Assembly (NCBI RefSeq): GCF_030409875.1
Contig: NZ_JAUFQR010000001.1
Location: 1,550,001-1,614,000 of the forward strand
Length of the DNA stretch: 64,000 nt
Direction: 5' to 3'
Origin: Chryseobacterium tructae
Lineage (GTDB): Bacteria > Bacteroidota > Bacteroidia > Flavobacteriales > Weeksellaceae
Shown here: positions 1-64,000 of the stretch, in pieces
Numbering within the stretch: the stretch's first letter is position 1
How the letters are laid out: the number at the start of each line of letters is the position of its first letter
The notes under the pieces: model-generated
Databases searched by the model: none
The model's input: the letters and a program-made list of their open reading frames with translations, nothing else
What the model was told of the DNA's origin: nothing
Program-made: the position numbers and the translations under genes

Positions 1-1660
1 CTCCTGCTGCTAAAAGTTTAGCTTTTTCAGTATTGAAGTGGTTGGCAAATGCAGTATTTAGACAACGGGTTTCGTGTCCTGGAGCTGTTTCCAATAAGAC
101 TGTGTCTTTAGCCTGCATAGCTTGTAACTGGAATTCTTCCTGAATGGCTCCGGTTTGTACAGCTTCCTGTGTGTACAAGTAAGCGGTTCCCATCAGTACC
201 CCTACTTTTACTCCTCTGGCAGCCAATGGAGCGGCCATGATAGAAACAAGTGCTGTTGAGAAATCATTATGGATTCCACCGGCAAAAAATACACTTATAT
301 TTTCCGGATGGTCTTCTTTTAATATACGTTCAATTTGTTTTTCCCAAAGAACTGTACTTGATAATGGCCCTACGTGGCCACCACATTCACGGCCTTCGAA
401 AATAAAGTTTTTAGCACCTTCTTTAAGGAAAATATCCAACAAGGCAGGAGATGGAACGTGCAGAAATGTCTTTATTCCCGCTTTTTCAAATACTTTAGCC
501 TGAGCTGGTCGTCCTCCTGCAATCAAAACAACAGGTGGCTGAGCTTCCAGAATGTAAGAGGTTTGTTCATCTCTTAGTTCCTGAGGAGCAAATCCTAAAA
601 TACCTACCCCCCATGTTTTGTTACCTGCCAATTCCTTAGTTTCCATTACTAAAGATTTCGCTGAGTTTCCTTTCAATAATGATAGGGCAACAAATGGCAA
701 AGCTCCGGCTTCTGCAACGGCATTGGCGAACCCTGGAACGTCACTTACACGGGTCATTGGCCCCTGTGCAATTGGATATTTTAATCCAAGATCCTGAGCT
801 AATGGATTGTTTTGGTCAATAACCTGGAGTGCTTTGGCTTGTTTTAGATGCCCATACATGGCTTCTTTAAGTCCAAAAGCTAGTTTTTTTAATGTTCTGA
901 ACTCTTCATACAGGTCAGTTGCCAACGAAATATCTTGTCCCATTGGGATATAGCTCTTGCTGATATCAAGATCTGTAAAATAGTTTTTTAGGTCTTCGGC
1001 ATTGATATCATCTGGTAATGAAGGAGAATTAGGTCTTACCAATACTCGATGGTTGGCGATGATCTTAGTCTCAGTTCCATTAAGTTTTGAGGATAAATCC
1101 TTTATGTCTTTTGGAACAGAACTTTCAGGGAATAAAGCAAGTTGGCTATCTAATACAATTCCTGTTGCACCTAAGGCTTTTACTGCTGCTGCGGTATGGA
1201 GTCCTATTCCTCCTTGTACCCATACAGGAATGCTTTTGATTTCTTTGATAATGCGCTGAAATAATACGAATGTAGATTCGTAGCCGATTTGACCTCCAGC
1301 TTCATTTCCTTTGATGATGATTCCTTTAGCTCCTGATTGTTCAGCTTGTTTTGCTTCTTCTAAACTGGTTACCTGATAGATAATATCCAGATCCAGATTT
1401 TGGGGAACTTTCATCCCGAATGGTAAGATCGCAAATCTTACACTCTCAGGTAGTTGAAGTGTTGATAATTTTTCATTAGAAACATAAATACCATAAGAGG
1501 GTAGGTCTGTTTCTTCCAGTTGACTAAGTGCTGCCTGGGCGGTCGTTAACTCTTGGCCTAAGCTGAGGACAGGAAATATACCCGCCTGATGCAATTTAGG
1601 CATAAGGTTGACATCCGGCTTTTCAAAAGGCGTTAGTCCAATAATGGTTAAGTTTTTCAT
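1..1660 (-). CDS. Nitronate monooxygenase-like (2-NPD/PfaD-like) protein, N-terminal part, truncated by window edge
   Basis: The frame is open from an ATG at 1660 down to the window edge, giving about 553 residues with no stop. It looks like two successive FMN-binding TIM-barrel halves of the nitronate monooxygenase family. The first half has GNEAGGQIG near residue 118 and a VQGGIG phosphate-binding-like loop. The second begins near PIAQGPM, has ECGGHVG near residue 423 and then FAGGIH. The tandem arrangement exceeds the usual length of about 350 residues of a stand-alone enzyme. In Bacteroidota, such double domains can form the N-terminus of large polyketide or PUFA-synthase-like multidomain proteins. 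That is a family-based guess, because the rest lies outside the window. A degenerate copy of its 5' end lies just upstream. Confidence 0.65.
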   Translation of the reverse strand, partial: MKNLTIIGLTPFEKPDVNLMPKLHQAGIFPVLSLGQELTTAQAALSQLEETDLPSYGIYVSNEKLSTLQLPESVRFAILPFGMKVPQNLDLDIIYQVTSLEEAKQAEQSGAKGIIIKGNEAGGQIGYESTFVLFQRIIKEIKSIPVWVQGGIGLHTAAAVKALGATGIVLDSQLALFPESSVPKDIKDLSSKLNGTETKIIANHRVLVRPNSPSLPDDINAEDLKNYFTDLDISKSYIPMGQDISLATDLYEEFRTLKKLAFGLKEAMYGHLKQAKALQVIDQNNPLAQDLGLKYPIAQGPMTRVSDVPGFANAVAEAGALPFVALSLLKGNSAKSLVMETKELAGNKTWGVGILGFAPQELRDEQTSYILEAQPPVVLIAGGRPAQAKVFEKAGIKTFLHVPSPALLDIFLKEGAKNFIFEGRECGGHVGPLSSTVLWEKQIERILKEDHPENISVFFAGGIHNDFSTALVSIMAAPLAARGVKVGVLMGTAYLYTQEAVQTGAIQEEFQLQAMQAKDTVLLETAPGHETRCLNTAFANHFNTEKAKLLAAG

Positions 1661-1727
1661 GGCGTGATATGTTAGTAAGGATTTTGTAAAAAATGCATAA
1701 GTCTTTGAAACAAAGAGGAATGTATGA

Positions 1728-1886
1728 TTACAAAATCATAAAATTGGTTTTTGTTATATTTTTAATGGTAAAGCTTTTCTGTTGAGAATTATTCAACAAA
1801 ATATCATTGCCTCTAAGGTAGTTGGAGTAGAGGTATGTGTCCGGCTCTTCAAAAGGCATTAGCCTAATAATGGTCAAGTTTTTCAT
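1728..1886 (-). pseudogene. Short ORF whose start duplicates the 5' end of the neighbouring NMO-like gene
   Basis: From an ATG at 1886 a 52-codon frame runs to a stop at 1730-1728. Its first residues (MKNLTIIRLMPFEEPD) match the start of the adjacent large gene (MKNLTIIGLTPFEKPD). After about 16 codons the similarity ends. At DNA level about 45 bases (1841-1886 against 1614-1660) differ at only a few positions. The remaining 36 codons resemble nothing I recognise. It is most likely a relic of a local duplication that copied the start region, possibly with its translation signals. A real 52-aa peptide cannot be excluded. Confidence 0.5.
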
Positions 1887-2433
1887 TGCATTTAGTATTA
1901 AAATAATAATATGCGATTTTGCATTGAAACATCAATCTAATGGTAGTATAGATTAATTGTTTGTAATACATGAATAAAAATAATAAATTTATGATTTATT
2001 TGTAATCATAAATTAAATTCGATAATAATTTTTTAACAAACAAATGTTAATTGTTCAAATGTTATAAAAGTATACGGTTTATTTTCTTATTCGTTATAAA
2101 CAAGCCGGCACAATCTAGGTTACTATAAAAATAAATAATTATAGTTAAAGAAATGTTAAGCAAAGATAGAAATAAAAAATAAAATATTTCAAAAAGAAGA
2201 GATTTGTTTTTGTTATATTACAAAAAGATAACATGCGGATTTAACGGTAAATTCTACAAAAAATAAATTTGAAAATACCGCAAAAATATTAGTTGATGTT
2301 GCATGGGTCTGAATTGGAATACTATAGAGGGGTAAGGAAAGAATGTATTTTGTGAGTTATTTAACGTTTTAAATTAAGAAAATGATAATTTTAATCATTA
2401 TAGATTTTATTTATCGGATTAATTTAAAATGAA
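1887..2433. other. AT-rich intergenic region, no gene seen
   Basis: This stretch is very AT-rich, with stop codons in all frames and no coherent ORF. It should hold the promoter for the leftward NMO-like gene and its relic, but no clear -33/-7 pair was identified. Confidence 0.4.
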
Positions 2434-2461
2434 AAGAGGACTACAATTAATGAGTCCTCTT
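2434..2461 (-). terminator. Hairpin, candidate terminator downstream of glutaminase
   Basis: A perfect 9-bp stem (AAGAGGACT at 2434-2442, AGTCCTCTT at 2453-2461) has a 10-nt loop. Read leftward it is followed by a T-rich stretch. It lies 174 bp past the glutaminase stop codon, rather far for a dedicated terminator. Confidence 0.45.
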
Positions 2462-2634
2462 GATTTATTTAATAACGATTTAATGATTTATAATAATTAT
2501 TACTATTTTTTTTAGCTTTTTAATTCGTCCATTGGAATTAATTATAGATGCTGATTTGTTAAGATACTATTTAATTATAGTAACAAATTGTTTACTTTCA
2601 ATTTTTGATATAGTCAGAAATACTCTTTATCATC

Positions 2635-3648
2635 TTAAAAGATGCTCAAATTATAGTGCTTAGCAAGATCTAGAATGATGTGATAGCCTGCCAATGAATT
2701 TCCATGTTGATCTAATGCAGGGCTGAATACACCAATGCCCATTTTTCCCGGAACGCTTACAGTGATTCCGCCGCCTACACCTGATTTGCTTGGTAATCCT
2801 ACCATTCGGGAATATTCGCCGCTGAACTCGTACATTCCGGCAGTCAGCATTTGAGATTCTACTAGTTTGGCTACATCAGCATTTTTATATTGAGAGTCAC
2901 CATCAAAACGCACACATTGATTGGCAAAGAAATACCCGATTTTTGCAAGGTCTTCTGCTGTAAGTTCAATAGAGCATTGCTTGAAATAATTATCAAGCTG
3001 GTCTTCATTTCCTGAAATCAATCCGCTGTTTTTCATGATGTAGAACATTCCGCGGTTACGATGTCCTGTAGATTTTTCAGATTCATAGACTGACTTGCTA
3101 TAATCAATAGTTGGATTTTTGGTGATGTAGCGTACCATATCCAGTACTTTAAGGAAGGGTTTTTCACCTTCGCCGGGAATTAAGGATGTCGTAAGGATAG
3201 CTCCGGCATTCATCATTGGATTCAGTGGCTTTCCTGTTGTTTCAAGATTGGAAAAATGATTGAAAGGTCTGTCGGATCCGAAATAGCCCATTTTATCGAA
3301 AATATTAGCTTCTCCTCTTTCGTTAACAGCAACCATCAAGGCAATGATTTTGGAGATGCTTTGCATGGTGAACTTCTTTTGAACATCACCTGTATTATAT
3401 ATTTTTCCGTTTTTATCTACTACTGAAAACGCAATGGCTTTGGCATCCATTTTACCCAATTCAGGAATATAATCTGCTACTTTACCTTGTGTATAGTAAT
3501 TTCTGTTCTTTTCAAGGATGCTGCCCAGTGTTTTTTCTGAAATGCCCGAAATATCTGCTGTTTTCTGAGCGTATGTTATTGTATTTAAGGATAAAAACCC
3601 TGCGATAAGAATTCCTTTGGCGGAAAATAAAAAGCTATTTTTTTTCAT
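2635..3648 (-). CDS. glsA: Glutaminase with signal peptide (periplasmic)
   Basis: This 337-residue protein would hydrolyse L-glutamine to glutamate and ammonia. It belongs to the serine-dependent (beta-lactamase-like) glutaminase family. The SxxK nucleophile/base pair is Ser97-Lys100 in MQSISK. NPMMNAGAI and the C-terminal KSGVGGGI loop are family signatures. Family members are usually about 305 residues and cytosolic. The extra N-terminus here is a signal peptide (KK, then a hydrophobic stretch, cut near TYAQ), so the enzyme is predicted to be periplasmic. It appears monocistronic. A well-formed -33/-7 promoter lies 45-75 bp upstream and a hairpin lies downstream. Confidence 0.93.
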   Translation of the reverse strand: MKKNSFLFSAKGILIAGFLSLNTITYAQKTADISGISEKTLGSILEKNRNYYTQGKVADYIPELGKMDAKAIAFSVVDKNGKIYNTGDVQKKFTMQSISKIIALMVAVNERGEANIFDKMGYFGSDRPFNHFSNLETTGKPLNPMMNAGAILTTSLIPGEGEKPFLKVLDMVRYITKNPTIDYSKSVYESEKSTGHRNRGMFYIMKNSGLISGNEDQLDNYFKQCSIELTAEDLAKIGYFFANQCVRFDGDSQYKNADVAKLVESQMLTAGMYEFSGEYSRMVGLPSKSGVGGGITVSVPGKMGIGVFSPALDQHGNSLAGYHIILDLAKHYNLSIF

Positions 3649-3692
3649 GTAGAATATTTTCGAATAAAAGTTGATAATAAGCCTCGAAAAAA

Positions 3693-3723
3693 CAAAGATA
3701 AGGTATTTCGTTTTTTGTGCAAG
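3693..3723 (-). promoter_or_regulatory. Bacteroidota-type promoter of the glutaminase gene
   Basis: Read leftward: a TTG-type -33 box (CTTG, 3723-3720), a 19-nt spacer, then TATCTTTG (3700-3693). This matches the TTTG-N19-TAnnTTTG consensus of Bacteroidota sigma factor promoters. The implied transcript start is about 40 nt before the ATG. Confidence 0.55.
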
Positions 3724-3744
3724 ATTTGAAAGAATCTGGTGTAA

Positions 3745-5073
3745 TTACCTTTTTAATTCAAAGTCTTTATACAATAAAATTCCATAGTTATCCAGCATGT
3801 GGGTTTTGTTATTTTCTATCTTTCCATCGTTGGTATTGATGTAGTAGAGTGAAGATTTTTGATTAATGATTTCTTGCTGATCCTTCAGACTAAGATTTTT
3901 AACGATCTTTATATTGCTGTTCTTATCAAAGTTTCCTATTAATAAAACTTGTTCGGAGTAGTTTCCTAAATGAAAAATAGCAGGCTGATCTTGAATATGT
4001 GTGTTGATTTCCCGGATGAGATCTTTGGCGTATTTTAATTGCTGATTCTCATAATCTTCATTGACAAATACGGTTCCTTTGATCTGAATTTTTGTTGCAT
4101 TTACATGGATTAAAAAAGGAGACAGCAATACTGCGAATAATACAGGTTTCATAAGCTTTTCATTCATTATATAATATAAAAGAATGAGAATGAAAGGGAT
4201 TGATGGAATGAGATATCCGGCTTCCAATGGATATTTAATAAAGAATGCCAGATTGAAAATGACGATTAGAATACTGAATATAGCAAAGTTATTTTGAGGT
4301 AAGTCTTTTAGCTTTTGACAGTCATGGGTGAAGAATTGCAGGGTTAAACCTATAATAATTGCCAATATTCCCAGGGTTCCAAATACATATAATGTGGCCA
4401 GACTCAACAAGCTTGATAGGTTAAATTCTGGGTCCCCTGAGCTTTGCAGGAAGCTAATTCCATATTTTAAAATAACAGGGACAAAGAATAAAAAGGTGAA
4501 AAGAAAGGTAAGGGCTGTAAATTGAATTGTCCTTTTGATATCCTTTTCTGAGTAGGCGTAAATTAGAAAAACAAAAGCTGGCAGGAAAATAATATTATTG
4601 AACCTAGCGCTTACCATCAGACCAAACAGCATGGTAGATACCCAAAGATTTTTTTTCAGAAGATAATAAGTGCTACTCAGCAAAAAAAATAAAGACCAAT
4701 TGTATTCCATAGCTACAGTGCTATTGAGATAGATTACCGGAATAAAAGGGAATGCAATTGTGATGGGAAAAGATAAATTGACTTTAAGAAAATTCAAAAT
4801 CTTAAAAAGGTATAGACAACAACCGATTGTAAATAAAACTGATAGTAAATTGATTACCCAATAAGGGGAATCGTAGAGTAATGAATATGAAAGTTCCGGC
4901 AATGGATAGCCAGGAAAACGGGATACATTGTAAATGTGATCTTCGTGCAGTATTTTTCCGGTATATACTTCTCTCCATGCATCCAGATCAGAGCCTAAAC
5001 TATTAAAAATAAAAGGTAACCGTGATAGCAGAACTATTAAAACTATCATTATTTCCTTATAATATTTTTTCAT
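3745..5073 (-). CDS. Polytopic membrane protein, GT-C-type glycosyltransferase-like
   Basis: This 442-residue protein has about ten hydrophobic segments. An early periplasmic loop carries an acidic motif (GSDLDAW, about residues 27-33), placed like the catalytic Asp motif of GT-C glycosyltransferases that use polyprenyl-phosphate sugars (PMT/ArnT/GT39 type). The last ~90 residues are a soluble tail. The layout fits the superfamily, but I cannot assign substrate or family. No sugar-nucleotide or polysaccharide genes are nearby. It appears to be a single-gene unit. Confidence 0.5.
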   Translation of the reverse strand: MKKYYKEIMIVLIVLLSRLPFIFNSLGSDLDAWREVYTGKILHEDHIYNVSRFPGYPLPELSYSLLYDSPYWVINLLSVLFTIGCCLYLFKILNFLKVNLSFPITIAFPFIPVIYLNSTVAMEYNWSLFFLLSSTYYLLKKNLWVSTMLFGLMVSARFNNIIFLPAFVFLIYAYSEKDIKRTIQFTALTFLFTFLFFVPVILKYGISFLQSSGDPEFNLSSLLSLATLYVFGTLGILAIIIGLTLQFFTHDCQKLKDLPQNNFAIFSILIVIFNLAFFIKYPLEAGYLIPSIPFILILLYYIMNEKLMKPVLFAVLLSPFLIHVNATKIQIKGTVFVNEDYENQQLKYAKDLIREINTHIQDQPAIFHLGNYSEQVLLIGNFDKNSNIKIVKNLSLKDQQEIINQKSSLYYINTNDGKIENNKTHMLDNYGILLYKDFELKR

Positions 5074-5510
5074 TTTACCTGTTAATTGTTTTCTGACACA
5101 AAATAAGTTCTTTTTTACTTAATAAAAAGGATAGTCTGAGAACTTATTCGAGATTATGTGCTACGAATTGCTTAGGCTTGAAATTGTATAATTTTAGAAA
5201 GAGATTGAGCGTGATATTTTTACTTTTATTCTTATGTTTTTATAGTTAAATTTAAATTATTTGTATAAAAAATTCATCTAAGTGTCGTTTTTGGTTTATT
5301 TTATTCTTGTTTTTGCTGTTTTAATGAGTAGGAAACCGTTGGTTTTTGTCATTGAAATGGAGGGAAAATGTTTTTTTTGTGAATAATTACTACGGGTGTG
5401 AATTAATGTATTCTTAGTGATGGTGGTATTTTGTTGATATTTAATATTCAATAATATAATATTTTTAACTTATAAATGATTTTGGTGTTAAAATTTTCAT
5501 TAATTTCCAA
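5074..5510. other. AT-rich intergenic region between divergent genes
   Basis: This region must contain promoters for the leftward membrane protein and the rightward surface protein. No confident -33/-7 pair, RNA or small ORF was seen. Confidence 0.4.
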
Positions 5511-8500
5511 ATGAAAATTAATACATTTTTAATAACCATGAAAAACACTACTTACTTTAGTAGGCAGCACGTCTTTAGATGGCTCCTGCTATGTTGGCTC
5601 CTTGTGCCTTGGGGGCTACAAGCACAATCATTATCCCATATTACCTGGGACTCTCAGGTCGGATGTCAAATATTCCGGGGCGATAAAGCAACTAACGATG
5701 ATTCGTTTGCTGCTGGAGATATCGATTCAGGAAAATGTGTCCGTGTCTGCGAGGGAAGTACCGTAAAATACACGGTTCAGGGATCCGGTATTGCTTCTGT
5801 TGCCTGGACGTCTACTGGCGGAACTGTACAGGCGACTTCAGGGGGAGCTAATCTTATGGCAACTATTGTATGGGGAAATGCAGGAGCAGGTTCTTTACAA
5901 GCCGTTGTAACATTTGCAAATGGAACTACTGAAACCAAAAACATTTGTATTGAGAAAATAAATAAACCTTCAGCTTCATTTGAAATGGTAAATCTGAAGG
6001 ATAGAGTATGTAAAAATACTGAGGTTCATTTTAAAAACCTTTCTCAGGCGAATGGTGGAACTGATATTATCAATTATTTCTGGGATTTTGGTGACGGAAC
6101 AACTTCTACAGCTTTTGAACCCTCTCATACTTTTACCCAGGGAGGTGGAACTACTGTTACATTAACGGTAACCAACAAATGTGGCTGCTCAGAAACAACT
6201 TACCAAAAATTAGAAGTACTGGAGGCACCGCCTTTACAAATCAACTGTCCTTCTGTAGTTTGTGAAGGAAGTACTGCAAAATATAGCGTTCAGAATTCAT
6301 GTAAAGGAGATTGGAAAGTAATTGGAGGCTCATGGTATATTACCGGCGAAAATGAAATCGAAGTAAAATGGGATAATGTAAATCCTGAAGACGGTTTCGG
6401 CTATGTAATGTATAAGTCTGAGTGTGGCTGCCCAGAGTGGACTACTGTTAAGGTTCCTGTGGTCTTGAAAAAAGGATTCATTAAAGGAGAATCAACAGTA
6501 TGTTTAGGAAAACAATATAAGTATTCTATTCCACAATGGCCAACGATGAAAATGGATAAATGGGATGTAATAGGCCCAGGAGGAGGAATGTTGACTTATA
6601 ACCAACAAAGAAATGAGATTCTTTTCACAGGAACAGTACCAGGTACTTATACACTAACGGTTGAATATACTAATACTTTATTGCGATGCAAAGGGTATGC
6701 AGAGAAAACGATTGTTGTGGAAGCACCTGTAGTTATATCTGGTGGAAAAGAAGAAATCTGTGCAGGAGAAGCTCAGGTATTTACCGCCTCTCCTAATGTT
6801 CCTGTTATTTGGAGCATTACTTTAAATGGGAGTGTAGTATATACTTCACCACAACCAACAACAGCTCCTCTTAGTTATCCTTTCTTAACGGTAGGAACTC
6901 ATATGATTACCGCAATTAAAGCAGGTGGAGCTTGTGAGAGTAATGCTATAAACGTTAAGGTAGTAGCTCCTCCAAAGCCACCGAAACCTATTATAGGAGA
7001 ATCAATAATATGTCCTGGAAGACCTTATGTCTATTCAACAATCACAATGGTTTCAGGAGTAATTCCTGTATGGAGTGTTACGAATGGAACTATTCAAGGA
7101 AGCAATACAGGGGATTCTGTGACTATTATATTTAACCCGGGAGCAAGTTCATATACTGTTTCGCTTGTCAATAAAACGGATGGGCCAGCAGGATGTGTCT
7201 CTAAAGCAGTTTCAAAGGTAGTAAAACCAATAGATCTTAATTCGATTTCTATTAGTTCGAACCCTGGACCTTTCTGCCCAAGCAGTACTCAGACGTTTAC
7301 AGCGAATTTAGGCAATATTGTTCCGGATTCTATAGAATGGAGTTTGTAAATCCTAATTTTGGAAGCTTTATATCTGGTCAAGATTCCCAAAATGTTACAG
7401 TGAATATCAATGAGGTTGCTAATAATATATATACAACAAATCTTAAATTAAGAGTTGTTGTATGTGGGCAAGAAAAAATAGTGACCATGCCAATAAGTAA
7501 GTTAGCACTTCCGGTAATAAACTTTACAAATGTTGGAAATATTTGTTTAGGTTCAAATTTACATTTTACAGTTAACCAAGGAATTATTACCTCTGCAACA
7601 AATGTAACATTTACTTTTGCGAATGGATCTACTTATACAACAACGTTCAATCCGTCTGGAGTTTATGATTTCCCAAATAACGGGTATATCCAGAATAATA
7701 GCGGGGGGAATGTTTCTCAAATAGTTACTGTAACGTATAGCGGAACTAATGGATGTGCCTATAAGCCTACAGCAAGTGCAAGTTTCATTATTCTTCCGGA
7801 GACCATCATTACTGTTTCTCCAGTATACAATCTTGAAGTTTGTGGGGATTATCCTATGCAGCCTTACACCCTTACAGCTAATAGCTCTACAGGGCTTACC
7901 AATACTACAGGTTGGCAGTGGTTCAAGGATGGTTTACCAATCGGGAATAATACCAATTCATATACTTTATCAGGAATGGGAGTTGCCGGTACTTATCAGG
8001 TAAGAGCAACTGATCAAAATGGCTGTGTTGTTTATTCACAGGAAATTCATGTGACAAATTCATGTCCACCTACAGGTAATTGTCCATCACCACCACCATT
8101 CTCTTTCGTTCCGAAATGGACAGGTTGTAACACAATTACTGTAAGTAATGTGAATTTTACCACTTCACCGGATGAGATTCAATGGGTGTCCAACGGTATA
8201 CTTACATTGGTGAGTCCTCAAGGATTGCCTTCAGCTACATTCCAGACTAATCTTGCGGGAGCACATATTGTTTCCCTTAGAGTGAGATATGGTACATGTT
8301 GGTATTCTGTAAGTGTAGAAGTTAAAAAACATTATGAACCTAAGTTCAATGTTGCTCAGACTTGTAACGGTAATGGATATAATGTTACTTTATACAATAC
8401 TTCTACAGTATTTGATCTTGGTGCCAATACCAATGCAGTTGTGTATAAATTTAGTTTGCCTGGATATCCTGATCAGATTGGTCAGACTGCTAATTACAAC

Positions 8501-10450
8501 AATTTGGCGCCAGGTACTTACACCTTTACAATGAGAGTATCTGCGCCAACACTTGGGTATCCTGAATGTGTAATGACTAAAACAGTTACATTAGCACCAG
8601 TTCCGGATCTTAATTTTGCACTTCCGAATACAGCATGTAAAGGAAGCGGGGTGAGTCTTTCTGCGGGGTCATATACTCCTGGAAATATTTATACCTGGAA
8701 TTTTGACGGAACAGCCTTTGTGACTTCACAAGCAAGTACTCTTGTTACATTCAATACGGCTGGAGTAAAATCGGTGAGTTTACAGGTTAGAACGCCACAA
8801 GGATGTGTATATAATTCTGTTGTTCGTACAATTACGATCAATGAGGCTAATTTAAATGGAACGATTACTCCTTTAAGTGTAGTAGCATGTGAAGGAACAT
8901 CTCCGGTAATTTCATTTGTTCCGTCAGGTACTGCACCAGCAGGATATATGTGGATGAACGGCAGTTCGGTAGCATCTGGAGCATCTAATTCAATGAACTA
9001 CATTCCTACAGAATCAGGGAATTATTGGCCAGTGCTGATTGCAGCAAATGGTTGTAGAACTTACGATATGAGTATCAAATCGGTAGGTGTAGCATTTAAA
9101 AAACCTGCATTTGTAAATATTTCAGGACAAACAAATGTTTGTGCTAATAGCTCCATAACATTGAGAGGTATTGTGGGGGATAATACCCTTGAATACAGAT
9201 GGCTAAGAAACGGTGTTCCAGTAGCAACAGGTTGGTCTGTTACATATCCAATTGTCTATACTACAAGTGGATTGTCTGCTGGTACTTATACCTTTAGGCT
9301 AGAAGCTCGTACACCGGGAACTACAGATTGTGCGGGATCTAAAGAATTTGTGGTTACAGTGAGTAATCCTCCTGCAGATCCTATCGTGACGGCTACTCAA
9401 ATAAGCTGCCAGCCATATAGAGTTCAGTTGACAGCATCAGGACCAGCTAATGGAGAATATAACTGGAGTAACGGAATGAATGGACAATCTATTACAGTAG
9501 AAGAAGGAGGAGTATATAGAGTAATCTATACAGCTCCAAGCGGTTGTAAAGTATTTGGCCAGAAAGATGTACCGTTGAGTATAGAAAGTCTAATGTGGGT
9601 ATTCCCTACAGGCTGTTATGATTATTGTAGAGATAAAGAACGTTATATTCTAGGACCAAAAGGTAACTTCGATTATCACCAGTGGGAGAGATTTGGAGTT
9701 AACTTACAAAGTGGAGTTAATGATGTTATTTATCCATTCTACTATATTGATGCATCTGGAACTTATAGATTAAGAATTGATCAGAATGCACCTGGACTTC
9801 ATTGTGAGTATTATTCAGGAGCCTTTAATTACTATCCTGGTGAAAAATGTGGAATAGAGACTCAATGTCAATTTGATGTCAATATTACAGCATTTAAATG
9901 GGATGGTGATCATTATAACGTTCACGGAACGATATACAATGCTAGCGGCCAGCCGGTGATGCTTACGGTTTCAAGTCTTAATGGGTATGGAACTTATTTC
10001 CCATCTATGATTACAATTCCGCCAGGAGGAACATATGATATGAATTCTAATCCATTGGTCTTCTATCCAAATTCCAATTTCCCTGGAGGAAGTGATGCGA
10101 TCTTATTCAGGGGGCAGGGTGATTGTAAGTTTGTTGCTGAGCCGGAAATTAAAGGCAAGTCTATTGCTACAACGGCTAAAACACCAAGTCTTACTACGGC
10201 TTCATCTTTGAAATTGCTACCGAATCCTGCGAAGGATATTGTGAAAGTTTCATACAATACAGGTAATGAAAAATTACTGGCAACACAGATCAAGGTTTTT
10301 GATACCATGGGTAATATCAAATTCCATAAGGAACTGAAAGCAGCTTCCGGAGAGGTAAATGTAGATATCTCTCACTGGTTGCAGAGTACTTATATTGTCA
10401 TTGTACAAGCGGGAGAAACCTCGTTGCAAGGCAAATTGATTAAAAATTAA
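5511..10450 (+). pseudogene. Giant Cys-rich PKD-domain surface protein with T9SS C-terminal sorting domain (one frameshift)
   Basis: Two frames (5511-7349 and 7337-10450) together give about 1645 residues. The first has a signal peptide (WLLLCWLLVPWGLQAQ) and repeated Ig/PKD-like modules, the clearest being FWDFGDGTTS near residue 188. The second continues the same repeat style and ends in a type A T9SS sorting domain (LPNPAKDIVKV onward). The break is at the TTT run 7343-7345. One extra T restores EWSFVNPNFG and joins both frames, so a single-base deletion is likely. An alternative start is ATG 5538. The protein is probably exported by the type IX system and anchored or released at the cell surface, with an adhesin-like role. 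A strong terminator follows. Confidence 0.8.
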
Positions 10451-10471
10451 TCCATATTTCATTTTAATAAG

Positions 10472-10500
10472 CAATGCCCTCCTAAGAGGGCATTGTTTTT
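10472..10500 (+). terminator. Intrinsic terminator after the surface-protein gene
   Basis: A perfect 10-bp stem (CAATGCCCTC / GAGGGCATTG) has a 4-nt loop and is followed by a run of T. It lies between convergent genes and could serve both strands. Confidence 0.85.
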
Positions 10501-10583
10501 TATATAATGTGATCAATGAATGACCTTATTGATCTGATATTTCAGTGATATTTATGTATACTCCTATTTTTTACTGATAGACT

Positions 10584-11468
10584 TTAGTACGTTTCCTCGC
10601 TGTAGACCTGCTTTCCAAGATAGAAAAGTTCATGCTTTTTAAGATTCATATTATCCTCAAAAATATCATGTACAAAACGAACCAATTCATTTACTTTTTC
10701 CCTTTGGGTAATTCTGATTCGGGATTCAAAATTAGTAGTGAATCCACTCTTGGTGTAGTTCAAAGATCCAAGATAAGCAACTTTTCGATCGATGATGTAA
10801 ATCTTTGAATGCAGAAACTTATTGTCATAACGGTTGTTCCGGATAAATTTAAAATTTAAATTTTCGGAGTAATGATAAGTGTAGATTTCCATTTTTTCCA
10901 CTTCCGTTTTCTTTTCCCAACATCGGAAAAATCCATATAGGGAAGCAACAGCCACTAAAAGAGCCACAAAATTATTTGAATTGGTAAGGTCATCAACCAG
11001 ATGGATCCCAAAATAAATAAGTGCAAAGATTCCCAGGCAGAATAATACAATCGAAGATAAAAAGAAAAGATTTTTTAAACTTTCCCTTTTATCTTTTTTC
11101 TTTACATCAGTCACCCGGTTCTGATGAATGAGCTTTCGTAAAATATTTCCATATTGCTCCGGACGAAGATCACTGAATGCTAATCTTACATTGATGTTCC
11201 TGTTTTTCAGCATAATAAGATCATCCAGCTTTACTTCATCAATATAAGGAGAGATAATCAAAACTTCTGCCTTTGCATTCAGAATATCTTTATTGAGCTG
11301 ATTCCCCGCATTTTGTCCGACAAATACTTCAACTCCCTCACTGTTTTCAGTATCAATTTTAAAATAATATTTTTTGTTTTCCTTATAATACACGTTCGTC
11401 TCTCTTAAATTGTATTGAAATTTATAGGTTTCCTGATTTGTGTTTCTTTCAAAACAATACCTATTCAA
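10584..11468 (-). CDS. PLD-like phosphodiesterase-domain protein with a central membrane hairpin
   Basis: This 294-residue protein has one HKD motif near the C-terminus (HSKIYIIDRK, then GSLNYTKSGF), as in phospholipase D-like enzymes. Only one HKD is present, so a dimer would be needed for an active site, as in Nuc-type members. Two hydrophobic segments (about residues 128-170) sit in mid-protein, tethering it to the inner membrane. The N-terminal half has a SPYIDEVKL segment typical of the fold. No nearby ATG exists and a stop lies just upstream, so the start must be a rare codon (TTG at 11468) or the 5' end is damaged. The substrate is unknown. Confidence 0.6.
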   Translation of the reverse strand: MNRYCFERNTNQETYKFQYNLRETNVYYKENKKYYFKIDTENSEGVEVFVGQNAGNQLNKDILNAKAEVLIISPYIDEVKLDDLIMLKNRNINVRLAFSDLRPEQYGNILRKLIHQNRVTDVKKKDKRESLKNLFFLSSIVLFCLGIFALIYFGIHLVDDLTNSNNFVALLVAVASLYGFFRCWEKKTEVEKMEIYTYHYSENLNFKFIRNNRYDNKFLHSKIYIIDRKVAYLGSLNYTKSGFTTNFESRIRITQREKVNELVRFVHDIFEDNMNLKKHELFYLGKQVYSEETY

Positions 11469-11635
11469 AACTGGAAAATCACCCTAAGTTTATACTTTAG
11501 GCTCCAAATTTACACTTCTTTTTATTGTTTGTTTTACGGGAAAGCGTAAAAACTATACCATGGTAAGGGTGAATGAAGTGTTTTTCCAAATGAGTGTGTG
11601 AGTTTCATAACCCATATTTCTGATTATACAATTTT

Positions 11636-13126
11636 TTACTCGGTACTTTCATTGTTCTCCAGCTTCTGAAAATAGACAAAGAAATCCTCTTCACTCGGGA
11701 TGTTAAGTTTCTTTCTCAATCTGTATTTCTTTTGTTGAGCAGATTTATGTTCAATAGACATAATCGCTGCAATCTGTTTAGAACTGAAATTAAGACTGAT
11801 CATAGCAGAAAGCCATAGATCTGTGGAAGAAAGGTCACTATTTCTTTTAAGTAAAGTTTCAATAAAATCTGGATGTATTTCCTGAAACCGGGTTAGAAAA
11901 GAAGAGTCATTGTTTTTAGCAAGCAGTATCAGTTCATTATTATTTTCAATGATTTTATGACTTAAATTTTCATTTTCACTCTGTAAAAGTGTTATGCTAT
12001 TTTTTAAATCAGCAGTTTCATTAATGATTTGCTTTTTACTATGTTTCAATCTTTTGTATAAAAGGAATCCTGCGAGGATGATCAGAAGCAATACGAGCCC
12101 GGAAAAAATGATGACGTTGAACTTAAAAGTCTGTGCAGAAACTTCTTTTTCAGTCAATAATTTGTCAATAAGAAGATTTACTGTATTGTTCTGATTTTTG
12201 GATAGCTGTTCTTTTGCGTGGGTAAACTTATTATTGAATTCTGCTTGCTTTTCCTTATCTCCCAGATAACCATAAGTGTCTGCCATGGCCTCGTAGATAA
12301 ATGGAATATTATAAACCTTACGGGTCTTAATATAAATATCCAATCCTTTCTGATAATAGGTTAAGGCAAAAGCATCTTTTTCTCTGGTCCTATAATAATC
12401 TCCTGCAATACGGTAAACCTGTCCTCTTCGTGAATCCAGGATTTCTTTTCTTTGATTAGCAAGAATAAGGGCGCGTTCGAGATAAAAATTTACAGAATCT
12501 ATTTGTTTTGTATAAAACATATGGTGCTTCGCAATCAGGCTATTGATGAGGTCTGTATTTTCAATATTCATTGCTTTATGAAAATAGATAAGAGCAGAAT
12601 CACTTTGCTTAGCTTCATAAAGAAAATCCGCTCTGTTAGAAAATACTTTGGTGAGGATATATTTTTTTTGATCCTCTACAGAACACTTACGGGTATGATA
12701 AAGTGCTTTTGCATTATATTCAAGGGCTGTTTTGTGTAGTCTAGCTACCTTGCTCATTTGCCCATACTCTTGGAAAACTCTTGCTTTGAGTGCTTCATTA
12801 TCCGATTTGTTGAGTAATGATTCAGCTTTTTTTAAAAATACCAATCCTTTTTCATAGTTTCCAACTATAATGGACAAATTAGCGATGTTGATATAACAGA
12901 GTGCTGCTCCATCTGTATACCCATTTTTTTGAGCAAGATGGAGATATTCACGGTTTAGTTCTAATGCTTTTTCGTAATTTCCAGCGAGACTGAGGGCTTC
13001 ATTTTTCTGAAGAAGCGGATAATCAAAACTTTCTTTTTCCTTTTTTTTTGACGTACAGCTACTTAGTAAGCTACAAAGTACGATAAATGGAACGAGGTTT
13101 CTTTTTAAGAAATCGATATTTTTCAT
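11636..13126 (-). CDS. Membrane-anchored TPR protein with C-terminal LuxR-like HTH
   Basis: This 496-residue protein begins with a lipobox-like signal (LCSLLSSCTS), followed by TPR-type helical repeats (about residues 40-310). One transmembrane segment (about 335-358), a coiled coil, and a C-terminal HTH region (SSKQIAAIMSIEHKSAQQKKYRLRK split by a short turn) follow. The layout suggests a one-component regulator: repeats outside the inner membrane sense something and the HTH binds DNA inside. A paralogue with the same architecture lies at 31822-33266. Both sit on the opposite strand next to secreted surface-protein genes. The regulatory target is not shown by the sequence. Confidence 0.65.
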   Translation of the reverse strand: MKNIDFLKRNLVPFIVLCSLLSSCTSKKKEKESFDYPLLQKNEALSLAGNYEKALELNREYLHLAQKNGYTDGAALCYINIANLSIIVGNYEKGLVFLKKAESLLNKSDNEALKARVFQEYGQMSKVARLHKTALEYNAKALYHTRKCSVEDQKKYILTKVFSNRADFLYEAKQSDSALIYFHKAMNIENTDLINSLIAKHHMFYTKQIDSVNFYLERALILANQRKEILDSRRGQVYRIAGDYYRTREKDAFALTYYQKGLDIYIKTRKVYNIPFIYEAMADTYGYLGDKEKQAEFNNKFTHAKEQLSKNQNNTVNLLIDKLLTEKEVSAQTFKFNVIIFSGLVLLLIILAGFLLYKRLKHSKKQIINETADLKNSITLLQSENENLSHKIIENNNELILLAKNNDSSFLTRFQEIHPDFIETLLKRNSDLSSTDLWLSAMISLNFSSKQIAAIMSIEHKSAQQKKYRLRKKLNIPSEEDFFVYFQKLENNESTE

Positions 13127-13363
13127 AAGGTAGGATCGATGACAAAATTAAGAATAAATCAGAATAATTTTATGTTAAATAATAAAGATTTAAACATAAT
13201 TGATATGGTCTTAATATTATTGTACAATAGAATGAATTGAATAAAGGATTGTTAACGAGAAAGGAGGGGAGACTGGAGTGACAATATAATCATGTGGGAT
13301 AAATATCAGATATTCTGTATTTTCGTATATAATAATGCTGTTTTAATTCGAAACAAAGCGACC

Positions 13364-13947
13364 ATGGAAATAACCAATAAAAGAAAGGATGTTTATATCA
13401 ATACAAAAGCAGAATGGCGGCAATGGTTGGCAGAATTTCATCAATCTCATCAATCAGTTTGGGTCATCTGTAATACCAAAAAATCAGGACTTCCAGCAGT
13501 AGAATGGAGTGAATTGGTGGATGAAGCTCTTTGTTTTGGCTGGATCGATAGTACAAGAAAAACCATTGATGAGAGCTCTTTCAAGCAATTATTCAGTCAA
13601 CGTAAACCGAAGAGTACATGGTCTAGGATCAATAAAGAAAAAGTACAAAGGCTGATCGATGATCAACTGATGGCAGAAGCCGGTTATGAATGTATCAGAG
13701 TAGCTAAAGAAAATGGATCGTGGGTAATCCTTGATACAGTAGAAGATCTGATCATTCCAGAAGATTTGAATAAAGCCTTCACAAATTATACAGGTTCAGA
13801 AGAATATTTCAGGGCTTAAGCAAGTCGGTGAAAAAAATGATGCTTCAATGGATTATCCTTGCCAAACGGCCGGAAACCCGGGAAAGACGAATTACTGAAA
13901 TAGCAGAACACGCAGCACAGGGCAAGAAACCCAAACATTTTTTGTAA
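13364..13947 (+). pseudogene. YdeI/OmpD-associated family protein (one frameshift near the C-terminus)
   Basis: The frame from ATG 13364 encodes a YdeI-type domain (SVWVICNTKKSGLP, ALCFGWIDSTRK, FSQRKPKSTWSRINK). It stops at 13819 right after EEYFRA. The downstream frame continues with the typical basic C-terminus (KSVKKMMLQWI, KRPETRERRITEIAE) to a stop at 13947. One missing T at 13816-13817 (GCTTTAAGC to GCTTAAGC) explains the break, so the intact product would be about 194 residues. The family is widespread. A role in bacteriocin or peptide protection has been proposed for some members, but the function here is unknown. The upstream in-frame extension to 13292 is unlikely to be translated. 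Confidence 0.75.
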
Positions 13948-14056
13948 TCATCTTTTAAATAGATTTAGTCAACTTTGTTTTTAACAGAGTAGGACTGTAA
14001 TAAAAGCTATTCCTTATTTTTGCAGAGAATAATGACAAAGATGTTTATTCCAACAT

Positions 14057-14755
14057 ATGAGCGATATATTTTCTGACAATCATCAAATAGGAATGGTTTC
14101 CACATTTTCTGAACTTGTAAATACTCCTTTTCAAGGGGATATCAATGCAATATGTTGGCACAGAAATGTAGAGGGAGATTTTAAAGAAATTGTTTCTAAA
14201 CTTAAGCTGCAAGAGAATATTACGGAAGTTTCTGCTGAAGATCTTTTGGCATTAGCGTTATCTGAAAAGGGAAGTGTTGCGAGGGAAATTATTTTAAATG
14301 ATTTACAATTACTCACTGATTTCGGTGCTTCGCCTTCTCTTAATTTGCTTAAAAACTACGAACGGGATGAAGAGTTCGATTTCATTTCCACCGATGTGTA
14401 CTCCTACCATGTGGATCGTTCACCTATTGGAACAGATACTTTTTTATGCACCTATTATGGAGCCGCTAGTGATATATTGCCCAATCACCAGGCTGTACAA
14501 AAGATAGACGTGCCTGAAATCCGTGAGAAGCTTAAAGAACTGTACGATGGCCCGGAAGATGAATTTGAAACCTTTTTGAAAGATTGTTTTTTCGATCTGC
14601 ATTATCAAGCCAAAACCGATTCCAAACCTACGAATCTGGGAATAGGGCATCTTTGGCGACTGGCAGTAGATCATCCGACACAGCAGGTTTTGCCTTGTGT
14701 TCACAGAGCACCTGTTGAAAATGAAGGAGAATATCGGTTGCTTTTGATTTGTTAG
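14057..14755 (+). CDS. DUF1826-like protein
   Basis: This is a 232-residue soluble protein. Features include an N-terminal FSELVNTPFQGDINAICWHR segment, a central YHVDRSP and DTFLCTYYG motif, and a C-terminal CVHRAP plus LLLIC ending. This His/Cys pattern fits the DUF1826 family, which in other genomes often lies near zinc-handling COG0523 GTPases. No such gene is here. A TATTTTTG -7-like box lies at 14015-14022. The conserved His and Cys residues suggest metal binding, but this is inference. The family assignment is from memory and no reaction is known. Confidence 0.6.
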   Translation: MSDIFSDNHQIGMVSTFSELVNTPFQGDINAICWHRNVEGDFKEIVSKLKLQENITEVSAEDLLALALSEKGSVAREIILNDLQLLTDFGASPSLNLLKNYERDEEFDFISTDVYSYHVDRSPIGTDTFLCTYYGAASDILPNHQAVQKIDVPEIREKLKELYDGPEDEFETFLKDCFFDLHYQAKTDSKPTNLGIGHLWRLAVDHPTQQVLPCVHRAPVENEGEYRLLLIC

Positions 14756-14883
14756 GAAATGGTATTTAGTGAACTAAATAACCGAATTTCATTCAAAAGT
14801 AGTATATTTATAAGATATTTCTTTATTTCACTATATTTTGATTTTTATATTCTTGAAATAATTGTATTGAATTTTGATGGCTA

Positions 14884-16683
14884 ATGACTAGATCGATTGT
14901 AATTTTAATTTTCTTTTTAAGTGGTTTTTTCTTTTTAAATGCACAAGAGAAGAAAGACTCGCTTTATTATAAAATAGAAGAATTTTCAGATAAAAGAAAA
15001 GTAACCAAATTTCTTCATCGCTTCATATTCCGTAGAGAAGCGGATTCTACATCTGTTAAGTCCAGAATTGAAAAGCTACCGCAGGAAGCTTATAATAAAA
15101 AATACATCAGGAATGTCAGGATCGAAACCATTGACCCTTTTGGGTATGATTCAAAAGATCAGAAAGAAAAATTAAAATGGTACGATTGGTTTACAGATCA
15201 TCTTCATTCCACTACAAGAACATCTACCGTTAATAACTATTTGCTTTTTAAGGAAGGTGAACAATATAATGCTCAGAAACTTTATGAATCCGAACGTTTG
15301 CTGAGAACCATGCCTTTTGTAAATAGAGTTAACATCAGTGTTGCAGAAGATACTTCCAGTAAAGATTCCATTGATGTTGTGGTAAAAGTTCTTGATTCCT
15401 GGAGCTTGAAGCCGAGAGTCAGTTATTCCGGAAGTAAAATCGGCTTAGGAGTCACTGAGGAAAATGTCTTAGGCCTGGGACATACACTTGATTTTCTTTA
15501 TAGAAATGATTCTAAAGAAAAGCAGGACTACTTTTTAGGAAGCTATACCACTTATAATCTTTTTGGATCTTATATCAGTGCTCAAATTCTTGGAGAGCGG
15601 GATTTTTTTAAAAATGAAAGAATCAGTTTCAATGTCAGAAGAGACTTTTTCTCTCCTTTAACGAAATGGGCAGGGGGTTTTACTTTTGATTATTTTAAGC
15701 GAAATGTATTGCTTCCTATAGAAACAGATACGGCTTTTCCGGAAGTTCAGATCAAAGTGTACAGCCAGGATTTATGGGGTGGTTATCAAATACCGGTTTC
15801 ATCGGATCCTAGTGAAAAAGTTACCAGTAATATTGCCGTGATAGGAAGGTTTCAGAACTATCAGTATAAAGATAGTCCCGGAATCGATCGGTATAAATAT
15901 TTTAGCTCTTACAATAGTTTTTTGATGTCTATTGGGTTAATTAACAGGCGATTTTCCGTTCAGAAAAATATTTTTCAATATGATTTGCCGGAGGATATTG
16001 CTTATGGAAATTCAGTGAGCATTATTGCAGGTGGTTTATCTAGAAATAAAGAAGTAAATCCTTATGTAGGTGTTTCCGCATCTTACGGAAGCTTCACAAG
16101 GTTGGGTTATTTTACTTTGAAAGCACAGTTTGGAAGGTTTTTCAATGAAGACAATCAAAACAAAGAATCATTCCGTATAGATGGAACTTATTTTACGAAT
16201 CTTATGGATTGGAAGTTTGCCAAAGTAAGACATTTCTTTTCCCCCACCTTGGCATTAGGAAATCCGCAGCATAATTATTCTTACAAAGATCGTATCAATC
16301 TCTCTTCTCCGGATGAGTTTCCGGTTTATAATGCTGATTATATCGGGACAAAAAAAATGGTTTTAAGATATCAGCTTCAAATGTTCATTCATAAAACCTG
16401 GAAAAACTTTCATTTCAGCCCTTATTTAACAATGGCAGTAGGCTGGCTGGGAATGCCTGATGAAAAATTATTGAAAACACACGCAAATACTAAAATAGGA
16501 GTGGGCGTTTTAATTAATAACCCATTTTTGGTATTCAACAGAATTCAGATTTCTTTCACTTATTATCCTCGGGTTCCATTTGATAATAACTCTGTTTTTG
16601 ATTTTAACAGCAACCGAAATAACCTTCTGCCTATGAATAGCTTTGCAACAGAGGTACCCCATTTTGTGAATTTCGGGAATTGA
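14884..16683 (+). CDS. Omp85/BamA-like outer-membrane beta-barrel protein
   Basis: This 599-residue protein starts with a signal peptide ending near LNAQEK. A POTRA-like segment follows (about residues 70-165; FKEGEQYNAQKLYESERLLRTM split by a turn), then a long C-terminal barrel region of alternating aromatic strands ending in ...VPHFVNFGN. One POTRA-like module and about 16 strands resemble the small Omp85 proteins common in Flavobacteriia. The predicted site is the outer membrane, with a role in protein insertion or translocation. No partner subunit is adjacent. The start was chosen because the signal peptide follows directly. Confidence 0.65.
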   Translation: MTRSIVILIFFLSGFFFLNAQEKKDSLYYKIEEFSDKRKVTKFLHRFIFRREADSTSVKSRIEKLPQEAYNKKYIRNVRIETIDPFGYDSKDQKEKLKWYDWFTDHLHSTTRTSTVNNYLLFKEGEQYNAQKLYESERLLRTMPFVNRVNISVAEDTSSKDSIDVVVKVLDSWSLKPRVSYSGSKIGLGVTEENVLGLGHTLDFLYRNDSKEKQDYFLGSYTTYNLFGSYISAQILGERDFFKNERISFNVRRDFFSPLTKWAGGFTFDYFKRNVLLPIETDTAFPEVQIKVYSQDLWGGYQIPVSSDPSEKVTSNIAVIGRFQNYQYKDSPGIDRYKYFSSYNSFLMSIGLINRRFSVQKNIFQYDLPEDIAYGNSVSIIAGGLSRNKEVNPYVGVSASYGSFTRLGYFTLKAQFGRFFNEDNQNKESFRIDGTYFTNLMDWKFAKVRHFFSPTLALGNPQHNYSYKDRINLSSPDEFPVYNADYIGTKKMVLRYQLQMFIHKTWKNFHFSPYLTMAVGWLGMPDEKLLKTHANTKIGVGVLINNPFLVFNRIQISFTYYPRVPFDNNSVFDFNSNRNNLLPMNSFATEVPHFVNFGN

Positions 16684-16914
16684 TAATATAGTAATCCTAT
16701 AGATTGTTTTGTTAAAGAATAGAGCTTGCTTTATTCTTCTTTCATCCTGAAATTTCATATGAAGAATCGCTAACCATTGAAAAGGCTTTCTTGTGTTCAG
16801 ATCCGGAGAATTTATAATTTTTAACGATTTGATCCAAGTAATAGTTTTTCCGATTATATTTGACTTTCTTTTGAAAAGTCACTTTATATAGAAAAAACTA
16901 ATTCAACCATAACA

Positions 16915-17423
16915 ATGCTTAATAAAACAACATTAAAAGATTTTATCTACTGGACAGCTATTTTTATCGTGTCTATCTCTATGCTTATCTATGGTCTAAG
17001 CAAACCATTTCAATTTGCAAGTGTTGAAAATACACAAGTGATGAATAAACTATCGGGTCAACAGCTTATGTGGGCTTTTTATGGCTATTCAAAATTATAT
17101 CCGATTATCATTGGCTTTTTTGAAGTGACAGGAGCGTTATTGATCTTATTTAATAGAACAAGAATTTGGGTTGTTTACTTTTAACAACGATACTCATCAA
17201 TATTATTATTCAGGACTATATATTTCATATTATAGCATTGTCATCTGCAGTTTACTATCAGTTATTGATAATTTTACTATTAGTCTTTGATAGGGATAAA
17301 GTGATAAATTTGTTAAAATATTTATTTTTTAATCCCCAAAAAGGGAGAATTAATGTAATTATTATAGCTGTTTCTCTGATAGTTGCATTGATTTTAAAAT
17401 TTTATGAAACAAAAATAATTTAG
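16915..17423 (+). pseudogene. MauE/DoxX-like four-helix membrane protein (one frameshift)
   Basis: The first frame (16915-17184) has two membrane segments and stops after RIWVVYF. The second, overlapping frame continues as GCLLLTTILINIII and ends at 17423 with further hydrophobic segments. One missing G in the run 17168-17170 would give RIWGCLLLTT and a single protein of about 170 residues. The topology resembles DoxX/MauE membrane proteins, which take part in quinone or disulphide redox chemistry. It lies directly upstream of a Cys-containing RiPP precursor, and MauE-like proteins often occur near peptide export genes. A link to the RiPP cluster is plausible but not shown. Confidence 0.55.
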
Positions 17424-17474
17424 GATTTGATATTATTTATTATATTTAGAAAAGTTTAATACCAAAATTTATTT

Positions 17475-17675
17475 ATGAAAACCAAGAAAACAAAATTTGA
17501 GAAATTTTCAAAACTTCCTAACTTAAACAAGGATCTATTGAATAAAGTGAAAGGAGGTGTAGCGGCAATCGAAGAATCTGCAGAGATTACAATATCTAAT
17601 AAGTGTGGCCATTTCTATACAATCAGTGGAGAGTGTAGAGCAGACGGTAGCAGCTGCTGGCCTTGGCCTTTTTAA
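17475..17675 (+). CDS. Double-glycine-leader RiPP precursor (lanthipeptide type)
   Basis: This is a 66-residue peptide. Residues 1-28 form a charged helical leader ending in the cleavage-type motif KGG (LNKVKGG). The core of about 38 residues has three Cys, several Ser/Thr, and a tryptophan-rich end (SSCWPWPF). A LanM-type synthetase gene lies 158 bp downstream on the same strand, so this is its probable substrate. The leader would be removed by a C39 peptidase-transporter, but none is present in the window. An alternative is a disulphide-linked bacteriocin. A long hairpin follows the stop codon. Confidence 0.75.
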   Translation: MKTKKTKFEKFSKLPNLNKDLLNKVKGGVAAIEESAEITISNKCGHFYTISGECRADGSSCWPWPF

Positions 17676-17692
17676 TTATCAGGCATAATTAA

Positions 17693-17731
17693 CAAAGGGC
17701 TATTCTCTAATTTATTGAGAATAGCCCTTTG
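17693..17731 (+). terminator. 15-bp hairpin between lanthipeptide precursor and LanM
   Basis: A perfect 15-bp inverted repeat (CAAAGGGCTATTCTC / reverse complement) has a 9-nt loop and lies 18 bp after the precursor stop. No good T-tract follows, so it is more likely a partial terminator or mRNA-stabilising hairpin. Either would raise precursor mRNA above LanM mRNA. Confidence 0.6.
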
Positions 17732-17833
17732 CTATTATAGGCCGTTAGTCATCAGAAATTACAATTAAAAAATCATCGTAGCTTTTTCAAATATCAGATA
17801 AACTTTTAAAAGTTTTCACTTATTATCACCTAT

Positions 17834-20596
17834 ATGGAATATAATTCACTTTTCATCGTAAAAAAAAGAAACCTTATTACAAATAAGAATTATAAAAAGA
17901 CCTTGTTTTTAAATTTATTTTCAGATTGGTTAGAAGATGCTCAACAAAAAATCTTAATTGCAGACGGTTTTATATCTGAAAAAGCGATAACATTTTCTTT
18001 TAATTCCCTATACGATACCATCATCGAAATATCAGAAAGGGCGCTAGTTGTTGAGTATAGAGTCTTTGAAGAAGAGATCAATAAAGAACCCAGCGAAGAA
18101 AAATTAGTTGAATTTGAAAAAGAGCTTTTATCAGTAGAGTACAGAAAATATTTACTCGATGAATATCCGGAACTTTTTAGATTGGTTTTCGAAAATATTA
18201 ACTATTTCGTTGAGAATCTTAATGACATTATTTCTAACTATATAAAAGATTTTGAAGAGATTAAACAAATGTTTAATATCAAAAACTCTGATATTGAATA
18301 TATAAGAATCGGGCTCGGAGACAATCATAATAAAAATAAAAGTACCAGTTTATTAAAAATAAATAACGAGTCTCCCATCATATTTAAACCGAGAGACTTA
18401 GCCCTTGAAGTATGCTTTTCTAATTTTCTTACCTATTATAATAATTCTTGTGGTACCAATATCTATTTACCTAAGACTTTATACAGAAAAAAATATTCAT
18501 GGACAGAATTTATTAAGTCGTCCAATCAGGAAGCCCAAAAAGCTTATTTATTCGAAGAAATAGGACATACAATTTGTATTCTGTACTTCCTTAATGGTAC
18601 AGATTTTCATTACGAAAATATAATTGTCAATGATACAGAAGGGTTGGTGCTTATAGATTGTGAATCTCTTTTATATCCTATTGTTAATATTCGAAGAAAT
18701 GAGCACAATGTGCTTTCTATAGGGCTTTTGCCTAAAAAGATTAAAGTTGGAAATCAACAGGTGGATTTTAGTGGGCTAAATCTCAATGCGGATATCACCC
18801 AAGACTCTCCAATAGAAAGAGAAGCTATTAGTATTGAAAATGGAGAAATAACCGCAGTTGAAGGGAAAAATATATTGGTTAAACCCAATAATTTTCAACT
18901 TGATAATCAGGAAAATGTCAATGATTATATTGATGAAATATTAGCCGGGTTTAAAAAATCATATCTTTTCTTAATGGAGAATAAGGATGAGTTGATGACA
19001 TTTTTTGATACAGATTCTTCCGATTATCCTATACGTTTCTTACTCCGAAATACCTATCTCTATTCCCATGTATTGTATGAGTCTTTATCACCTATTCTAC
19101 TAACGGATCAGGAAGATAGAATTTCATTTATGCAACAATTGGAAGAACCTTATTTTGGATTTAATAATTTATTAGATTCGGAGGTCGCAGATTTATATAA
19201 TAATGATATTCCTTATTATTATTGTAATGCGAAATCAACGACTCTGGAAAACACCAGTGGATTAAGCCAGAATCAATTTTTTGAAAAAAGCCCGTTAGAT
19301 GCTCTCCATTACAAATTGAATAACAAGATTTCAAAAAGAGATTTAGAGCAGCAGTTATTATTAATCAGATACAGTTTTGCTCAAAATACTTCTCAGAATT
19401 CTACTAAAATATTTCCCAAAGCATATGTTTCGGAGAATATCAACTTAATATATGATCATTTCAAAAATTTAGTAGGCGAGAGCAGTACTTACTTTACCCT
19501 TCAGGAATCTTATAAAGAAGCCAATCAGTATAATTTAGAATATACGCATCGCGATTTAATTAATGGTATGTTTGGAGACATCCTATTCTTAGCCGAAGCC
19601 AATAAAATATTCAAAAATTCTTATATAAGTGAAACGATATCCCGTCTATACAAAGATAATGTTCAACAATTACGCAGTTCTGAATATATAGGAATGGCCG
19701 GAATGGGCGGGGCAATATATTTTTTGTCAAGAATGTATAGGATATATAATGACGACCAATATATCAATGAGGCCCTACAATGTATTGAATCTCCTGATTT
19801 AATAAGCAATATTGAAAAATCTCAAAACAACGGAGTTATTTATGGGAGAGCAGGTTTATTAATTGCGTTAATAGAGCTTAAAAAGATAAGTGACAACTCA
19901 ACGGTAGACCAATTAATACATCTTACTTACAATCAGATGATCTCTTCTGCTGTTGTAACACCGGAAGGGATACACTGGCTTTCAGAATTCCATCATCAGC
20001 CATTGTGTGGAGTAGCCCATGGATCGTCTGGTATTATTTTGTCACTTTTAAGATACTTTAAATTATTTGAAGATGCAGAATGTAAAAATATCATTCAACA
20101 GGCTGTATTGTTTGAAAATACCTTTTACAGTGCAAAACATAATAATTGGTCAGACAACAGAAGTTTCGTTTCAAAAGAATTGCAATATTCTACTTTTGGA
20201 TGGTCACATGGTAGTCCTGGGATAGGATTGATTCGCTTGGAATTAATTGAATCCAATATATTTCAATCCGATGACTTTTTAGATACTCTGAAAACCGACT
20301 TGCAAAACTGTGTTGAATCTACTTATAAAAATGGTTTCAAAGGAAGTGACTCACTGATTTTCGGAAAATTCGGAAATTCTGAACTTCTCGTTCGTTTTTC
20401 AAATCATATTAATGATCCCCAGTTATTAGGCGAAATAGAAAGTCATCTCAATTCATTTAACAGTTTATCTTTTATTAAAAATAATAGGGGACTTATCATT
20501 CCGGGGCTTTTCAATGGCGTTTCCGGATATGGATATCAGTTACTGTTTTTTAATAAAGAGATCAAGAATTCTATACTTACATTTGAATGTAATTAA
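17834..20596 (+). CDS. lanM: LanM-type lanthipeptide synthetase with degenerate cyclase zinc site
   Basis: This 920-residue protein is a class II lanthipeptide synthetase. The N-terminal kinase-like dehydratase keeps its key residues: Lys in IIFKPRD, Asp/His/Asn in GTDFHYENI, and Asp/Glu in LIDCESL. The C-terminal half is LanC-like (NGMFGDILFLAEA, GVAHGSSGI, WSHGSPGIG). The three zinc ligands are all replaced: Ser for Cys in the usual W-C-H-G motif (GWSHGSPG), and Ile-Phe for the Cys-His pair in the usual S-L-C-H-G motif (DSLIFGKFG). The dehydratase should phosphorylate and eliminate Ser/Thr. Zinc-dependent thioether closure looks impossible. The likely substrate is the peptide at 17475. A terminator shared with the convergent gene follows. 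Confidence 0.85.
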   Translation: MEYNSLFIVKKRNLITNKNYKKTLFLNLFSDWLEDAQQKILIADGFISEKAITFSFNSLYDTIIEISERALVVEYRVFEEEINKEPSEEKLVEFEKELLSVEYRKYLLDEYPELFRLVFENINYFVENLNDIISNYIKDFEEIKQMFNIKNSDIEYIRIGLGDNHNKNKSTSLLKINNESPIIFKPRDLALEVCFSNFLTYYNNSCGTNIYLPKTLYRKKYSWTEFIKSSNQEAQKAYLFEEIGHTICILYFLNGTDFHYENIIVNDTEGLVLIDCESLLYPIVNIRRNEHNVLSIGLLPKKIKVGNQQVDFSGLNLNADITQDSPIEREAISIENGEITAVEGKNILVKPNNFQLDNQENVNDYIDEILAGFKKSYLFLMENKDELMTFFDTDSSDYPIRFLLRNTYLYSHVLYESLSPILLTDQEDRISFMQQLEEPYFGFNNLLDSEVADLYNNDIPYYYCNAKSTTLENTSGLSQNQFFEKSPLDALHYKLNNKISKRDLEQQLLLIRYSFAQNTSQNSTKIFPKAYVSENINLIYDHFKNLVGESSTYFTLQESYKEANQYNLEYTHRDLINGMFGDILFLAEANKIFKNSYISETISRLYKDNVQQLRSSEYIGMAGMGGAIYFLSRMYRIYNDDQYINEALQCIESPDLISNIEKSQNNGVIYGRAGLLIALIELKKISDNSTVDQLIHLTYNQMISSAVVTPEGIHWLSEFHHQPLCGVAHGSSGIILSLLRYFKLFEDAECKNIIQQAVLFENTFYSAKHNNWSDNRSFVSKELQYSTFGWSHGSPGIGLIRLELIESNIFQSDDFLDTLKTDLQNCVESTYKNGFKGSDSLIFGKFGNSELLVRFSNHINDPQLLGEIESHLNSFNSLSFIKNNRGLIIPGLFNGVSGYGYQLLFFNKEIKNSILTFECN

Positions 20597-20648
20597 GCTT
20601 TTAAAGCTGAAGAAATAGAGATTGCATTAGGTAATCAATATGAAAAAG

Positions 20649-20683
20649 AAGACTCCGCTTTTTAAAAAGTGGAGTCTTTTTTT
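20649..20683. terminator. Bidirectional terminator between lanM and the hydrolase gene
   Basis: A 15-bp stem (AAGACTCCGCTTTTT and its near-exact complement, one G-U pair) is followed by seven T rightward. It serves lanM. Its 3' end touches the stop codon of the convergent hydrolase gene. Confidence 0.85.
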
Positions 20684-21854
20684 ATTCCATAAGACTTTTA
20701 ACAACTTCCGCTAAAAGATCTTTTCCGTTTTCAGGGTTATAAATAAACCCATGCTCACCTTCCTGTATAGAGCGAAGCTCCCAATCTTTAGCAGCAGCTT
20801 TGTGGTCTAGATAGGCCTTTTCAACCTCCTTAAAATTATAAACACTATCATCCTGAGAGTTTAATGTTATCAATTTTTTCCCTTGAGCCAGATTTTTAAA
20901 CTCTATTTTCTTTGGAAAAGCATTCGGGTTTGCAGAGATGGCGAAAAAGCCTTTAAATAGGTTGGGTTTTTGTGAGGCAAAATAAAATGTTGCATTACCG
21001 CCATTAGACATTCCTCCTAACAATATATTCTTCTCATCAATCTTAAAATTCTTTTCAACATTATTAATAATGGTGAAAATATTATCAAACGCTTCCTGTT
21101 GATTAACCCAGCCGAAATCTTTCTTGCCTAAAGGATAGACAACAATTGTATTGAGTGTGTCTGCTATTGAGAAAATAGGCTCTTGCTGTAGCTGGTGCTG
21201 ATCGTGATTAAATCGGTCTGTACTTACAATACCGCCATGAAGATACACGATCATTTTTGAGGGCTTTTTAAAATCAAACTTTTGAGGGATGAAAACTAAG
21301 TAAGGAACTTTTAAGTCTTTTACCTGTGTGAAAAACAAGGCATATCCGGAACCGGTAGTGAGGCTTTTCTTATCCATTAGCTTTAAGGCGTTTTCTTGAA
21401 TCGATTGGTTCCACTCCTTATTCAGTTTGTCTTCTATAGCCTGTTTTTCAATCATGCTTTCTTTCATTTTCCCTATGATTTCATTCCATTCTTTCAGTTC
21501 ATGTAATTTTTCGAAAGCACTGTCTTTTTCGATATGGTTTATTTCCCCTGGCTTATTGCCCAGTCCTTTTTTTTGAGCCTCTGATAACCATTGGATTGAC
21601 TTATTATTATCGTTACAATAGCTGGCACTCTTAGCAGCATAATAAAAAGTATAAGGGTTCTTTTCACTTACTCCTTCATTCGTCTTTAAAGCTAAATTAT
21701 AGTTGACAAGAGCTTTACAAAAATCTTTTTTTTGAATATTATCTTGAGCTTCTAAAATTAACTGTTCATAATTTTGTCCGGTAAGTGGTTGAAATATAAA
21801 CATATAAAACAGGGGTAAATATTTAATACTCTTTATTTGAGAGTGCTTTTTCAT
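20682..21854 (-). CDS. Secreted alpha/beta-hydrolase (esterase-like) with N-terminal helical repeats
   Basis: This is a 390-residue protein. The N-terminus is hydrophobic and resembles a signal peptide (YMFIFQPLTGQ). Residues 25-150 form TPR-like helices. The C-terminal half is an alpha/beta-hydrolase: oxyanion HGG in VYLHGG, nucleophile elbow GGMSNGGNA (Ser), and a late His in EGEHGF. The family resembles feruloyl-esterase or polyhydroxybutyrate-depolymerase-like enzymes; the substrate is unknown. It lies between two RiPP loci on the opposite strand, so it is probably not in either operon. A role as leader peptidase is not supported by the motifs. Confidence 0.65.
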   Translation of the reverse strand: MKKHSQIKSIKYLPLFYMFIFQPLTGQNYEQLILEAQDNIQKKDFCKALVNYNLALKTNEGVSEKNPYTFYYAAKSASYCNDNNKSIQWLSEAQKKGLGNKPGEINHIEKDSAFEKLHELKEWNEIIGKMKESMIEKQAIEDKLNKEWNQSIQENALKLMDKKSLTTGSGYALFFTQVKDLKVPYLVFIPQKFDFKKPSKMIVYLHGGIVSTDRFNHDQHQLQQEPIFSIADTLNTIVVYPLGKKDFGWVNQQEAFDNIFTIINNVEKNFKIDEKNILLGGMSNGGNATFYFASQKPNLFKGFFAISANPNAFPKKIEFKNLAQGKKLITLNSQDDSVYNFKEVEKAYLDHKAAAKDWELRSIQEGEHGFIYNPENGKDLLAEVVKSLME

Positions 21855-21987
21855 AAAAAAATATTTTTTTTTCTAAGATAAGTATAAAAATATTTTTTCT
21901 ATTCATTTTTTTTATATATTTACCAAACTAACCACATGAGCGTGAAATACTCAAAAAAATAAAGGTTATATATTCATGTTTTGTACT

Positions 21988-22018
21988 TTTGGCTTAATTT
22001 GTTGAATAATTACTTTTG
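21988..22018 (+). promoter_or_regulatory. Bacteroidota-type promoter for the graspetide precursor operon
   Basis: TTTG (21988-21991), a 19-nt spacer and TACTTTTG (22011-22018) match the TTTG-N19-TAnnTTTG consensus exactly. The implied transcript start is about 75 nt before the first precursor ATG (22099), the first gene of the rightward cluster. Confidence 0.65.
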
Positions 22019-22098
22019 GGTATTGTTTGAAGATTAAGAATAAAAGCAAGAATATTAGCTTTTTGTTTAAAGAAAAAATTTTATAAAACTTATTAACT

Positions 22099-22290
22099 AT
22101 GAAAAAAACTAACAAAAATTCTAAAAAGATTGATTTAAACTCTTTAAAAGTAATCAACAAAGAAAATCTTAATTCAATACACGGAGGAGGTAGAGAATTA
22201 TCCTTAGAGCAGTCTGCATGGTCTTCTCTTGTAAGTGATAATGACAATACTGATACTTTTTCCTCTCTATTCTCAGATATTGAAAAATAA
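22099..22290 (+). CDS. gwsA: Grasp-with-spasm (graspetide-type) precursor peptide 1
   Basis: This is a 63-residue peptide. The leader (residues 1-30) is Lys-rich with the family pattern KIDLxxLKVI and ends in HGG. The core holds two octamers, SSLVSDND and SSLFSDIE, each with Ser followed four residues later by Asp. It has no Cys, so ester rather than thioether chemistry is expected. It is the first of six tandem paralogues and lies 81 bp downstream of a strong promoter. The core-octamer reading is my inference from aligning the six peptides by eye. Confidence 0.8.
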   Translation: MKKTNKNSKKIDLNSLKVINKENLNSIHGGGRELSLEQSAWSSLVSDNDNTDTFSSLFSDIEK

Positions 22291-22310
22291 AAATTAATTT
22301 ATTCCAAAAA

Positions 22311-22351
22311 AATAATAATTCTTGGGGAAATAAGATCCAAGAGTCATTATT
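22311..22351 (+). other. Hairpin in the spacer between precursors 1 and 2
   Basis: An imperfect 15-bp inverted repeat (arms 22311-22325 and 22337-22351) has an 11-nt loop. No T-tract follows. It may act as a processing or stability element rather than a terminator. Confidence 0.4.
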
Positions 22352-22456
22352 CCCTGAAAAAATATTCTCTTTACTCATGAATAATTGAGTAGGTAGGGAT
22401 TCTCATCTTTTTTTCAGATATAATTAACCATGTAAACAGTTTTAAAAATCTTAAAT

Positions 22457-22645
22457 ATGAAAAAGAAATCCATCAAAACAATGAACCTTGATACGCTAAA
22501 GGTAATTGATCAAAACAAATTAAAAACGCTTCATGGAGGAGCTATTAATATTGAAGATACTATGGCCCCTTCAGCCTTTACATCACTTTTTGATGATACA
22601 GACAAAGGTTCTTTCTCCTCTTTATTCTCAGATATTGAGAACTAA
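22457..22645 (+). CDS. gwsA: Grasp-with-spasm precursor peptide 2
   Basis: This is a 62-residue peptide. The leader has MNLDTLKVIDQNKL and ends LHGG at residue 28. Its two core octamers are TSLFDDTD and SSLFSDIE, separated by KGSF. The core is nearly identical to that of precursor 3, which indicates recent duplication. The first octamer starts with Thr. A 166-bp spacer containing a hairpin separates it from precursor 1. It should be a substrate of the ATP-grasp ligase at 23657. Confidence 0.8.
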   Translation: MKKKSIKTMNLDTLKVIDQNKLKTLHGGAINIEDTMAPSAFTSLFDDTDKGSFSSLFSDIEN

Positions 22646-22786
22646 TTAATCATCATCAGCCTATTACAAAGAAAAGAAATTAATACCTAGAAGTAACCTC
22701 CTTGTTATTTTTAGTAGAGAAGTATTGTAGGATTTTATCTTTTCCCAGTGATAATGATATAACAAAATTTTAAAATTTTAATTACT

Positions 22787-22975
22787 ATGAAAAAAAACGT
22801 GAACAAAACAATGAACCTTAGTACTTTGAAGGTAATTGATCAAAAGAAATTAGCAACACTTCATGGAGGACTTCAGCAAATGGAAGACTCTTTGGCTCCT
22901 GCAGCCTTTACATCACTTTTTGATGATACAGATAAAGGTTCTTTTTCTTCCCTATTTTCAGACATTGACAAATAA
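22787..22975 (+). CDS. gwsA: Grasp-with-spasm precursor peptide 3
   Basis: This is a 62-residue peptide closely similar to precursor 2. The leader ends LHGG, followed by LQQMEDSLAP and the core octamers TSLFDDTD and SSLFSDID. The LQQMEE/D segment after the GG also occurs in precursors 5 and 6, so it is probably a follower of the leader rather than ring-forming. The spacer from precursor 2 is 141 bp, whereas the remaining precursors are packed within 10-18 bp, which suggests one transcript. Confidence 0.8.
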   Translation: MKKNVNKTMNLSTLKVIDQKKLATLHGGLQQMEDSLAPAAFTSLFDDTDKGSFSSLFSDIDK

Positions 22976-22985
22976 ATGACATATT

Positions 22986-23177
22986 ATGAAAAAGAAAGAA
23001 GTAAAAAAAATAGATCTTAAGTCTCTAAAAGTCATTGACAAGAAGAGCTTAATTACAGTTCTTGGGGGAGCAAGCGCTCCTGACGAGTCATTGGCTCCTG
23101 AAAAATTCTCTTCTTTATTCTCAGATATTGAACATGACGGAGGATTTTCATCTCTTTTCAGTGATAATGATGTATAA
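22986..23177 (+). CDS. gwsA: Grasp-with-spasm precursor peptide 4
   Basis: This is a 63-residue peptide. The leader is KKIDLKSLKVIDKKSL and ends VLGG, where the others have HGG. The two core octamers SSLFSDIE and SSLFSDND are separated by HDGGF. It is spaced 10 bp from precursor 3. It lacks the LQQMEE segment and has SAPDESLAPE instead. Confidence 0.8.
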   Translation: MKKKEVKKIDLKSLKVIDKKSLITVLGGASAPDESLAPEKFSSLFSDIEHDGGFSSLFSDNDV

Positions 23178-23195
23178 CATTATAAAATCTTAATT

Positions 23196-23378
23196 ATGAA
23201 AAAAAATGCTAAAAAAATAAACCTTAGTGCATTAAAGGTTATTGATCAAAAAGAAATGGCTACCCTGCATGGGGGTCTTCAACAAATGGAAGAAGTTGCA
23301 GATATTGGATTAACTTCGGTAGCATATGATTATGACAAAGGATCATTATGTTCTGTATTTAAAGATATTGACTTTTAA
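23196..23378 (+). CDS. gwsA: Grasp-with-spasm precursor peptide 5 (divergent core)
   Basis: This is a 60-residue peptide. The leader is like the others (INLSALKVIDQKEM, LHGG) and is followed by LQQMEE. The core diverges: octamers TSVAYDYD and CSVFKDID keep the Ser at position 2, Asp at 6 and acidic residue at 8, but the hydrophobic SLF is changed. A Cys appears at position 1 of the second octamer. This may give a different ring or thioester chemistry. Confidence 0.78.
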   Translation: MKKNAKKINLSALKVIDQKEMATLHGGLQQMEEVADIGLTSVAYDYDKGSLCSVFKDIDF

Positions 23379-23390
23379 AATTAAACTGAT

Positions 23391-23582
23391 ATGAAAAAAG
23401 AAATGAAAAAGATTGATTTATCTAAAATGAAGGTAATCAACAAAAATCAGATGGCCAAAGCACATGGCGGACTTCAACAAATGGAAGAATCTTTTGACAT
23501 TACAATGTGTTCATGGGATCACGACATAGACAAAAAAGGAGAGCAAACTTTGTGCTCACTTGTTGCTGATTTCGATAACTAA
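23391..23582 (+). CDS. gwsA: Grasp-with-spasm precursor peptide 6 (divergent, Cys-containing core)
   Basis: This is a 63-residue peptide. The leader is KKIDLSKMKVINKNQM, ending AHGG, followed by LQQMEE. The core octamers CSWDHDID and CSLVADFD both start with Cys. They still fit [STC]-S-x-x-x-D-x-[DE]. A strong terminator-like hairpin follows before the ligase gene. Together with precursor 5 it forms a variant subgroup, possibly a different end product processed by the same enzymes. Confidence 0.78.
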   Translation: MKKEMKKIDLSKMKVINKNQMAKAHGGLQQMEESFDITMCSWDHDIDKKGEQTLCSLVADFDN

Positions 23583-23600
23583 ATATAAATGCACATAGCA

Positions 23601-23643
23601 AAAAAATAAAATACAGGATCTGATCTTGTATTTTATTTTTTTA
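23601..23643 (+). terminator. Intra-operon terminator between precursors and ligase
   Basis: A 20-bp stem (arms 23601-23620 and 23622-23641, one G-U-type mismatch) is followed by T-rich sequence only 15 bp before the ATP-grasp start. It should stop most transcripts after the precursors, giving a high precursor-to-enzyme ratio. Confidence 0.75.
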
Positions 23644-23656
23644 ATTTTTTTAATTT

Positions 23657-24610
23657 ATGATTTTAATTTTTTCAAATGAAAAAGAGCCAACAACTGACAT
23701 GGTCATTGATTGGCTTCTGTATAAAAAAGCACCATTTATTAGGCTGAATAGTGAAGATATTCTCAATAATAAGTCTTTATACGTTGATGTAGCAAAGGGG
23801 ATAATAAAGATCAATGACATGGTAATTTCAATTGATGAAATTAATGTGGTTTGGTACAGAAGATGGAATGAATTCGGATTTCAGCTTCCTAAAGATATTC
23901 CTAATCGATCTCAATTGAATTTTGAATTAAGTTCGGAGCTCAATGAAATCAGTTCGTTTATATTCATGTTGCTCTCTGGTAAAAAAACCTTATGTAATCC
24001 TTTTGCCAACAAGAATCACAATAAGTTATATACTTTATATCTGGCCCATAAACATGGGATTAATATAGCTCCATCTTTTATTGTAAACTCCGTGACTCCG
24101 GAACTGGATACTGATATAGAATATATTACAAAGCCTATATCAGATTCTAAGCTTATTGTAGATAAAGACAAAGCGTTCTGCTATAAATCTTTTACAGAAA
24201 AAATAGATTTATCCTCAATGAATGAGAGTGGGGCATTCTTTCCATCATTATTACAAGGGAAAATAGATTCTGCTCACGAAATCAGATGCTTTTATCTGGA
24301 TGGTAAATTCTTCCCAACAGCGATTTTGAATTCTAAGACTTTAGATATCAAAAGAAGTGTTGGTTTTGATGCGGAAACGGTAAGAATGGTTCCTTTTAAA
24401 TTCCCTGAAGAAATTGAAACAAAGATCACTGGATTAATGAAGGATTTAGGGTTGAATTGTGGTGCCATTGATATTATCAAAACAACTTCTGGAGAGTTTT
24501 ATTTCCTTGAAGTAAACCCGGTAGGGCAAATAATTGGGTATAGCACTCCTACAAACTATACCTTGGAAAAAGAGGTCGCAGAATGGTTAATAAATAATGA
24601 TTATGAATGA
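23657..24610 (+). CDS. gwsG: ATP-grasp peptide ligase of a grasp-with-spasm system
   Basis: This 317-residue enzyme has the preATP-grasp motif VVWYRRW (near residue 70), central SAHEIRCFYLDGKFFP, and the metal-binding C-terminus EVNPVGQIIGY. These match graspetide ligases (microviridin MdnC/CdnC type and TIGR04192-like GwsG, from memory). It would use ATP to activate Asp/Glu side chains of the precursors and form esters with Ser/Thr. It lies 74 bp after precursor 6, behind an attenuating hairpin, and overlaps the next gene by 14 bp. Confidence 0.88.
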   Translation: MILIFSNEKEPTTDMVIDWLLYKKAPFIRLNSEDILNNKSLYVDVAKGIIKINDMVISIDEINVVWYRRWNEFGFQLPKDIPNRSQLNFELSSELNEISSFIFMLLSGKKTLCNPFANKNHNKLYTLYLAHKHGINIAPSFIVNSVTPELDTDIEYITKPISDSKLIVDKDKAFCYKSFTEKIDLSSMNESGAFFPSLLQGKIDSAHEIRCFYLDGKFFPTAILNSKTLDIKRSVGFDAETVRMVPFKFPEEIETKITGLMKDLGLNCGAIDIIKTTSGEFYFLEVNPVGQIIGYSTPTNYTLEKEVAEWLINNDYE

Positions 24611-24824
24611 ATTTCAGTACTTCAGTGAAGATGAATTAAAAACACTTCCTTTATATTTTAGATTTATGTTTCAGATGGATTTTAAAAAAATCAGACAGAT
24701 GGAATCTGGCTACGAAACATCTACTGCCAGTAAAATACATAAATCTTCAGCCTATCAAAGGTATGTAAGCTATAAGCCTACAACGAAACTTAAACTCAAA
24801 AAAATAGATGATGAAAACTCCTGA
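24597..24824 (+). CDS. Small hypothetical protein in the grasp-with-spasm operon
   Basis: This is a 75-residue basic protein (FRFMFQMDFKKIRQMESGYETS...) without signal peptide, membrane segment or Cys. It overlaps the ligase at its 5' end (14 bp) and the SPASM-type gene at its 3' end (17 bp), so translation is probably coupled. An alternative start is ATG 24603. Its fixed place between the two enzymes suggests an adaptor, or a peptide-binding domain split from one of them. I do not recognise the family. Confidence 0.7.
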   Translation: MIMNEFQYFSEDELKTLPLYFRFMFQMDFKKIRQMESGYETSTASKIHKSSAYQRYVSYKPTTKLKLKKIDDENS

Positions 24825-25809
24825 AAATTATTTCTTTAAACTTTTTGCGAATTGTATTCCTGTTAAGGGTGAAGAGGAGATTTTACTTTTTGATCTGCAT
24901 AAGATTAGTTATCTTGAAATTGATGAGTATATCTATGATTTAATCACAAACACTTGTGAGATCAAAAATATTTCTGAAATTAAAAATGATTCGGAATTGA
25001 GAGAAGATTCTACTGATATTCTCGATTTTCTTGTAGAAAATGATTTCGGATTTTATGTGAATGATGTCAATCAGTATCCTAAAATCAATACCTCTTACGT
25101 AACACCTGATATCATCAATAATTCAATTATTGAAGTAGAAAACTTTGAAAACTACGATATTGAATCTGTACTTACTCTGCTTAACGATTTGTTTTGCGGT
25201 AAAGTTGAAATTTGGGTAAAAGATAAAATGGAACTTGAAAAATTAGTTTCTATTGTCAAAAAATTTGAAAATTCATTTATGAGAACAATACAGATTGTTC
25301 TTAATCATCATTTATTATCAGATGCTGATATAGCATTTATAGATCAGGGTTGGAAGGATTTGAACAAAACAGAGTTAATCATTTATAATCATACGATTAG
25401 TAAGTCTGAGAGAAATTTCTATTTTTCACAAGACGATTTATCGCTGTCTAATTATATTTCTCAAAGCCAAAATCCTATCTATATGAATTTACATTTTTAT
25501 TTAGAGAGCTTAGAGCATAATGTATTTTTAAATAAAAAAGTATGTATCGATAAAAAGGGGATGATAAAGAATTTTATTTCTTTTGAAAAATCTTTCGGAA
25601 ATGTGAATACCGATCGTTTATCTGATATTGTTGAAAGTGCAGATTTTCAAAAACTTTGGTTTGTAAATAATGATTATATCAATCAAATAAAACATTCAGC
25701 ACTTAGATATTGTTTTCCGATAACGGATGAACTGTCTTTAGATAGCACAGCAGAATTCTATAATATTCCTGAACAGGATTCTTATCCTTGGAATATAAAA
25801 GCTGAATAA
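24808..25809 (+). CDS. gwsS: SPASM-type peptide maturase partner (GwsS-like), SPASM cysteines degenerate
   Basis: This 333-residue protein begins like grasp-with-spasm partner proteins (YFKLFANCIPVKG). It has no CxxxCxxC radical-SAM motif anywhere. As I recall, loss of the radical-SAM core is usual for this family, while C-terminal SPASM cysteines binding an Fe-S cluster are kept. Here the region after FQKLWFVNNDYI reads NQIKHSALRYCFPITDE, with a single Cys where about three are expected. The tail (QDSYPWNIKAE) also lacks Cys. It may act as a precursor-binding scaffold. The ATG at 24808 or 24811 could be the start. A perfect-stem terminator follows. Confidence 0.7.
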   Translation: MMKTPENYFFKLFANCIPVKGEEEILLFDLHKISYLEIDEYIYDLITNTCEIKNISEIKNDSELREDSTDILDFLVENDFGFYVNDVNQYPKINTSYVTPDIINNSIIEVENFENYDIESVLTLLNDLFCGKVEIWVKDKMELEKLVSIVKKFENSFMRTIQIVLNHHLLSDADIAFIDQGWKDLNKTELIIYNHTISKSERNFYFSQDDLSLSNYISQSQNPIYMNLHFYLESLEHNVFLNKKVCIDKKGMIKNFISFEKSFGNVNTDRLSDIVESADFQKLWFVNNDYINQIKHSALRYCFPITDELSLDSTAEFYNIPEQDSYPWNIKAE

Positions 25810-25847
25810 AATTTATATGATTAAAAAATCATATAGTCAATAAAATA

Positions 25848-25882
25848 AAATCCCCTTTAAACATCATGTTTAAAGGGGATTT
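25848..25882 (+). terminator. Terminator ending the grasp-with-spasm operon
   Basis: A perfect 17-bp inverted repeat (AAATCCCCTTTAAACAT / complement) surrounds a single central base. The stem therefore closes with a small loop, 38 bp past the stop codon. The U-tract is weak, but the stem is very stable for this genome. Confidence 0.8.
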
Positions 25883-26229
25883 GTATTATTGTAATGGAAT
25901 TTCTTTAGGAGTTAATTTCATGGTGATTATAACAGGTTTATTATCAGCTTATTATACTGATGTCATATCTGTGTGGGATCTGTTTTTTTTGTTTTGTTCC
26001 TGCAATATTACATTTTTGATATAATATTATTAAAACAACAAACTATTCAGAGTAAATGGGTTTTATAGGTAGAGAGCAAAAATAGTGTTCCCTACTTTAT
26101 TTCCGATTCGGTTTGACTGCTGGGGGCTTTGATAGTGGAACTATTTGGAATGGGTGTTGTTATATAAGAGATCAGTACAAGACAAGAAAATTGAATAGCT
26201 TAATTTCCGTTAAACAAAAAAAGAATATT
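25883..26229. other. Intergenic region upstream of the quinone reductase gene
   Basis: No convincing gene is seen. An in-frame extension of the reductase frame back to 26113 has no family similarity and is unlikely to be translated. No clear promoter pair was found. Confidence 0.35.
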
Positions 26230-27212
26230 ATGAAAGCATTGCAACTAATATCTTATGGCGATCTTAATGATAGCCTTGCTTTTAATGAAACTGCCAAGCC
26301 TGAGATACTGCCCAATGATGTACTTATTGAAGTATATGCAGCTTCTGTAAATCCAATTGATAAATTATTTATTATCGGAAACTTAAAAAATTCCCAGCCT
26401 TTGGATCTGCCGGCAATGATTGGTTTTGATGTCAGCGGAGTCGTTGTTGACAAAGGCAGTGAAGCTAATGAATTTGAAATTGGGGATGAGGTCTACTCCC
26501 GGGTAGCACAGCGGCGTTTTGGAACAATTGCGGAATATATTGCTGTTGACAGTGGTATAGTCGCAGACAAACCAACTAATATTACGTTTGAGGAAGCCGC
26601 CAGCCTTCCGCTCATTGCTCTTACTTCGATTCAGTCTTTAGAACGGGTGGGTATAAAGGAAGGCGACAAAGTTCTGATCCACGCGGGATCAGGTGGTGTG
26701 GGCAGTTTGCCATCCAATTTGCCAAGACTAGGGGTGCGTATGTCTATACAACAACCAGTACTGAAAATCTGGACTGGGTAAAAGAACTTGGTGCGGATCG
26801 TGTTATTGATTATAAGACAGAGGATTATAGAACCATTGCAACCGATCTCGACATTGTTTTTGATACTTTGGGAAGAAATTACACGGAGGAAGCCTTTGAG
26901 GTCATAAAAAAGGGAGGAAGAGTAGTCAGTATTGTGGGGCCAATGGACGAAGAAACAGCAGAGCATTTTGGGATTCCCAATTATAAGCTTCCGGCTAATC
27001 TTTCGCAGGCGATTGAAAATAAAGATGCTACCTATAAGATGGTGATCATGAAGCCTGACGGAGGGCAGTTGGCCTGGCTTAAAATAGCGGTGGAAGAGGG
27101 GATGATAAAGCCGGTTGTTGATACTGTATATCCTTTTTCAGAGAGTATTAAGGCTTTTGAACATTTGGCTTCTGGCAGATCAAAGGGGAAAATAGTCATC
27201 AAAGTAAAATAA
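26230..27212 (+). pseudogene. Zinc-independent MDR-type NAD(P)H:quinone oxidoreductase (one frameshift)
   Basis: The frame from ATG 26230 encodes a medium-chain reductase N-terminus (ASVNPIDKL, GFDVSGVV, GDEVYSR, HAGSGGVGS) and then loses homology, stopping at 26781. Adding one T to the run 26706-26708 gives GSFAIQFAKTRGAYVYTTTS. The frame then runs through WVKELGADRVIDYK and FDTLGRNYTEEAFEV to the stop at 27212 (about 327 residues). The cofactor loop (GSGGVGSFA) and nucleotide-binding fold are then complete. It would reduce quinones or enones with NADPH. Zinc-ligand cysteines are absent, as usual for quinone reductase-type members. Confidence 0.8.
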
Positions 27213-27219
27213 ATGAGAC

Positions 27220-27246
27220 AGGCAATCTTGATTGCCTGCCTTTTTA
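27220..27246 (+). terminator. Terminator after quinone reductase
   Basis: An 8-bp perfect stem (CAGGCAAT / ATTGCCTG) with loop CTTG is followed by five T, immediately past the stop codon. Confidence 0.8.
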
Positions 27247-27301
27247 CGCTTGTTGGCGTGAGTGTCACGCTCCTTGCTCATTATCAAAAAAATATAAAAA
27301 C

Positions 27302-27326
27302 AAAAAAAGCGAGTTAACAACTCGCT
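27302..27326 (-). terminator. Terminator after mnmE
   Basis: An 8-bp perfect stem (AGCGAGTT / AACTCGCT) has a 3-nt loop. Read leftward it is followed by seven T. It lies 43 bp past the mnmE stop. Confidence 0.8.
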
Positions 27327-27368
27327 CTAATTTTTATAAGGGACTCAATTATATCATTTAAAAAACTT

Positions 27369-28754
27369 CTACTTTCCGATACAAAACTTAGAAAAAATAT
27401 TCCCCAATACTTCATCGTTGGTAACCTCTCCTGAGATTTCTCCAAGGTGTTCCAGGGCATTTCTCAGCTCATAGGCCAATAATTCTGTGGATATCTGGAA
27501 AGAAATGGCTTCTTTTACCTTATTGACAGCATCTAAAGACTTTTGTAAAGCCTCAAAGTGACGTTGGTTGGTAATGACTACATTATTTTCTTCCGATTTT
27601 AATTGTTCAACGTAAGAAGATAATTCATTTGTAAGATCCTGAATATTTTGGTTCTCAACAGCAGAAATCTTAATGAAGTCAAATTCATGAGAAATAGCCT
27701 TTCTGAAGATATCTTCTACCGTATCGTATTTTGTTGGAGTAACTTCGTCGATTTTCGTTGTACAGATGATTAATTTCAAATCTTCTCTTAATAATGACTG
27801 GATCATTTCAATGTCCTCAGAGAAGTTTTCTGTAGCGGCATCAGCCAGATAGACTAGAATATTCGCATTTTCAACCTTTTCTTTAGCCTTTTTTACTCCA
27901 ATCGCTTCAATTTCATCCACTGTTTCACGCAATCCGGCAGTATCAATCAAGCGGAAGGCGTGGCCTTTAATATGAAGAACCTCTTCAATAGTATCTCTTG
28001 TGGTTCCCGCAATATTACTTACAATCGCTCTTTCTTCTTTTAACAAAGCATTCAGTAGAGTAGACTTTCCTGCATTGGGCTTTCCGATGATAGCAACAGC
28101 GGTACCATTTTTAATGGCATTTCCATACTGGAAGCTTTCAATAAGAGATTTAAGCTTCACATCAATCTTATCTAATAATCCGTTTAAAGCAGTTCTGTCC
28201 GCAAATTCTACATCCTCTTCTGCGAAATCTAACTCCAGCTCTATAAGAGAAACAAAATTCAGAAGATCGGTTCTCAATAACGATATTTCATTGGTGATTC
28301 CACCTTTTAATTGATTGATGGCTACCTTTCGGGAAGCTTCATTTTCTGAAGCAATCACATCCGCAATCGCTTCTGCCTGAGAAAGGTCAATTCTTCCATT
28401 GATAAAAGCACGAAGGGTAAATTCTCCGGCTTTAGCCATTCTGGCTCCATTTTTAATAAGGGTTTCAAGAATACGTTTTCCAATATGCGGTGAGCCGTGA
28501 AAAGCAATCTCCACAGAATTTTCTGTAGTAAAACTTTTCGGTGCCAGGAAAATAGAAAGCATAATTTCGTCAATTGCTTCCTCACCATCCATAAAATAAC
28601 CGTAGTGAATGGTATGGGACTTCTGTTTTTCCAGTTTTTTTGCTGGAAAGCTTTTCTGAACTATGGGTAAAACATCATTTCCGGAAACTCTGATAATGCC
28701 TAAAGCACCTATTCCATTGGCTGTAGCCAGTGCACAAATAGTATCGTTATTCAT
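27369..28754 (-). CDS. mnmE: tRNA modification GTPase MnmE
   Basis: This 461-residue protein installs the carboxymethylaminomethyl group at the wobble uridine of tRNAs together with MnmG (not in window), using 5,10-methylene-tetrahydrofolate. Motifs: N-terminal DTICALATANGIGALGIIRVSG, split by a turn; P-loop GKPNAGKST near residue 225; switch GTTRDTIEE; G3 DTAGLRE; and a C-terminal FCIGK ending with the catalytic Cys. The usual NKxD is replaced by TKID. Length is normal. The frame is intact. A TAAATTTG box at 28766-28759 lies only a few bases before the start, so the leader is very short. Confidence 0.97.
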   Translation of the reverse strand: MNNDTICALATANGIGALGIIRVSGNDVLPIVQKSFPAKKLEKQKSHTIHYGYFMDGEEAIDEIMLSIFLAPKSFTTENSVEIAFHGSPHIGKRILETLIKNGARMAKAGEFTLRAFINGRIDLSQAEAIADVIASENEASRKVAINQLKGGITNEISLLRTDLLNFVSLIELELDFAEEDVEFADRTALNGLLDKIDVKLKSLIESFQYGNAIKNGTAVAIIGKPNAGKSTLLNALLKEERAIVSNIAGTTRDTIEEVLHIKGHAFRLIDTAGLRETVDEIEAIGVKKAKEKVENANILVYLADAATENFSEDIEMIQSLLREDLKLIICTTKIDEVTPTKYDTVEDIFRKAISHEFDFIKISAVENQNIQDLTNELSSYVEQLKSEENNVVITNQRHFEALQKSLDAVNKVKEAISFQISTELLAYELRNALEHLGEISGEVTNDEVLGNIFSKFCIGK

Positions 28755-28879
28755 GCTGCAAATTTACGCTTTTTAATGCAAATTTTATAGAGGCAGCTAT
28801 ATGTATTGTCTATATTTCTGATCGGGTTATACGACTCATCTATGATCAAATCGATATCTATTATAGGAGGGGATAGGAT

Positions 28880-29148
28880 CTAAACGTAAATTTGACTGTA
28901 TCCATATTTCTGAATAAGCAATCTATCCATATCAATGGGGTTGTTTTGATAGATAAATTTTATTATATCGGCTTTCCCTTGCTGATCACCCGAAAATCTG
29001 TAATTATTTACGATATACAGTAGGATTTCAGACAGTTCTATGCTCTCATTAAAGAAGATGTTTTTCAGTCTACAATATTGATATATATTGGTTTATGTTT
29101 TTTTTTGTTTATCCTTCTTCTGAGATTCATTAATCCCATATTGGGCAT
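28880..29148 (-). pseudogene. Small hypothetical gene, possibly frameshifted (about 89 residues)
   Basis: From ATG 29148 a frame reads MPNMGLMNLRRRINKKKHKP and stops early near 29070. An overlapping frame continues with a coherent sequence (RLKNIFFNESIELSEILLY, FSGDQQGKADIIKFIYQNN) to the stop at 28880. One missing base at the AA pair 29074-29075 (plus strand) would join them. This is the same kind of lesion seen in many genes here. Neither half is long enough for standard ORF calls. I do not recognise the family. It may be noncoding. Confidence 0.35.
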
Positions 29149-29427
29149 TACAATATTGAATTTTTAAATAATATAAAAAGGCTTCTTAAATATATGTAGT
29201 TTTGAATTATTTAAGACATTGTTTATCAATAAGTTGTTTTTGTTGCAAAATTGAATCCGGTAAAAATATATTTTTCATGAAAATATATTTCGGCATGGTA
29301 TTGTATTGTTATTTACAACAGTATCGGAGTTTGGTATATTAATTGTTGAGTAGGGATTCGGTGATGTAGAAAATTTGATAATTTCTCATTAAAATACGAA
29401 TAATTCGTTAATTTAGCATAAAAGTAT

Positions 29428-30480
29428 ATGAATAACTTAATTTTTTTCGATATTAATAAAAAATTGATTTTTTTATTAATGATAGCCTTTTGCGGTGTTG
29501 CCTATGCGCAGACATGTACACCCTATACGGGGCAGCCGATGGTAAGTGGGACTACTTATTGTCTTAATGGAAATCTTACTGTAGGAACTAATATCAGTAT
29601 CCCTAATGGGGCAACACTTATTGTACAATCTGGACAGTTACAGTCTGTTAATATCCAGGTTGATGGAGTTTTAGAGATAGGAGACGGAGCGAGTGTAAGG
29701 TCTAATGGATCCATTCTTATAGGTACTTTTGGAACAAACCAAAACTCAAAAGTTAAATTGGGAACCAAATCATTCTTATCACTTGTAGGATCAGTTGTTC
29801 AGGGTGATACTTCTTTTTTTGGAACCTATCCAAATGTAAGTTCTATGTTAGAAATGGGGACTAATAGTGTGGTAGAGATATGTGGGACATTTACTCAACA
29901 ATCAACAACTTATCCCTTTATTGATTATGTAGGTCTTCCTACTGGTAAAGCTTATTGTATTGCTAAAGGAGATGTGAGTGGTGGTAATGGTTCAATTTTA
30001 AGTAATGATAGCCAAATTACAGCCATTGCAATGGCGTCTGTTACAAGTCTTGGCCCTGGAGCTGCAAGTTTCTGCGGTCCGAATGCAACATCCGCTTTAT
30101 GTCCGTCTCTTTGGCCAAAAGGACTATCTGATGACAAATCAAGCTGCGGTAATGCACCTACAATTATTGATGATATGGATAGTTTTTGTACAAAACTGGG
30201 AGCAACAGGAACGCCTGATGGATTTACGAAATTCGGAATTACCATACAGCAAAAAAATAATGCTTGGCCAGAAAATGTTCCTAATGGTTTCGTTGCTAGG
30301 GAAGCAAAAGATAAAGGTTTTGTAATTACAAGAGTTCAGCATGTAAGCCAAACCCCACAGCCAGGAGATGCTATTGCAGATCCGAAAGAAGGAATGTTGT
30401 TGTATGATTTGCAAGATAAATGTGTGAAGCTATATAATGGTACTGCATGGAATTGCATTGTAAGAAGTTGTAATAATTAA
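29428..30480 (+). CDS. Secreted repeat protein, beta-helix-like N-terminal half
   Basis: This 350-residue protein has a signal peptide (LIFLLMIAFCGVAYAQ). Residues 35-130 alternate short hydrophobic and polar strands with repeated GxxI/LxV motifs, as in right-handed beta-helices. The end (EGMLLYDLQDKCVKLYNGTAWNC split by a turn) resembles the tail shared by many flavobacterial surface proteins. It lacks an obvious T9SS sorting domain. The similar protein at 30500 follows after 19 bp, so the pair is likely co-transcribed. It is probably an extracellular or outer-membrane structural protein. Confidence 0.6.
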   Translation: MNNLIFFDINKKLIFLLMIAFCGVAYAQTCTPYTGQPMVSGTTYCLNGNLTVGTNISIPNGATLIVQSGQLQSVNIQVDGVLEIGDGASVRSNGSILIGTFGTNQNSKVKLGTKSFLSLVGSVVQGDTSFFGTYPNVSSMLEMGTNSVVEICGTFTQQSTTYPFIDYVGLPTGKAYCIAKGDVSGGNGSILSNDSQITAIAMASVTSLGPGAASFCGPNATSALCPSLWPKGLSDDKSSCGNAPTIIDDMDSFCTKLGATGTPDGFTKFGITIQQKNNAWPENVPNGFVAREAKDKGFVITRVQHVSQTPQPGDAIADPKEGMLLYDLQDKCVKLYNGTAWNCIVRSCNN

Positions 30481-30499
30481 ACTTAAAATTAGTAAAAGG

Positions 30500-31015
30500 A
30501 TGAAAAACATAAAAAATATAAGCATAGCCATTGCCCTTGTTATTTTTAATCTTTCTGTTGCCCAAGTAGCTATTGGAAAGCAGATAGTGGATGGTAACAG
30601 TACGATTCTTGATTTCAACAATGTATCCGGAAATACCAAAGGATTAATTCTTCCTGCTACTTCTGGCCTTCCAACAGGTTCTTTGGTGAATGGAACATTT
30701 GTTTTTGACGTAACTGACAGTAAAGTAAAGGTATATGAAAATGATGCCTGGAAGCCTCTGTCTGATGCGGGAAGCTCCAGTGCTGTTGTGGTTAATAATT
30801 CTGCAGAGCTAGGGAAAGGAGTCGTAATCGGAGAATCATCCAGTACGGCAGATGGAGTATTGGTATTGGAGGCTGCGGATAAAGCAATGATCCTTCCTCA
30901 AATTGCAACTCCTCATATTAATGTAAAAAATCCATATCCGGGAATGATATGTTACGATACAACCAGTAAATCATTGGCGGTATATGATGGATCAGTCTGG
31001 AGTTATTGGAAATAA
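30500..31015 (+). CDS. Secreted protein with the same GxxxYDxxxxxLxVYxGxxW tail
   Basis: This 171-residue protein has a signal peptide (IAIALVIFNLSVAQ). It contains LILPATSGLPTGSLVNGTF and two modules ending in similar motifs (VFDVTDSKVKVYENDAWKP and CYDTTSKSLAVYDGSVW). These modules repeat the tail seen in the upstream protein at 29428. It lies 19 bp downstream of that gene and is followed by a terminator. Location outside the cell or in the outer membrane is inferred; the function is unknown. Confidence 0.6.
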   Translation: MKNIKNISIAIALVIFNLSVAQVAIGKQIVDGNSTILDFNNVSGNTKGLILPATSGLPTGSLVNGTFVFDVTDSKVKVYENDAWKPLSDAGSSSAVVVNNSAELGKGVVIGESSSTADGVLVLEAADKAMILPQIATPHINVKNPYPGMICYDTTSKSLAVYDGSVWSYWK

Positions 31016-31073
31016 TCTTGATGTGAAATAATTTCCGGGAAACCGGTTTATATAAGTTTATAATGTGTATTGA

Positions 31074-31110
31074 AGCAGTGGTATATGAATGTATACCGCT
31101 GCTTTTTTTT
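31074..31110 (+). terminator. Terminator after the secreted-protein pair
   Basis: A 12-bp stem (31074-31085 with 31092-31103, one mismatched pair) has a 6-nt loop and is followed by eight T. Confidence 0.85.
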
Positions 31111-31130
31111 GTTGCATTTTATAAAAAAGT

Positions 31131-31162
31131 GAGAGATTACAACTTTTAAAGCGTAATCTCTC
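31131..31162. terminator. Second hairpin, oriented for leftward transcription
   Basis: A perfect 10-bp stem (GAGAGATTAC / GTAATCTCTC) has a 12-nt loop. Its leftward side is followed by T-rich sequence, so it may stop leftward read-through. Confidence 0.55.
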
Positions 31163-31769
31163 ATTAAACAAATAATATAAATTGTAATATTCTCTAATTT
31201 TTATGAACGGACGAGGATCATAATACTGAGGTATTGTTTCATCATAGGATATTGTGTTAAATAGGCCTCTTTTTTATTTGTGTTTCTAGTTAATATTATT
31301 TGTTTGGTTTGTAAAAAATCTCACCCCTCCGGGTTTTCATCATTTGTGTTTTTCATTTGTGTTCTTAATACTTTTATTAGATTAAATTAAGTGGTGCAGA
31401 GGGGGAGTTTTTTATAATTATTCTTGAAATTATGTATGTTTTTTTTTAGTAATGTTTTTGATTGTAAGGTTTATATTTTTCACATGACAAACATATTCAA
31501 TAATCAGAAGATTTTCCAAAAAACAGCATACGACATAGCTACACTATGTATACTACTCCATGTTTAACATGTTGTTTTTTAGTGTGTTGTGTTTTGTTAG
31601 GGAAAGGATTTATTATTTGTTTCTATAATGTGGAAGTTGAATACTTTCAATAGAAGTGTCATTTTTAACCTTTAAAATCAGTTGTTTTTTCAATAAAAAG
31701 AATCTTTATTATGTAAATTTTATGTATTGAATATCATTGAAAAGGGGAACTTTAATAATAATTAGATAC
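31163..31769. other. AT-rich intergenic region, no supported gene
   Basis: Only very short frames occur, for example an 11-codon leftward one (MKNTNDENPEG). Small inverted repeats are scattered. Nothing firm was identified. Confidence 0.3.
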
Positions 31770-31793
31770 AAAAAATCCTGCCGTTGAGCAGGA
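31770..31793 (-). terminator. Terminator of the leftward TPR-HTH gene
   Basis: Read leftward, a 6-bp stem (TCCTGC / GCAGGA) with a 6-nt loop is followed directly by six T, 29 bp beyond the stop codon. Confidence 0.8.
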
Positions 31794-31821
31794 AGATATT
31801 GATATGTAAATATTTCAAAAT

Positions 31822-33266
31822 TTAGAGGGATGTAAAGAAACTATAAAGATCTGTTTCAGAAGGAATATTGAGTTTTTTTCTGAGTCTGCCTTTTTTAGTT
31901 TGTACAGATCTATGCTGTATAAAAGTAAAATCTGCAATGTCTTTTGAGGAAAAACCTAACCAGATCATAGCGCATAAAGAGAGTTCTGATTTTGTCAATT
32001 GCGAATTGATTTTTAAAATACTCTGAAATAGATCAGGATTAATTTCTTCAAATCTTTTGATAAACTTAAGATCATTAGTTTTAGCAAGATCTAATAATTC
32101 TGCGAAATCTTCCTTCGATATCCTTTCCTTTGGGGAAAACGTTAAAGTATTGGCTTTTCCAGAGAGCTTATCCTCTTTTTTGTATTTTCTGTTCAGTAAA
32201 AATAAAATAGCTCCTGTAATAAGAACGGATACTCCGATAAGAATAAAGATGAGATTCATATTATCCTCGCTTTTTCTTCAATGATTTCACTGAGAGAAAG
32301 ATCAATAGCTTCATTTCCTGATAATTTAAGCTTGTGATCCAATTCCTCAGCTTTAGAAGTGTAAATCTCCTCCATTTTATGGTCATTGAGGTTTTGATAA
32401 ACAAAAGCTATCTGCCGATAAAGTTCGGGTAATTTGTTGATCCTTTTTGTTTTAACTAAAATATCTGATGCTTTTATGTAAAAGTCTAATGCTTTCTCGT
32501 ATTCCTTTTTTTTAGAAAGAAGATCAGCGTAAAAAGAGTAGATAATACCTTGTCTTACTGTTCCATATTCATTTTCTTTAAGAAGATTTAGAGCTTTGGT
32601 ATTATAAAAAGTAGCAGAATCAAGATTTTTGGTTTGTTGTAAATGATAATTACCAATCAGGGATGCATTGAGGGCGGAAGGGTCTACATTGAAACCTCTG
32701 TGACGGTAAATCAGCGCAGAATCTTTATATGATGAAGAAATAAAATCAGCTCTTTGTTCATACATATTTCCCAATAACCATCCTTTTTCATCTAGCTTTT
32801 TACCATAATAAATAGCTTTAGCATTATAGTTTAAAGCAGTATTGACTAATCCTGTAACATAATTGACCTGGCCATACTCATGGTAGAGCTTAGCGTATAG
32901 GAAATTGTCATTAAGACGGGTAATGATTTTTTCTGCCGACTTCAGATAGGCATGACTTGTCTTATATTTTCCCATCATGCCGTAAGTATTGGAAAGATTG
33001 ATGTATCCCAGAGCTTCTCCTTTTAAATACCCTGCCTGTTTGGACTGTTTGATGTTTTCATTATTAAGAATGATAAGTTCCTTATCTTTTCCTTCAAGCC
33101 GTAATTTTTCATTTTTCTGAAGTAAAGCGTTGTCGATTTCTCGGGTGTCAGTTTTTTTACTGCAGCTCCATAGAGAGATTGCAATAAACAGGTAAAAAAA
33201 TAAGGGGTAATTTTTTAAAGGGAGATCACCTATACAGCTCATGGATTTTTTGTGATTTGTAATCAT
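31822..33266 (-). pseudogene. TPR lipoprotein/membrane regulator with HTH (one frameshift)
   Basis: This is a paralogue of the intact gene at 11636-13126. The first frame (33266-32256) has a lipobox-like signal (ISLWSCSKK) and TPR repeats. The second (32259-31822) has the membrane helix (IFILIGVSVLITGAILFLL), then a coiled coil and HTH (FSSKDIADFTFIQHRS, GRLRKKLNIPSE). They overlap by four bases. In the paralogue these parts are one protein. One missing base at the CC pair 32265-32266 (plus strand) would give EKARDNMNLIF and join them into about 482 residues. Two separate proteins coupled by ATGA are possible but less likely. Confidence 0.65.
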
Positions 33267-33704
33267 TTATGGAATGATGAAATTATTTTCATAATCTCAA
33301 CCTTAATACTTTGTATGAAAAGATACATTATGCCTTTTCAGAAGTCTGTTATTTCAGCTTTAATCCTTTATAAAACTGTGCGGATTCCTCTTATTTTGAT
33401 ATGGATTTATTGGTAACATAATACCGGACAACTTATTGCAGTTGCCTGAATTAATAAATTTAATGCTCATCATCTTTTTTGTTGTTTAATAAAATTGCCC
33501 TTTTTACAAGGAGAATTTGGAGGACTAAAATAGTGAAAAATAAACAATCATCCAATACCTGCCTGATTTATCAAGGAGCTAAATGGTGAATTTATTCAGA
33601 TTAATTAATTGATAAACAGTCTGATACCGGACTGTTGTTCGCTCTGACTACGTGAAGCAGTATTGTCAATAAATTAATAATAAGAGGTACTGCTTTTGTC
33701 GGTT
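33267..33704. other. Intergenic region between TPR-HTH and Lrp genes
   Basis: A weak 7-bp hairpin (33615-33621 with 33630-33636) may terminate the leftward Lrp gene. Otherwise nothing is recognisable, apart from room for the TPR-HTH promoter. Confidence 0.35.
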
Positions 33705-34175
33705 TTATAAGATTTGAGCACTTTCTTTAATGCTGCTCATGACGAAAATGCTTTTTGTTTGGCCAATTCCTTCAATTTCAGATAGTTTGTTAATGAAAAA
33801 TTCGTGAAATTCATCCATGTTGGGAGCAAGGATCTTAAGCATGAAGTCGAAATCTCCACTGATGTTATAGAACTCAACAACTTCCTTTAATTTTCCTACT
33901 TCTTCAATGAATTTTCCAGCAGTTTTTTTATTGTGAACATTTAAAGCAATCATACAGATGACCATCATCCCCTTGTTTACTTTTTTGCGATCTACTACAG
34001 CTGTGTATTCCTTAATGATACCCAGTTTTTCCATACGTTTAATGCGCTCATGAGTGGGGGTTGAACTTAGGTTGATCCTGGTAGAAATATCACGTACACT
34101 CATCTTTGCGTCTTTCTGAAGAAGCCGTAGGATAGAAAGGTCTTTTTCGTCTGGGGTATAATTTTCTGTTGGCAT
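33705..34175 (-). CDS. Lrp/AsnC-family transcriptional regulator
   Basis: This 156-residue protein has an N-terminal winged helix (LDLSILRLLQKDAK-like opening, ISTRINLSSTPTHERIKRME) and a C-terminal RAM/AsnC ligand domain (GDFDFMLKI, GIGQTKSIFVMSS). Length is standard. It is divergent from an MFS exporter gene with only 143 bp between them, which suggests it regulates that exporter and perhaps an amino-acid or drug efflux response. The effector cannot be read from sequence. Confidence 0.9.
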   Translation of the reverse strand: MPTENYTPDEKDLSILRLLQKDAKMSVRDISTRINLSSTPTHERIKRMEKLGIIKEYTAVVDRKKVNKGMMVICMIALNVHNKKTAGKFIEEVGKLKEVVEFYNISGDFDFMLKILAPNMDEFHEFFINKLSEIEGIGQTKSIFVMSSIKESAQIL

Positions 34176-34294
34176 TTGTTCTGTTTTTATAGGGTTAATT
34201 TTATTGTTTCAGTTATTTTGTTCTTTTTATTTTTCATATTAGGCATTATTGTTCCAAAATTAATGTAAAATTTCCAAATACGTTCTATTAATTT

Positions 34295-34302
34295 TAATTT
34301 TG
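34295..34302 (+). promoter_or_regulatory. Possible -7 box (TAATTTTG) of the MFS exporter gene
   Basis: It matches TAnnTTTG and lies 17 bp before the ATG, which implies a very short leader. No good -33 box is found at the usual spacing. It is within the divergent Lrp-exporter region. Confidence 0.35.
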
Positions 34303-34318
34303 CAGGAAATTTGAATAC

Positions 34319-35707
34319 ATGGATACAAGGAAAAATATAATATTAATTTTAGCATCGGTTGGAACTTTTGTAGAGGCTTTGGATATTGCCATTATTAATT
34401 TAACAATTCCTTCTATTCAAGAACAGTTTCATATTGGAGCAGGAACGGTACAATGGCTTCAAACATTGTATGTGCTGTTCTTTGGTGGTTTTCTAATCAT
34501 CGGTGGAAAACTTTCTGATCAGATTGGGAGAAAGAAAATATTTTTATTGGGAGCGCTTATTTTTATGTTGACCTCATTAGGAGCAGGACTTTCCGAAAGC
34601 TTCAATGTGCTAGCTGTATTTCGTGCTTTGCAGGGATTAGGAGCGGCACTTGTGATGCCTGCGGCTTTATCAATTGTAACCAACACTTTCAGGGAGGAAC
34701 AGGAAAGGAATCGTGCGATTGGAATATTTAGTTCCTTTGCGGCGATTGGTTCGGGAAGTGGTCTTTCGGTAGGAGGGATTATCAGTACCTATTTAAGCTG
34801 GCATTGGGTTTTTCTTATTAATGTTCCGATTCTTTTGGTCACCTTAATCTTGTCCTATTATTATTTACCAAGTGACGAGAAAAATGAGACTCCACAGAAA
34901 ACAGATATTATCTCCGGAATGTTAATGGTGCTTGGGCTTTTGAGTCTTACCTATGGAACGCATGAATTGGTTCACATTAAAGAACAGCCATTCTTGGTAA
35001 TAGGTTCTTTAGTAGCAGCGGTAGTATTGCTGATTATGGTATTCTTCAGATTGAGAACTGTTGCTGAACCATTATTTGATTTAAAATTATTCAGACATGG
35101 TTCATTGGTAGTTTCTAATGCTGCTTTCTTTATGTTGGGAGCGTTTTTTATCGGGTTTTTATTCCTGATTTCATTAATGCTCCAGAAAGATATGGGATAT
35201 AGTGCAGCTTCGGCAGGATTGATGCTTGTTCCATTCAGTGTCTTATCGGCTTTGACAGCTAAATTTATTTTACCCCATATTTCAAAACGATTGAGTTCAT
35301 CTCAAATGGGAGTATTGGGATGGTCTTTTATGTTAGCTGGTGGAATACTTTTATTGATTTCTGTCTATACAGGACATCCTTTAACCATTGTTTTATTAGG
35401 GTCGGCTTGTATCTCGGGAGTAGGAATGACGTTTTGCTTTACAGCGCTTTCTGTGATGGGAATTCAGGATGTTGAACCTGCTCATTACGGATTGGCATCA
35501 AGTTTGACTTCTACTACTTACTTCCTTGGAGCGGGGATTGGATTATCGTTCATGACTTTAATGAGTCAGGTTTTTCCTTCAGAATTTGCAGTGGGAAGCC
35601 TGAATCTGATTGTACTGATCAGTTATGCTATTTTAGCCCTTGGAATGTTATTTTATTTTATATTGAAAAGCTTAAAAGTGAAGCAGACAGAAATAGCTGT
35701 TTCCTGA
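34319..35707 (+). CDS. MFS multidrug exporter, DHA2 (EmrB/QacA-like) family
   Basis: This 462-residue protein has about 14 hydrophobic segments. Motif A is GGKLSDQIGRKK (near residue 62), preceded by FVEALDIAIINLTIPSI, the typical DHA2 motif D1-like start. A motif C-like Gly-rich stretch (AIGSGSGLSVGGII) is in segment 5. It would export drugs or toxic organics using the proton gradient. It is divergent from an Lrp regulator. No membrane-fusion partner is adjacent. Confidence 0.88.
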   Translation: MDTRKNIILILASVGTFVEALDIAIINLTIPSIQEQFHIGAGTVQWLQTLYVLFFGGFLIIGGKLSDQIGRKKIFLLGALIFMLTSLGAGLSESFNVLAVFRALQGLGAALVMPAALSIVTNTFREEQERNRAIGIFSSFAAIGSGSGLSVGGIISTYLSWHWVFLINVPILLVTLILSYYYLPSDEKNETPQKTDIISGMLMVLGLLSLTYGTHELVHIKEQPFLVIGSLVAAVVLLIMVFFRLRTVAEPLFDLKLFRHGSLVVSNAAFFMLGAFFIGFLFLISLMLQKDMGYSAASAGLMLVPFSVLSALTAKFILPHISKRLSSSQMGVLGWSFMLAGGILLLISVYTGHPLTIVLLGSACISGVGMTFCFTALSVMGIQDVEPAHYGLASSLTSTTYFLGAGIGLSFMTLMSQVFPSEFAVGSLNLIVLISYAILALGMLFYFILKSLKVKQTEIAVS

Positions 35708-35814
35708 TAAGCGACCTTAAAATTACACAAACTATATGAATGGGAATCGGTGTTTAGGCATTGGTTCCTTTTTTTGTTTTTCAATATCAGATTCTTCTTT
35801 ATTACTTTTGTATC

Positions 35815-36561
35815 ATGAGAATACAAATCATTAGTGATCTTCATCAGGAATTTGGCCGCACTGAATTGTGCTTTGATAACGCAGATGTTATTGTTCTGGC
35901 TGGAGATGTTAATTTAGGAACGAAGGGAATAGAGTGGATTAAAGAAACGATCTCTGATAAACCGGTTATTTATGTTCTGGGGAATCATGAATATTATAAA
36001 GGTTCATATCCTAAGACACTCCATAAAATAAAAGCGGCTGCTGAAGATTCTCATGTTTTTGTGCTCGAAAATTCATGTGTAGATATTGAGGGAATACGCT
36101 TTCATGGGGCTACATTATGGACTGATTTTTCAATCTTTGGAAATCCCGTGGAATATGGAATGCTTTGTCAATCAAAAATGAATGATTATAAAATGATCAA
36201 ACGCGATCCATCTTATTCAAAAATGAGAACAATAGATACTTTCAAGATTCATCAGTTTTCAAAAATATGGTTGCAAGAGAGCTTGGAGACTTCAAAAGAA
36301 CTTACAAATATAGTTGTTACCCATCATGCTCCAAGTATTCAATCTGTGCCGGAGCACTACAAAGAAGATCCATTGACTTCAGCTTATGCATCTGATCTAG
36401 AGGAAATGATCCTTAAATATCAACCGTTATATTGGATTCATGGGCATATTCACACGCCGTGCAGGTATCCTATTGGAAATACAGAAATTGTTTGCAATCC
36501 TCATGGTTATATAGATGAAAGGTATAATGGGTATGAGAAGGAATTAATTATCGAAGTGTAA
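35815..36561 (+). CDS. Calcineurin-like metallophosphoesterase
   Basis: This is a 248-residue enzyme. Metallophosphoesterase motifs in order are SDLHQEF (DxH), AGDVNLG (GDxx), LGNHEYY (GNHE), VVTHHAPS and IHGHIHTPC (GHxH). All metal ligands are present. The substrate is unknown; relatives act on phosphodiesters or nucleotides. The start at 35815 is chosen because the motif begins at once; an upstream in-frame ATG adds only hydrophobic residues. A TACTTTTG box (35803-35810) abuts the start codon, so the mRNA may be nearly leaderless. Confidence 0.85.
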   Translation: MRIQIISDLHQEFGRTELCFDNADVIVLAGDVNLGTKGIEWIKETISDKPVIYVLGNHEYYKGSYPKTLHKIKAAAEDSHVFVLENSCVDIEGIRFHGATLWTDFSIFGNPVEYGMLCQSKMNDYKMIKRDPSYSKMRTIDTFKIHQFSKIWLQESLETSKELTNIVVTHHAPSIQSVPEHYKEDPLTSAYASDLEEMILKYQPLYWIHGHIHTPCRYPIGNTEIVCNPHGYIDERYNGYEKELIIEV

Positions 36562-36649
36562 AAGGGTAAAAGGATGGTAAGGCTGTTTGTTCTTACTCTT
36601 CTTATTTTCTCCTTTTTTATTACCTTAGTGCCTTCATAATCCATTTCCT

Positions 36650-37575
36650 ATGGCTAAAAGATCCCGCAAAGAACCTCCTAAAGAACCCGATTTTGTTTCT
36701 CAATTGGCTTTTGGTGAAGTTTTACAACAAGTAGAATTTGATCTCAGAATCAAGGAGTTTGTGGTGATGGAAATCGACAAGGCGAATTATATAATCAAGC
36801 CTAATATCCCTTACCGTTCCGATTACTTCTGTATCTTTTTGGTACAGGATGGAAGTGTAGGATTTAGCCTGGATGATAAAAAATATATGGTTTATAAAGG
36901 AGATGTTGTCTTTTGTCCAATGGCTGAAACTTTTTGGGTGGATAATATTGCAGACAATTATAATGCAAAATACATTTTCTTTTCAGTAGATTTCATTTCT
37001 CAGGCCGGCTTTAACTATAAATCTAATAATGTATTGAAAGCCTGTCATCTGATCCAACGCATATTGTAAGGAATGAGCCTGAGTTGTATAAAAGGTTACA
37101 GTTCTATCTTGACGAATTACGGTCGCTTAATAATAAGGAGAAAGATAATTATTACTTTAATGAAATGATCTGGCATCACTTTTCGTTGGTTATTTATGAG
37201 ATTGATAATTATTTTAAAAAAATTGAAAAACCACATTTGGTTACCCCTAGAGAGGATGAGTTAACGACCAGTTTTTTTAAGCTTGTTCAGAAACACTTCA
37301 AAGAAGAGCACAATGTTCAGTTCTATGCAGATAAGTTGTTTATCAGCCGGAAGTATCTTACCAAAGTGATCAATAAAACGATGTTCAAAACGCCTCGGGA
37401 TATTATTCATCAGGTATTGGCTGTAGAAGCCAGGTTGTTGCTCAGAAATCCAAACCTGAATATCAATGAGGTGGCTGTAAAGCTTAGGTTCTCAGATCAG
37501 GCTTCTTTTAGCAAGTTTTTTAAAAAACATACAGGGAGGTCTCCTTTGGAATATAGAAAAGATGATTTGTATTGA
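36650..37575 (+). pseudogene. AraC-family transcriptional regulator (one frameshift)
   Basis: The first frame (36650-37069) is the cupin-like sensor half (FCIFLVQDGSVGFSLDDK). The second (37084-37575) contains the C-terminal AraC HTH pair (FYADKLFISRKYLTKVI, VAVKLRFSDQASFSKFFKKH). One missing C at 37054-37055 would give HLIPTHIVRNEPELYK and one protein of about 309 residues. It lies 200 bp upstream of the RND efflux operon in the same orientation. Two copies of a 20-bp sequence in that gap may be its operators. It is a likely local regulator of the efflux genes. Confidence 0.8.
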
Positions 37576-37596
37576 TCCATAGAATTTTGATTTAGA

Positions 37597-37716
37597 TGTC
37601 TTTTTGATAAAATAAGTGTTATTTTTGATTTAAAATTTCGAAATGTGTTATGTTATTTGTCTATGAATGATATATCTCATGTTTTTAAAAATAAGGTGTC
37701 TTTTTGACAAAATAAG
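37597..37716 (+). promoter_or_regulatory. Two 20-bp direct repeats, candidate AraC-regulator operators
   Basis: TGTCTTTTTGATAAAATAAG (37597-37616) recurs at 37697-37716 with one change. The copies start exactly 100 bp apart. They lie between the AraC gene and the efflux operon and upstream of its likely promoter. Confidence 0.55.
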
Positions 37717-37775
37717 GAGTTTTTTGAATAATCTTATTGAACTTTTTTCATTCGAATTTTGTGACGAAAATTTAA

Positions 37776-38932
37776 ATGACTAGAGTTATGCAGAGATTTT
37801 TTATTCAGAAATCAACCATAATTTTCCTCTCGCTTATCGTCTTGGCGGGGTGTAGGAAAAATAACCAAAACCAATCTTATCAACAGCAGGCACCAGAACT
37901 TCCTGTAGAAATAATCAAGCAGGGAGATGCTTCTGTTTCCAGAGAATATGCGGCATCTATCGAAGGGGTTTCCAATGTAGAGATAAGACCTCAGGTGACG
38001 GGATACTTAAGTAAATCTTTGTAGATGAAGGAGATTATGTAAGAGCAGGACAGCCATTGTTTAAAATTGAAGATCAAATCTTCGGTGAGCAATTAAAAAG
38101 TGCACAGGCAGCATTGATTACAGCACAGGCAAATCTCGCAAGTTCAAGAATTGATCTAGACCGAAAAAAGGAACTATTTAAAAATAAGATGGTTTCCGAT
38201 ATTCAGGTGAAAGAAGCAGAAGCAGCTTACAATGCAGCTAGAGGTGCTGTAAGCCAATCCACATCATCAATTGAATCTGCGAAAATTAATCTTAATTTTT
38301 CAACTATTAAAGCTCCGGTAAGCGGATTTATCGGGAGATTCAACTATCGTTTAGGAAGTTTGATGACTCCAAGTAATCAGGAGCCCATTACCCTGTTATC
38401 TGATATCCACCAAGTGTATACTTATTTTAGTCTGAGTGAAAGTGACTTTAATAATTTCCAGAAACAATATGTAGGAAGCAATATTAATGAGGTTATTAAG
38501 AATACTCCGGCAGTATCTCTTCAGCTTTCTGCAGGTGAAAAATATGCAGAAACAGGAAGAATTGATGCTGTTGAAGGGCAGTTTAACAAGACTACCGGCT
38601 CTATTACTTTAAGAGCAAAATTCAATAACCCGAATAACCTTCTGAGAAGTGGAAATACAGGAAAGATCTTATTGGATCAGTTCTATAGCAATGTTGTTTT
38701 GCTTCCTATAGCATCTACCAGAACTATTCAGGATAAGGTTTTCGTATTCACCATCAAAAATGGAAAAGCAGAAATGCTTCCTATTGAAGTCAATGGAAAA
38801 GCGGGCGATAATTTTATCGTTACCAAAGGGCTAAAAGCGGGCGATCAGTATATCGTTTCCGGTTTCGACAGGTTGCAGCCGGGAACTCCTGTAGTGGCAC
38901 AAAAGAAAAATGCTCAACAGAAAAAATCGTAA
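37776..38932 (+). pseudogene. RND efflux periplasmic adaptor, lipoprotein (one frameshift)
   Basis: The first frame (37776-38024) has a lipobox signal (LIVLAGCRKN) and the first lipoyl/barrel strand. The second (38057-38932) continues from PLFKIEDQIF with the helical hairpin, beta-barrel (TIKAPVSGFIGRFNYRLGSL) and C-terminal domain. One extra A in the run 38013-38015 restores GYLSKIFVDEGDYVRAGQPLF, which is the canonical adaptor sequence. Full length is about 386 residues. It connects the inner-membrane pump and TolC-like channel encoded downstream. The next gene starts 9 bp later. Confidence 0.9.
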
Positions 38933-38941
38933 GAAGAAATC

Positions 38942-41900
38942 ATGTTAAAGAAAATTATAAAAAGGCCCGTACTGGCAACGGTTATTTCCGTATTGCTGGT
39001 CATTCTCGGGATCGTCGGTATGGTCAGCCTGCCGATTACAAAATTTCCGGACATCGCACCACCTACTGTTATGGTAACAGCTGCGTATCCGGGAGCGAAT
39101 GCTGAAACGATTGCAAGATCTGTGGCGCCGCCATTGGAAAATGCAATCAATGGGGTGGAAAATATGGATTATATTACTTCTACGGCAAGTAATGATGGTA
39201 CATTGAGTATTACGGTGATCTTTAAATTGGGAACTAATCCCGATCAGGCAGCGATTAACGTTCAAACAGGGTAGCACAGGTAACCAATCAGCTTCCTGCT
39301 GAAGTGATCCAAGCCGGAATTACTACGGTGAAGAGGCAGAATAGTATGATTGCAATGGTTTCTCTTACGAGTAAAGATGGTTCAATGAGTGATCTTTTCC
39401 TTGAAAACTATGCAAAAATCAATATTGTACCGGAACTGAAAAGAGTAAAAGGAGTAGGAGATGCCATGGTATATGGGAATAAAGATTATTCTATGCGTGT
39501 TTGGCTTGATCCGAATAAACTGGCCTCTTATAACCTTACTCCATCTGATGTTTCCCGTGCTATTCAGACTCAAAACCTGGAAGCAGCACCCGGAAGATTT
39601 GGGGAAAGAAGTAAAGAAGTCATGGAATATGTTCTTCGATATAAAGGAAAATTTACAGAACCTGAGCAGTATGAAAATATTACGATCAAAGCTTTGAATG
39701 ATGGCTCTGTTTTAAAATTAAAAGATATCGCCAAAATTGAATTTGGGGCATACAGTTATACTGTTTCTTCTAATTTTAATAAGAAAGCTTCAGTAACGAT
39801 GGCTATTTTCCAGATGGCTGGCTCCAATGGGAATGAAGTTCAGATTGCGCTTCAGGAAAGAATGAAGGAGCTTGAAAAGTCATTTCCAGCAGGAATGAAC
39901 TATGAAATTCCTTATGCCACTAAAGAAGCATTGGATCAGTCTATTGATCAGGTACTTCATACACTGATTGAAGCATTTATCCTTGTATTTATTGTAGTAT
40001 ATATTTTCCTACAGGATTTCAGATCAACATTAATTCCGGCCATTGCGGTTCCGGTATCAATTGTGGGAACGTTCTTCTTTATGAAAGTATTTGGCTTCTC
40101 GATCAACATTCTTACCTTGTTTGCTCTGGTGCTCGCGATTGGTATCGTAGTAGATGATGCCATTGTGGTAGTGGAAGCAGTTCATGCTAAAATGGAACAT
40201 AAAAAACTGAATCCAAGAGCTGCAACGATGTCTGCGATGAGCGAGATTACAGGAGCGATTGTCTCCATTACCTTAATTATGTCTGCGGTATTCGTTCCGG
40301 TAGCATTTATGAGTGGATCTACCGGGTTATTTTATCAACAGTTTGCGCTAACATTAGCGATTGCGATTATAATTTCAGCGATTAATGCATTGACTCTGAG
40401 CCCTGCTTTATGTGCATTGTTCCTGAAACAACATCATGGGGGAGCTCATGAAAAGATGAATTTCAAAGATCGATTCTTTGCCGGATTTAACGCCAGTTTT
40501 AATAAACTGACATTCCGCTATGGAAAGGCGGTATTGTTCCTTTTGAAGAAAAAATGGATTGCATTAGCTATGATCGTTGCTTTTGGAGGATTATTCGCCT
40601 GGATGTCTATGACAACACCAAAAGGATTTATTCCAGATGAAGACCAGAGCTTTATTATTGTAACAGCTAATCTTGCTCCGGGAGCGTCTAAGGACAGAAC
40701 GTCTAAAGTAGTGTCTGATACGGAAGATCTTTTGATGAAAAACCCTGCTGTAGATAAAGTGATTTCAGTAGATGGGCTGAACTTATTCAGTGGTTCAATG
40801 TCTTCTTCTGCGGCTTCTATTTTTGTTAAATTAAAAAAATCAGGAGAAAGAGGAGCTGTCAACAATATTAATGAGATTATCGGACAGACTCAGGGTGCAC
40901 TTTCGCAGGATAAAAGAGCCAACTTCTTAGTGCTTAACACTCCTACGGTTGATGGTTTCGGAAACACCAGTGGAATGGAGCTTGTGCTTCAGGATCGTAC
41001 AAATGGGGAACTTCAGAACCTTGGGAATATTTCTTATGGGATGATGGGTGCTTTGATGCAAAGACCGGAAGTAGCGGTAGCATTTACTACGTTTGATGTT
41101 ACTTATCCGCAGTTTGAGGTGCTTGTAGACGAGGTGAAAGCAGCGCAGTTAGGGGTAAATGTTTCTGATGCATTAGGAGTGATGCAAGGATATTATGGAA
41201 GTATCCAGGCTTCTGATTTCAATAGATTCGGAAATATTACAGAGTTTTAGTACAGTCTACTCCGGAAATGAGACAGGATAAGGAGTCTTTGAATGGTGTT
41301 TTCGTTAAAAATAATCTGGGACAAATGGTTCCTATTAATACTTTAGTGAGCCTAAAACAAGTAACCGGAGCTGAGGTAGTAGATCGTTTCAACCTTTTCA
41401 ACTCGTCTAACTTAACTGTAATGGCTGCTCCAGGCTACAGTACAGGTCAGGCGATGGCAGCTGTTGAAGAAGTGAGCAAGCAGGTTCTTCCTCCGGGATA
41501 TACTTATGATTATAAAGGGATGAGTCGTGAAGAAGCAGGATCAAGTTCTCAATCAGTAATGATTTTCGGATTGTGTATCGTGTTTGTATTCTTCCTGTTG
41601 TCTGCCCAATATGAAAGTTATATCCTTCCATTTGCAGTATTGATCGCTATTCCAGTAGGTTTATCAGGTGTTTTTGTAGGAATTACTTTTGCGGAATTAT
41701 CTAACAATATCTATGTTCAGATTGCCTTGGTAATGTTGATTGGACTTTTAGCGAAGAATGGTATTTTGATTGTTGAATTTGCTATTCAGAGACGTAGAGC
41801 AGGAAAAAGTCTTATTGCTTCAGCGGTTGAAGGAGCGAAAGCACGTTTACGTCCGATTTTAATGACTTCTTTGGCATTCATTACAGGATTACTTCCACTG

Positions 41901-42080
41901 ATTTTTGTCGTTGGGCCGTCTGCAATGGGTAACCATTCTATTGGATATGCTGCAATTTCAGGAATGCTTTTCGGAACAATCCTGGGGATTTTTGTAGTGC
42001 CTGTACTTTTCGTCATGTTCCAGGCTTTGCATGAGAAAATTAACGGAAGAGTAGTAACGGATGCGGATTGGGAATATTAA
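38942..42080 (+). pseudogene. RND multidrug efflux permease, AcrB-like (two frameshifts)
   Basis: Three frames (38942-39274, 39304-41250, 41268-42080) together give about 1046 residues, the normal size of AcrB-type HAE1 pumps. Motifs include an N-terminal KRPVLATVISVLLV, the transmembrane IGIVVDDAIVVVEA with proton-relay Asp-Asp, and a late LIGLLAKNGILIVEFA. One missing A at 39264-39266 (restoring NVQNRVAQ) and one at 41232-41234 (restoring FGKYYRVLVQS) repair both breaks. It would pump drugs, bile-type detergents or toxic metabolites from periplasm or inner membrane through the downstream outer-membrane channel. Confidence 0.92.
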
Positions 42081-42097
42081 TTCAAATGATTTTAACA

Positions 42098-43510
42098 ATG
42101 AAAATTAGAAATATAGCATATATCGCATTCATTTCAGGAACGGCTGTCTCATGCGGCGTTCAGAAATATGAACGGCCGGAGGTGAAGATGAATGAGGTTT
42201 TCAGGGGTGATAGTATTGTAGTAGAACACAATGAAAATATCGCAAAAATTGGTTACAAAGACTTTTTCAAAGATCCTGTTTTAGTTGGATTGATTGATAA
42301 AGCTATGGTACAGAATAATGATCTGCAGGTAGCTTTAAAACAGATAGAATTCGCTTCACTGGCGTATGATCAAAGTAAATGGGGAAACGTTCCCACGGTG
42401 AATGCTACAGCGAATGCTACGATCAATCGTGCTTCAGACAATAGTATGAACGGAATGATGGGAAGACAGTTCATGGGAAAGAGGTATACGGAAGATTATA
42501 CTACAGCACTCAATTTTTCATGGGAAGCTGATATCTGGGGGAAAATTAAAGGAAGAAAAGAGCAGGCTTTAGCCGATTATCTTAAAACCCAGGAAGCGGC
42601 AAAGGCGGTAAAAACACAAGTGGTAGCTGCTGTTGTTCAAGGGTATTATAATCTTTTGATGTTGGATACCCAGTTGGAAATTACCAAATCCAATCTGATG
42701 TATGCCGATAATACTTTGAAGTTTTTGGTGAAACAGCAAGAACTTGGATTAACAACGGCTTTAGGGGTACAGCAACAAGAAATTGTAAAAGATCAGATTC
42801 TAAAAACTATCCCCGCTATTGAAAGTTCTGTGGCTACACAGGAAAATGCATTGAGCCTGTTAACAGGTTCAATGCCAGGAAAAATTGAAAGAAGTGCAAG
42901 TCTGAATAATGTTCAGTCACCGGATCATATTTCAGCAGGAATTCCGTCAGAATTATTGAGTTATAGACCTGATGTAAAAACGGCTGAATTAGAGGTAAGG
43001 AAAAGTGCAGCTGCGATTCATGTTGCTAAAATGAGCATGTATCCATCCTTGAATATTACCGCTCAAGGTGGAGTGAATGCTTTTCAGATCAGCAAATGGT
43101 TTAGCATTCCGGGGTCTCTTTTCGGAATGGCTGCCGGAGCCATTGCTCAGCCTATTTTAAATGGAAAGCAGCTGAAAACTCAGTATGAACAGTCTAAGGT
43201 ATTGGCGGATCAGGCTGAAATAGGGTTTAAACAATCTGTTTTAAAGGCAGTAGGAGAGGTTTCTGATGCTTTGGTACAGATTCAAAAGCTTGAAGAACAG
43301 CAGAAAATTGCCGAAGGATTAGTGGTGAAATCTAATGAAGCTGTAAAAAAAGCTGATGTATTGTTTAAATATAATTCGGCAACCTATGTAGAGGTGATTA
43401 TGACTCAAACCAATAAGCTTAATGCTGAATTGGAACTGGCTTCCCTGAAAGCTCAACGATTGAATGCAATAACTGCGCTGTACCGTTCCGTAGGTGGCGG
43501 ATGGCAATAA
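42098..43510 (+). CDS. TolC/NodT-like outer-membrane efflux lipoprotein
   Basis: This protein of about 470 residues has an N-terminal lipobox (GTAVSCGVQ). Two helical repeat halves have the OEP motifs (ADIWGKIKGRKEQA near residue 142 and LLSYRPDVKTAELEV near 285). It forms the outer-membrane channel of the tripartite pump whose adaptor and permease lie directly upstream. The start is taken at ATG 42098, because the earlier in-frame ATG at 42068 lies inside the permease gene. A terminator follows. Confidence 0.9.
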   Translation: MKIRNIAYIAFISGTAVSCGVQKYERPEVKMNEVFRGDSIVVEHNENIAKIGYKDFFKDPVLVGLIDKAMVQNNDLQVALKQIEFASLAYDQSKWGNVPTVNATANATINRASDNSMNGMMGRQFMGKRYTEDYTTALNFSWEADIWGKIKGRKEQALADYLKTQEAAKAVKTQVVAAVVQGYYNLLMLDTQLEITKSNLMYADNTLKFLVKQQELGLTTALGVQQQEIVKDQILKTIPAIESSVATQENALSLLTGSMPGKIERSASLNNVQSPDHISAGIPSELLSYRPDVKTAELEVRKSAAAIHVAKMSMYPSLNITAQGGVNAFQISKWFSIPGSLFGMAAGAIAQPILNGKQLKTQYEQSKVLADQAEIGFKQSVLKAVGEVSDALVQIQKLEEQQKIAEGLVVKSNEAVKKADVLFKYNSATYVEVIMTQTNKLNAELELASLKAQRLNAITALYRSVGGGWQ

Positions 43511-43519
43511 AGTAAAATT

Positions 43520-43555
43520 AAACCTGCTTCGTCTTTAATGATGCAGCAGGTTTTT
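43520..43555 (+). terminator. Terminator of the RND efflux operon
   Basis: A 9-bp perfect stem (AAACCTGCT / AGCAGGTTT) has a 16-nt loop and is followed by T. It begins 10 bp after the stop codon. Confidence 0.75.
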
Positions 43556-43568
43556 AAACTATGACATT

Positions 43569-44123
43569 ATGAAGAATACAAATATACAGGAGGGTATCAT
43601 TCTAATTCCGGATTTCAGCGGATTTACCGAATTTGTGTTCAGTACCAAACTTTATACAGGAGAATATATTGTAAGACAACTACTATCTACACTGATTGAT
43701 GTGAATGATCAGTATTTTGAAATTTCTGAAATTGAAGGCGATGCGATTTTGTTTTATCGATATGAGGAAAATCCATCGTATCAGAATATTTCAAAGATGC
43801 TTTGGAAAATGAGAAATGCATTCAATAGGAAAATAAAAGAATTGAGTACAAGTTTAAGTACAACAATTGATTTGTCTCTGAAGTTCATTGTTCATTATGG
43901 AGCATTTTCACAGTATAATATCGGAAGTTTCAGGAAATTATACGGTAAGCCGGTGGTGGAGGCTCATCAGTTGTTAAAAAATGGTTGGGCAGAAAAACCT
44001 TCATATGCTTTATTCAGTAATTCTTTTTTAGAAAACAGCAACAATCAGGAAATTGATTTTAATAAGGATCAACACCATGTATCGGAAGTAGGGATGATTC
44101 ATTATTTTGAAACTATAAACTAG
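43569..44123 (+). CDS. DUF2652 protein with nucleotidyl-cyclase-like motifs
   Basis: This 184-residue protein has IPDFSGFTEFV, then EGDAILFYRYE and KLYGKPVVEAHQLL. These three motifs resemble the class III adenylate/guanylate cyclase fold (DxxGFT, GD, GxxVxxAxRL). Some catalytic residues look missing, so it may bind rather than cyclise nucleotides. DUF2652 is the family I recall. It lies 58 bp after the efflux genes, but beyond a terminator, so it is probably a separate unit. Confidence 0.6.
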   Translation: MKNTNIQEGIILIPDFSGFTEFVFSTKLYTGEYIVRQLLSTLIDVNDQYFEISEIEGDAILFYRYEENPSYQNISKMLWKMRNAFNRKIKELSTSLSTTIDLSLKFIVHYGAFSQYNIGSFRKLYGKPVVEAHQLLKNGWAEKPSYALFSNSFLENSNNQEIDFNKDQHHVSEVGMIHYFETIN

Positions 44124-44167
44124 CATATTTTTATTTTTTAATCCATGTAAATTTGCTATTGCTAGCG

Positions 44168-44193
44168 GCCCGGGTGAGATCCGGGCTTTTTTT
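44168..44193 (+). terminator. Terminator after the DUF2652 gene
   Basis: A 6-bp GC-rich stem (GCCCGG / CCGGGC) with a 7-nt loop is followed by seven T. The 254 bp after it, up to the TonB receptor gene, are AT-rich and show no gene. Confidence 0.85.
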
Positions 44194-44447
44194 ATGGCAG
44201 GAAAAATAATTTTTTTATGTTAAAATTTAATCTTTAGAGAATTTTTTTTTCTTTGATTTTTTATATATGCTCTCGACGTAAGTAGATTTGATTGTTTATA
44301 TTGTCTTAATAAATGTTATTTTTCTAAATTATCCCTAAAATGAAAAATTGTAAAATGTTAAAACATAGATATTTATTTCATTTTTTTAATTTTTTGATGT
44401 AACAAATATTAGGAGATAGTGGTCTTATAGATAAACTAAGATTTCAC

Positions 44448-46625
44448 ATGAAAATAATATTATTTCCTATAGCAGTATTAACAGGTTCTTTGGCATTGGC
44501 ACAGACTCAAACTCCGGCTGCTAAGGATACTGTAAAAGGTAATGCAAAAGAGATTGAAGCAGTTACTATTGTGGCAAGAAAACCCACCGTAGAATCGAAG
44601 GTAGACCGAACTGTTTTTAATGTGGCAAACAGTGCTATTGTAGCTGGAAATACAACCTGGGATGTTCTGAGAATGACTCCTTTGGTGAGTATAGATAATA
44701 ATGATGGCGTAAAGGCTGAAGGACAAACGGTAACAGTCTATATCAATGATAGAAAATCAGTTTTTACAGGAAAAGAACTAAAGGAATATCTTAAAACCAT
44801 TCCGGCAGATAATCTATTGAAGATAGAAGTAATTACAAGCCCTTCTTCGAGATATGAAGCAGCAGGTTCCGTTATCAATATTGTACTGAAGAAACGTGAT
44901 GATGAAGGTTTAAAAGGAAGTATTTCTCTAAGTAACAGGCATAGCACCAAAAATTCACAATACACTAATTTTAACCTGAATTATCATAAGAAAAAATTTA
45001 CTCAGACTCTGATCGGCAGTTATGCTAATAACAACTATGTACAAAAAGGTTCCAGTAATCTTTTGTTCTATGCTGATAGTAACATGAACAGGGATTTGAG
45101 CTATGAAACGATATCCAGAAGCGAAACGCCTTCACTATCCTCTACTTCTGAATTTGAACTGAATGATAAAAATAATATTGGGCTTGTTATGGAATATTAT
45201 CAAAGCCGAAATTCATCCTCATCAGATACAAATGGGAGAGAATATGATGATCTGAAAAAAGATTTTATTGATTACCACCAGGCTCAGAATGCTAATGGTT
45301 TTTATCGTAACCTGGGGACGAATGTTTTTTATAAGTATTATGATAAAGAAAAAAACAGAATTTTTGACGTTAATTTAGGAACCAATTATTCTGGAAATGA
45401 TAATAATGAGCTCATCAATAAAACAATACTCAATGACCCAAACATTAAAGAAATTGGTTCAATAAACAATAGTCAGATGCGTAATTATTACCTGAAGATG
45501 GATTATACCCAGCCATTAGGTAAAAATGGAGGAACGATTGAAGTAGGGGCAAAAACAGAGTTTAACAACCATGTTATTCCTAATAATCTGTATGGATATA
45601 GTCTTGGAACTTCAGAATATACGGGACTTTCTACAGGGGATAAATTCCATTATGAGGATCATTTAACCTCTGTATATGCCAATTATAGCAAAACATTTTT
45701 CAAAAAATTGGAAACCCGTATCGGTGTTCGATATGAATATATTGATTTTAAAGTAAGACAGGATGTAGCGGGAACTAACAGAAAAGATGGCTATGGTACT
45801 TTTCTTCCTAATTTATTGCTGAAATACAGTTTTTCAGATAAATATGATTTGAGTTTAACTTACGACCGCAGAATCTGGCGACCATGGTATTCGGAGTTTA
45901 ATCCTTTTTTAACACCATCTATTGATGGAACGTATTCCAGAGGAAACATGGATCTGAATCCTAATCCTAATGACAGGCTTTACCTGAAATTTGGTATTCT
46001 GAAAAAGTATTTTATTTCTGCAAGATATATGTATACCAATCAGGATTACTGGACAACTTATGCTACTGAAGGAGGGCGAAATGTTTCTTTCCCAGGGAAT
46101 TTTAATGGGAGAGTTGAAAAATATTATCTTTTTGCCAATACCAACCAGAATTTCCTTAAAAATAAGCTGAATGTGAATGTCGGATTTGGATGGTACTATA
46201 TTGATAATCATGACTTCAATCTAAAAAATGATATAGGAGGAAAGGCTTATATTAACTATTGGGGTGGTTCTGCCAATCTTTCTTATACGAACCTTTTCAA
46301 TAAGAACATTAATGTAAGTGCCTGGATGGAGGTTTCTAATCAGAACAACGGAAATACTCAGGCTAAAAATACCAATGTGTTCCACAATATTTCAGTCACT
46401 AAAATATTCCCTAAAACACAAATGGAAGCCAGTATACAGCTAATGAATATCTTTAAGAGACCTTATTCTGATGATATAACCTACAATCAGGGAGGAACAG
46501 TAAGGAGATATGAATTATGGGACTGGTATGGTGTAAACGTAACCTTTGTAAAGCGTTTCGGAAATCAGAAAGTGAAAGAAAATACCAAAACGGATGTTGA
46601 AAAGAATGCCGGGGGAGGAAAATAA
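44448..46625 (+). CDS. TonB-dependent receptor / outer-membrane beta-barrel protein
   Basis: This 725-residue protein has a signal peptide (AVLTGSLALAQ) and a TonB-box-like and plug region (EAVTIVARKPTVESKVDRTV to about residue 150: VTVYINDRKSVF, KIEVITSPSSRYEAAGSVINI split by a turn). A long barrel of aromatic-rich strands ends ...WYGVNVTFVKRF. The N-terminal carboxypeptidase-like extension common in SusC proteins is missing, and no SusD gene follows. The substrate is unknown (siderophore, cation or peptide are options). It is a single gene between terminators. Confidence 0.85.
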   Translation: MKIILFPIAVLTGSLALAQTQTPAAKDTVKGNAKEIEAVTIVARKPTVESKVDRTVFNVANSAIVAGNTTWDVLRMTPLVSIDNNDGVKAEGQTVTVYINDRKSVFTGKELKEYLKTIPADNLLKIEVITSPSSRYEAAGSVINIVLKKRDDEGLKGSISLSNRHSTKNSQYTNFNLNYHKKKFTQTLIGSYANNNYVQKGSSNLLFYADSNMNRDLSYETISRSETPSLSSTSEFELNDKNNIGLVMEYYQSRNSSSSDTNGREYDDLKKDFIDYHQAQNANGFYRNLGTNVFYKYYDKEKNRIFDVNLGTNYSGNDNNELINKTILNDPNIKEIGSINNSQMRNYYLKMDYTQPLGKNGGTIEVGAKTEFNNHVIPNNLYGYSLGTSEYTGLSTGDKFHYEDHLTSVYANYSKTFFKKLETRIGVRYEYIDFKVRQDVAGTNRKDGYGTFLPNLLLKYSFSDKYDLSLTYDRRIWRPWYSEFNPFLTPSIDGTYSRGNMDLNPNPNDRLYLKFGILKKYFISARYMYTNQDYWTTYATEGGRNVSFPGNFNGRVEKYYLFANTNQNFLKNKLNVNVGFGWYYIDNHDFNLKNDIGGKAYINYWGGSANLSYTNLFNKNINVSAWMEVSNQNNGNTQAKNTNVFHNISVTKIFPKTQMEASIQLMNIFKRPYSDDITYNQGGTVRRYELWDWYGVNVTFVKRFGNQKVKENTKTDVEKNAGGGK

Positions 46626-46643
46626 AAAAAGTTAGTTCAATAT

Positions 46644-46675
46644 AAAAGCAGGTTTCAGTTTTGAATCCTGCTTTT
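46644..46675 (+). terminator. Terminator after the TonB receptor gene
   Basis: A 9-bp perfect stem (AAAAGCAGG / CCTGCTTTT) has a 14-nt loop, 18 bp after the stop codon. Confidence 0.75.
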
Positions 46676-46699
46676 ATTGATGACAGGGTATGATTTGTC

Positions 46700-46730
46700 T
46701 TGGTTATATCGTTACATATACTTAAGTTTG
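46700..46730 (+). promoter_or_regulatory. Promoter of the small secreted protein
   Basis: TTG at 46700-46702, a 20-nt spacer and TAAGTTTG (46723-46730) fit the Bacteroidota consensus. The box lies 12 bp before the ATG at 46743. Confidence 0.45.
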
Positions 46731-46742
46731 TTAAAAATAACC

Positions 46743-47132
46743 ATGAAAAAAACAACATTAAGCTTTATTGTTACGGCTGGATTAATTTTAGGGACAGCTG
46801 CTCTATTCGGTCAGAAACCATCTGACGTAGTGACTGAAAACTTCATTCATTTAGCTGAAAATAATACAGGTAGCGGTATTGAAGGTACTTGGAAAATCTA
46901 TAAAATAGATGGTCAGAAAGTTGAGAATGATTTAACAAAGACATTTGCTCCTGGTGGTGTAATGATTAGCAAACAAGGGCGTGCTACCAAAAAAACGAAA
47001 TGGAAAATGGAAAACGGAAAACTTTGTGTGAATGAAGTAGGAGACGATTTTTCTTGTTGTGAATATAAAGTCACAAAAACTACTTTGACATATAATATTA
47101 TGGGTAGTGAGTTAAGTTTTATTCGTAAATAG
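46743..47132 (+). CDS. Small secreted lipocalin-like protein
   Basis: This 129-residue protein has a signal peptide (TAGLILGTAALFGQ). A segment IEGTWKIYKIDGQK begins a likely small beta-barrel, and the second half has three Cys (KLCVNEVGDDFSCCEYK). This resembles the short lipocalin-like domains found in Bacteroidota exported proteins. No function is known. The start is set at ATG 46743 because the signal peptide follows directly; an earlier ATG at 46677 adds only odd aromatic residues. Confidence 0.55.
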   Translation: MKKTTLSFIVTAGLILGTAALFGQKPSDVVTENFIHLAENNTGSGIEGTWKIYKIDGQKVENDLTKTFAPGGVMISKQGRATKKTKWKMENGKLCVNEVGDDFSCCEYKVTKTTLTYNIMGSELSFIRK

Positions 47133-47165
47133 TTTCAAGAAAATATATTAAAATTTGATATAAAA

Positions 47166-47189
47166 AATGCCCGAGTTTAGTCGGGCATT
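47166..47189. terminator. Bidirectional terminator between convergent genes
   Basis: A 9-bp perfect stem (AATGCCCGA / TCGGGCATT) has a 6-nt loop. Read leftward it is followed by six T and serves the beta-glucosidase gene. Confidence 0.85.
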
Positions 47190-47213
47190 CGTTTTAGAAA
47201 TATATAAGTAAGG

Positions 47214-49472
47214 TTACTTCAGCGTAAACTTCACCTTCGTTTTAATAGCATCAGAAGAATTTCCTATTTGAGCCTCAAAATCTCCAGGTTCTGCTACCCA
47301 GTCATGTTTCTGAGCATCAAAGAAACTCAAAGCAGATTTATCAATTGTAAACGTTACTTCTTTTTCCTCTCCAGGATTTAAATACACCTTTTCAAAGCCT
47401 TTTAATTCCTTAGCAGGGCGAGGGACAGATGATTTTAAATCAGAGATATATAATTGCGCAACCTCTGCTCCTGCCTTCTTTCCTGTATTTTTAACCGTTA
47501 CCGTAAAAGTAATGGTATCATTGAGTGATAAGGTAGTTTTATCAGCTTTTGCTTTTCCGAACTCAAAAGTGGTGTAGCTCAATCCGTGTCCGAAGCTGAA
47601 AAGTGGTTTGATGTTTTTAGTATCATGCCAACGGTATCCTACAAATACACCTTCATTATAAGTAATATTAATTGGGTTTTTCTGATCTTTTCCTTTTCCG
47701 GCCGCCAATTCGTCCTTCTGACCTGGGTATTCTCCGAGTTGATGTGCCGAATTATCCTCAAGCTTTACGGGGAATGTAAACGGGAGCTTTCCCGAAGGAT
47801 TAGCATCACCTGCTAAAATAGAAGCGATTGAATTTCCAGATTCAGAACCAAGATACCATGCCTGTAAAACCGTCGGAACTTCTTTAATCCAAGGCATGGC
47901 CACTGCATTTCCGGAAACCAAAACTACAGCCAGGTTTTTATTCGCTTTGGCGAGTGCTGAGATCACATTATTCTGATTGTAGGGAAGTCCATAGCTTTTT
48001 CTATCGTTTCCTTCACTGTCCTGGAAGTCTGCTTTATTCAGCCCGCCTACAAAAATTACATAATCTGATTTTTTGGCGAGTTCTACAGCTTCGTTTAGTA
48101 ATTCCGCTTCAGAACGGGTATCCTTTAAATCCTGTCCGGATTTTACACCATTATATTCACCGCCAATATCTCCTACATATCCTCTGGCATATTGTACATC
48201 AGATTGTTTTCCGAATCTGGATTTTATACCATCTAATGGAAGCGTTTCATATTTTACTTTCAATGAAGATGAACCACCGCCAACAGTCATAATCTTGATG
48301 GCATTTTCACCGATAACGGCTATTTTTTTAGCCTTATTCACATCGATAGGAAGTATATTTCCTTGATTTTTTAATAAAACAATTCCTTCTTCTCCAATTT
48401 CCTTAGCCACTGCTTTATGCTCTTCAGAGGCTACATTTCCGAAAGGTTTGTTTCTGTTCATTGTTGTTTTATAGGCAAGGCGAAGAAGTCTGGTCACTTT
48501 GTCGTCCAGCTCTTTTGTGCCTACTTTGCCCGCTTTAATCAGATCCAGATAAGGTTTTGCCAGATAATAGTTATCGTAAGCATTTTTAGTTCCGGCAGAA
48601 AGACCATTTGTCCAGGATCCGAATTCAAGATCCAGTCCATTATGAATGGCTTGTTCCGTATTGTTAACAGCGCCCCAATCAGAAACTACTACACCTTTAT
48701 AATTCCATTCTTTTTTTAGGATATCATTCAAAAGATATTGATTCTGGCTGGCATATTCGCCTTTATACATGTCGTAAGCCCCCATGATCGTCCATGAATC
48801 TCCTTCTGTAACAGCAGCTTTGAAAGGCGGCAAATAAATTTCGTATAGTGTTCTGTCGTCCACCTTCACATTGCTGGTATGACGAAACATTTCCTGATTG
48901 TTCAGGGCAAAATGTTTCACAGAAGTTGCGACCCCATTAGATTGTACTCCTTTGATGTAAGGAACTACCATCTTTGAAGTGAGATAAGGATCTTCGCCCA
49001 TATACTCAAAGTTTCTTCCATTTAGAGGGGTTCTGTAAATATTGACACCAGGTCCCAACAGGATATCTTTTTTTCTGTAACGAGCTTCTTCTCCTAATGC
49101 TTTTCCGTAGTTCCAGGACATTTTTTTATTCCAGGTAGCAGATAAGGCTGTCAGGGCAGGGTAGGCGATAATAGAGTCATTGGTCCATCCGGCCTGATCC
49201 CATTCGTCCCACATCACTTCAGGTCTTACTCCATGAGGGCCATCGGTAGTCCAGAATTCCGGAATTCCTAATCTTGGTACCCCAGGAGAACTGAATTTTG
49301 ATTGAGCATGAAGCATGGCTACTTTTTCTTCCAGTGTCATTCTGGATAAAGCATCCTGAATACGCTGTTCTACAGGTTTTGATTCATCTAAGTATACGGG
49401 AGTATTAGTCTGAGCCATATAAGAAACAGAAATAAGGGTGAATAAACTTACAATGGCGGTTTTCTTTAACAT
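47214..49472 (-). CDS. bglX: Periplasmic beta-glucosidase, glycoside hydrolase family 3
   Basis: This 752-residue protein has a signal peptide (LFTLISVSYMAQ). GH3 domains appear in order: an N-terminal barrel with the nucleophile motif VVSDWGAV (near residue 267), a middle alpha/beta sandwich with KKIAVIGENA, and a C-terminal fibronectin III-like domain (KNTGKKAGAEVAQLYI). It would hydrolyse beta-linked gluco-oligosaccharides in the periplasm. It matches E. coli BglX in length and domain plan. The gene appears to be a single unit. Confidence 0.93.
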   Translation of the reverse strand: MLKKTAIVSLFTLISVSYMAQTNTPVYLDESKPVEQRIQDALSRMTLEEKVAMLHAQSKFSSPGVPRLGIPEFWTTDGPHGVRPEVMWDEWDQAGWTNDSIIAYPALTALSATWNKKMSWNYGKALGEEARYRKKDILLGPGVNIYRTPLNGRNFEYMGEDPYLTSKMVVPYIKGVQSNGVATSVKHFALNNQEMFRHTSNVKVDDRTLYEIYLPPFKAAVTEGDSWTIMGAYDMYKGEYASQNQYLLNDILKKEWNYKGVVVSDWGAVNNTEQAIHNGLDLEFGSWTNGLSAGTKNAYDNYYLAKPYLDLIKAGKVGTKELDDKVTRLLRLAYKTTMNRNKPFGNVASEEHKAVAKEIGEEGIVLLKNQGNILPIDVNKAKKIAVIGENAIKIMTVGGGSSSLKVKYETLPLDGIKSRFGKQSDVQYARGYVGDIGGEYNGVKSGQDLKDTRSEAELLNEAVELAKKSDYVIFVGGLNKADFQDSEGNDRKSYGLPYNQNNVISALAKANKNLAVVLVSGNAVAMPWIKEVPTVLQAWYLGSESGNSIASILAGDANPSGKLPFTFPVKLEDNSAHQLGEYPGQKDELAAGKGKDQKNPINITYNEGVFVGYRWHDTKNIKPLFSFGHGLSYTTFEFGKAKADKTTLSLNDTITFTVTVKNTGKKAGAEVAQLYISDLKSSVPRPAKELKGFEKVYLNPGEEKEVTFTIDKSALSFFDAQKHDWVAEPGDFEAQIGNSSDAIKTKVKFTLK

Positions 49473-49552
49473 ATTGCCTTTTTAATGGATTGAAGCAAAA
49501 ATAAACAAAATTTTCATATTATCTCAAAATGAGAAAATAAATTTTTAACCAT

Positions 49553-49583
49553 AAAAAAACTGCCTGCAAATTGCTGACAGTTT
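49553..49583 (-). terminator. Terminator of the methionine transport operon
   Basis: Read leftward, a hairpin with outer stem AAACTG / CAGTTT is followed by seven T. It lies about 200 bp beyond the metQ stop. Confidence 0.55.
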
Positions 49584-49781
49584 GTTATTTATTGAAAGGT
49601 AGAAATGTAATTGAAAGAGAAAAGATGTTAGAATAATAAAGATAATAGACGAATAGATAATAGACTGAGAGACGTTAAATTGGAGCCAATAGGCAATTTT
49701 GCTACAAGTGAATAGATAACAACTTAAATCTTTAACATTCTAAAACTCTCATACTCTTCAACTCTCCAACTCTCCAACTCA
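49584..49781. other. Low-complexity pyrimidine-rich spacer downstream of metQ
   Basis: It contains short direct repeats of AACTCTCC near 49757-49777 and stretches of AATAGAC-like repeats near 49640-49665. No gene was seen. Confidence 0.35.
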
Positions 49782-50588
49782 TCACCATCCTTTCACCGCA
49801 CCCCCTTTGAATACTTCCAGTGCTTTCTTTTCCACTTCATCGGATTGATATGCTTTCACAAAGTTTTTTACCTTCTGGCTGTTCTTATTATCTTGTCTTG
49901 CTACCACAAGGTTTACATAAGGAGAATCTTTATCTTCTTTAAATATGCCTTGTTTTTCTGAATCCAGCCCGGCCTGTGCAGCAAAATTATTATTGATGAT
50001 GCCTACTACAACATCTCTATCATCTAAAACTCTAGGAATTTGCGCGCCTTCAATTTCCATAATTTTCAATTGTTTTGGATTTTCTGTAATATCGGTAACC
50101 TTAGGAAGTAATCCGACGCCTGCTCTTAGTTTCAATAAACCATTTTTCTGCAGTAGGAGCAGTGAACGTCCTCCGTTGGTAGGGTCATTGGGAATCACAA
50201 CTGTACTCCCATTTTGCAATTGGCTAATATTTTGGATCTTTTTTGAATAAGCGATAATAGGGTAGACAAATGTGTTTCCTACAATAGCAAGATGATATCC
50301 TCTTTGTTTAGATTGTTCGGTTAAGTAAGGAGCATGTTGGAAAGCGTTGACGTCAATGTCACCATTCATCAAAGCTTCATTGGGAACTACATAATCATTG
50401 AAGGGAATCAGTTCCACCTCTAGATTGTATTTTTCCTTTGCTACTTTTTTAGCCACTTCAGCTACTTCCTGTTCCGGCCCATACGTAATTCCGACTCGGA
50501 TAAAGTTCGGATCGTCCTTTCTCCCGGAACATGCGCTGAAAAGAATTACTCCTGCAGCTATTAAACCTAAAATCTTTATTTTTTTCAT
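49782..50588 (-). CDS. metQ: Methionine ABC transporter substrate-binding lipoprotein
   Basis: This protein of about 268 residues has a lipobox (GVILFSACSGRK). Motifs VGITYGPEQEVAEVAKKVA, DVNAFQHAPYL and IPNDPTNGGRSL are typical of NlpA/MetQ. It captures methionine in the periplasm for MetNI. The start is set at 50588, since a further 14 residues upstream would precede the signal peptide. It is the last gene of the leftward DMT-metN-metI-metQ unit. Confidence 0.93.
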   Translation of the reverse strand: MKKIKILGLIAAGVILFSACSGRKDDPNFIRVGITYGPEQEVAEVAKKVAKEKYNLEVELIPFNDYVVPNEALMNGDIDVNAFQHAPYLTEQSKQRGYHLAIVGNTFVYPIIAYSKKIQNISQLQNGSTVVIPNDPTNGGRSLLLLQKNGLLKLRAGVGLLPKVTDITENPKQLKIMEIEGAQIPRVLDDRDVVVGIINNNFAAQAGLDSEKQGIFKEDKDSPYVNLVVARQDNKNSQKVKNFVKAYQSDEVEKKALEVFKGGAVKGW

Positions 50589-50661
50589 TCTATTCTTTTT
50601 AATAATATGTATAAAGAGTGTAGAACTCATTCGCTCACATCTCTCGCACTTACTCTAAAAC

Positions 50662-51318
50662 CTATCTATGGTCAAATCTCTTAGACAACCTGTCTCCCAT
50701 AAACTGGATGATAAATACCAAAAGCACCAATAAGATCAAAACAGTATTCATAATCACAATATCATAACCAATGTATCCATATTGATATCCTACCTGTCCA
50801 AGTCCTCCGGCACCTACGGCACCTCCCATAGCAGAATAGCCTACTAAAGTGATTAAAGTAATGGTAGCATTATTAATTAAAGAAGGAAGTGCTTCCGGAA
50901 GTAAAACCTTTCTGATGATCTGAAAAGGAGATGCTCCCAATGCTCTTGCTGTTTCTATTAATCCGTGAGGGACTTCGATAAGGCTGTTTTCAACTAATCT
51001 TGCAATGAATGGCGCCGCTCCCACGCTTAATGGAACTAATGCCGCATTCACTCCAATAGATGTTCCTGCTAAAATTCTTGTAAAAGGAATCATCCATACA
51101 ATTAAAATAATAAAAGGAATTGCCCGGAATACATTCACAATAATGGATAATATTCTGTAATAGGCTGTATTTTCCAACAGCTGTCCTTTTCTTGTTAAGA
51201 ATAATAGAATTCCAACCGGAAGCCCTAAAACAAATCCAAAAAATCCTGACACAAATGTCATATAAACTGTTTCCCAGGTTCCTTTTGCCAAAAGGGCAAG
51301 TACTGCATCACTAAGCAT
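50662..51318 (-). CDS. metI: Methionine ABC transporter permease
   Basis: This 218-residue protein has five hydrophobic segments and the coupling motif EALPSLINNAT with ETARALGASPFQIIRKVLLPEALP around it (split here). Early motifs are ETVYMTFVSGF and VNVFRAIPFIILIV. It forms the membrane channel with MetN. Its start overlaps the metN stop by 8 bp, which indicates translational coupling. Confidence 0.94.
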   Translation of the reverse strand: MLSDAVLALLAKGTWETVYMTFVSGFFGFVLGLPVGILLFLTRKGQLLENTAYYRILSIIVNVFRAIPFIILIVWMIPFTRILAGTSIGVNAALVPLSVGAAPFIARLVENSLIEVPHGLIETARALGASPFQIIRKVLLPEALPSLINNATITLITLVGYSAMGGAVGAGGLGQVGYQYGYIGYDIVIMNTVLILLVLLVFIIQFMGDRLSKRFDHR

Positions 51319-52338
51319 ATCCTTTTACTGTATTTTGAATTTTATTCTGATTAAAATAATAAATGGCTTTTTGGTTTTCCTCAGCCTCTCCTTGAAGTTG
51401 CAAAAGTAGTTTACCAAAATTAGAATTCCCAAAATATTCTACATCTGCTTTCAAAAGTTTGTAAGGGATCTTATGTTCATTATATAACGCTGAAAGAATC
51501 TGTTCAACACTTATACTTTCGTTAAGTTCTATTTCGACCAGTGGAAATAAACCGTCTTTCGCTTCTTTCTGTAGTCTGCTATTGAGTTCCTGTGGCAGGG
51601 TCATGACGTCTGAATTTATAAATTGTTGGATCACCGGATTTTCCCGGTTTGAAATGATCTCGCTTAAAGTTCCTTTGGCTAATAATTTTCCTTTGTCTAT
51701 CACGGCAACATGGTTACAAACAGCCTTGATGACTTCCATTTCATGGGTAATCAGAAGAATAGTAATTCCTAATCTTTGATTGATATCTCTTAATAATTGT
51801 AAAATGGATTGAGTGGTCACCGGATCAAGAGCACTTGTTGCTTCATCACAAAGAAGAAGATGAGGATCGTTAGCTAGAGCTCTTGCAATAGCTACTCTTT
51901 GTTTCTGACCTCCCGAAAGACTTTAGGATAATCATGGGCTTTATCTTCAAGGCCTACAATTTTCAATAATTCGTTGACCTTTTTATTGATTTGATCTTTA
52001 CTGATGTGATCCAGTTCCAATGGAAGTGCTACATTATCAAAAACAGTTCTTGAAGAAAGAAGATTAAAGTGCTGGAAGATCATCCCTATTTTTTTACGTT
52101 CCTCAGCGAGCTGTTTTGAGCTTAATTGAGTGAAATCCTTTCCATTAATAATGATTTGCCCCTCTTCCGGTCTTTCCAATAGATTCACCGTACGGATCAG
52201 AGTACTTTTTCCTGCGCCAGAGAACCCTATGATCCCTACAATATCTCCTTTATCGATATTAAGGCTCACCTGATCTAATGCTTTAAAGGACTGTTTCTTC
52301 TGGTAAAATGTTTTTGATATGTTTCTGATTTCTATCAT
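51311..52338 (-). pseudogene. metN: Methionine ABC transporter ATPase (one frameshift)
   Basis: The first frame (52338-51892) contains Walker A (GFSGAGKST) and the Q-loop (IFQHFNLL), then stops in YPKVFREVR. The second (51820-51311) holds the rest of the ATPase and the C-terminal NIL ligand-sensing domain. One missing base in the TTT run 51922-51924 (plus strand) restores [19 protein letters not shown], the ABC signature, and then LLLCDEATSALDP (Walker B). The result is a normal protein of about 343 residues. It powers methionine uptake. The NIL domain suggests feedback inhibition by methionine. Confidence 0.92.
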
Positions 52339-52355
52339 TCTGATGCTTTATACTA

Positions 52356-53354
52356 TTAAATAGGCTGATATCTTCTGCCTGTTCTGTTAAAAAATCTTTT
52401 AACTCTTCTGATTTTTACCTTAGACCGTTTTGAAAGTTTAAAATACTTGGTGACATTAGTCAGCAATACTCCCAGCAATATGATTGCCAAACCATATAAC
52501 TGGCCTCCATTGATGCTTTGATGAGCCACAATCCATCCTGCAATAACGGTAACAATAGGGTTAATGTAGGTGTGGGTACTTACTAATGCAGCGGGTTTCA
52601 CAGACAGGAGCCAAATGTACGACAAATAAGCGACTATCGATCCAAAGAAGATCAAAAACAGAACCCCTGCCCAGGCTGAGACCGGTACCGTAGAGATCGA
52701 AAAACCAGTACATTCCCCTCTGATTAAGGCAATAAGAAAAGCGGCTACTCCGGCAACAATAAGTTGTTGGGCAATATTCATAAAGGTAGATTGTGAAGCT
52801 GGATTTTTCTTGGAATATAAAGAGCCCAAAACCCAGGCAATGGAGCTTACGCCTAATACAATAAAAGCAGTAATACGAAGATGACTGTCAGTAGCGCCAT
52901 GCGCTGCATGTGAATGAACACTTCCTTTTAAGAAAAAGATCAAACCAACAAAGCCAATCATCAAACCTACGGGAATAAACTTATCTGAAAAATAGTATTT
53001 CCAGTTTTTTCTGTCGATGGCAATGAACCAGAAAGGCCCGGTTGCTATAGAGATAGCAGCTTCAGAAGCTGTAACATACTGTTCTCCCCAGGCTACAAGG
53101 CCTGTTCCTCCGGTTAGGATAAGAACGCCGGTGATCGCGTTTTTCTTCCAATTGATCAGGGAATTGGCTTTTTCCCCTTTAGACAGGAGATACCCGATTA
53201 TCAAGATTCCTGCAACCAGAAATCTCAATCCTGAAAGAATGAATGGTGGGAAACCTTTCAAGCCAAATGAAATAGCTAAAAACGTAATCCCCCATATTAC
53301 ATAGATGTTTGTAAATGCCAATGGAACCAGCCATTTGTTTTTAGAATTGCTCAT
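52356..53354 (-). CDS. EamA/DMT-family membrane transporter
   Basis: This 332-residue protein has ten hydrophobic segments in two EamA repeats (VIWGITFLAISFGLKG at the start; KPAALVSTHTYINPIVTVIAGW in the second repeat). It is a drug/metabolite exporter-type permease, with amino acids or metabolites as possible substrates. It is the first gene of the metNIQ unit, only 17 bp before metN. A link to methionine or sulphur metabolite export is therefore plausible. A terminator and a Met-rich leader ORF lie directly upstream. Confidence 0.85.
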   Translation of the reverse strand: MSNSKNKWLVPLAFTNIYVIWGITFLAISFGLKGFPPFILSGLRFLVAGILIIGYLLSKGEKANSLINWKKNAITGVLILTGGTGLVAWGEQYVTASEAAISIATGPFWFIAIDRKNWKYYFSDKFIPVGLMIGFVGLIFFLKGSVHSHAAHGATDSHLRITAFIVLGVSSIAWVLGSLYSKKNPASQSTFMNIAQQLIVAGVAAFLIALIRGECTGFSISTVPVSAWAGVLFLIFFGSIVAYLSYIWLLSVKPAALVSTHTYINPIVTVIAGWIVAHQSINGGQLYGLAIILLGVLLTNVTKYFKLSKRSKVKIRRVKRFFNRTGRRYQPI

Positions 53355-53385
53355 TTTTATTTTTTTTAATGTTTTGGTGTTTAAA

Positions 53386-53416
53386 TAAAAAAGGCTCTAC
53401 AACTCGGTAGGGCCTT
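53386..53416 (-). terminator. Terminator (attenuator) between leader ORF and the DMT-met operon
   Basis: Read leftward, a 10-bp stem (arms 53416-53407 and 53400-53391, one mismatched pair) with a 6-nt loop is followed by six T. It lies 27 bp after the leader ORF stop and 32 bp before the transporter ATG. Confidence 0.75.
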
Positions 53417-53443
53417 TGAAAGTATGTCATATTAAAAGTAAGG

Positions 53444-53542
53444 TCACCCACAGTATTCTCGATGCACAGGCATACACATATCCTTCATCATGTTTTTAAT
53501 GATGTGTTTATGGGTTGCATTATTATTTGTTTCTGTGCTCAT
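53444..53542 (-). CDS. Short Met/His-rich leader ORF (32 aa)
   Basis: An ATG at 53542 opens 32 codons: MSTETNNNATHKHIIKN, then MMKDMCM (four Met and one Cys in seven), then PVHREYCG and a stop at 53444. It lies about 20 nt after a TATATTTG -7-like box (53576-53569). A terminator follows at 53416-53386, then the DMT-metNIQ genes. This is the arrangement of a transcription-attenuation leader peptide that senses charged tRNA-Met. No antiterminator pairing was found by eye. An alternative is a free small protein. Confidence 0.55.
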   Translation of the reverse strand: MSTETNNNATHKHIIKNMMKDMCMPVHREYCG

Positions 53543-53576
53543 TTTGTTTTGTTTCCTGAATACGTTTGCAAATATA

Positions 53577-53850
53577 GAATATAATTTTAAATAGTCTACT
53601 AAAAAAGTAGGGTTTTTGAATATTAATTTATTGTTAATGATTTAATTATTTGTTATTCAGTATTTTGTGTTATTTTATTTTTTGCTTTTTCAGAAATATT
53701 CAATTAGTTTTTTCTTTTTTTCTTTCATTTATAGTTAAAATGATTGTTTTTGTGTGTTGTGAAAAAGATAAAATAAATTGAAATTTTTGAGAATTATATA
53801 AAGTGTTTTTTTGAGGGCTTTTACGTTTTAAAGAAAAAATTCTTGCTGCA
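53577..53850. other. AT-rich spacer upstream of the VOC gene
   Basis: It holds the upstream part of the leader promoter and very AT-rich sequence. No gene was seen. Confidence 0.35.
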
Positions 53851-53870
53851 TTTATTAAACTAGTTAAATG
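53851..53870 (+). promoter_or_regulatory. 20-bp operator-like motif, copy 1 (upstream of the first VOC gene)
   Basis: TTTATTAAACTAGTTAAATG occurs here 44 bp before the ATG of the VOC gene, and again, identical, at 59228 before the pirin gene. Its centre is the palindrome AACTAGTT, typical of a MarR-type site. Confidence 0.6.
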
Positions 53871-53914
53871 TGCAGGATTCTCCGTCGGTGTAACTTAGCA
53901 TTAAAATTAAAGAC

Positions 53915-54847
53915 ATGGACAATAGAATATTAGGTCTGCATCATATCACAGCTATTGCAGACAATGCAAAAAGAAATTTAGATTTTTATACTCAGGTTTT
54001 AGGAGTAAGATTGGTAAAGAAAACGGTTAATTTTGATGATCCGGGAACCTATCATTTTTATTTCGGGAATGAAAATGGAACACCGGGAACTATCCTTACT
54101 TTCTTTCCCTGGGAAGGAGTGGGACAAGGTACCAATGGAAGCGGAATGGCAACTCATATCGGGTATTCAGTGCCTAAAGGAAGCTTGGAATTCTGGAAAA
54201 ACCGTTTAAAAAATTTCAATGTAAATGTTGAAGAAAATGAAATCTTTGGCGAAAAGATGATTTCCTTTAAAGATCCCGATGGTCTTCAATTGCAATTCAT
54301 AGAACCTTCCGGTGATGATCACCGAAAAGTATGGACTGCGGACGATATTAAAGACGAAAATGCCTTGAAGGGATTCCATAATGTAACATTAACCTTAAAA
54401 AGAGCTGAGCCTACAATCAAAGTACTGACTGATATTTTAGGATATGATCTTCAAAAACAGGAAGGCGAAAGATACCGATTGGCAACAGATGCTATTGATA
54501 CGGCCAATCTCATCGATATTATAGAGAACGATACAATTCCAAGCGGAAGAAACGCTGCTGGAACCAACCACCACATTGCATTTAGAGTGAAAGATGACAA
54601 TGTTTTGATGGAATATCGTGAAAAAGCTTTATCTGCAGGACTGAGCATTACTCCGAAAATCAACAGAGATTATTTCTATTCTCTGTATTTCCGTGAACCC
54701 GGAGGCGTTTTGTTTGAAATTGCGACAGATAATCCAGGGTTCACAGTAGATGAATCTTTAGAGGAACTCGGTAAAAACTTAAAATTGCCAGTTCAATATG
54801 AAGGAATGCGTGATAAGATAGAAGGTGTATTACCGAAGTTATCATAG
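53915..54847 (+). CDS. VOC-family ring-cleaving dioxygenase (MhqO/MhqA-like)
   Basis: This 310-residue protein consists of two glyoxalase/VOC modules. Motifs LHHITAIADNAKRNLDFY, KTVNFDDPGTYHFYFG and HHIAFRVKDD near residue 212, plus YFREPGGVLFEIATD, match the ring-cleaving dioxygenases of mhq regulons. Metal ligands His, His and Glu are present. It would open hydroquinone or catechol-like rings to detoxify quinones. A paralogue lies at 55298. The gene has its own shared-motif promoter and leads a unit of quinone-stress genes. Confidence 0.85.
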   Translation: MDNRILGLHHITAIADNAKRNLDFYTQVLGVRLVKKTVNFDDPGTYHFYFGNENGTPGTILTFFPWEGVGQGTNGSGMATHIGYSVPKGSLEFWKNRLKNFNVNVEENEIFGEKMISFKDPDGLQLQFIEPSGDDHRKVWTADDIKDENALKGFHNVTLTLKRAEPTIKVLTDILGYDLQKQEGERYRLATDAIDTANLIDIIENDTIPSGRNAAGTNHHIAFRVKDDNVLMEYREKALSAGLSITPKINRDYFYSLYFREPGGVLFEIATDNPGFTVDESLEELGKNLKLPVQYEGMRDKIEGVLPKLS

Positions 54848-54897
54848 ATCATGATTCCGTTTTGATAAAGGAATTACCTTTGAAAAAAATAAAAAAC

Positions 54898-55194
54898 ATG
54901 GAAAGAACAGAAATCGTTTTAGAAGGAAGAAAAGGAGAGATTCAACTTTTCTCAGATGATCAGAAAGCCGGTAAAATGGATATTTCAGTCATTGGAAGAA
55001 AACTGACGGTATATCATACCGAAGTAGATCCGGAATTTGAAGGAAAAGGTTTTGCTAAAATTTTATTAGAAAAATTGATTTCCTATGCCAGAGAGAATGA
55101 TCTGAAAATACTACCGTTATGTCCGTTTGTTCATGCACAGTTCAAACGTCATCCGGAACAATATAATGATGCGTGGCTGAGAGAGGAAAAATAA
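54898..55194 (+). CDS. Small GNAT-type acetyltransferase (NATD1/YjdJ-like)
   Basis: This 98-residue protein has TEVDPEFEGKGFAKILLEKL (AcCoA loop) and LPLCPFVHAQFKRHPE, the signature of the short GNAT family (Acetyltransf_CG). Substrates of the family are poorly known. The start at ATG 54898 is preferred over 54862. It lies 50 bp after the first VOC gene in the same orientation, probably co-transcribed. Confidence 0.75.
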   Translation: MERTEIVLEGRKGEIQLFSDDQKAGKMDISVIGRKLTVYHTEVDPEFEGKGFAKILLEKLISYARENDLKILPLCPFVHAQFKRHPEQYNDAWLREEK

Positions 55195-55297
55195 ATACTT
55201 AGAGGATGTAAGAGGAAAGGACAAATAATTGTATTTCCTCTTGATCTTCTCTGCTTTCTTAAACCATTACAACAACCCATTAATAACAATCTACATC

Positions 55298-56251
55298 ATG
55301 AAACTTATCACAGGATTGCACCATGTAACAGCAATCACAGGCAATGCACAGGAAAATATAGACTTTTATACCGGAGTTTTAGGGCTTCGTTTGGTTAAAA
55401 AAACAGTGAATTTTGACTACTCAGATGTGTATCACTTCTATTTTGGGGATGAATACGGGACACCAGGAACCATCATGACCACTTTTCCGTATGGTAAAGA
55501 TCTGATTAATGGAAGACATGGAAAAGGAATGCTGAATACAACTGCTTTTTCAGTATCTATGGATGCATTGGATTACTGGATGAGCCGTCTGGATCAGTTT
55601 AATATTCCGTATAAACAACCACAACAAAGATTATCTGGTGAAGTATTCATTTATCTTGAAGACTTTGATGGATTGGGTCTTGAGTTGGTTTTTAATAGCA
55701 AAGATGAAAGAAAAGGATATTATAACGGATATATTCCCAGAGACTATGCTTTAAAAGGGATCCATCATGTTGAAATATGGTTGGCAGCCTATGAAAGAAC
55801 TGCAGCGCTTCTAACCACTCAGATGGATCATCAAGTTATTTCTGAAAGCCCTGATAGATTAAGACTAGGCACAGAAGATCTTCCTGGAAAATATGTAGAT
55901 CTTATCTATGCTCCCAATGCATTGAAAGGGCTTGCAGGAAGAGGGACTGTACATCACGTGGCTTTTGCAACTCCGGATGCACAGTCTCAGCTGGAAATGG
56001 TTGAAAGGTTAAATGCTTTTGGGTTGGAACATACTGAAGTGAAAGACAGAAAATACTTTACCTCAGTCTATTTTAAAGAGCCGGGAGGAGTTTTGTTCGA
56101 AATTGCCACTTCAGGCCCTGGGTTTGATATCGATGAGGAAGCCGCGTTTTTAGGAGAAGATCTGCAGTTACCCCAACAGTTTGAGGAACAAAGAGAACGT
56201 TTAATTGAAGTTCTTCCTAAAATCAATTATCCAACAGAAAAATACAGATAG
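55298..56251 (+). CDS. VOC-family ring-cleaving dioxygenase (MhqE-like paralogue)
   Basis: This 317-residue protein parallels the first VOC gene: LHHVTAITGNAQENIDFY, KTVNFDYSDVYHFYFGDE, HHVAFATPDAQ and YFKEPGGVLFEIATSG. Metal-site His and Glu residues are kept. The start is set at 55298 by the domain start; the upstream ATG is inside a spacer. It overlaps none but ends 8 bp before the hydrolase gene, so the two form a pair like mhqE-mhqD in Bacillus. Confidence 0.85.
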   Translation: MKLITGLHHVTAITGNAQENIDFYTGVLGLRLVKKTVNFDYSDVYHFYFGDEYGTPGTIMTTFPYGKDLINGRHGKGMLNTTAFSVSMDALDYWMSRLDQFNIPYKQPQQRLSGEVFIYLEDFDGLGLELVFNSKDERKGYYNGYIPRDYALKGIHHVEIWLAAYERTAALLTTQMDHQVISESPDRLRLGTEDLPGKYVDLIYAPNALKGLAGRGTVHHVAFATPDAQSQLEMVERLNAFGLEHTEVKDRKYFTSVYFKEPGGVLFEIATSGPGFDIDEEAAFLGEDLQLPQQFEEQRERLIEVLPKINYPTEKYR

Positions 56252-56258
56252 AAAAATA

Positions 56259-56879
56259 ATGAGCCATATTTTAAATATAAAAACAGCAGGTATACCATTA
56301 AGACAAGCAAAAAAAGCTTTGATTATGGTTCATGGACGAGGAGGAAGTGCTCAGGATATTTTGAGCCTTTCACAACATTTGAATGTAAAAGATTATGCCA
56401 TAGTAGCCCCACAGGCTTTGAATCATACCTGGTACCCATTGTCATTCATGGCTCCGGTAGAGCAAAATGAACCATGGCTTTCTTCCGCATTGGAAATGGT
56501 TGAAGAGACGGTGCAAGCAGTGACAGATGCAGGAATAGCTCCAGAAAATATTTACTTTTTTGGATTTTCTCAGGGAGCTTGTCTTACACTGGAATTTTTA
56601 GCCAGAAATGCACAGAAGTTCGGTGGTGCAGTAGCCATTATTGGAGGAGTGATTGGAGATAAGATCAACCGTGAAAATTATAAAGGCGATTTTGCTGGAA
56701 CTCCGGTTTTATTAGGAACCAGCAATCCGGATTTTCATGTTCCTGTAGAAAGGGTATATGCTACAGCCAATATTTTAAGAGAGATGAATGCAGAGGTAAC
56801 GGAGAAGGTATATGCTAATTTCGGACATTCTATTAATCAGGAAGAAATTGAATTGGCTAATTCAATAGTATTTAAATAG
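56259..56879 (+). CDS. Alpha/beta-hydrolase (carboxylesterase/MhqD-like)
   Basis: This 206-residue protein has the phospholipase/carboxylesterase fold: MVHGRGGSAQD (oxyanion), FFGFSQGACLTLEF (nucleophile Ser in GFSQG), and a late GHSINQEE His. MhqD-type hydrolases are thought to act on quinone-derived adducts. It follows the VOC gene after 7 bp. An imperfect-palindrome repeat lies directly downstream. Confidence 0.85.
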   Translation: MSHILNIKTAGIPLRQAKKALIMVHGRGGSAQDILSLSQHLNVKDYAIVAPQALNHTWYPLSFMAPVEQNEPWLSSALEMVEETVQAVTDAGIAPENIYFFGFSQGACLTLEFLARNAQKFGGAVAIIGGVIGDKINRENYKGDFAGTPVLLGTSNPDFHVPVERVYATANILREMNAEVTEKVYANFGHSINQEEIELANSIVFK

Positions 56880-56896
56880 GAAATCTCAATAATAAT

Positions 56897-56997
56897 CTCT
56901 CGCAGATTTTACAGATTGGGCAGATCTTTATGCATGCATGATTACTTGTGCTATCTGTGAGGAAAAGAATCTGCTAGATCTACTCAATCCGCGAGAG
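56897..56997. repeat. Imperfect palindromic (REP-like) element
   Basis: Arms at 56897-56925 and about 56971-56997 are complementary with several mismatches (CTCTCGCAGATT against AATCCGCGAGAG). This gives a long hairpin of about 100 nt between the hydrolase and cupin genes. Such elements are dispersed in related genomes, I believe. Confidence 0.6.
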
Positions 56998-57021
56998 TAT
57001 TAATTCTTAAAAAATAAAACA

Positions 57022-57369
57022 ATGAATATCACAAGAATTTTCAGTGACGAAAAAGGAGAAACTCATTTTGAAAACTTAGAAATTCCTCTTGTTGATCAGG
57101 GAAATATTGGTTTCCTTTCTGAAACGCTTGAGGTCAAGAAATTACAATTCAGACAAGTTTCTGCGTCCTACGATTATGATTTTCATTGTGCTCCACAAAA
57201 ACAATATATCGTACTTTTGGATGGTGGAGTAGAAATAGAAACTTCACTGGGTGAAAAAAGGAAATTCAAGACAGGTGAAATTCTTCTGGTAGAAGATATT
57301 ACAGGAAAAGGACATAAAACAAAAAACCTTGAACCTAAAGAGAGGAAATCGCTGTTCATTTATGTTTAA
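57022..57369 (+). CDS. Cupin-domain protein
   Basis: This is a 115-residue cupin. VLLDGGVEIETSLGEKRKFKTGEILLVED holds the conserved second cupin motif (split here), and FHCAPQKQY is the first. A His (FHC) is conserved. No substrate is evident. It lies in the quinone-stress group, so a metabolic or ligand-binding role in it is possible. Confidence 0.7.
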   Translation: MNITRIFSDEKGETHFENLEIPLVDQGNIGFLSETLEVKKLQFRQVSASYDYDFHCAPQKQYIVLLDGGVEIETSLGEKRKFKTGEILLVEDITGKGHKTKNLEPKERKSLFIYV

Positions 57370-57438
57370 TCATGAAATACCGGTTTCCATAATCAACTCC
57401 TAGCTTTAAATATAAAACCTTAAAAATCAGACCTTACA

Positions 57439-57750
57439 ATGAAAACTTTGCATTTTTTAGTCATAGGAAAGAATCAGGAAATTCTGGATGTATTAAAACG
57501 GATTATTGAAAACAATGAAGGCTGGACGGCCGAAATTCAGAGTGATGAAAATTTCTGCTATGAATACATCAGGGAAAATCAAGTAGATATTGTACTGCTG
57601 AGTTCAGGATTAGAGGATCAATTTGAAAAAGATATTAAAATATTTTGTGCCGGGTTAGATAAAGATGTTAAGGTAATTGATCATTACGGTGGCGGAAGTG
57701 GACTTTTAAAGAACGAAGTTTACAGTCTTTTTCCTAATTTGCAGGAGTAA
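57439..57750 (+). CDS. Small hypothetical protein, receiver-like fold
   Basis: This is a 103-residue soluble protein. It begins LHFLVIGKNQEILDVLKRI and has VDIVLLSSGLEDQFE, a pattern of alternating strands and helices like a response-regulator receiver or Rossmann half. The usual phospho-acceptor Asp is not clear. It precedes a Crp-type regulator by 11 bp, so the two are probably co-transcribed and may act together. Function unknown. Confidence 0.55.
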   Translation: MKTLHFLVIGKNQEILDVLKRIIENNEGWTAEIQSDENFCYEYIRENQVDIVLLSSGLEDQFEKDIKIFCAGLDKDVKVIDHYGGGSGLLKNEVYSLFPNLQE

Positions 57751-57761
57751 ACCCTTACTCC

Positions 57762-58346
57762 ATGTTTGAAAACATTATCAAAAACATTACAAGATTTATT
57801 ACCATCACGCCGGAAGAAGAAAAAGTATTTACAGATGTACTGGTGTGCCAGAAATTTCCTAAGAAAACCGTATTGCTAAGAGAAGGAGAGATCTGCCAGT
57901 TTGAAGGGTATATTCATAAAGGGTGTGTAAGGATGTATTGTTTGGATGATAATGGGACTGAAGTGACCATACTGTTTGCCATTGAAGACTGGTGGATCAG
58001 TGATATTGCCTCTTTTCAGGAGCAAAAACCTTCTAAAGTTTATATTGAAACATTAGAAGATTCGGAAATCTATATGCTAAATCCGACAACAAAAGAAAAG
58101 CTATTAAATGAAATTCCTAAGTTTGAAAGGGTTTTCAGAATGCTGATTCAAAGAAATCTCACGACGCTTCAAAGTCGTTTGGTAGATACCATTTCCAAAT
58201 CGGCCTCCGACCGATATCTGGAATTTATCAAAGTATATCCATCCATTCCACAAAGAGTAGCACAATATTATATTGCTTCTTATCTTGGAGTTTCAAAAGA
58301 ATTTGTAAGTACGATTAGAAAACGCCTGGCTTCGAAAGAGAGGTAA
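57762..58346 (+). CDS. Crp/Fnr-family transcriptional regulator
   Basis: This 194-residue protein has a cNMP-like sensor (LREGEICQFEGYIHKGCVRMY) and a C-terminal winged helix (QYYIASYLGVSKEFVSTIRKRL split by a turn). No cysteine cluster for Fe-S is present, so it is not Fnr-like in oxygen sensing. It lies inside the quinone-stress group and is a candidate regulator of it, although the shared operator looks more MarR-like. Confidence 0.85.
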   Translation: MFENIIKNITRFITITPEEEKVFTDVLVCQKFPKKTVLLREGEICQFEGYIHKGCVRMYCLDDNGTEVTILFAIEDWWISDIASFQEQKPSKVYIETLEDSEIYMLNPTTKEKLLNEIPKFERVFRMLIQRNLTTLQSRLVDTISKSASDRYLEFIKVYPSIPQRVAQYYIASYLGVSKEFVSTIRKRLASKER

Positions 58347-58354
58347 TAGGTAAT

Positions 58355-59158
58355 AAAAATCTTGAGGTCTTTACATTTGTTGGGAAACGCTAAGGCGCAA
58401 GAAAACCAAAGATTTTCAGCAAAAGTGCTGTTTTATTTTTTGCCACAGATGCACGAATACCCTTATTCTATGTTACTATGTGGTTTAAAAAAACTTTAAT
58501 TTTCACCACACAGCCACATAGAATTTACTTGTAAATAAAATAATTCGTGCATCCGTGGCAATCTCAGCAGCCTACAATTTTATCGGAGATAAACCCTCGC
58601 GGTTTGCAGCAGTAAGGTTGTCAAAAATCTTGAGGCTTTTACATTTGTTGGGAAACGCTAAGGCGCAAGAAAATCAAAGATTTTCAGCAAAAGTGCTGTT
58701 TTATTTTTTGCCACAGATGCACGAATGCCCTTATTCTATTTTACTATGTGGTTTGGAAAAACTTTAATTTTCACCACACAGCCACATAGAATTTACTTGT
58801 GAATAAAATAATTCGTGCATCCGTGGCAATCTCAGCAGCCTACAATTTTGTCGGAGATAAACCCTCGCGGTTTGCAGCAGTAAGGTTGTCAAAAATCTTG
58901 AGGTCTTTACATTTGTTGGGAAAGGCTAAGGCGCAAGAAAATCAAAGATTTTCAGCAAAAGTGCTGTTTTATTTTTTGCTACAGATGCACGAATGCCCTT
59001 ATTCTATGTTACTATGTGGTTTAAAAAAACTTTAATTTTCACCACACAGCCACATAGAATTTACTTGTGAATAAAATAATTCGTGCATCCGTGGCGATCT
59101 CAGCAGCCTACAATTTTATCGGAGATAAAATCCTCGCGCCTTATATCCTCAGCATTTA
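58355..59158. repeat. Three tandem copies of a 268-bp palindrome-containing unit
   Basis: Copies start at 58355, 58623 and 58891, each 268 bp apart, with only a few changes between them. The third loses similarity near 59130. Each unit carries an inverted repeat (17-bp arms in copy 1: 58442-58458 and 58543-58559, GCCACAGATGCACGAAT against its near-complement). Short frames in the units (70-78 codons) are not coding. A region at 59165-59195 (CTCGCGCCTTCGCGTTTTCC) is a rough inverted match to the start of each copy. Confidence 0.85.
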
Positions 59159-59227
59159 AAAAAAATCCTCGCGCCTTCGCGTTTTCCAACAACTCCAACA
59201 ATTAACATTTATTTTAAAATAAGCCAA

Positions 59228-59275
59228 TTTATTAAACTAGTTAAATGGATAATCTTTTCCATCACCCTACATTTG
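59228..59275 (+). promoter_or_regulatory. 20-bp operator-like motif, copy 2, plus -7 box upstream of pirin
   Basis: TTTATTAAACTAGTTAAATG at 59228-59247 is identical to the one upstream of the VOC gene. A TACATTTG -7-like box follows at 59268-59275. The ATG of the pirin gene is at 59308. Confidence 0.6.
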
Positions 59276-59307
59276 TCTTATCAAAACAAACAAATAACAA
59301 TTGAGAT

Positions 59308-60183
59308 ATGAACAGAAAAGATTTTTTAAAAAAAGGGTTACTTGGAACAGGAATGTTTGTAGCATCCGCTTCTCTGGGAAATACAATGGAAAACGAAATT
59401 GATGAGATTGAGCCATTAGAACCTATAGGATATAATCATTTGCCCAATACAGATTCAAAAATTAAAGAAAACTCTGTGATTCATAAAGCAGATTCAAGAG
59501 GAAAGGCAGATCATGGATGGTTATTAAGCCAGCATACATTCAGTTTTGCTAATTACCATAATCCGGAAAGAATGCACTTTGGAGTATTGAGAGTTTTGAA
59601 TGATGACCGTGTAGAAGCTGGTCGTGGTTTCGGAACCCATCCGCATGATAATATGGAAATCATCAGCATTCCTTTGGAAGGCGATCTGGAGCATAAAGAC
59701 AGTATGGGAAATACAGCCATCATTAGAAGTGGAGATATTCAGGTGATGAGTGCGGGAACAGGAATCATGCATAGTGAATTCAATAAAAACAGTGATCAGT
59801 TGGTGAAATTTCTTCAGATCTGGGTGTATCCTAAAAAAAGAAATGTAACGCCGAGATATGACCAGATTACTTTAGACAAAACAAAAAGTCACAACACATT
59901 CCAGCAGATTCTTTCACCTAATGCCGATGATGAAGGCGTATGGATTCATCAGGATGCCTGGTTTCATTTGGGAACTTTTGATCAGGGAAAAGAAATCAAT
60001 TATCAGATCCGGAAAAAAGGGAATGGAGTGTATGCTTTCATCATAAAAGGAAGTGCAGAAATTGAAAATCAGCAAGTAGAAGAAAGAGACGGTTTCGGAG
60101 TTTGGGATATTAATGATTTAAGCATTAAAGTTACATCAGAAGGGACAGAGATTTTGCTAATGGAGGTTCCTATGACAATGTAA
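59308..60183 (+). CDS. Pirin-family protein with twin-arginine-like N-terminus
   Basis: This is a 291-residue protein. Pirin motifs are GFGTHPHDNMEIISIPLEG (metal His residues, split by a turn) and AGTGIMHSEFN. A bicupin fold is expected. The N-terminus (MNRKDFLKKGLLGTGMFVA) has a weak Tat-like signal with hydrophobic stretch, unusual for pirins. Quercetinase activity is known for some bacterial pirins. It is under the same upstream motif as the VOC dioxygenase, so a role in quinone or phenolic detoxification is likely. Confidence 0.8.
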   Translation: MNRKDFLKKGLLGTGMFVASASLGNTMENEIDEIEPLEPIGYNHLPNTDSKIKENSVIHKADSRGKADHGWLLSQHTFSFANYHNPERMHFGVLRVLNDDRVEAGRGFGTHPHDNMEIISIPLEGDLEHKDSMGNTAIIRSGDIQVMSAGTGIMHSEFNKNSDQLVKFLQIWVYPKKRNVTPRYDQITLDKTKSHNTFQQILSPNADDEGVWIHQDAWFHLGTFDQGKEINYQIRKKGNGVYAFIIKGSAEIENQQVEERDGFGVWDINDLSIKVTSEGTEILLMEVPMTM

Positions 60184-60195
60184 AATAATAGTATC

Positions 60196-60900
60196 ATGAA
60201 AAATTTAGTAAATAAATTAATAGTAGCAGCTGTATTAGTGTTCTCAAACCTACTATTGGCGCAGACAGCAACTGTAGGTACAACTAAAAATTGGGGTTCT
60301 GTAGATGGAATTTCCATGATAGGATTGGTGCAAGGCCCTTCATCGGCAGATACTCAACTTCAGGTAGCTTGTGTTTTTGAATATACAGAGGGAGATATCT
60401 TTAATGCTCCTGCTTTACCTGCTAATCTGAACGGATTGATACATTTAGATGAAGCTTTAAAAGGTGAGCTTACAAATATCAGAAAATCAGGGCAATTTCT
60501 GGGACATTCTTTGGAAACCATTTTAATTACCCCTCCCACCGGATCTATGTCTGGAAAGAAATTATTATTAATTGGATTGGGAGACCGTAACAAATTCATT
60601 CCGGATATAATGATTTCTGTAGGAGAAGTTGCCGCTCGGGAAGCAATGAGGTTGGGTGTGTCCAATTTTGCTTTTGCCAGCGATTTAAAAGATGCCGGAA
60701 TAGATTCTCCAACAGCCTTAATTGCAGGAAATGTAGTTCGAGGTATTGTTCAAGCCAATCGTTCTGAAAATTACCTGAAAGAGCACAAGTTATCGACAAC
60801 CAAAAAATTAGAAAAAGTATATATGCTGGCCGGCCCTGCCTTCTTTGAAACAGCAGGTGGCGGAATTTCCGAAGCCATTACAGAAGCAAAAAAGAAATAA
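60196..60900 (+). CDS. Stand-alone M17 peptidase N-terminal-domain protein, secreted
   Basis: This 234-residue protein has a signal peptide (AAVLVFSNLLLAQT). The sequence after it matches the N-terminal domain of leucyl aminopeptidases (KKLLLIGLGDRNKF, VGEVAAREAMRLGV). The catalytic M17 C-terminal domain is missing and no second part follows, so it cannot be a peptidase on its own. It follows the pirin gene by 12 bp, so co-transcription is likely. A terminator follows. Confidence 0.7.
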   Translation: MKNLVNKLIVAAVLVFSNLLLAQTATVGTTKNWGSVDGISMIGLVQGPSSADTQLQVACVFEYTEGDIFNAPALPANLNGLIHLDEALKGELTNIRKSGQFLGHSLETILITPPTGSMSGKKLLLIGLGDRNKFIPDIMISVGEVAAREAMRLGVSNFAFASDLKDAGIDSPTALIAGNVVRGIVQANRSENYLKEHKLSTTKKLEKVYMLAGPAFFETAGGGISEAITEAKKK

Positions 60901-60930
60901 TGAACTGGTTTCATTAATATTGTTGATCCT

Positions 60931-60955
60931 GCCTCCTTTTTTAAGGGGGCTTTTT
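60931..60955 (+). terminator. Terminator after the pirin-M17N unit
   Basis: An 8-bp stem (GCCTCCTT / AAGGGGGC with a G-U pair) has a 4-nt T loop and is followed by five T. Confidence 0.8.
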
Positions 60956-61015
60956 GTTATTATTTTTCTATATTTAGAAAATAAAAACTGATAACTTAAT
61001 ATACCATATTTTAGT

Positions 61016-62338
61016 ATGGGAGGAAATTTTGAATTTAATAGAGAAAATGTTAGGCAAGTAGAGCTGCTTCTACCTAAGCTCAAGTATTCTGTTTTACCAA
61101 CTGATATTATTAAATGGTTAGAAAACTTTGAAGATAAAGATATTCCTCATGCTTTAGATATTTTAAAAGTCTTTGAATATATCCCATTCAATGAGTTTAT
61201 GAATAGAATCAATAGCTTACTAAGAAAAATTTACGAAATGATTCCCATTGGTGAAAGAGCCATTATTTTTCCTTATGGAAAGGTTGGTAAAAGCGGGACT
61301 TTAGTTACTTATCCATTAAGACATACAAATTCTTATAAAAAAAGAGGGTATAAGGCTGTAACTTCGGGGCTTTTTCCTAGAAAAAGTAAACAGGACTATG
61401 ATATTATCACTCATGATTTAAAAAATATTTCTAATCCAGATGATTTTCAACATATTATCTTTTTAGATGACTTTATTGGAAGTGGTAATACATTTCTCAA
61501 AGCCATTGAAGAGAAAGAGACTGAGGAATGGTTAAAAGTTAATAAGCTTAAAAAATATTTCTTATTAAGTTCAATTATAATGGAGGAAGGAGAGCAAAAA
61601 ATTTTAAAAGACTTTCCTTTTGATTTAATCATTAAATCCGAAAAAAGATATAAAGCTTTTCATCCTAAAAATTCTATTTTTAATTTATTTAAAAATAATC
61701 AAGAAATTTCAAAACTTATTAAAACCTATGGGAATGAGATTTATGTAAATTATAACCCTCCTACCAAAACTCCTTTAGGGTATGATGATAGTGAGTCTTT
61801 AATATCTTTTTTTCACGGAACTCCCAACAATACATTTCCTATTATTTGGGGAGATAATAAATGGTATCCTCTTTTTCCTCGAAAAGCTGAAAGAAGAATC
61901 TCAGATGCTTCGAAATTTAAAAGGACTATAAAATATTATCTTTTATTATGTGAAAAGTTAGGGATTGATATTATTGAAGGAAAAAAGAAAATTGATGGTT
62001 TTACAGATCATCGTAAAGACGAAACGATAATTAGAAAAGAGCAGAACCATGCAGTTGTAGCTCTCCTATATTTAAAAAATCGGGGATTGGAAAATATATT
62101 TATTTGCCAATTATTGGGATTGACATTGGATGAGTTGCATGACGTTTATATTGAAGCAAAAAATAAAGGTTTGATTGGCATTGGTTATAAAGATATTACC
62201 AATAAAGGATTGGAGCTTTTAAAAGGATTAAGAAATCTATCTAGAAAATTTAGTATAAGGGAAGAAACGGAAAAAAATTTTTTAATAAAAGAAGAAAATA
62301 GTATATATATACCTTATACGTTCATGGGAATGAAATAA
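61016..62338 (+). CDS. Retron-associated phosphoribosyltransferase-like effector
   Basis: This is a 440-residue protein. A PRPP-binding motif IIFLDDFIGSGNTF lies near residue 150, as in phosphoribosyltransferases. An upstream motif (IIFPYGKVGKSGTL) and a C-terminal helical/winged part follow. It lies 263 bp upstream of a retron-type reverse transcriptase in the same orientation, with a candidate msr-msd RNA between them. PRTase-like (PRTase-CE) effectors are known among retron defence systems; the exact class needs comparison. It is probably an abortive-infection effector held inactive by the RT-msDNA complex. Confidence 0.75.
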   Translation: MGGNFEFNRENVRQVELLLPKLKYSVLPTDIIKWLENFEDKDIPHALDILKVFEYIPFNEFMNRINSLLRKIYEMIPIGERAIIFPYGKVGKSGTLVTYPLRHTNSYKKRGYKAVTSGLFPRKSKQDYDIITHDLKNISNPDDFQHIIFLDDFIGSGNTFLKAIEEKETEEWLKVNKLKKYFLLSSIIMEEGEQKILKDFPFDLIIKSEKRYKAFHPKNSIFNLFKNNQEISKLIKTYGNEIYVNYNPPTKTPLGYDDSESLISFFHGTPNNTFPIIWGDNKWYPLFPRKAERRISDASKFKRTIKYYLLLCEKLGIDIIEGKKKIDGFTDHRKDETIIRKEQNHAVVALLYLKNRGLENIFICQLLGLTLDELHDVYIEAKNKGLIGIGYKDITNKGLELLKGLRNLSRKFSIREETEKNFLIKEENSIYIPYTFMGMK

Positions 62339-62544
62339 TTTGTTAGCATTTATCTGCAAAGATTTCTCAGTGCCTTGTATTGAGAGTTAATAAAGAGTCT
62401 TTATGACAATCCTGATGATTGTATACTGTTTTATTGACAGTTGCAAAATCATATAGCAACCTATAGAAATAATAACTCCACTTTTGGAAAAAGATCATTT
62501 TCGATCAATGCTAAAAGAAAATATAGGAGGAATAAAATTATCAT
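62330..62544 (+). ncRNA. Candidate retron msr-msd RNA
   Basis: ATGAAATAATTT (62330-62341) can pair with AAATTATCAT (62535-62544) except for a 2-nt bulge, as the a1/a2 ends of a retron RNA. GTTAGC follows a1 directly, like the conserved branching-G region; TTAGC...TTTATC resembles known msr starts. Inside are small hairpins (62365-62385, 62406-62422, 62425-62441) and an msd-like stem closed by CCTATA / TATAGG (62460-62465 with 62522-62527). The a1 overlaps the stop codon of the effector. Confidence 0.5.
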
Positions 62545-62601
62545 GATTAGGAATTGTTGGTATTTTAAATAAAATTTTAACATTCAAGTGAAGTAGTAAC
62601 A

Positions 62602-63753
62602 ATGAATTCATTCCCAATTGAACGTTTTATTGCATTAGCAAAAGAAAAAGGACATTCTGAAGATTATATCGAGGCTTGCGTTGGATATGCTAAAAAACTA
62701 ATGACAAATCAATATCCAGTTCTTTTTACGTTAGAACATTTAGCTATTGCAATGGGAGTTAAGTCTAGCTTTCTTCGGTGGCTTATTGGAGATTTAAAAA
62801 CCCAAGATATAGTAACAAACCCAATATTTGAACTTAAACAAAAGAGATATCAATTATTTTCAATTAAGAAGAGAAGAGGAGGTAGGAGAGAAATAATGGC
62901 TCCAGATAAAGATCTTAAATATATTCAAAAATGGATTACGTTTAATATCCTAGATAAATACCCATTAAAAGAGAGTTGTAAAGGTTTTAGACAGAATATA
63001 TCGATAAAAGACAATGCCTTAGTACATGAAGGTGCATCTAAAATCTTAAAAGTAGATCTTTTGAAATTTTATGATACTATTACAGAAGAGCGAGTATATG
63101 GTGTATTTAAAAATATGGGATATCAAGGTAACCTAGCTGTAAGTTTATCAAAATTATGTACTTATAAACATAGTTCTAAATATTGGAATAGCTTTAAATC
63201 CAAAGAAAAAGAAATTCTATCTTATTATATAAAAGAAATGCCTGCAATTTTACCCCAAGGATGTCCATCAAGTCCTATGCTTGCAAATATTATTGCCTCT
63301 AAAATGGATTTTAGATTTGAAGAGCTGGCAAAGAAAATGAATTTTTCCTATTCTAGATATGCAGATGATCTAACTTTTTCAATTAAAGAGAATGGAATTT
63401 TACCATCAGTCTCGTTTATAAATAAGATTATTACAGATGAAGGGTTTTATATGAACTCTGAAAAAGTGAAATACATGTTAAAAGGGCAAAAACAATATGT
63501 CACAGGACTCACTGTAACTAATGGAGTTCATACTTCAAAAAAATATAGAAAAAAAATAGCAAGACATATCCATTTTTGTCGAAAATTTGGTGTCGAAAGA
63601 CACCTCACTAAAGTTCGTGAAGATTTTTTAGGATACACAACATTGAATTTTCATGACTGGTTATATGGTCATATTTGTTTTATACATTCAATTGATAAAG
63701 AATATAGTGAACAATTATTAAAAGATTTTAATAAGATTAATTGGTTTATATAA
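62602..63753 (+). CDS. Retron reverse transcriptase
   Basis: This 383-residue protein has the RT motifs in order: KRRGGRREIMAP (motif near residue 95), LKVDLLKFYDTI, LPQGCPSSPMLANI near residue 217, YSRYADDLTFS with the catalytic YADD near 252-255, and KQYVTGLTV, the VTG motif typical of retron RTs. The N-terminal ~80 residues are helical. Length is right for a bacterial retron RT without fused domains. With the RNA and effector upstream it forms an antiphage retron. Confidence 0.9.
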   Translation: MNSFPIERFIALAKEKGHSEDYIEACVGYAKKLMTNQYPVLFTLEHLAIAMGVKSSFLRWLIGDLKTQDIVTNPIFELKQKRYQLFSIKKRRGGRREIMAPDKDLKYIQKWITFNILDKYPLKESCKGFRQNISIKDNALVHEGASKILKVDLLKFYDTITEERVYGVFKNMGYQGNLAVSLSKLCTYKHSSKYWNSFKSKEKEILSYYIKEMPAILPQGCPSSPMLANIIASKMDFRFEELAKKMNFSYSRYADDLTFSIKENGILPSVSFINKIITDEGFYMNSEKVKYMLKGQKQYVTGLTVTNGVHTSKKYRKKIARHIHFCRKFGVERHLTKVREDFLGYTTLNFHDWLYGHICFIHSIDKEYSEQLLKDFNKINWFI

Positions 63754-63830
63754 ATAAGTAGATAATCATCTAAATTAGCTAAATCCAAAAAAAATCCCGA
63801 TTTTTGCACTCCTTCATTAAACCCGAGTTC

Positions 63831-64000
63831 ATGAAATTATGTATTGCCGAAAAACCAAGTGTTGCCAGAGATATTGCCAAAGTATTAGGTGCTACCATGC
63901 CTAAACAAGGCTATATGGAGGGGAACGGCTATTGCGTAACATGGACGTTCGGACACCTTTGTACGCTTAAAGAACCTCACGACTACAGTCCACAGTTCAA
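63831..64000 (+). CDS. topB: DNA topoisomerase III, N-terminal fragment (truncated by window edge)
   Basis: The frame opens at ATG 63831 (MKLCIAEKPSVARDIAKVLG) and is open to the edge. The TOPRIM start (IAEKPSVARDIA) and GYCVTWTFGHLCTL match type IA topoisomerase III. About 57 residues are visible. Confidence 0.85.
   Translation, partial: MKLCIAEKPSVARDIAKVLGATMPKQGYMEGNGYCVTWTFGHLCTLKEPHDYSPQF

Follow-up and report, generated by a model that had tools for sequence, protein, structure and literature searches.

What is made from six short genes that lie in tandem within a 64,000-nt stretch of Chryseobacterium tructae DNA (contig NZ_JAUFQR010000001.1, positions 1,550,001 to 1,614,000; hereafter the window)? 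A first-pass annotation had read them as precursors of a multicore graspetide family, each carrying two octamers of the form [STC]-S-x-x-x-D-x-[DE]. We located all six open reading frames as claimed (Table 1), and all share one layout, with a leader in which a conserved [LM]KVI is followed by GG, then a linker, then two octamers that are separated by 4 to 7 residues. All twelve octamers fit the pattern, with Ser at position 2 (Ser2), Asp at position 6 (Asp6) and an acidic residue at position 8 invariant. In the whole window, read in six frames (403 ORFs of at least 30 aa), the pattern was confined to the six precursors, two in each, and was found in none of the other 397, and 5000 shuffles of the six core regions gave at most three matches compared with the 12 observed. 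The invariant Ser2 is written with four different TCN codons in the window.

Table 1. Genes and flanking elements of the locus, in window coordinates
Feature	Coordinates	Strand	Description
Two TAnnTTTG boxes	21984..22018	+	starts 21984 and 22011; upstream of precursor 1
Precursor 1	22099..22290	+	63 aa; leader runs to GG at 22188; octamers SSLVSDND 22222-22245, SSLFSDIE 22261-22284
Precursor 2	22457..22645	+	62 aa; octamers TSLFDDTD 22580-22603, SSLFSDIE 22616-22639
Precursor 3	22787..22975	+	62 aa; octamers TSLFDDTD 22910-22933, SSLFSDID 22946-22969
Precursor 4	22986..23177	+	63 aa; octamers SSLFSDIE 23109-23132, SSLFSDND 23148-23171
Precursor 5	23196..23378	+	60 aa; octamers TSVAYDYD 23313-23336, CSVFKDID 23349-23372
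Precursor 6	23391..23582	+	63 aa; octamers CSWDHDID 23508-23531, CSLVADFD 23553-23576; Cys at position 1 in both
Hairpin, then T-rich sequence	23600..23642	+	-17.8 kcal/mol; z -6.9; 0/200 shuffles as stable
ATP-grasp ligase, predicted graspetide synthetase	23657..24610	+	317 aa; best family TIGR04192; fold match MdnC 5ig9
Small LPL-type protein	24597..24824	+	75 aa; LPLYFRFMF motif; flanked by the ligase and partner genes
SPASM-like partner	24808..25809	+	333 aa; TIGR04193 match; predicted N-terminal RRE and radical-SAM-like barrel

Chryseobacterium sp. c4a, whose locus is the closest among the matches listed, has a counterpart of each of the six precursors, and its twelve octamers are identical to those of the window. 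Between the two genomes the octamers differ by 12 synonymous and no nonsynonymous changes (96 codons), the inter-octamer linkers by 13 and 2 (109 codons), and the leaders by 7 and 6 (168 codons). Judged by such codon counts the octamers are under purifying selection, and the locus, as far as sequence can tell, is real, conserved and functional-looking. A precursor profile run against some 5.8 billion proteins with an E limit of 10 matched eight, namely the six window/c4a types, P0007, and P0008 of Epilithonimonas hominis, the last probably on the same contig as its cognate ATP-grasp ligase. P0007 and P0008 each have two octamers, the first beginning TSL and the second CSL. Across the 16 octamers of these two and the window, position 1 is always Ser (6), Thr (5) or Cys (5), and position 8 is always Asp or Glu. 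The Cys variant, noted earlier in three of the four octamers of precursors 5 and 6, is thus real and recurrent, accounting for five of the 16 octamers, one of them (in P0008) in another genus. Among 173 genomes of the genus, only the window genome and c4a gave six profile matches each, and in 11 others there was a single weak match, which fell in the leader region. Among the titles and abstract openings of the literature searched, none was found to describe the octamer core, which may yet be listed in supplementary tables of earlier surveys.

Adjoining the precursors is an ATP-grasp ligase whose predicted structure (pLDDT 91) matches the graspetide synthetases MdnC (best, TM ~0.77), PruB, AMdnB, CdnC (7mgv) and PsnB, and which holds all nine residues invariant across 74 aligned ligases. 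With such a ligase downstream, and with Ser/Thr/Cys donors and Asp/Glu acceptors conserved after a leader, the assignment of the locus to the graspetides, as first proposed, is well supported by gene content and predicted fold. TIGR04192 is the ligase's best-scoring family, at 224.7 bits (224.3 in a second scan) against a cut-off of 230, while the MvdC and MvdD models gave 108.8 of 425 and 84.2 of 475 bits, both below cut-off. Relatives at 71-74% identity occur in E. hominis and others, five (one named Sphingobacterium) stand at 49-52%, and the rest of the matches listed are at or below 47%. Further relatives outside the own genome reached at most 42% in order and class samples of 395 genomes each (queries P0015 and P0016, respectively) and in 23 genomes of one other genus (query P0015), and 13 genomes of one other family gave no match to query P0033 at 1e-45. 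A plasmid location was rejected, the best plasmid match to the ATP-grasp being only 37%. In the own genome (G000, C1) two more grasp-with-spasm ligases exceed the family cut-off, and three remoter ATP-grasps fall below it (4313916, 1907460, 1397247, 1398202 and 514655).

A strong hairpin separates precursor 6 from the ATP-grasp gene and could be a partial terminator that keeps precursors in excess. The TAnnTTTG boxes, of the form of the Bacteroidota -7 consensus, are a possible promoter of precursor 1. Gaps before precursors 2 and 3 are long and those before precursors 4 to 6 are not; together with the two boxes, the long gaps suggest that there may be separate promoters.

How does the locus relate to described graspetides? 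Its gene order (precursors, ATP-grasp, LPL, SPASM-like), its GG leaders without a Phh motif and its host phylum, Bacteroidota, are those of the grasp-with-spasm systems (TIGR04192/TIGR04193), the Branch 5 layout with LPL proteins in Makarova et al. 2022 (PMC8939145). The kind is possibly group 14 of the RODEO surveys, which is said to co-occur with a SPASM protein. Both maturases, however, fall just below the curated cut-offs (142.4 bits against 175 for the partner and TIGR04193) and the partner lacks the four cysteines described below, so that the locus is a divergent branch of this kind that fails the strict models; it also differs in its double-octamer core, which was found in none of 5051 small ORFs in 90 other fetched loci (11 of them had a single octamer match).

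The chryseoviridin of Chryseobacterium gregarium, whose ligase CdnC is among the fold matches, is likewise a chryseobacterial multicore graspetide; its rings are reportedly small Ser/Thr-to-Asp macrolactones that span five or six residues, its end is a microviridin-like core, and it is not known to have a SPASM-like or LPL partner. None of the six window leaders contains any proline, and so none has the PFFARFL motif; on this and on ligase family we rejected membership of the chryseoviridin (microviridin) type, whose microviridin and chryseoviridin precursors form a single cluster in PMC8939145. The plesiocin core motif, TTxxxxEE, is absent from the six precursors, and PsnB, the plesiocin ligase, is a fold relative only, at 14-16% identity. 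At the same time, plesiocin and thuringinin have tandem repeats with two esters per repeat, a likeness to the cores proposed here, and plesiocin is described as a ring-within-ring hairpin in PMC13097080 and PMC12291112; the ring sizes in the window would differ (i+4 inside i+7).

For comparison of the SPASM-like partner, stretches were picked by hand among the matches listed (60, of which 56 from other genomes and 4 from the own genome); 18 further relatives were added, and two own flanks (L179 and L180) were left out. Four columns hold Cys in 56 of 60 partners; the window partner has I, S, a gap and D there, and thus lacks the conserved cysteine pattern of SPASM (CxxCEFR followed by two further C). 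The exceptions are the window, c4a and L053, all without the four cysteines, and L071, a fragment. Cys302 of the window partner falls in a column that is conserved less well, with Cys in 43 of 60. The shorter pattern C..C.[FY][RK] is missing in 5 of 63 partners and present in all four further partners from loci found with the L170 partner. No partner of the 60, window included, has the CxxxCxxC cluster motif, and none of 54 has at least three Cys in the stretch matching residues 100-124; radical SAM chemistry at Cys was rejected on the CxxxCxxC count and the missing SPASM cysteines. In the predicted structure a RiPP-recognition domain sits on a barrel that resembles those of radical SAM proteins and lacks the cluster motif; the Foldseek match for the recognition element is weak (RRE; 6jx3, E 0.15), and radical SAM structures are matched at TM of only 0.28-0.39. 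Taken with this model, the partner looks like a scaffold holding the leader. A ligase-required partner whose N-domain is weakly RRE-like is also described for the rosaritide system (MirB/MirC), namely MirC (PMC13097080); MirC is chaperone/PPIase-like, whereas the window partner is radical-SAM/SPASM-like without cluster cysteines.

A similar loss of cysteines is seen at three other loci (L164, L053 and L170), in two of which an LPL gene adjoins. By pairwise score the window partner is closest not to these but to the cysteine-bearing L161 and L162 (32-33%), and the L170 partner matches one cysteine-bearing partner at 33% and does not match the window partner at the 1e-22 limit. In midpoint-rooted FastTree trees the joining node has support 0.738 and one intervening ligase node 0.404, and these observations together suggest that the loss may have occurred more than once. 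With the L170 partner as query, 7 of 395 genomes of the class sample matched at 1e-22, and the four loci fetched keep the cysteines; partner-type genes matched in 110 of 296 genomes of the family at 1e-12. The SPASM-like gene of L164 (4357-5301, same genome as L102), which lacks the conserved cysteines, is separated by some 4.4 kb from the closest ATP-grasp gene and has ketosynthase, glycosyltransferase and methyltransferase-like genes as neighbours, judged by eye.

The LPL gene stands between the ATP-grasp and SPASM genes, as in grasp-with-spasm loci. Of 78 ATP-grasp/SPASM gene pairs, 59 showed a loose P-h pattern, in some cases probably in spurious ORFs. PLxxR as a general LPL feature was dropped, being present in only 6 of the 59 (window, c4a, L053, L170, L172 and L099); in L099 the match is in a spurious-looking 29 aa ORF, and in L172 the partner keeps its cysteines. 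The window motif PLYFRFM is similar to PFFARFL, by which the leader activates microviridin ligases according to PMC8939145, where the LPL family is named and suggested perhaps to assist the SPASM protein or to contact the ligase. Extending that remark by analogy, we infer that the LPL protein may be a detached leader helix, a counterpart of the activating helix that is built into the leader in other graspetides.

Which residues would be joined? The first-pass annotation had argued for a fixed ring register, and two loci with different cores support and sharpen that claim. In L170, both precursors (one with an internal Met taken as start) have a core of five perfect S-x-x-x-D-x hexads, (SxxxDx)5, 10 out of 10, and L053 has two precursors with three S-x-x-x-D each. 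Over these four cores, with core starts cut by hand after GG, the donor-acceptor spacing i to i+4 occurred 18 times where 6.2 were expected (z 5.9), while i+7 was depleted (1 against 5.6). The eight cores of the octamer clade, mostly recent paralogs and so not independent, are enriched in i+4 (z 4.0), i+7 (z 3.8) and i+6 (z 2.9). S-x-x-x-D is therefore the only enriched short spacing common to the octamer clade, L053 and L170, and its persistence in different cores points to Ser2-Asp6 as the common link; on this reading each octamer would contain one Ser2-Asp6 macrolactone. Conservation at positions 1 and 8 is confined to the octamer clade, and given the i+7 depletion in L053 and L170 an outer 1-to-8 ring gains no independent support from those loci; we read these positions as an outer ring with moderate confidence, the Ser2-Asp6 ring probably being nested within it. 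The i+6 enrichment leaves room for 2-to-8 or crossed (1-6, 2-8) pairing. As a rule for all grasp-with-spasm cores, i to i+4 was discarded as weak, since in 23 canonical cores (hand-picked from candidate precursor ORFs, one per judged family) its z was 2.4 for D or E and 1.7 for D alone, with i+3 and i+9 about as strong.

The genes, the conserved registers, the missing cysteines and the predicted folds can be assembled into a pathway that we favour on balance, with some confidence in the whole, and in which the rings, their pairing, the parts played by partner and LPL, and cleavage and export are proposed steps. The leaders, through [LM]KVI and the following GG, would be bound by the RRE of the SPASM-like partner, which, having lost its conserved cluster cysteines, would act as a scaffold offering the core to the ligase. 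The ligase would activate the core Asp side chain as an acyl phosphate, an activation of carboxylates known for graspetide synthetases (PMC13097080). Ser2 would then attack the activated Asp6, closing an i to i+4 ring in every octamer, and position 1 would probably next be joined to the acid at position 8, giving an outer ring and hence a nested hairpin, so that a peptide could have as many as four rings. Where position 1 is Cys, the outer-ring donor may be that Cys and the link would be a natural thioester. The LPL protein might bridge or activate the ligase, and a C39 transporter-peptidase encoded elsewhere would cut at GG and export the product. The more specific picture of a three-part machine, in which a dead radical-SAM/SPASM scaffold acting via its RRE and LPL as a ligase-activating helix make nested rings that include the first genetically encoded graspetide thioester, we consider unlikely as a package.

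Alternatively, each octamer may have a single Ser2-Asp6 macrolactone, with positions 1 and 8 serving in substrate docking or product function and Cys left free or in a disulphide, for example in precursor 6, whose two Cys share one register. In favour of this, S-x-x-x-D alone among the enriched short spacings recurs in L053 and L170, where i+7 is depleted. We take such a product seriously while holding it less likely: position 1 is S, T or C and position 8 D or E in 16 of 16 octamers, and an internal disulphide is impossible in precursor 5, P0007 and P0008, each with a single Cys. A different register, in which 1 is joined to 6 and 2 to 8 by crossing links or the two octamers of a peptide are linked to each other, would draw on the i+6 enrichment and has a precedent in the interlocked rings of microviridins and rosaritide (PMC13097080), but we judge it decidedly unlikely, as L053 and L170 keep S-x-x-x-D alone and the varying linker length argues against fixed inter-octamer links.

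That the partner still has a chemical activity, perhaps on Cys, or that its gene is decaying, in a pathway that is not, or is no longer, a working graspetide system, could be read from its divergence and missing cysteines; its intact ORF, 96% identical in c4a, the similar loss at three other loci, two with an LPL gene beside the partner, and the purifying selection on the octamers make this very unlikely. Most improbable of all, in our estimate, is that the peptides stay unmodified, as bacteriocins of the double-glycine type or as export substrates, and bind calcium or other metals through their acidic octamers, even with GG leaders, acid-rich repeats and a P0008 that scores 15.6 bits on a bacteriocin signal model, just under the cut-off of 15.7, since a graspetide synthetase adjoins the genes in the window and c4a, and P0008 too is probably on a ligase's contig; moreover, an invariant Ser2 is, to our knowledge, not a usual calcium-binding signature.

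In the literature examined, no described product of the grasp-with-spasm partner type was found, nor is it settled there what the SPASM protein does. The cysteine-less branch separates two possible roles, Fe-S chemistry and another; since the conserved cysteines are lost and the pathway is kept, the partner here must have a role other than Fe-S chemistry, most likely leader recognition. The S-x-x-x-D repeats offer a simple ring rule, and the natural Ser/Thr/Cys exchange at position 1 bears directly on natural thioester graspetides, thioesters made by graspetide ligases being named only as non-native or substitution products in the sources examined (PMC12291112 among them).

As to export, C39 ABC transporters adjoin the genes in L053 and L170, and none lies beside the window graspetide genes; the own genome has C39 matches in two long ORFs (strong), a third that is weak and runs over a stop, and one short ORF. 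Elsewhere in the window, 17475-20596 holds a class II lanthipeptide pair, a LanM (TIGR03897, 519 bits) with a GG-type precursor just upstream, and a LanM adjoins the graspetide genes in c4a as well (L037, 236-2998). At 26113-27212 two neighbouring ORFs in different frames are the halves of an alcohol dehydrogenase (ADH_N, then ADH_zinc_N_2), so that the gene looks broken; it lies near the point where ORF likeness to c4a ends. Among the other grasp-with-spasm loci, L097 has an odd precursor candidate 79-265 bases before its ATP-grasp gene, in which 16 consecutive Ser precede FTSDSDSDSDSDSDAD; in L104, three ORFs 75-703 bases ahead of the ATP-grasp gene are candidate precursors in tandem and carry repeats of the GAD(S/Q)D(A/S)DG type.
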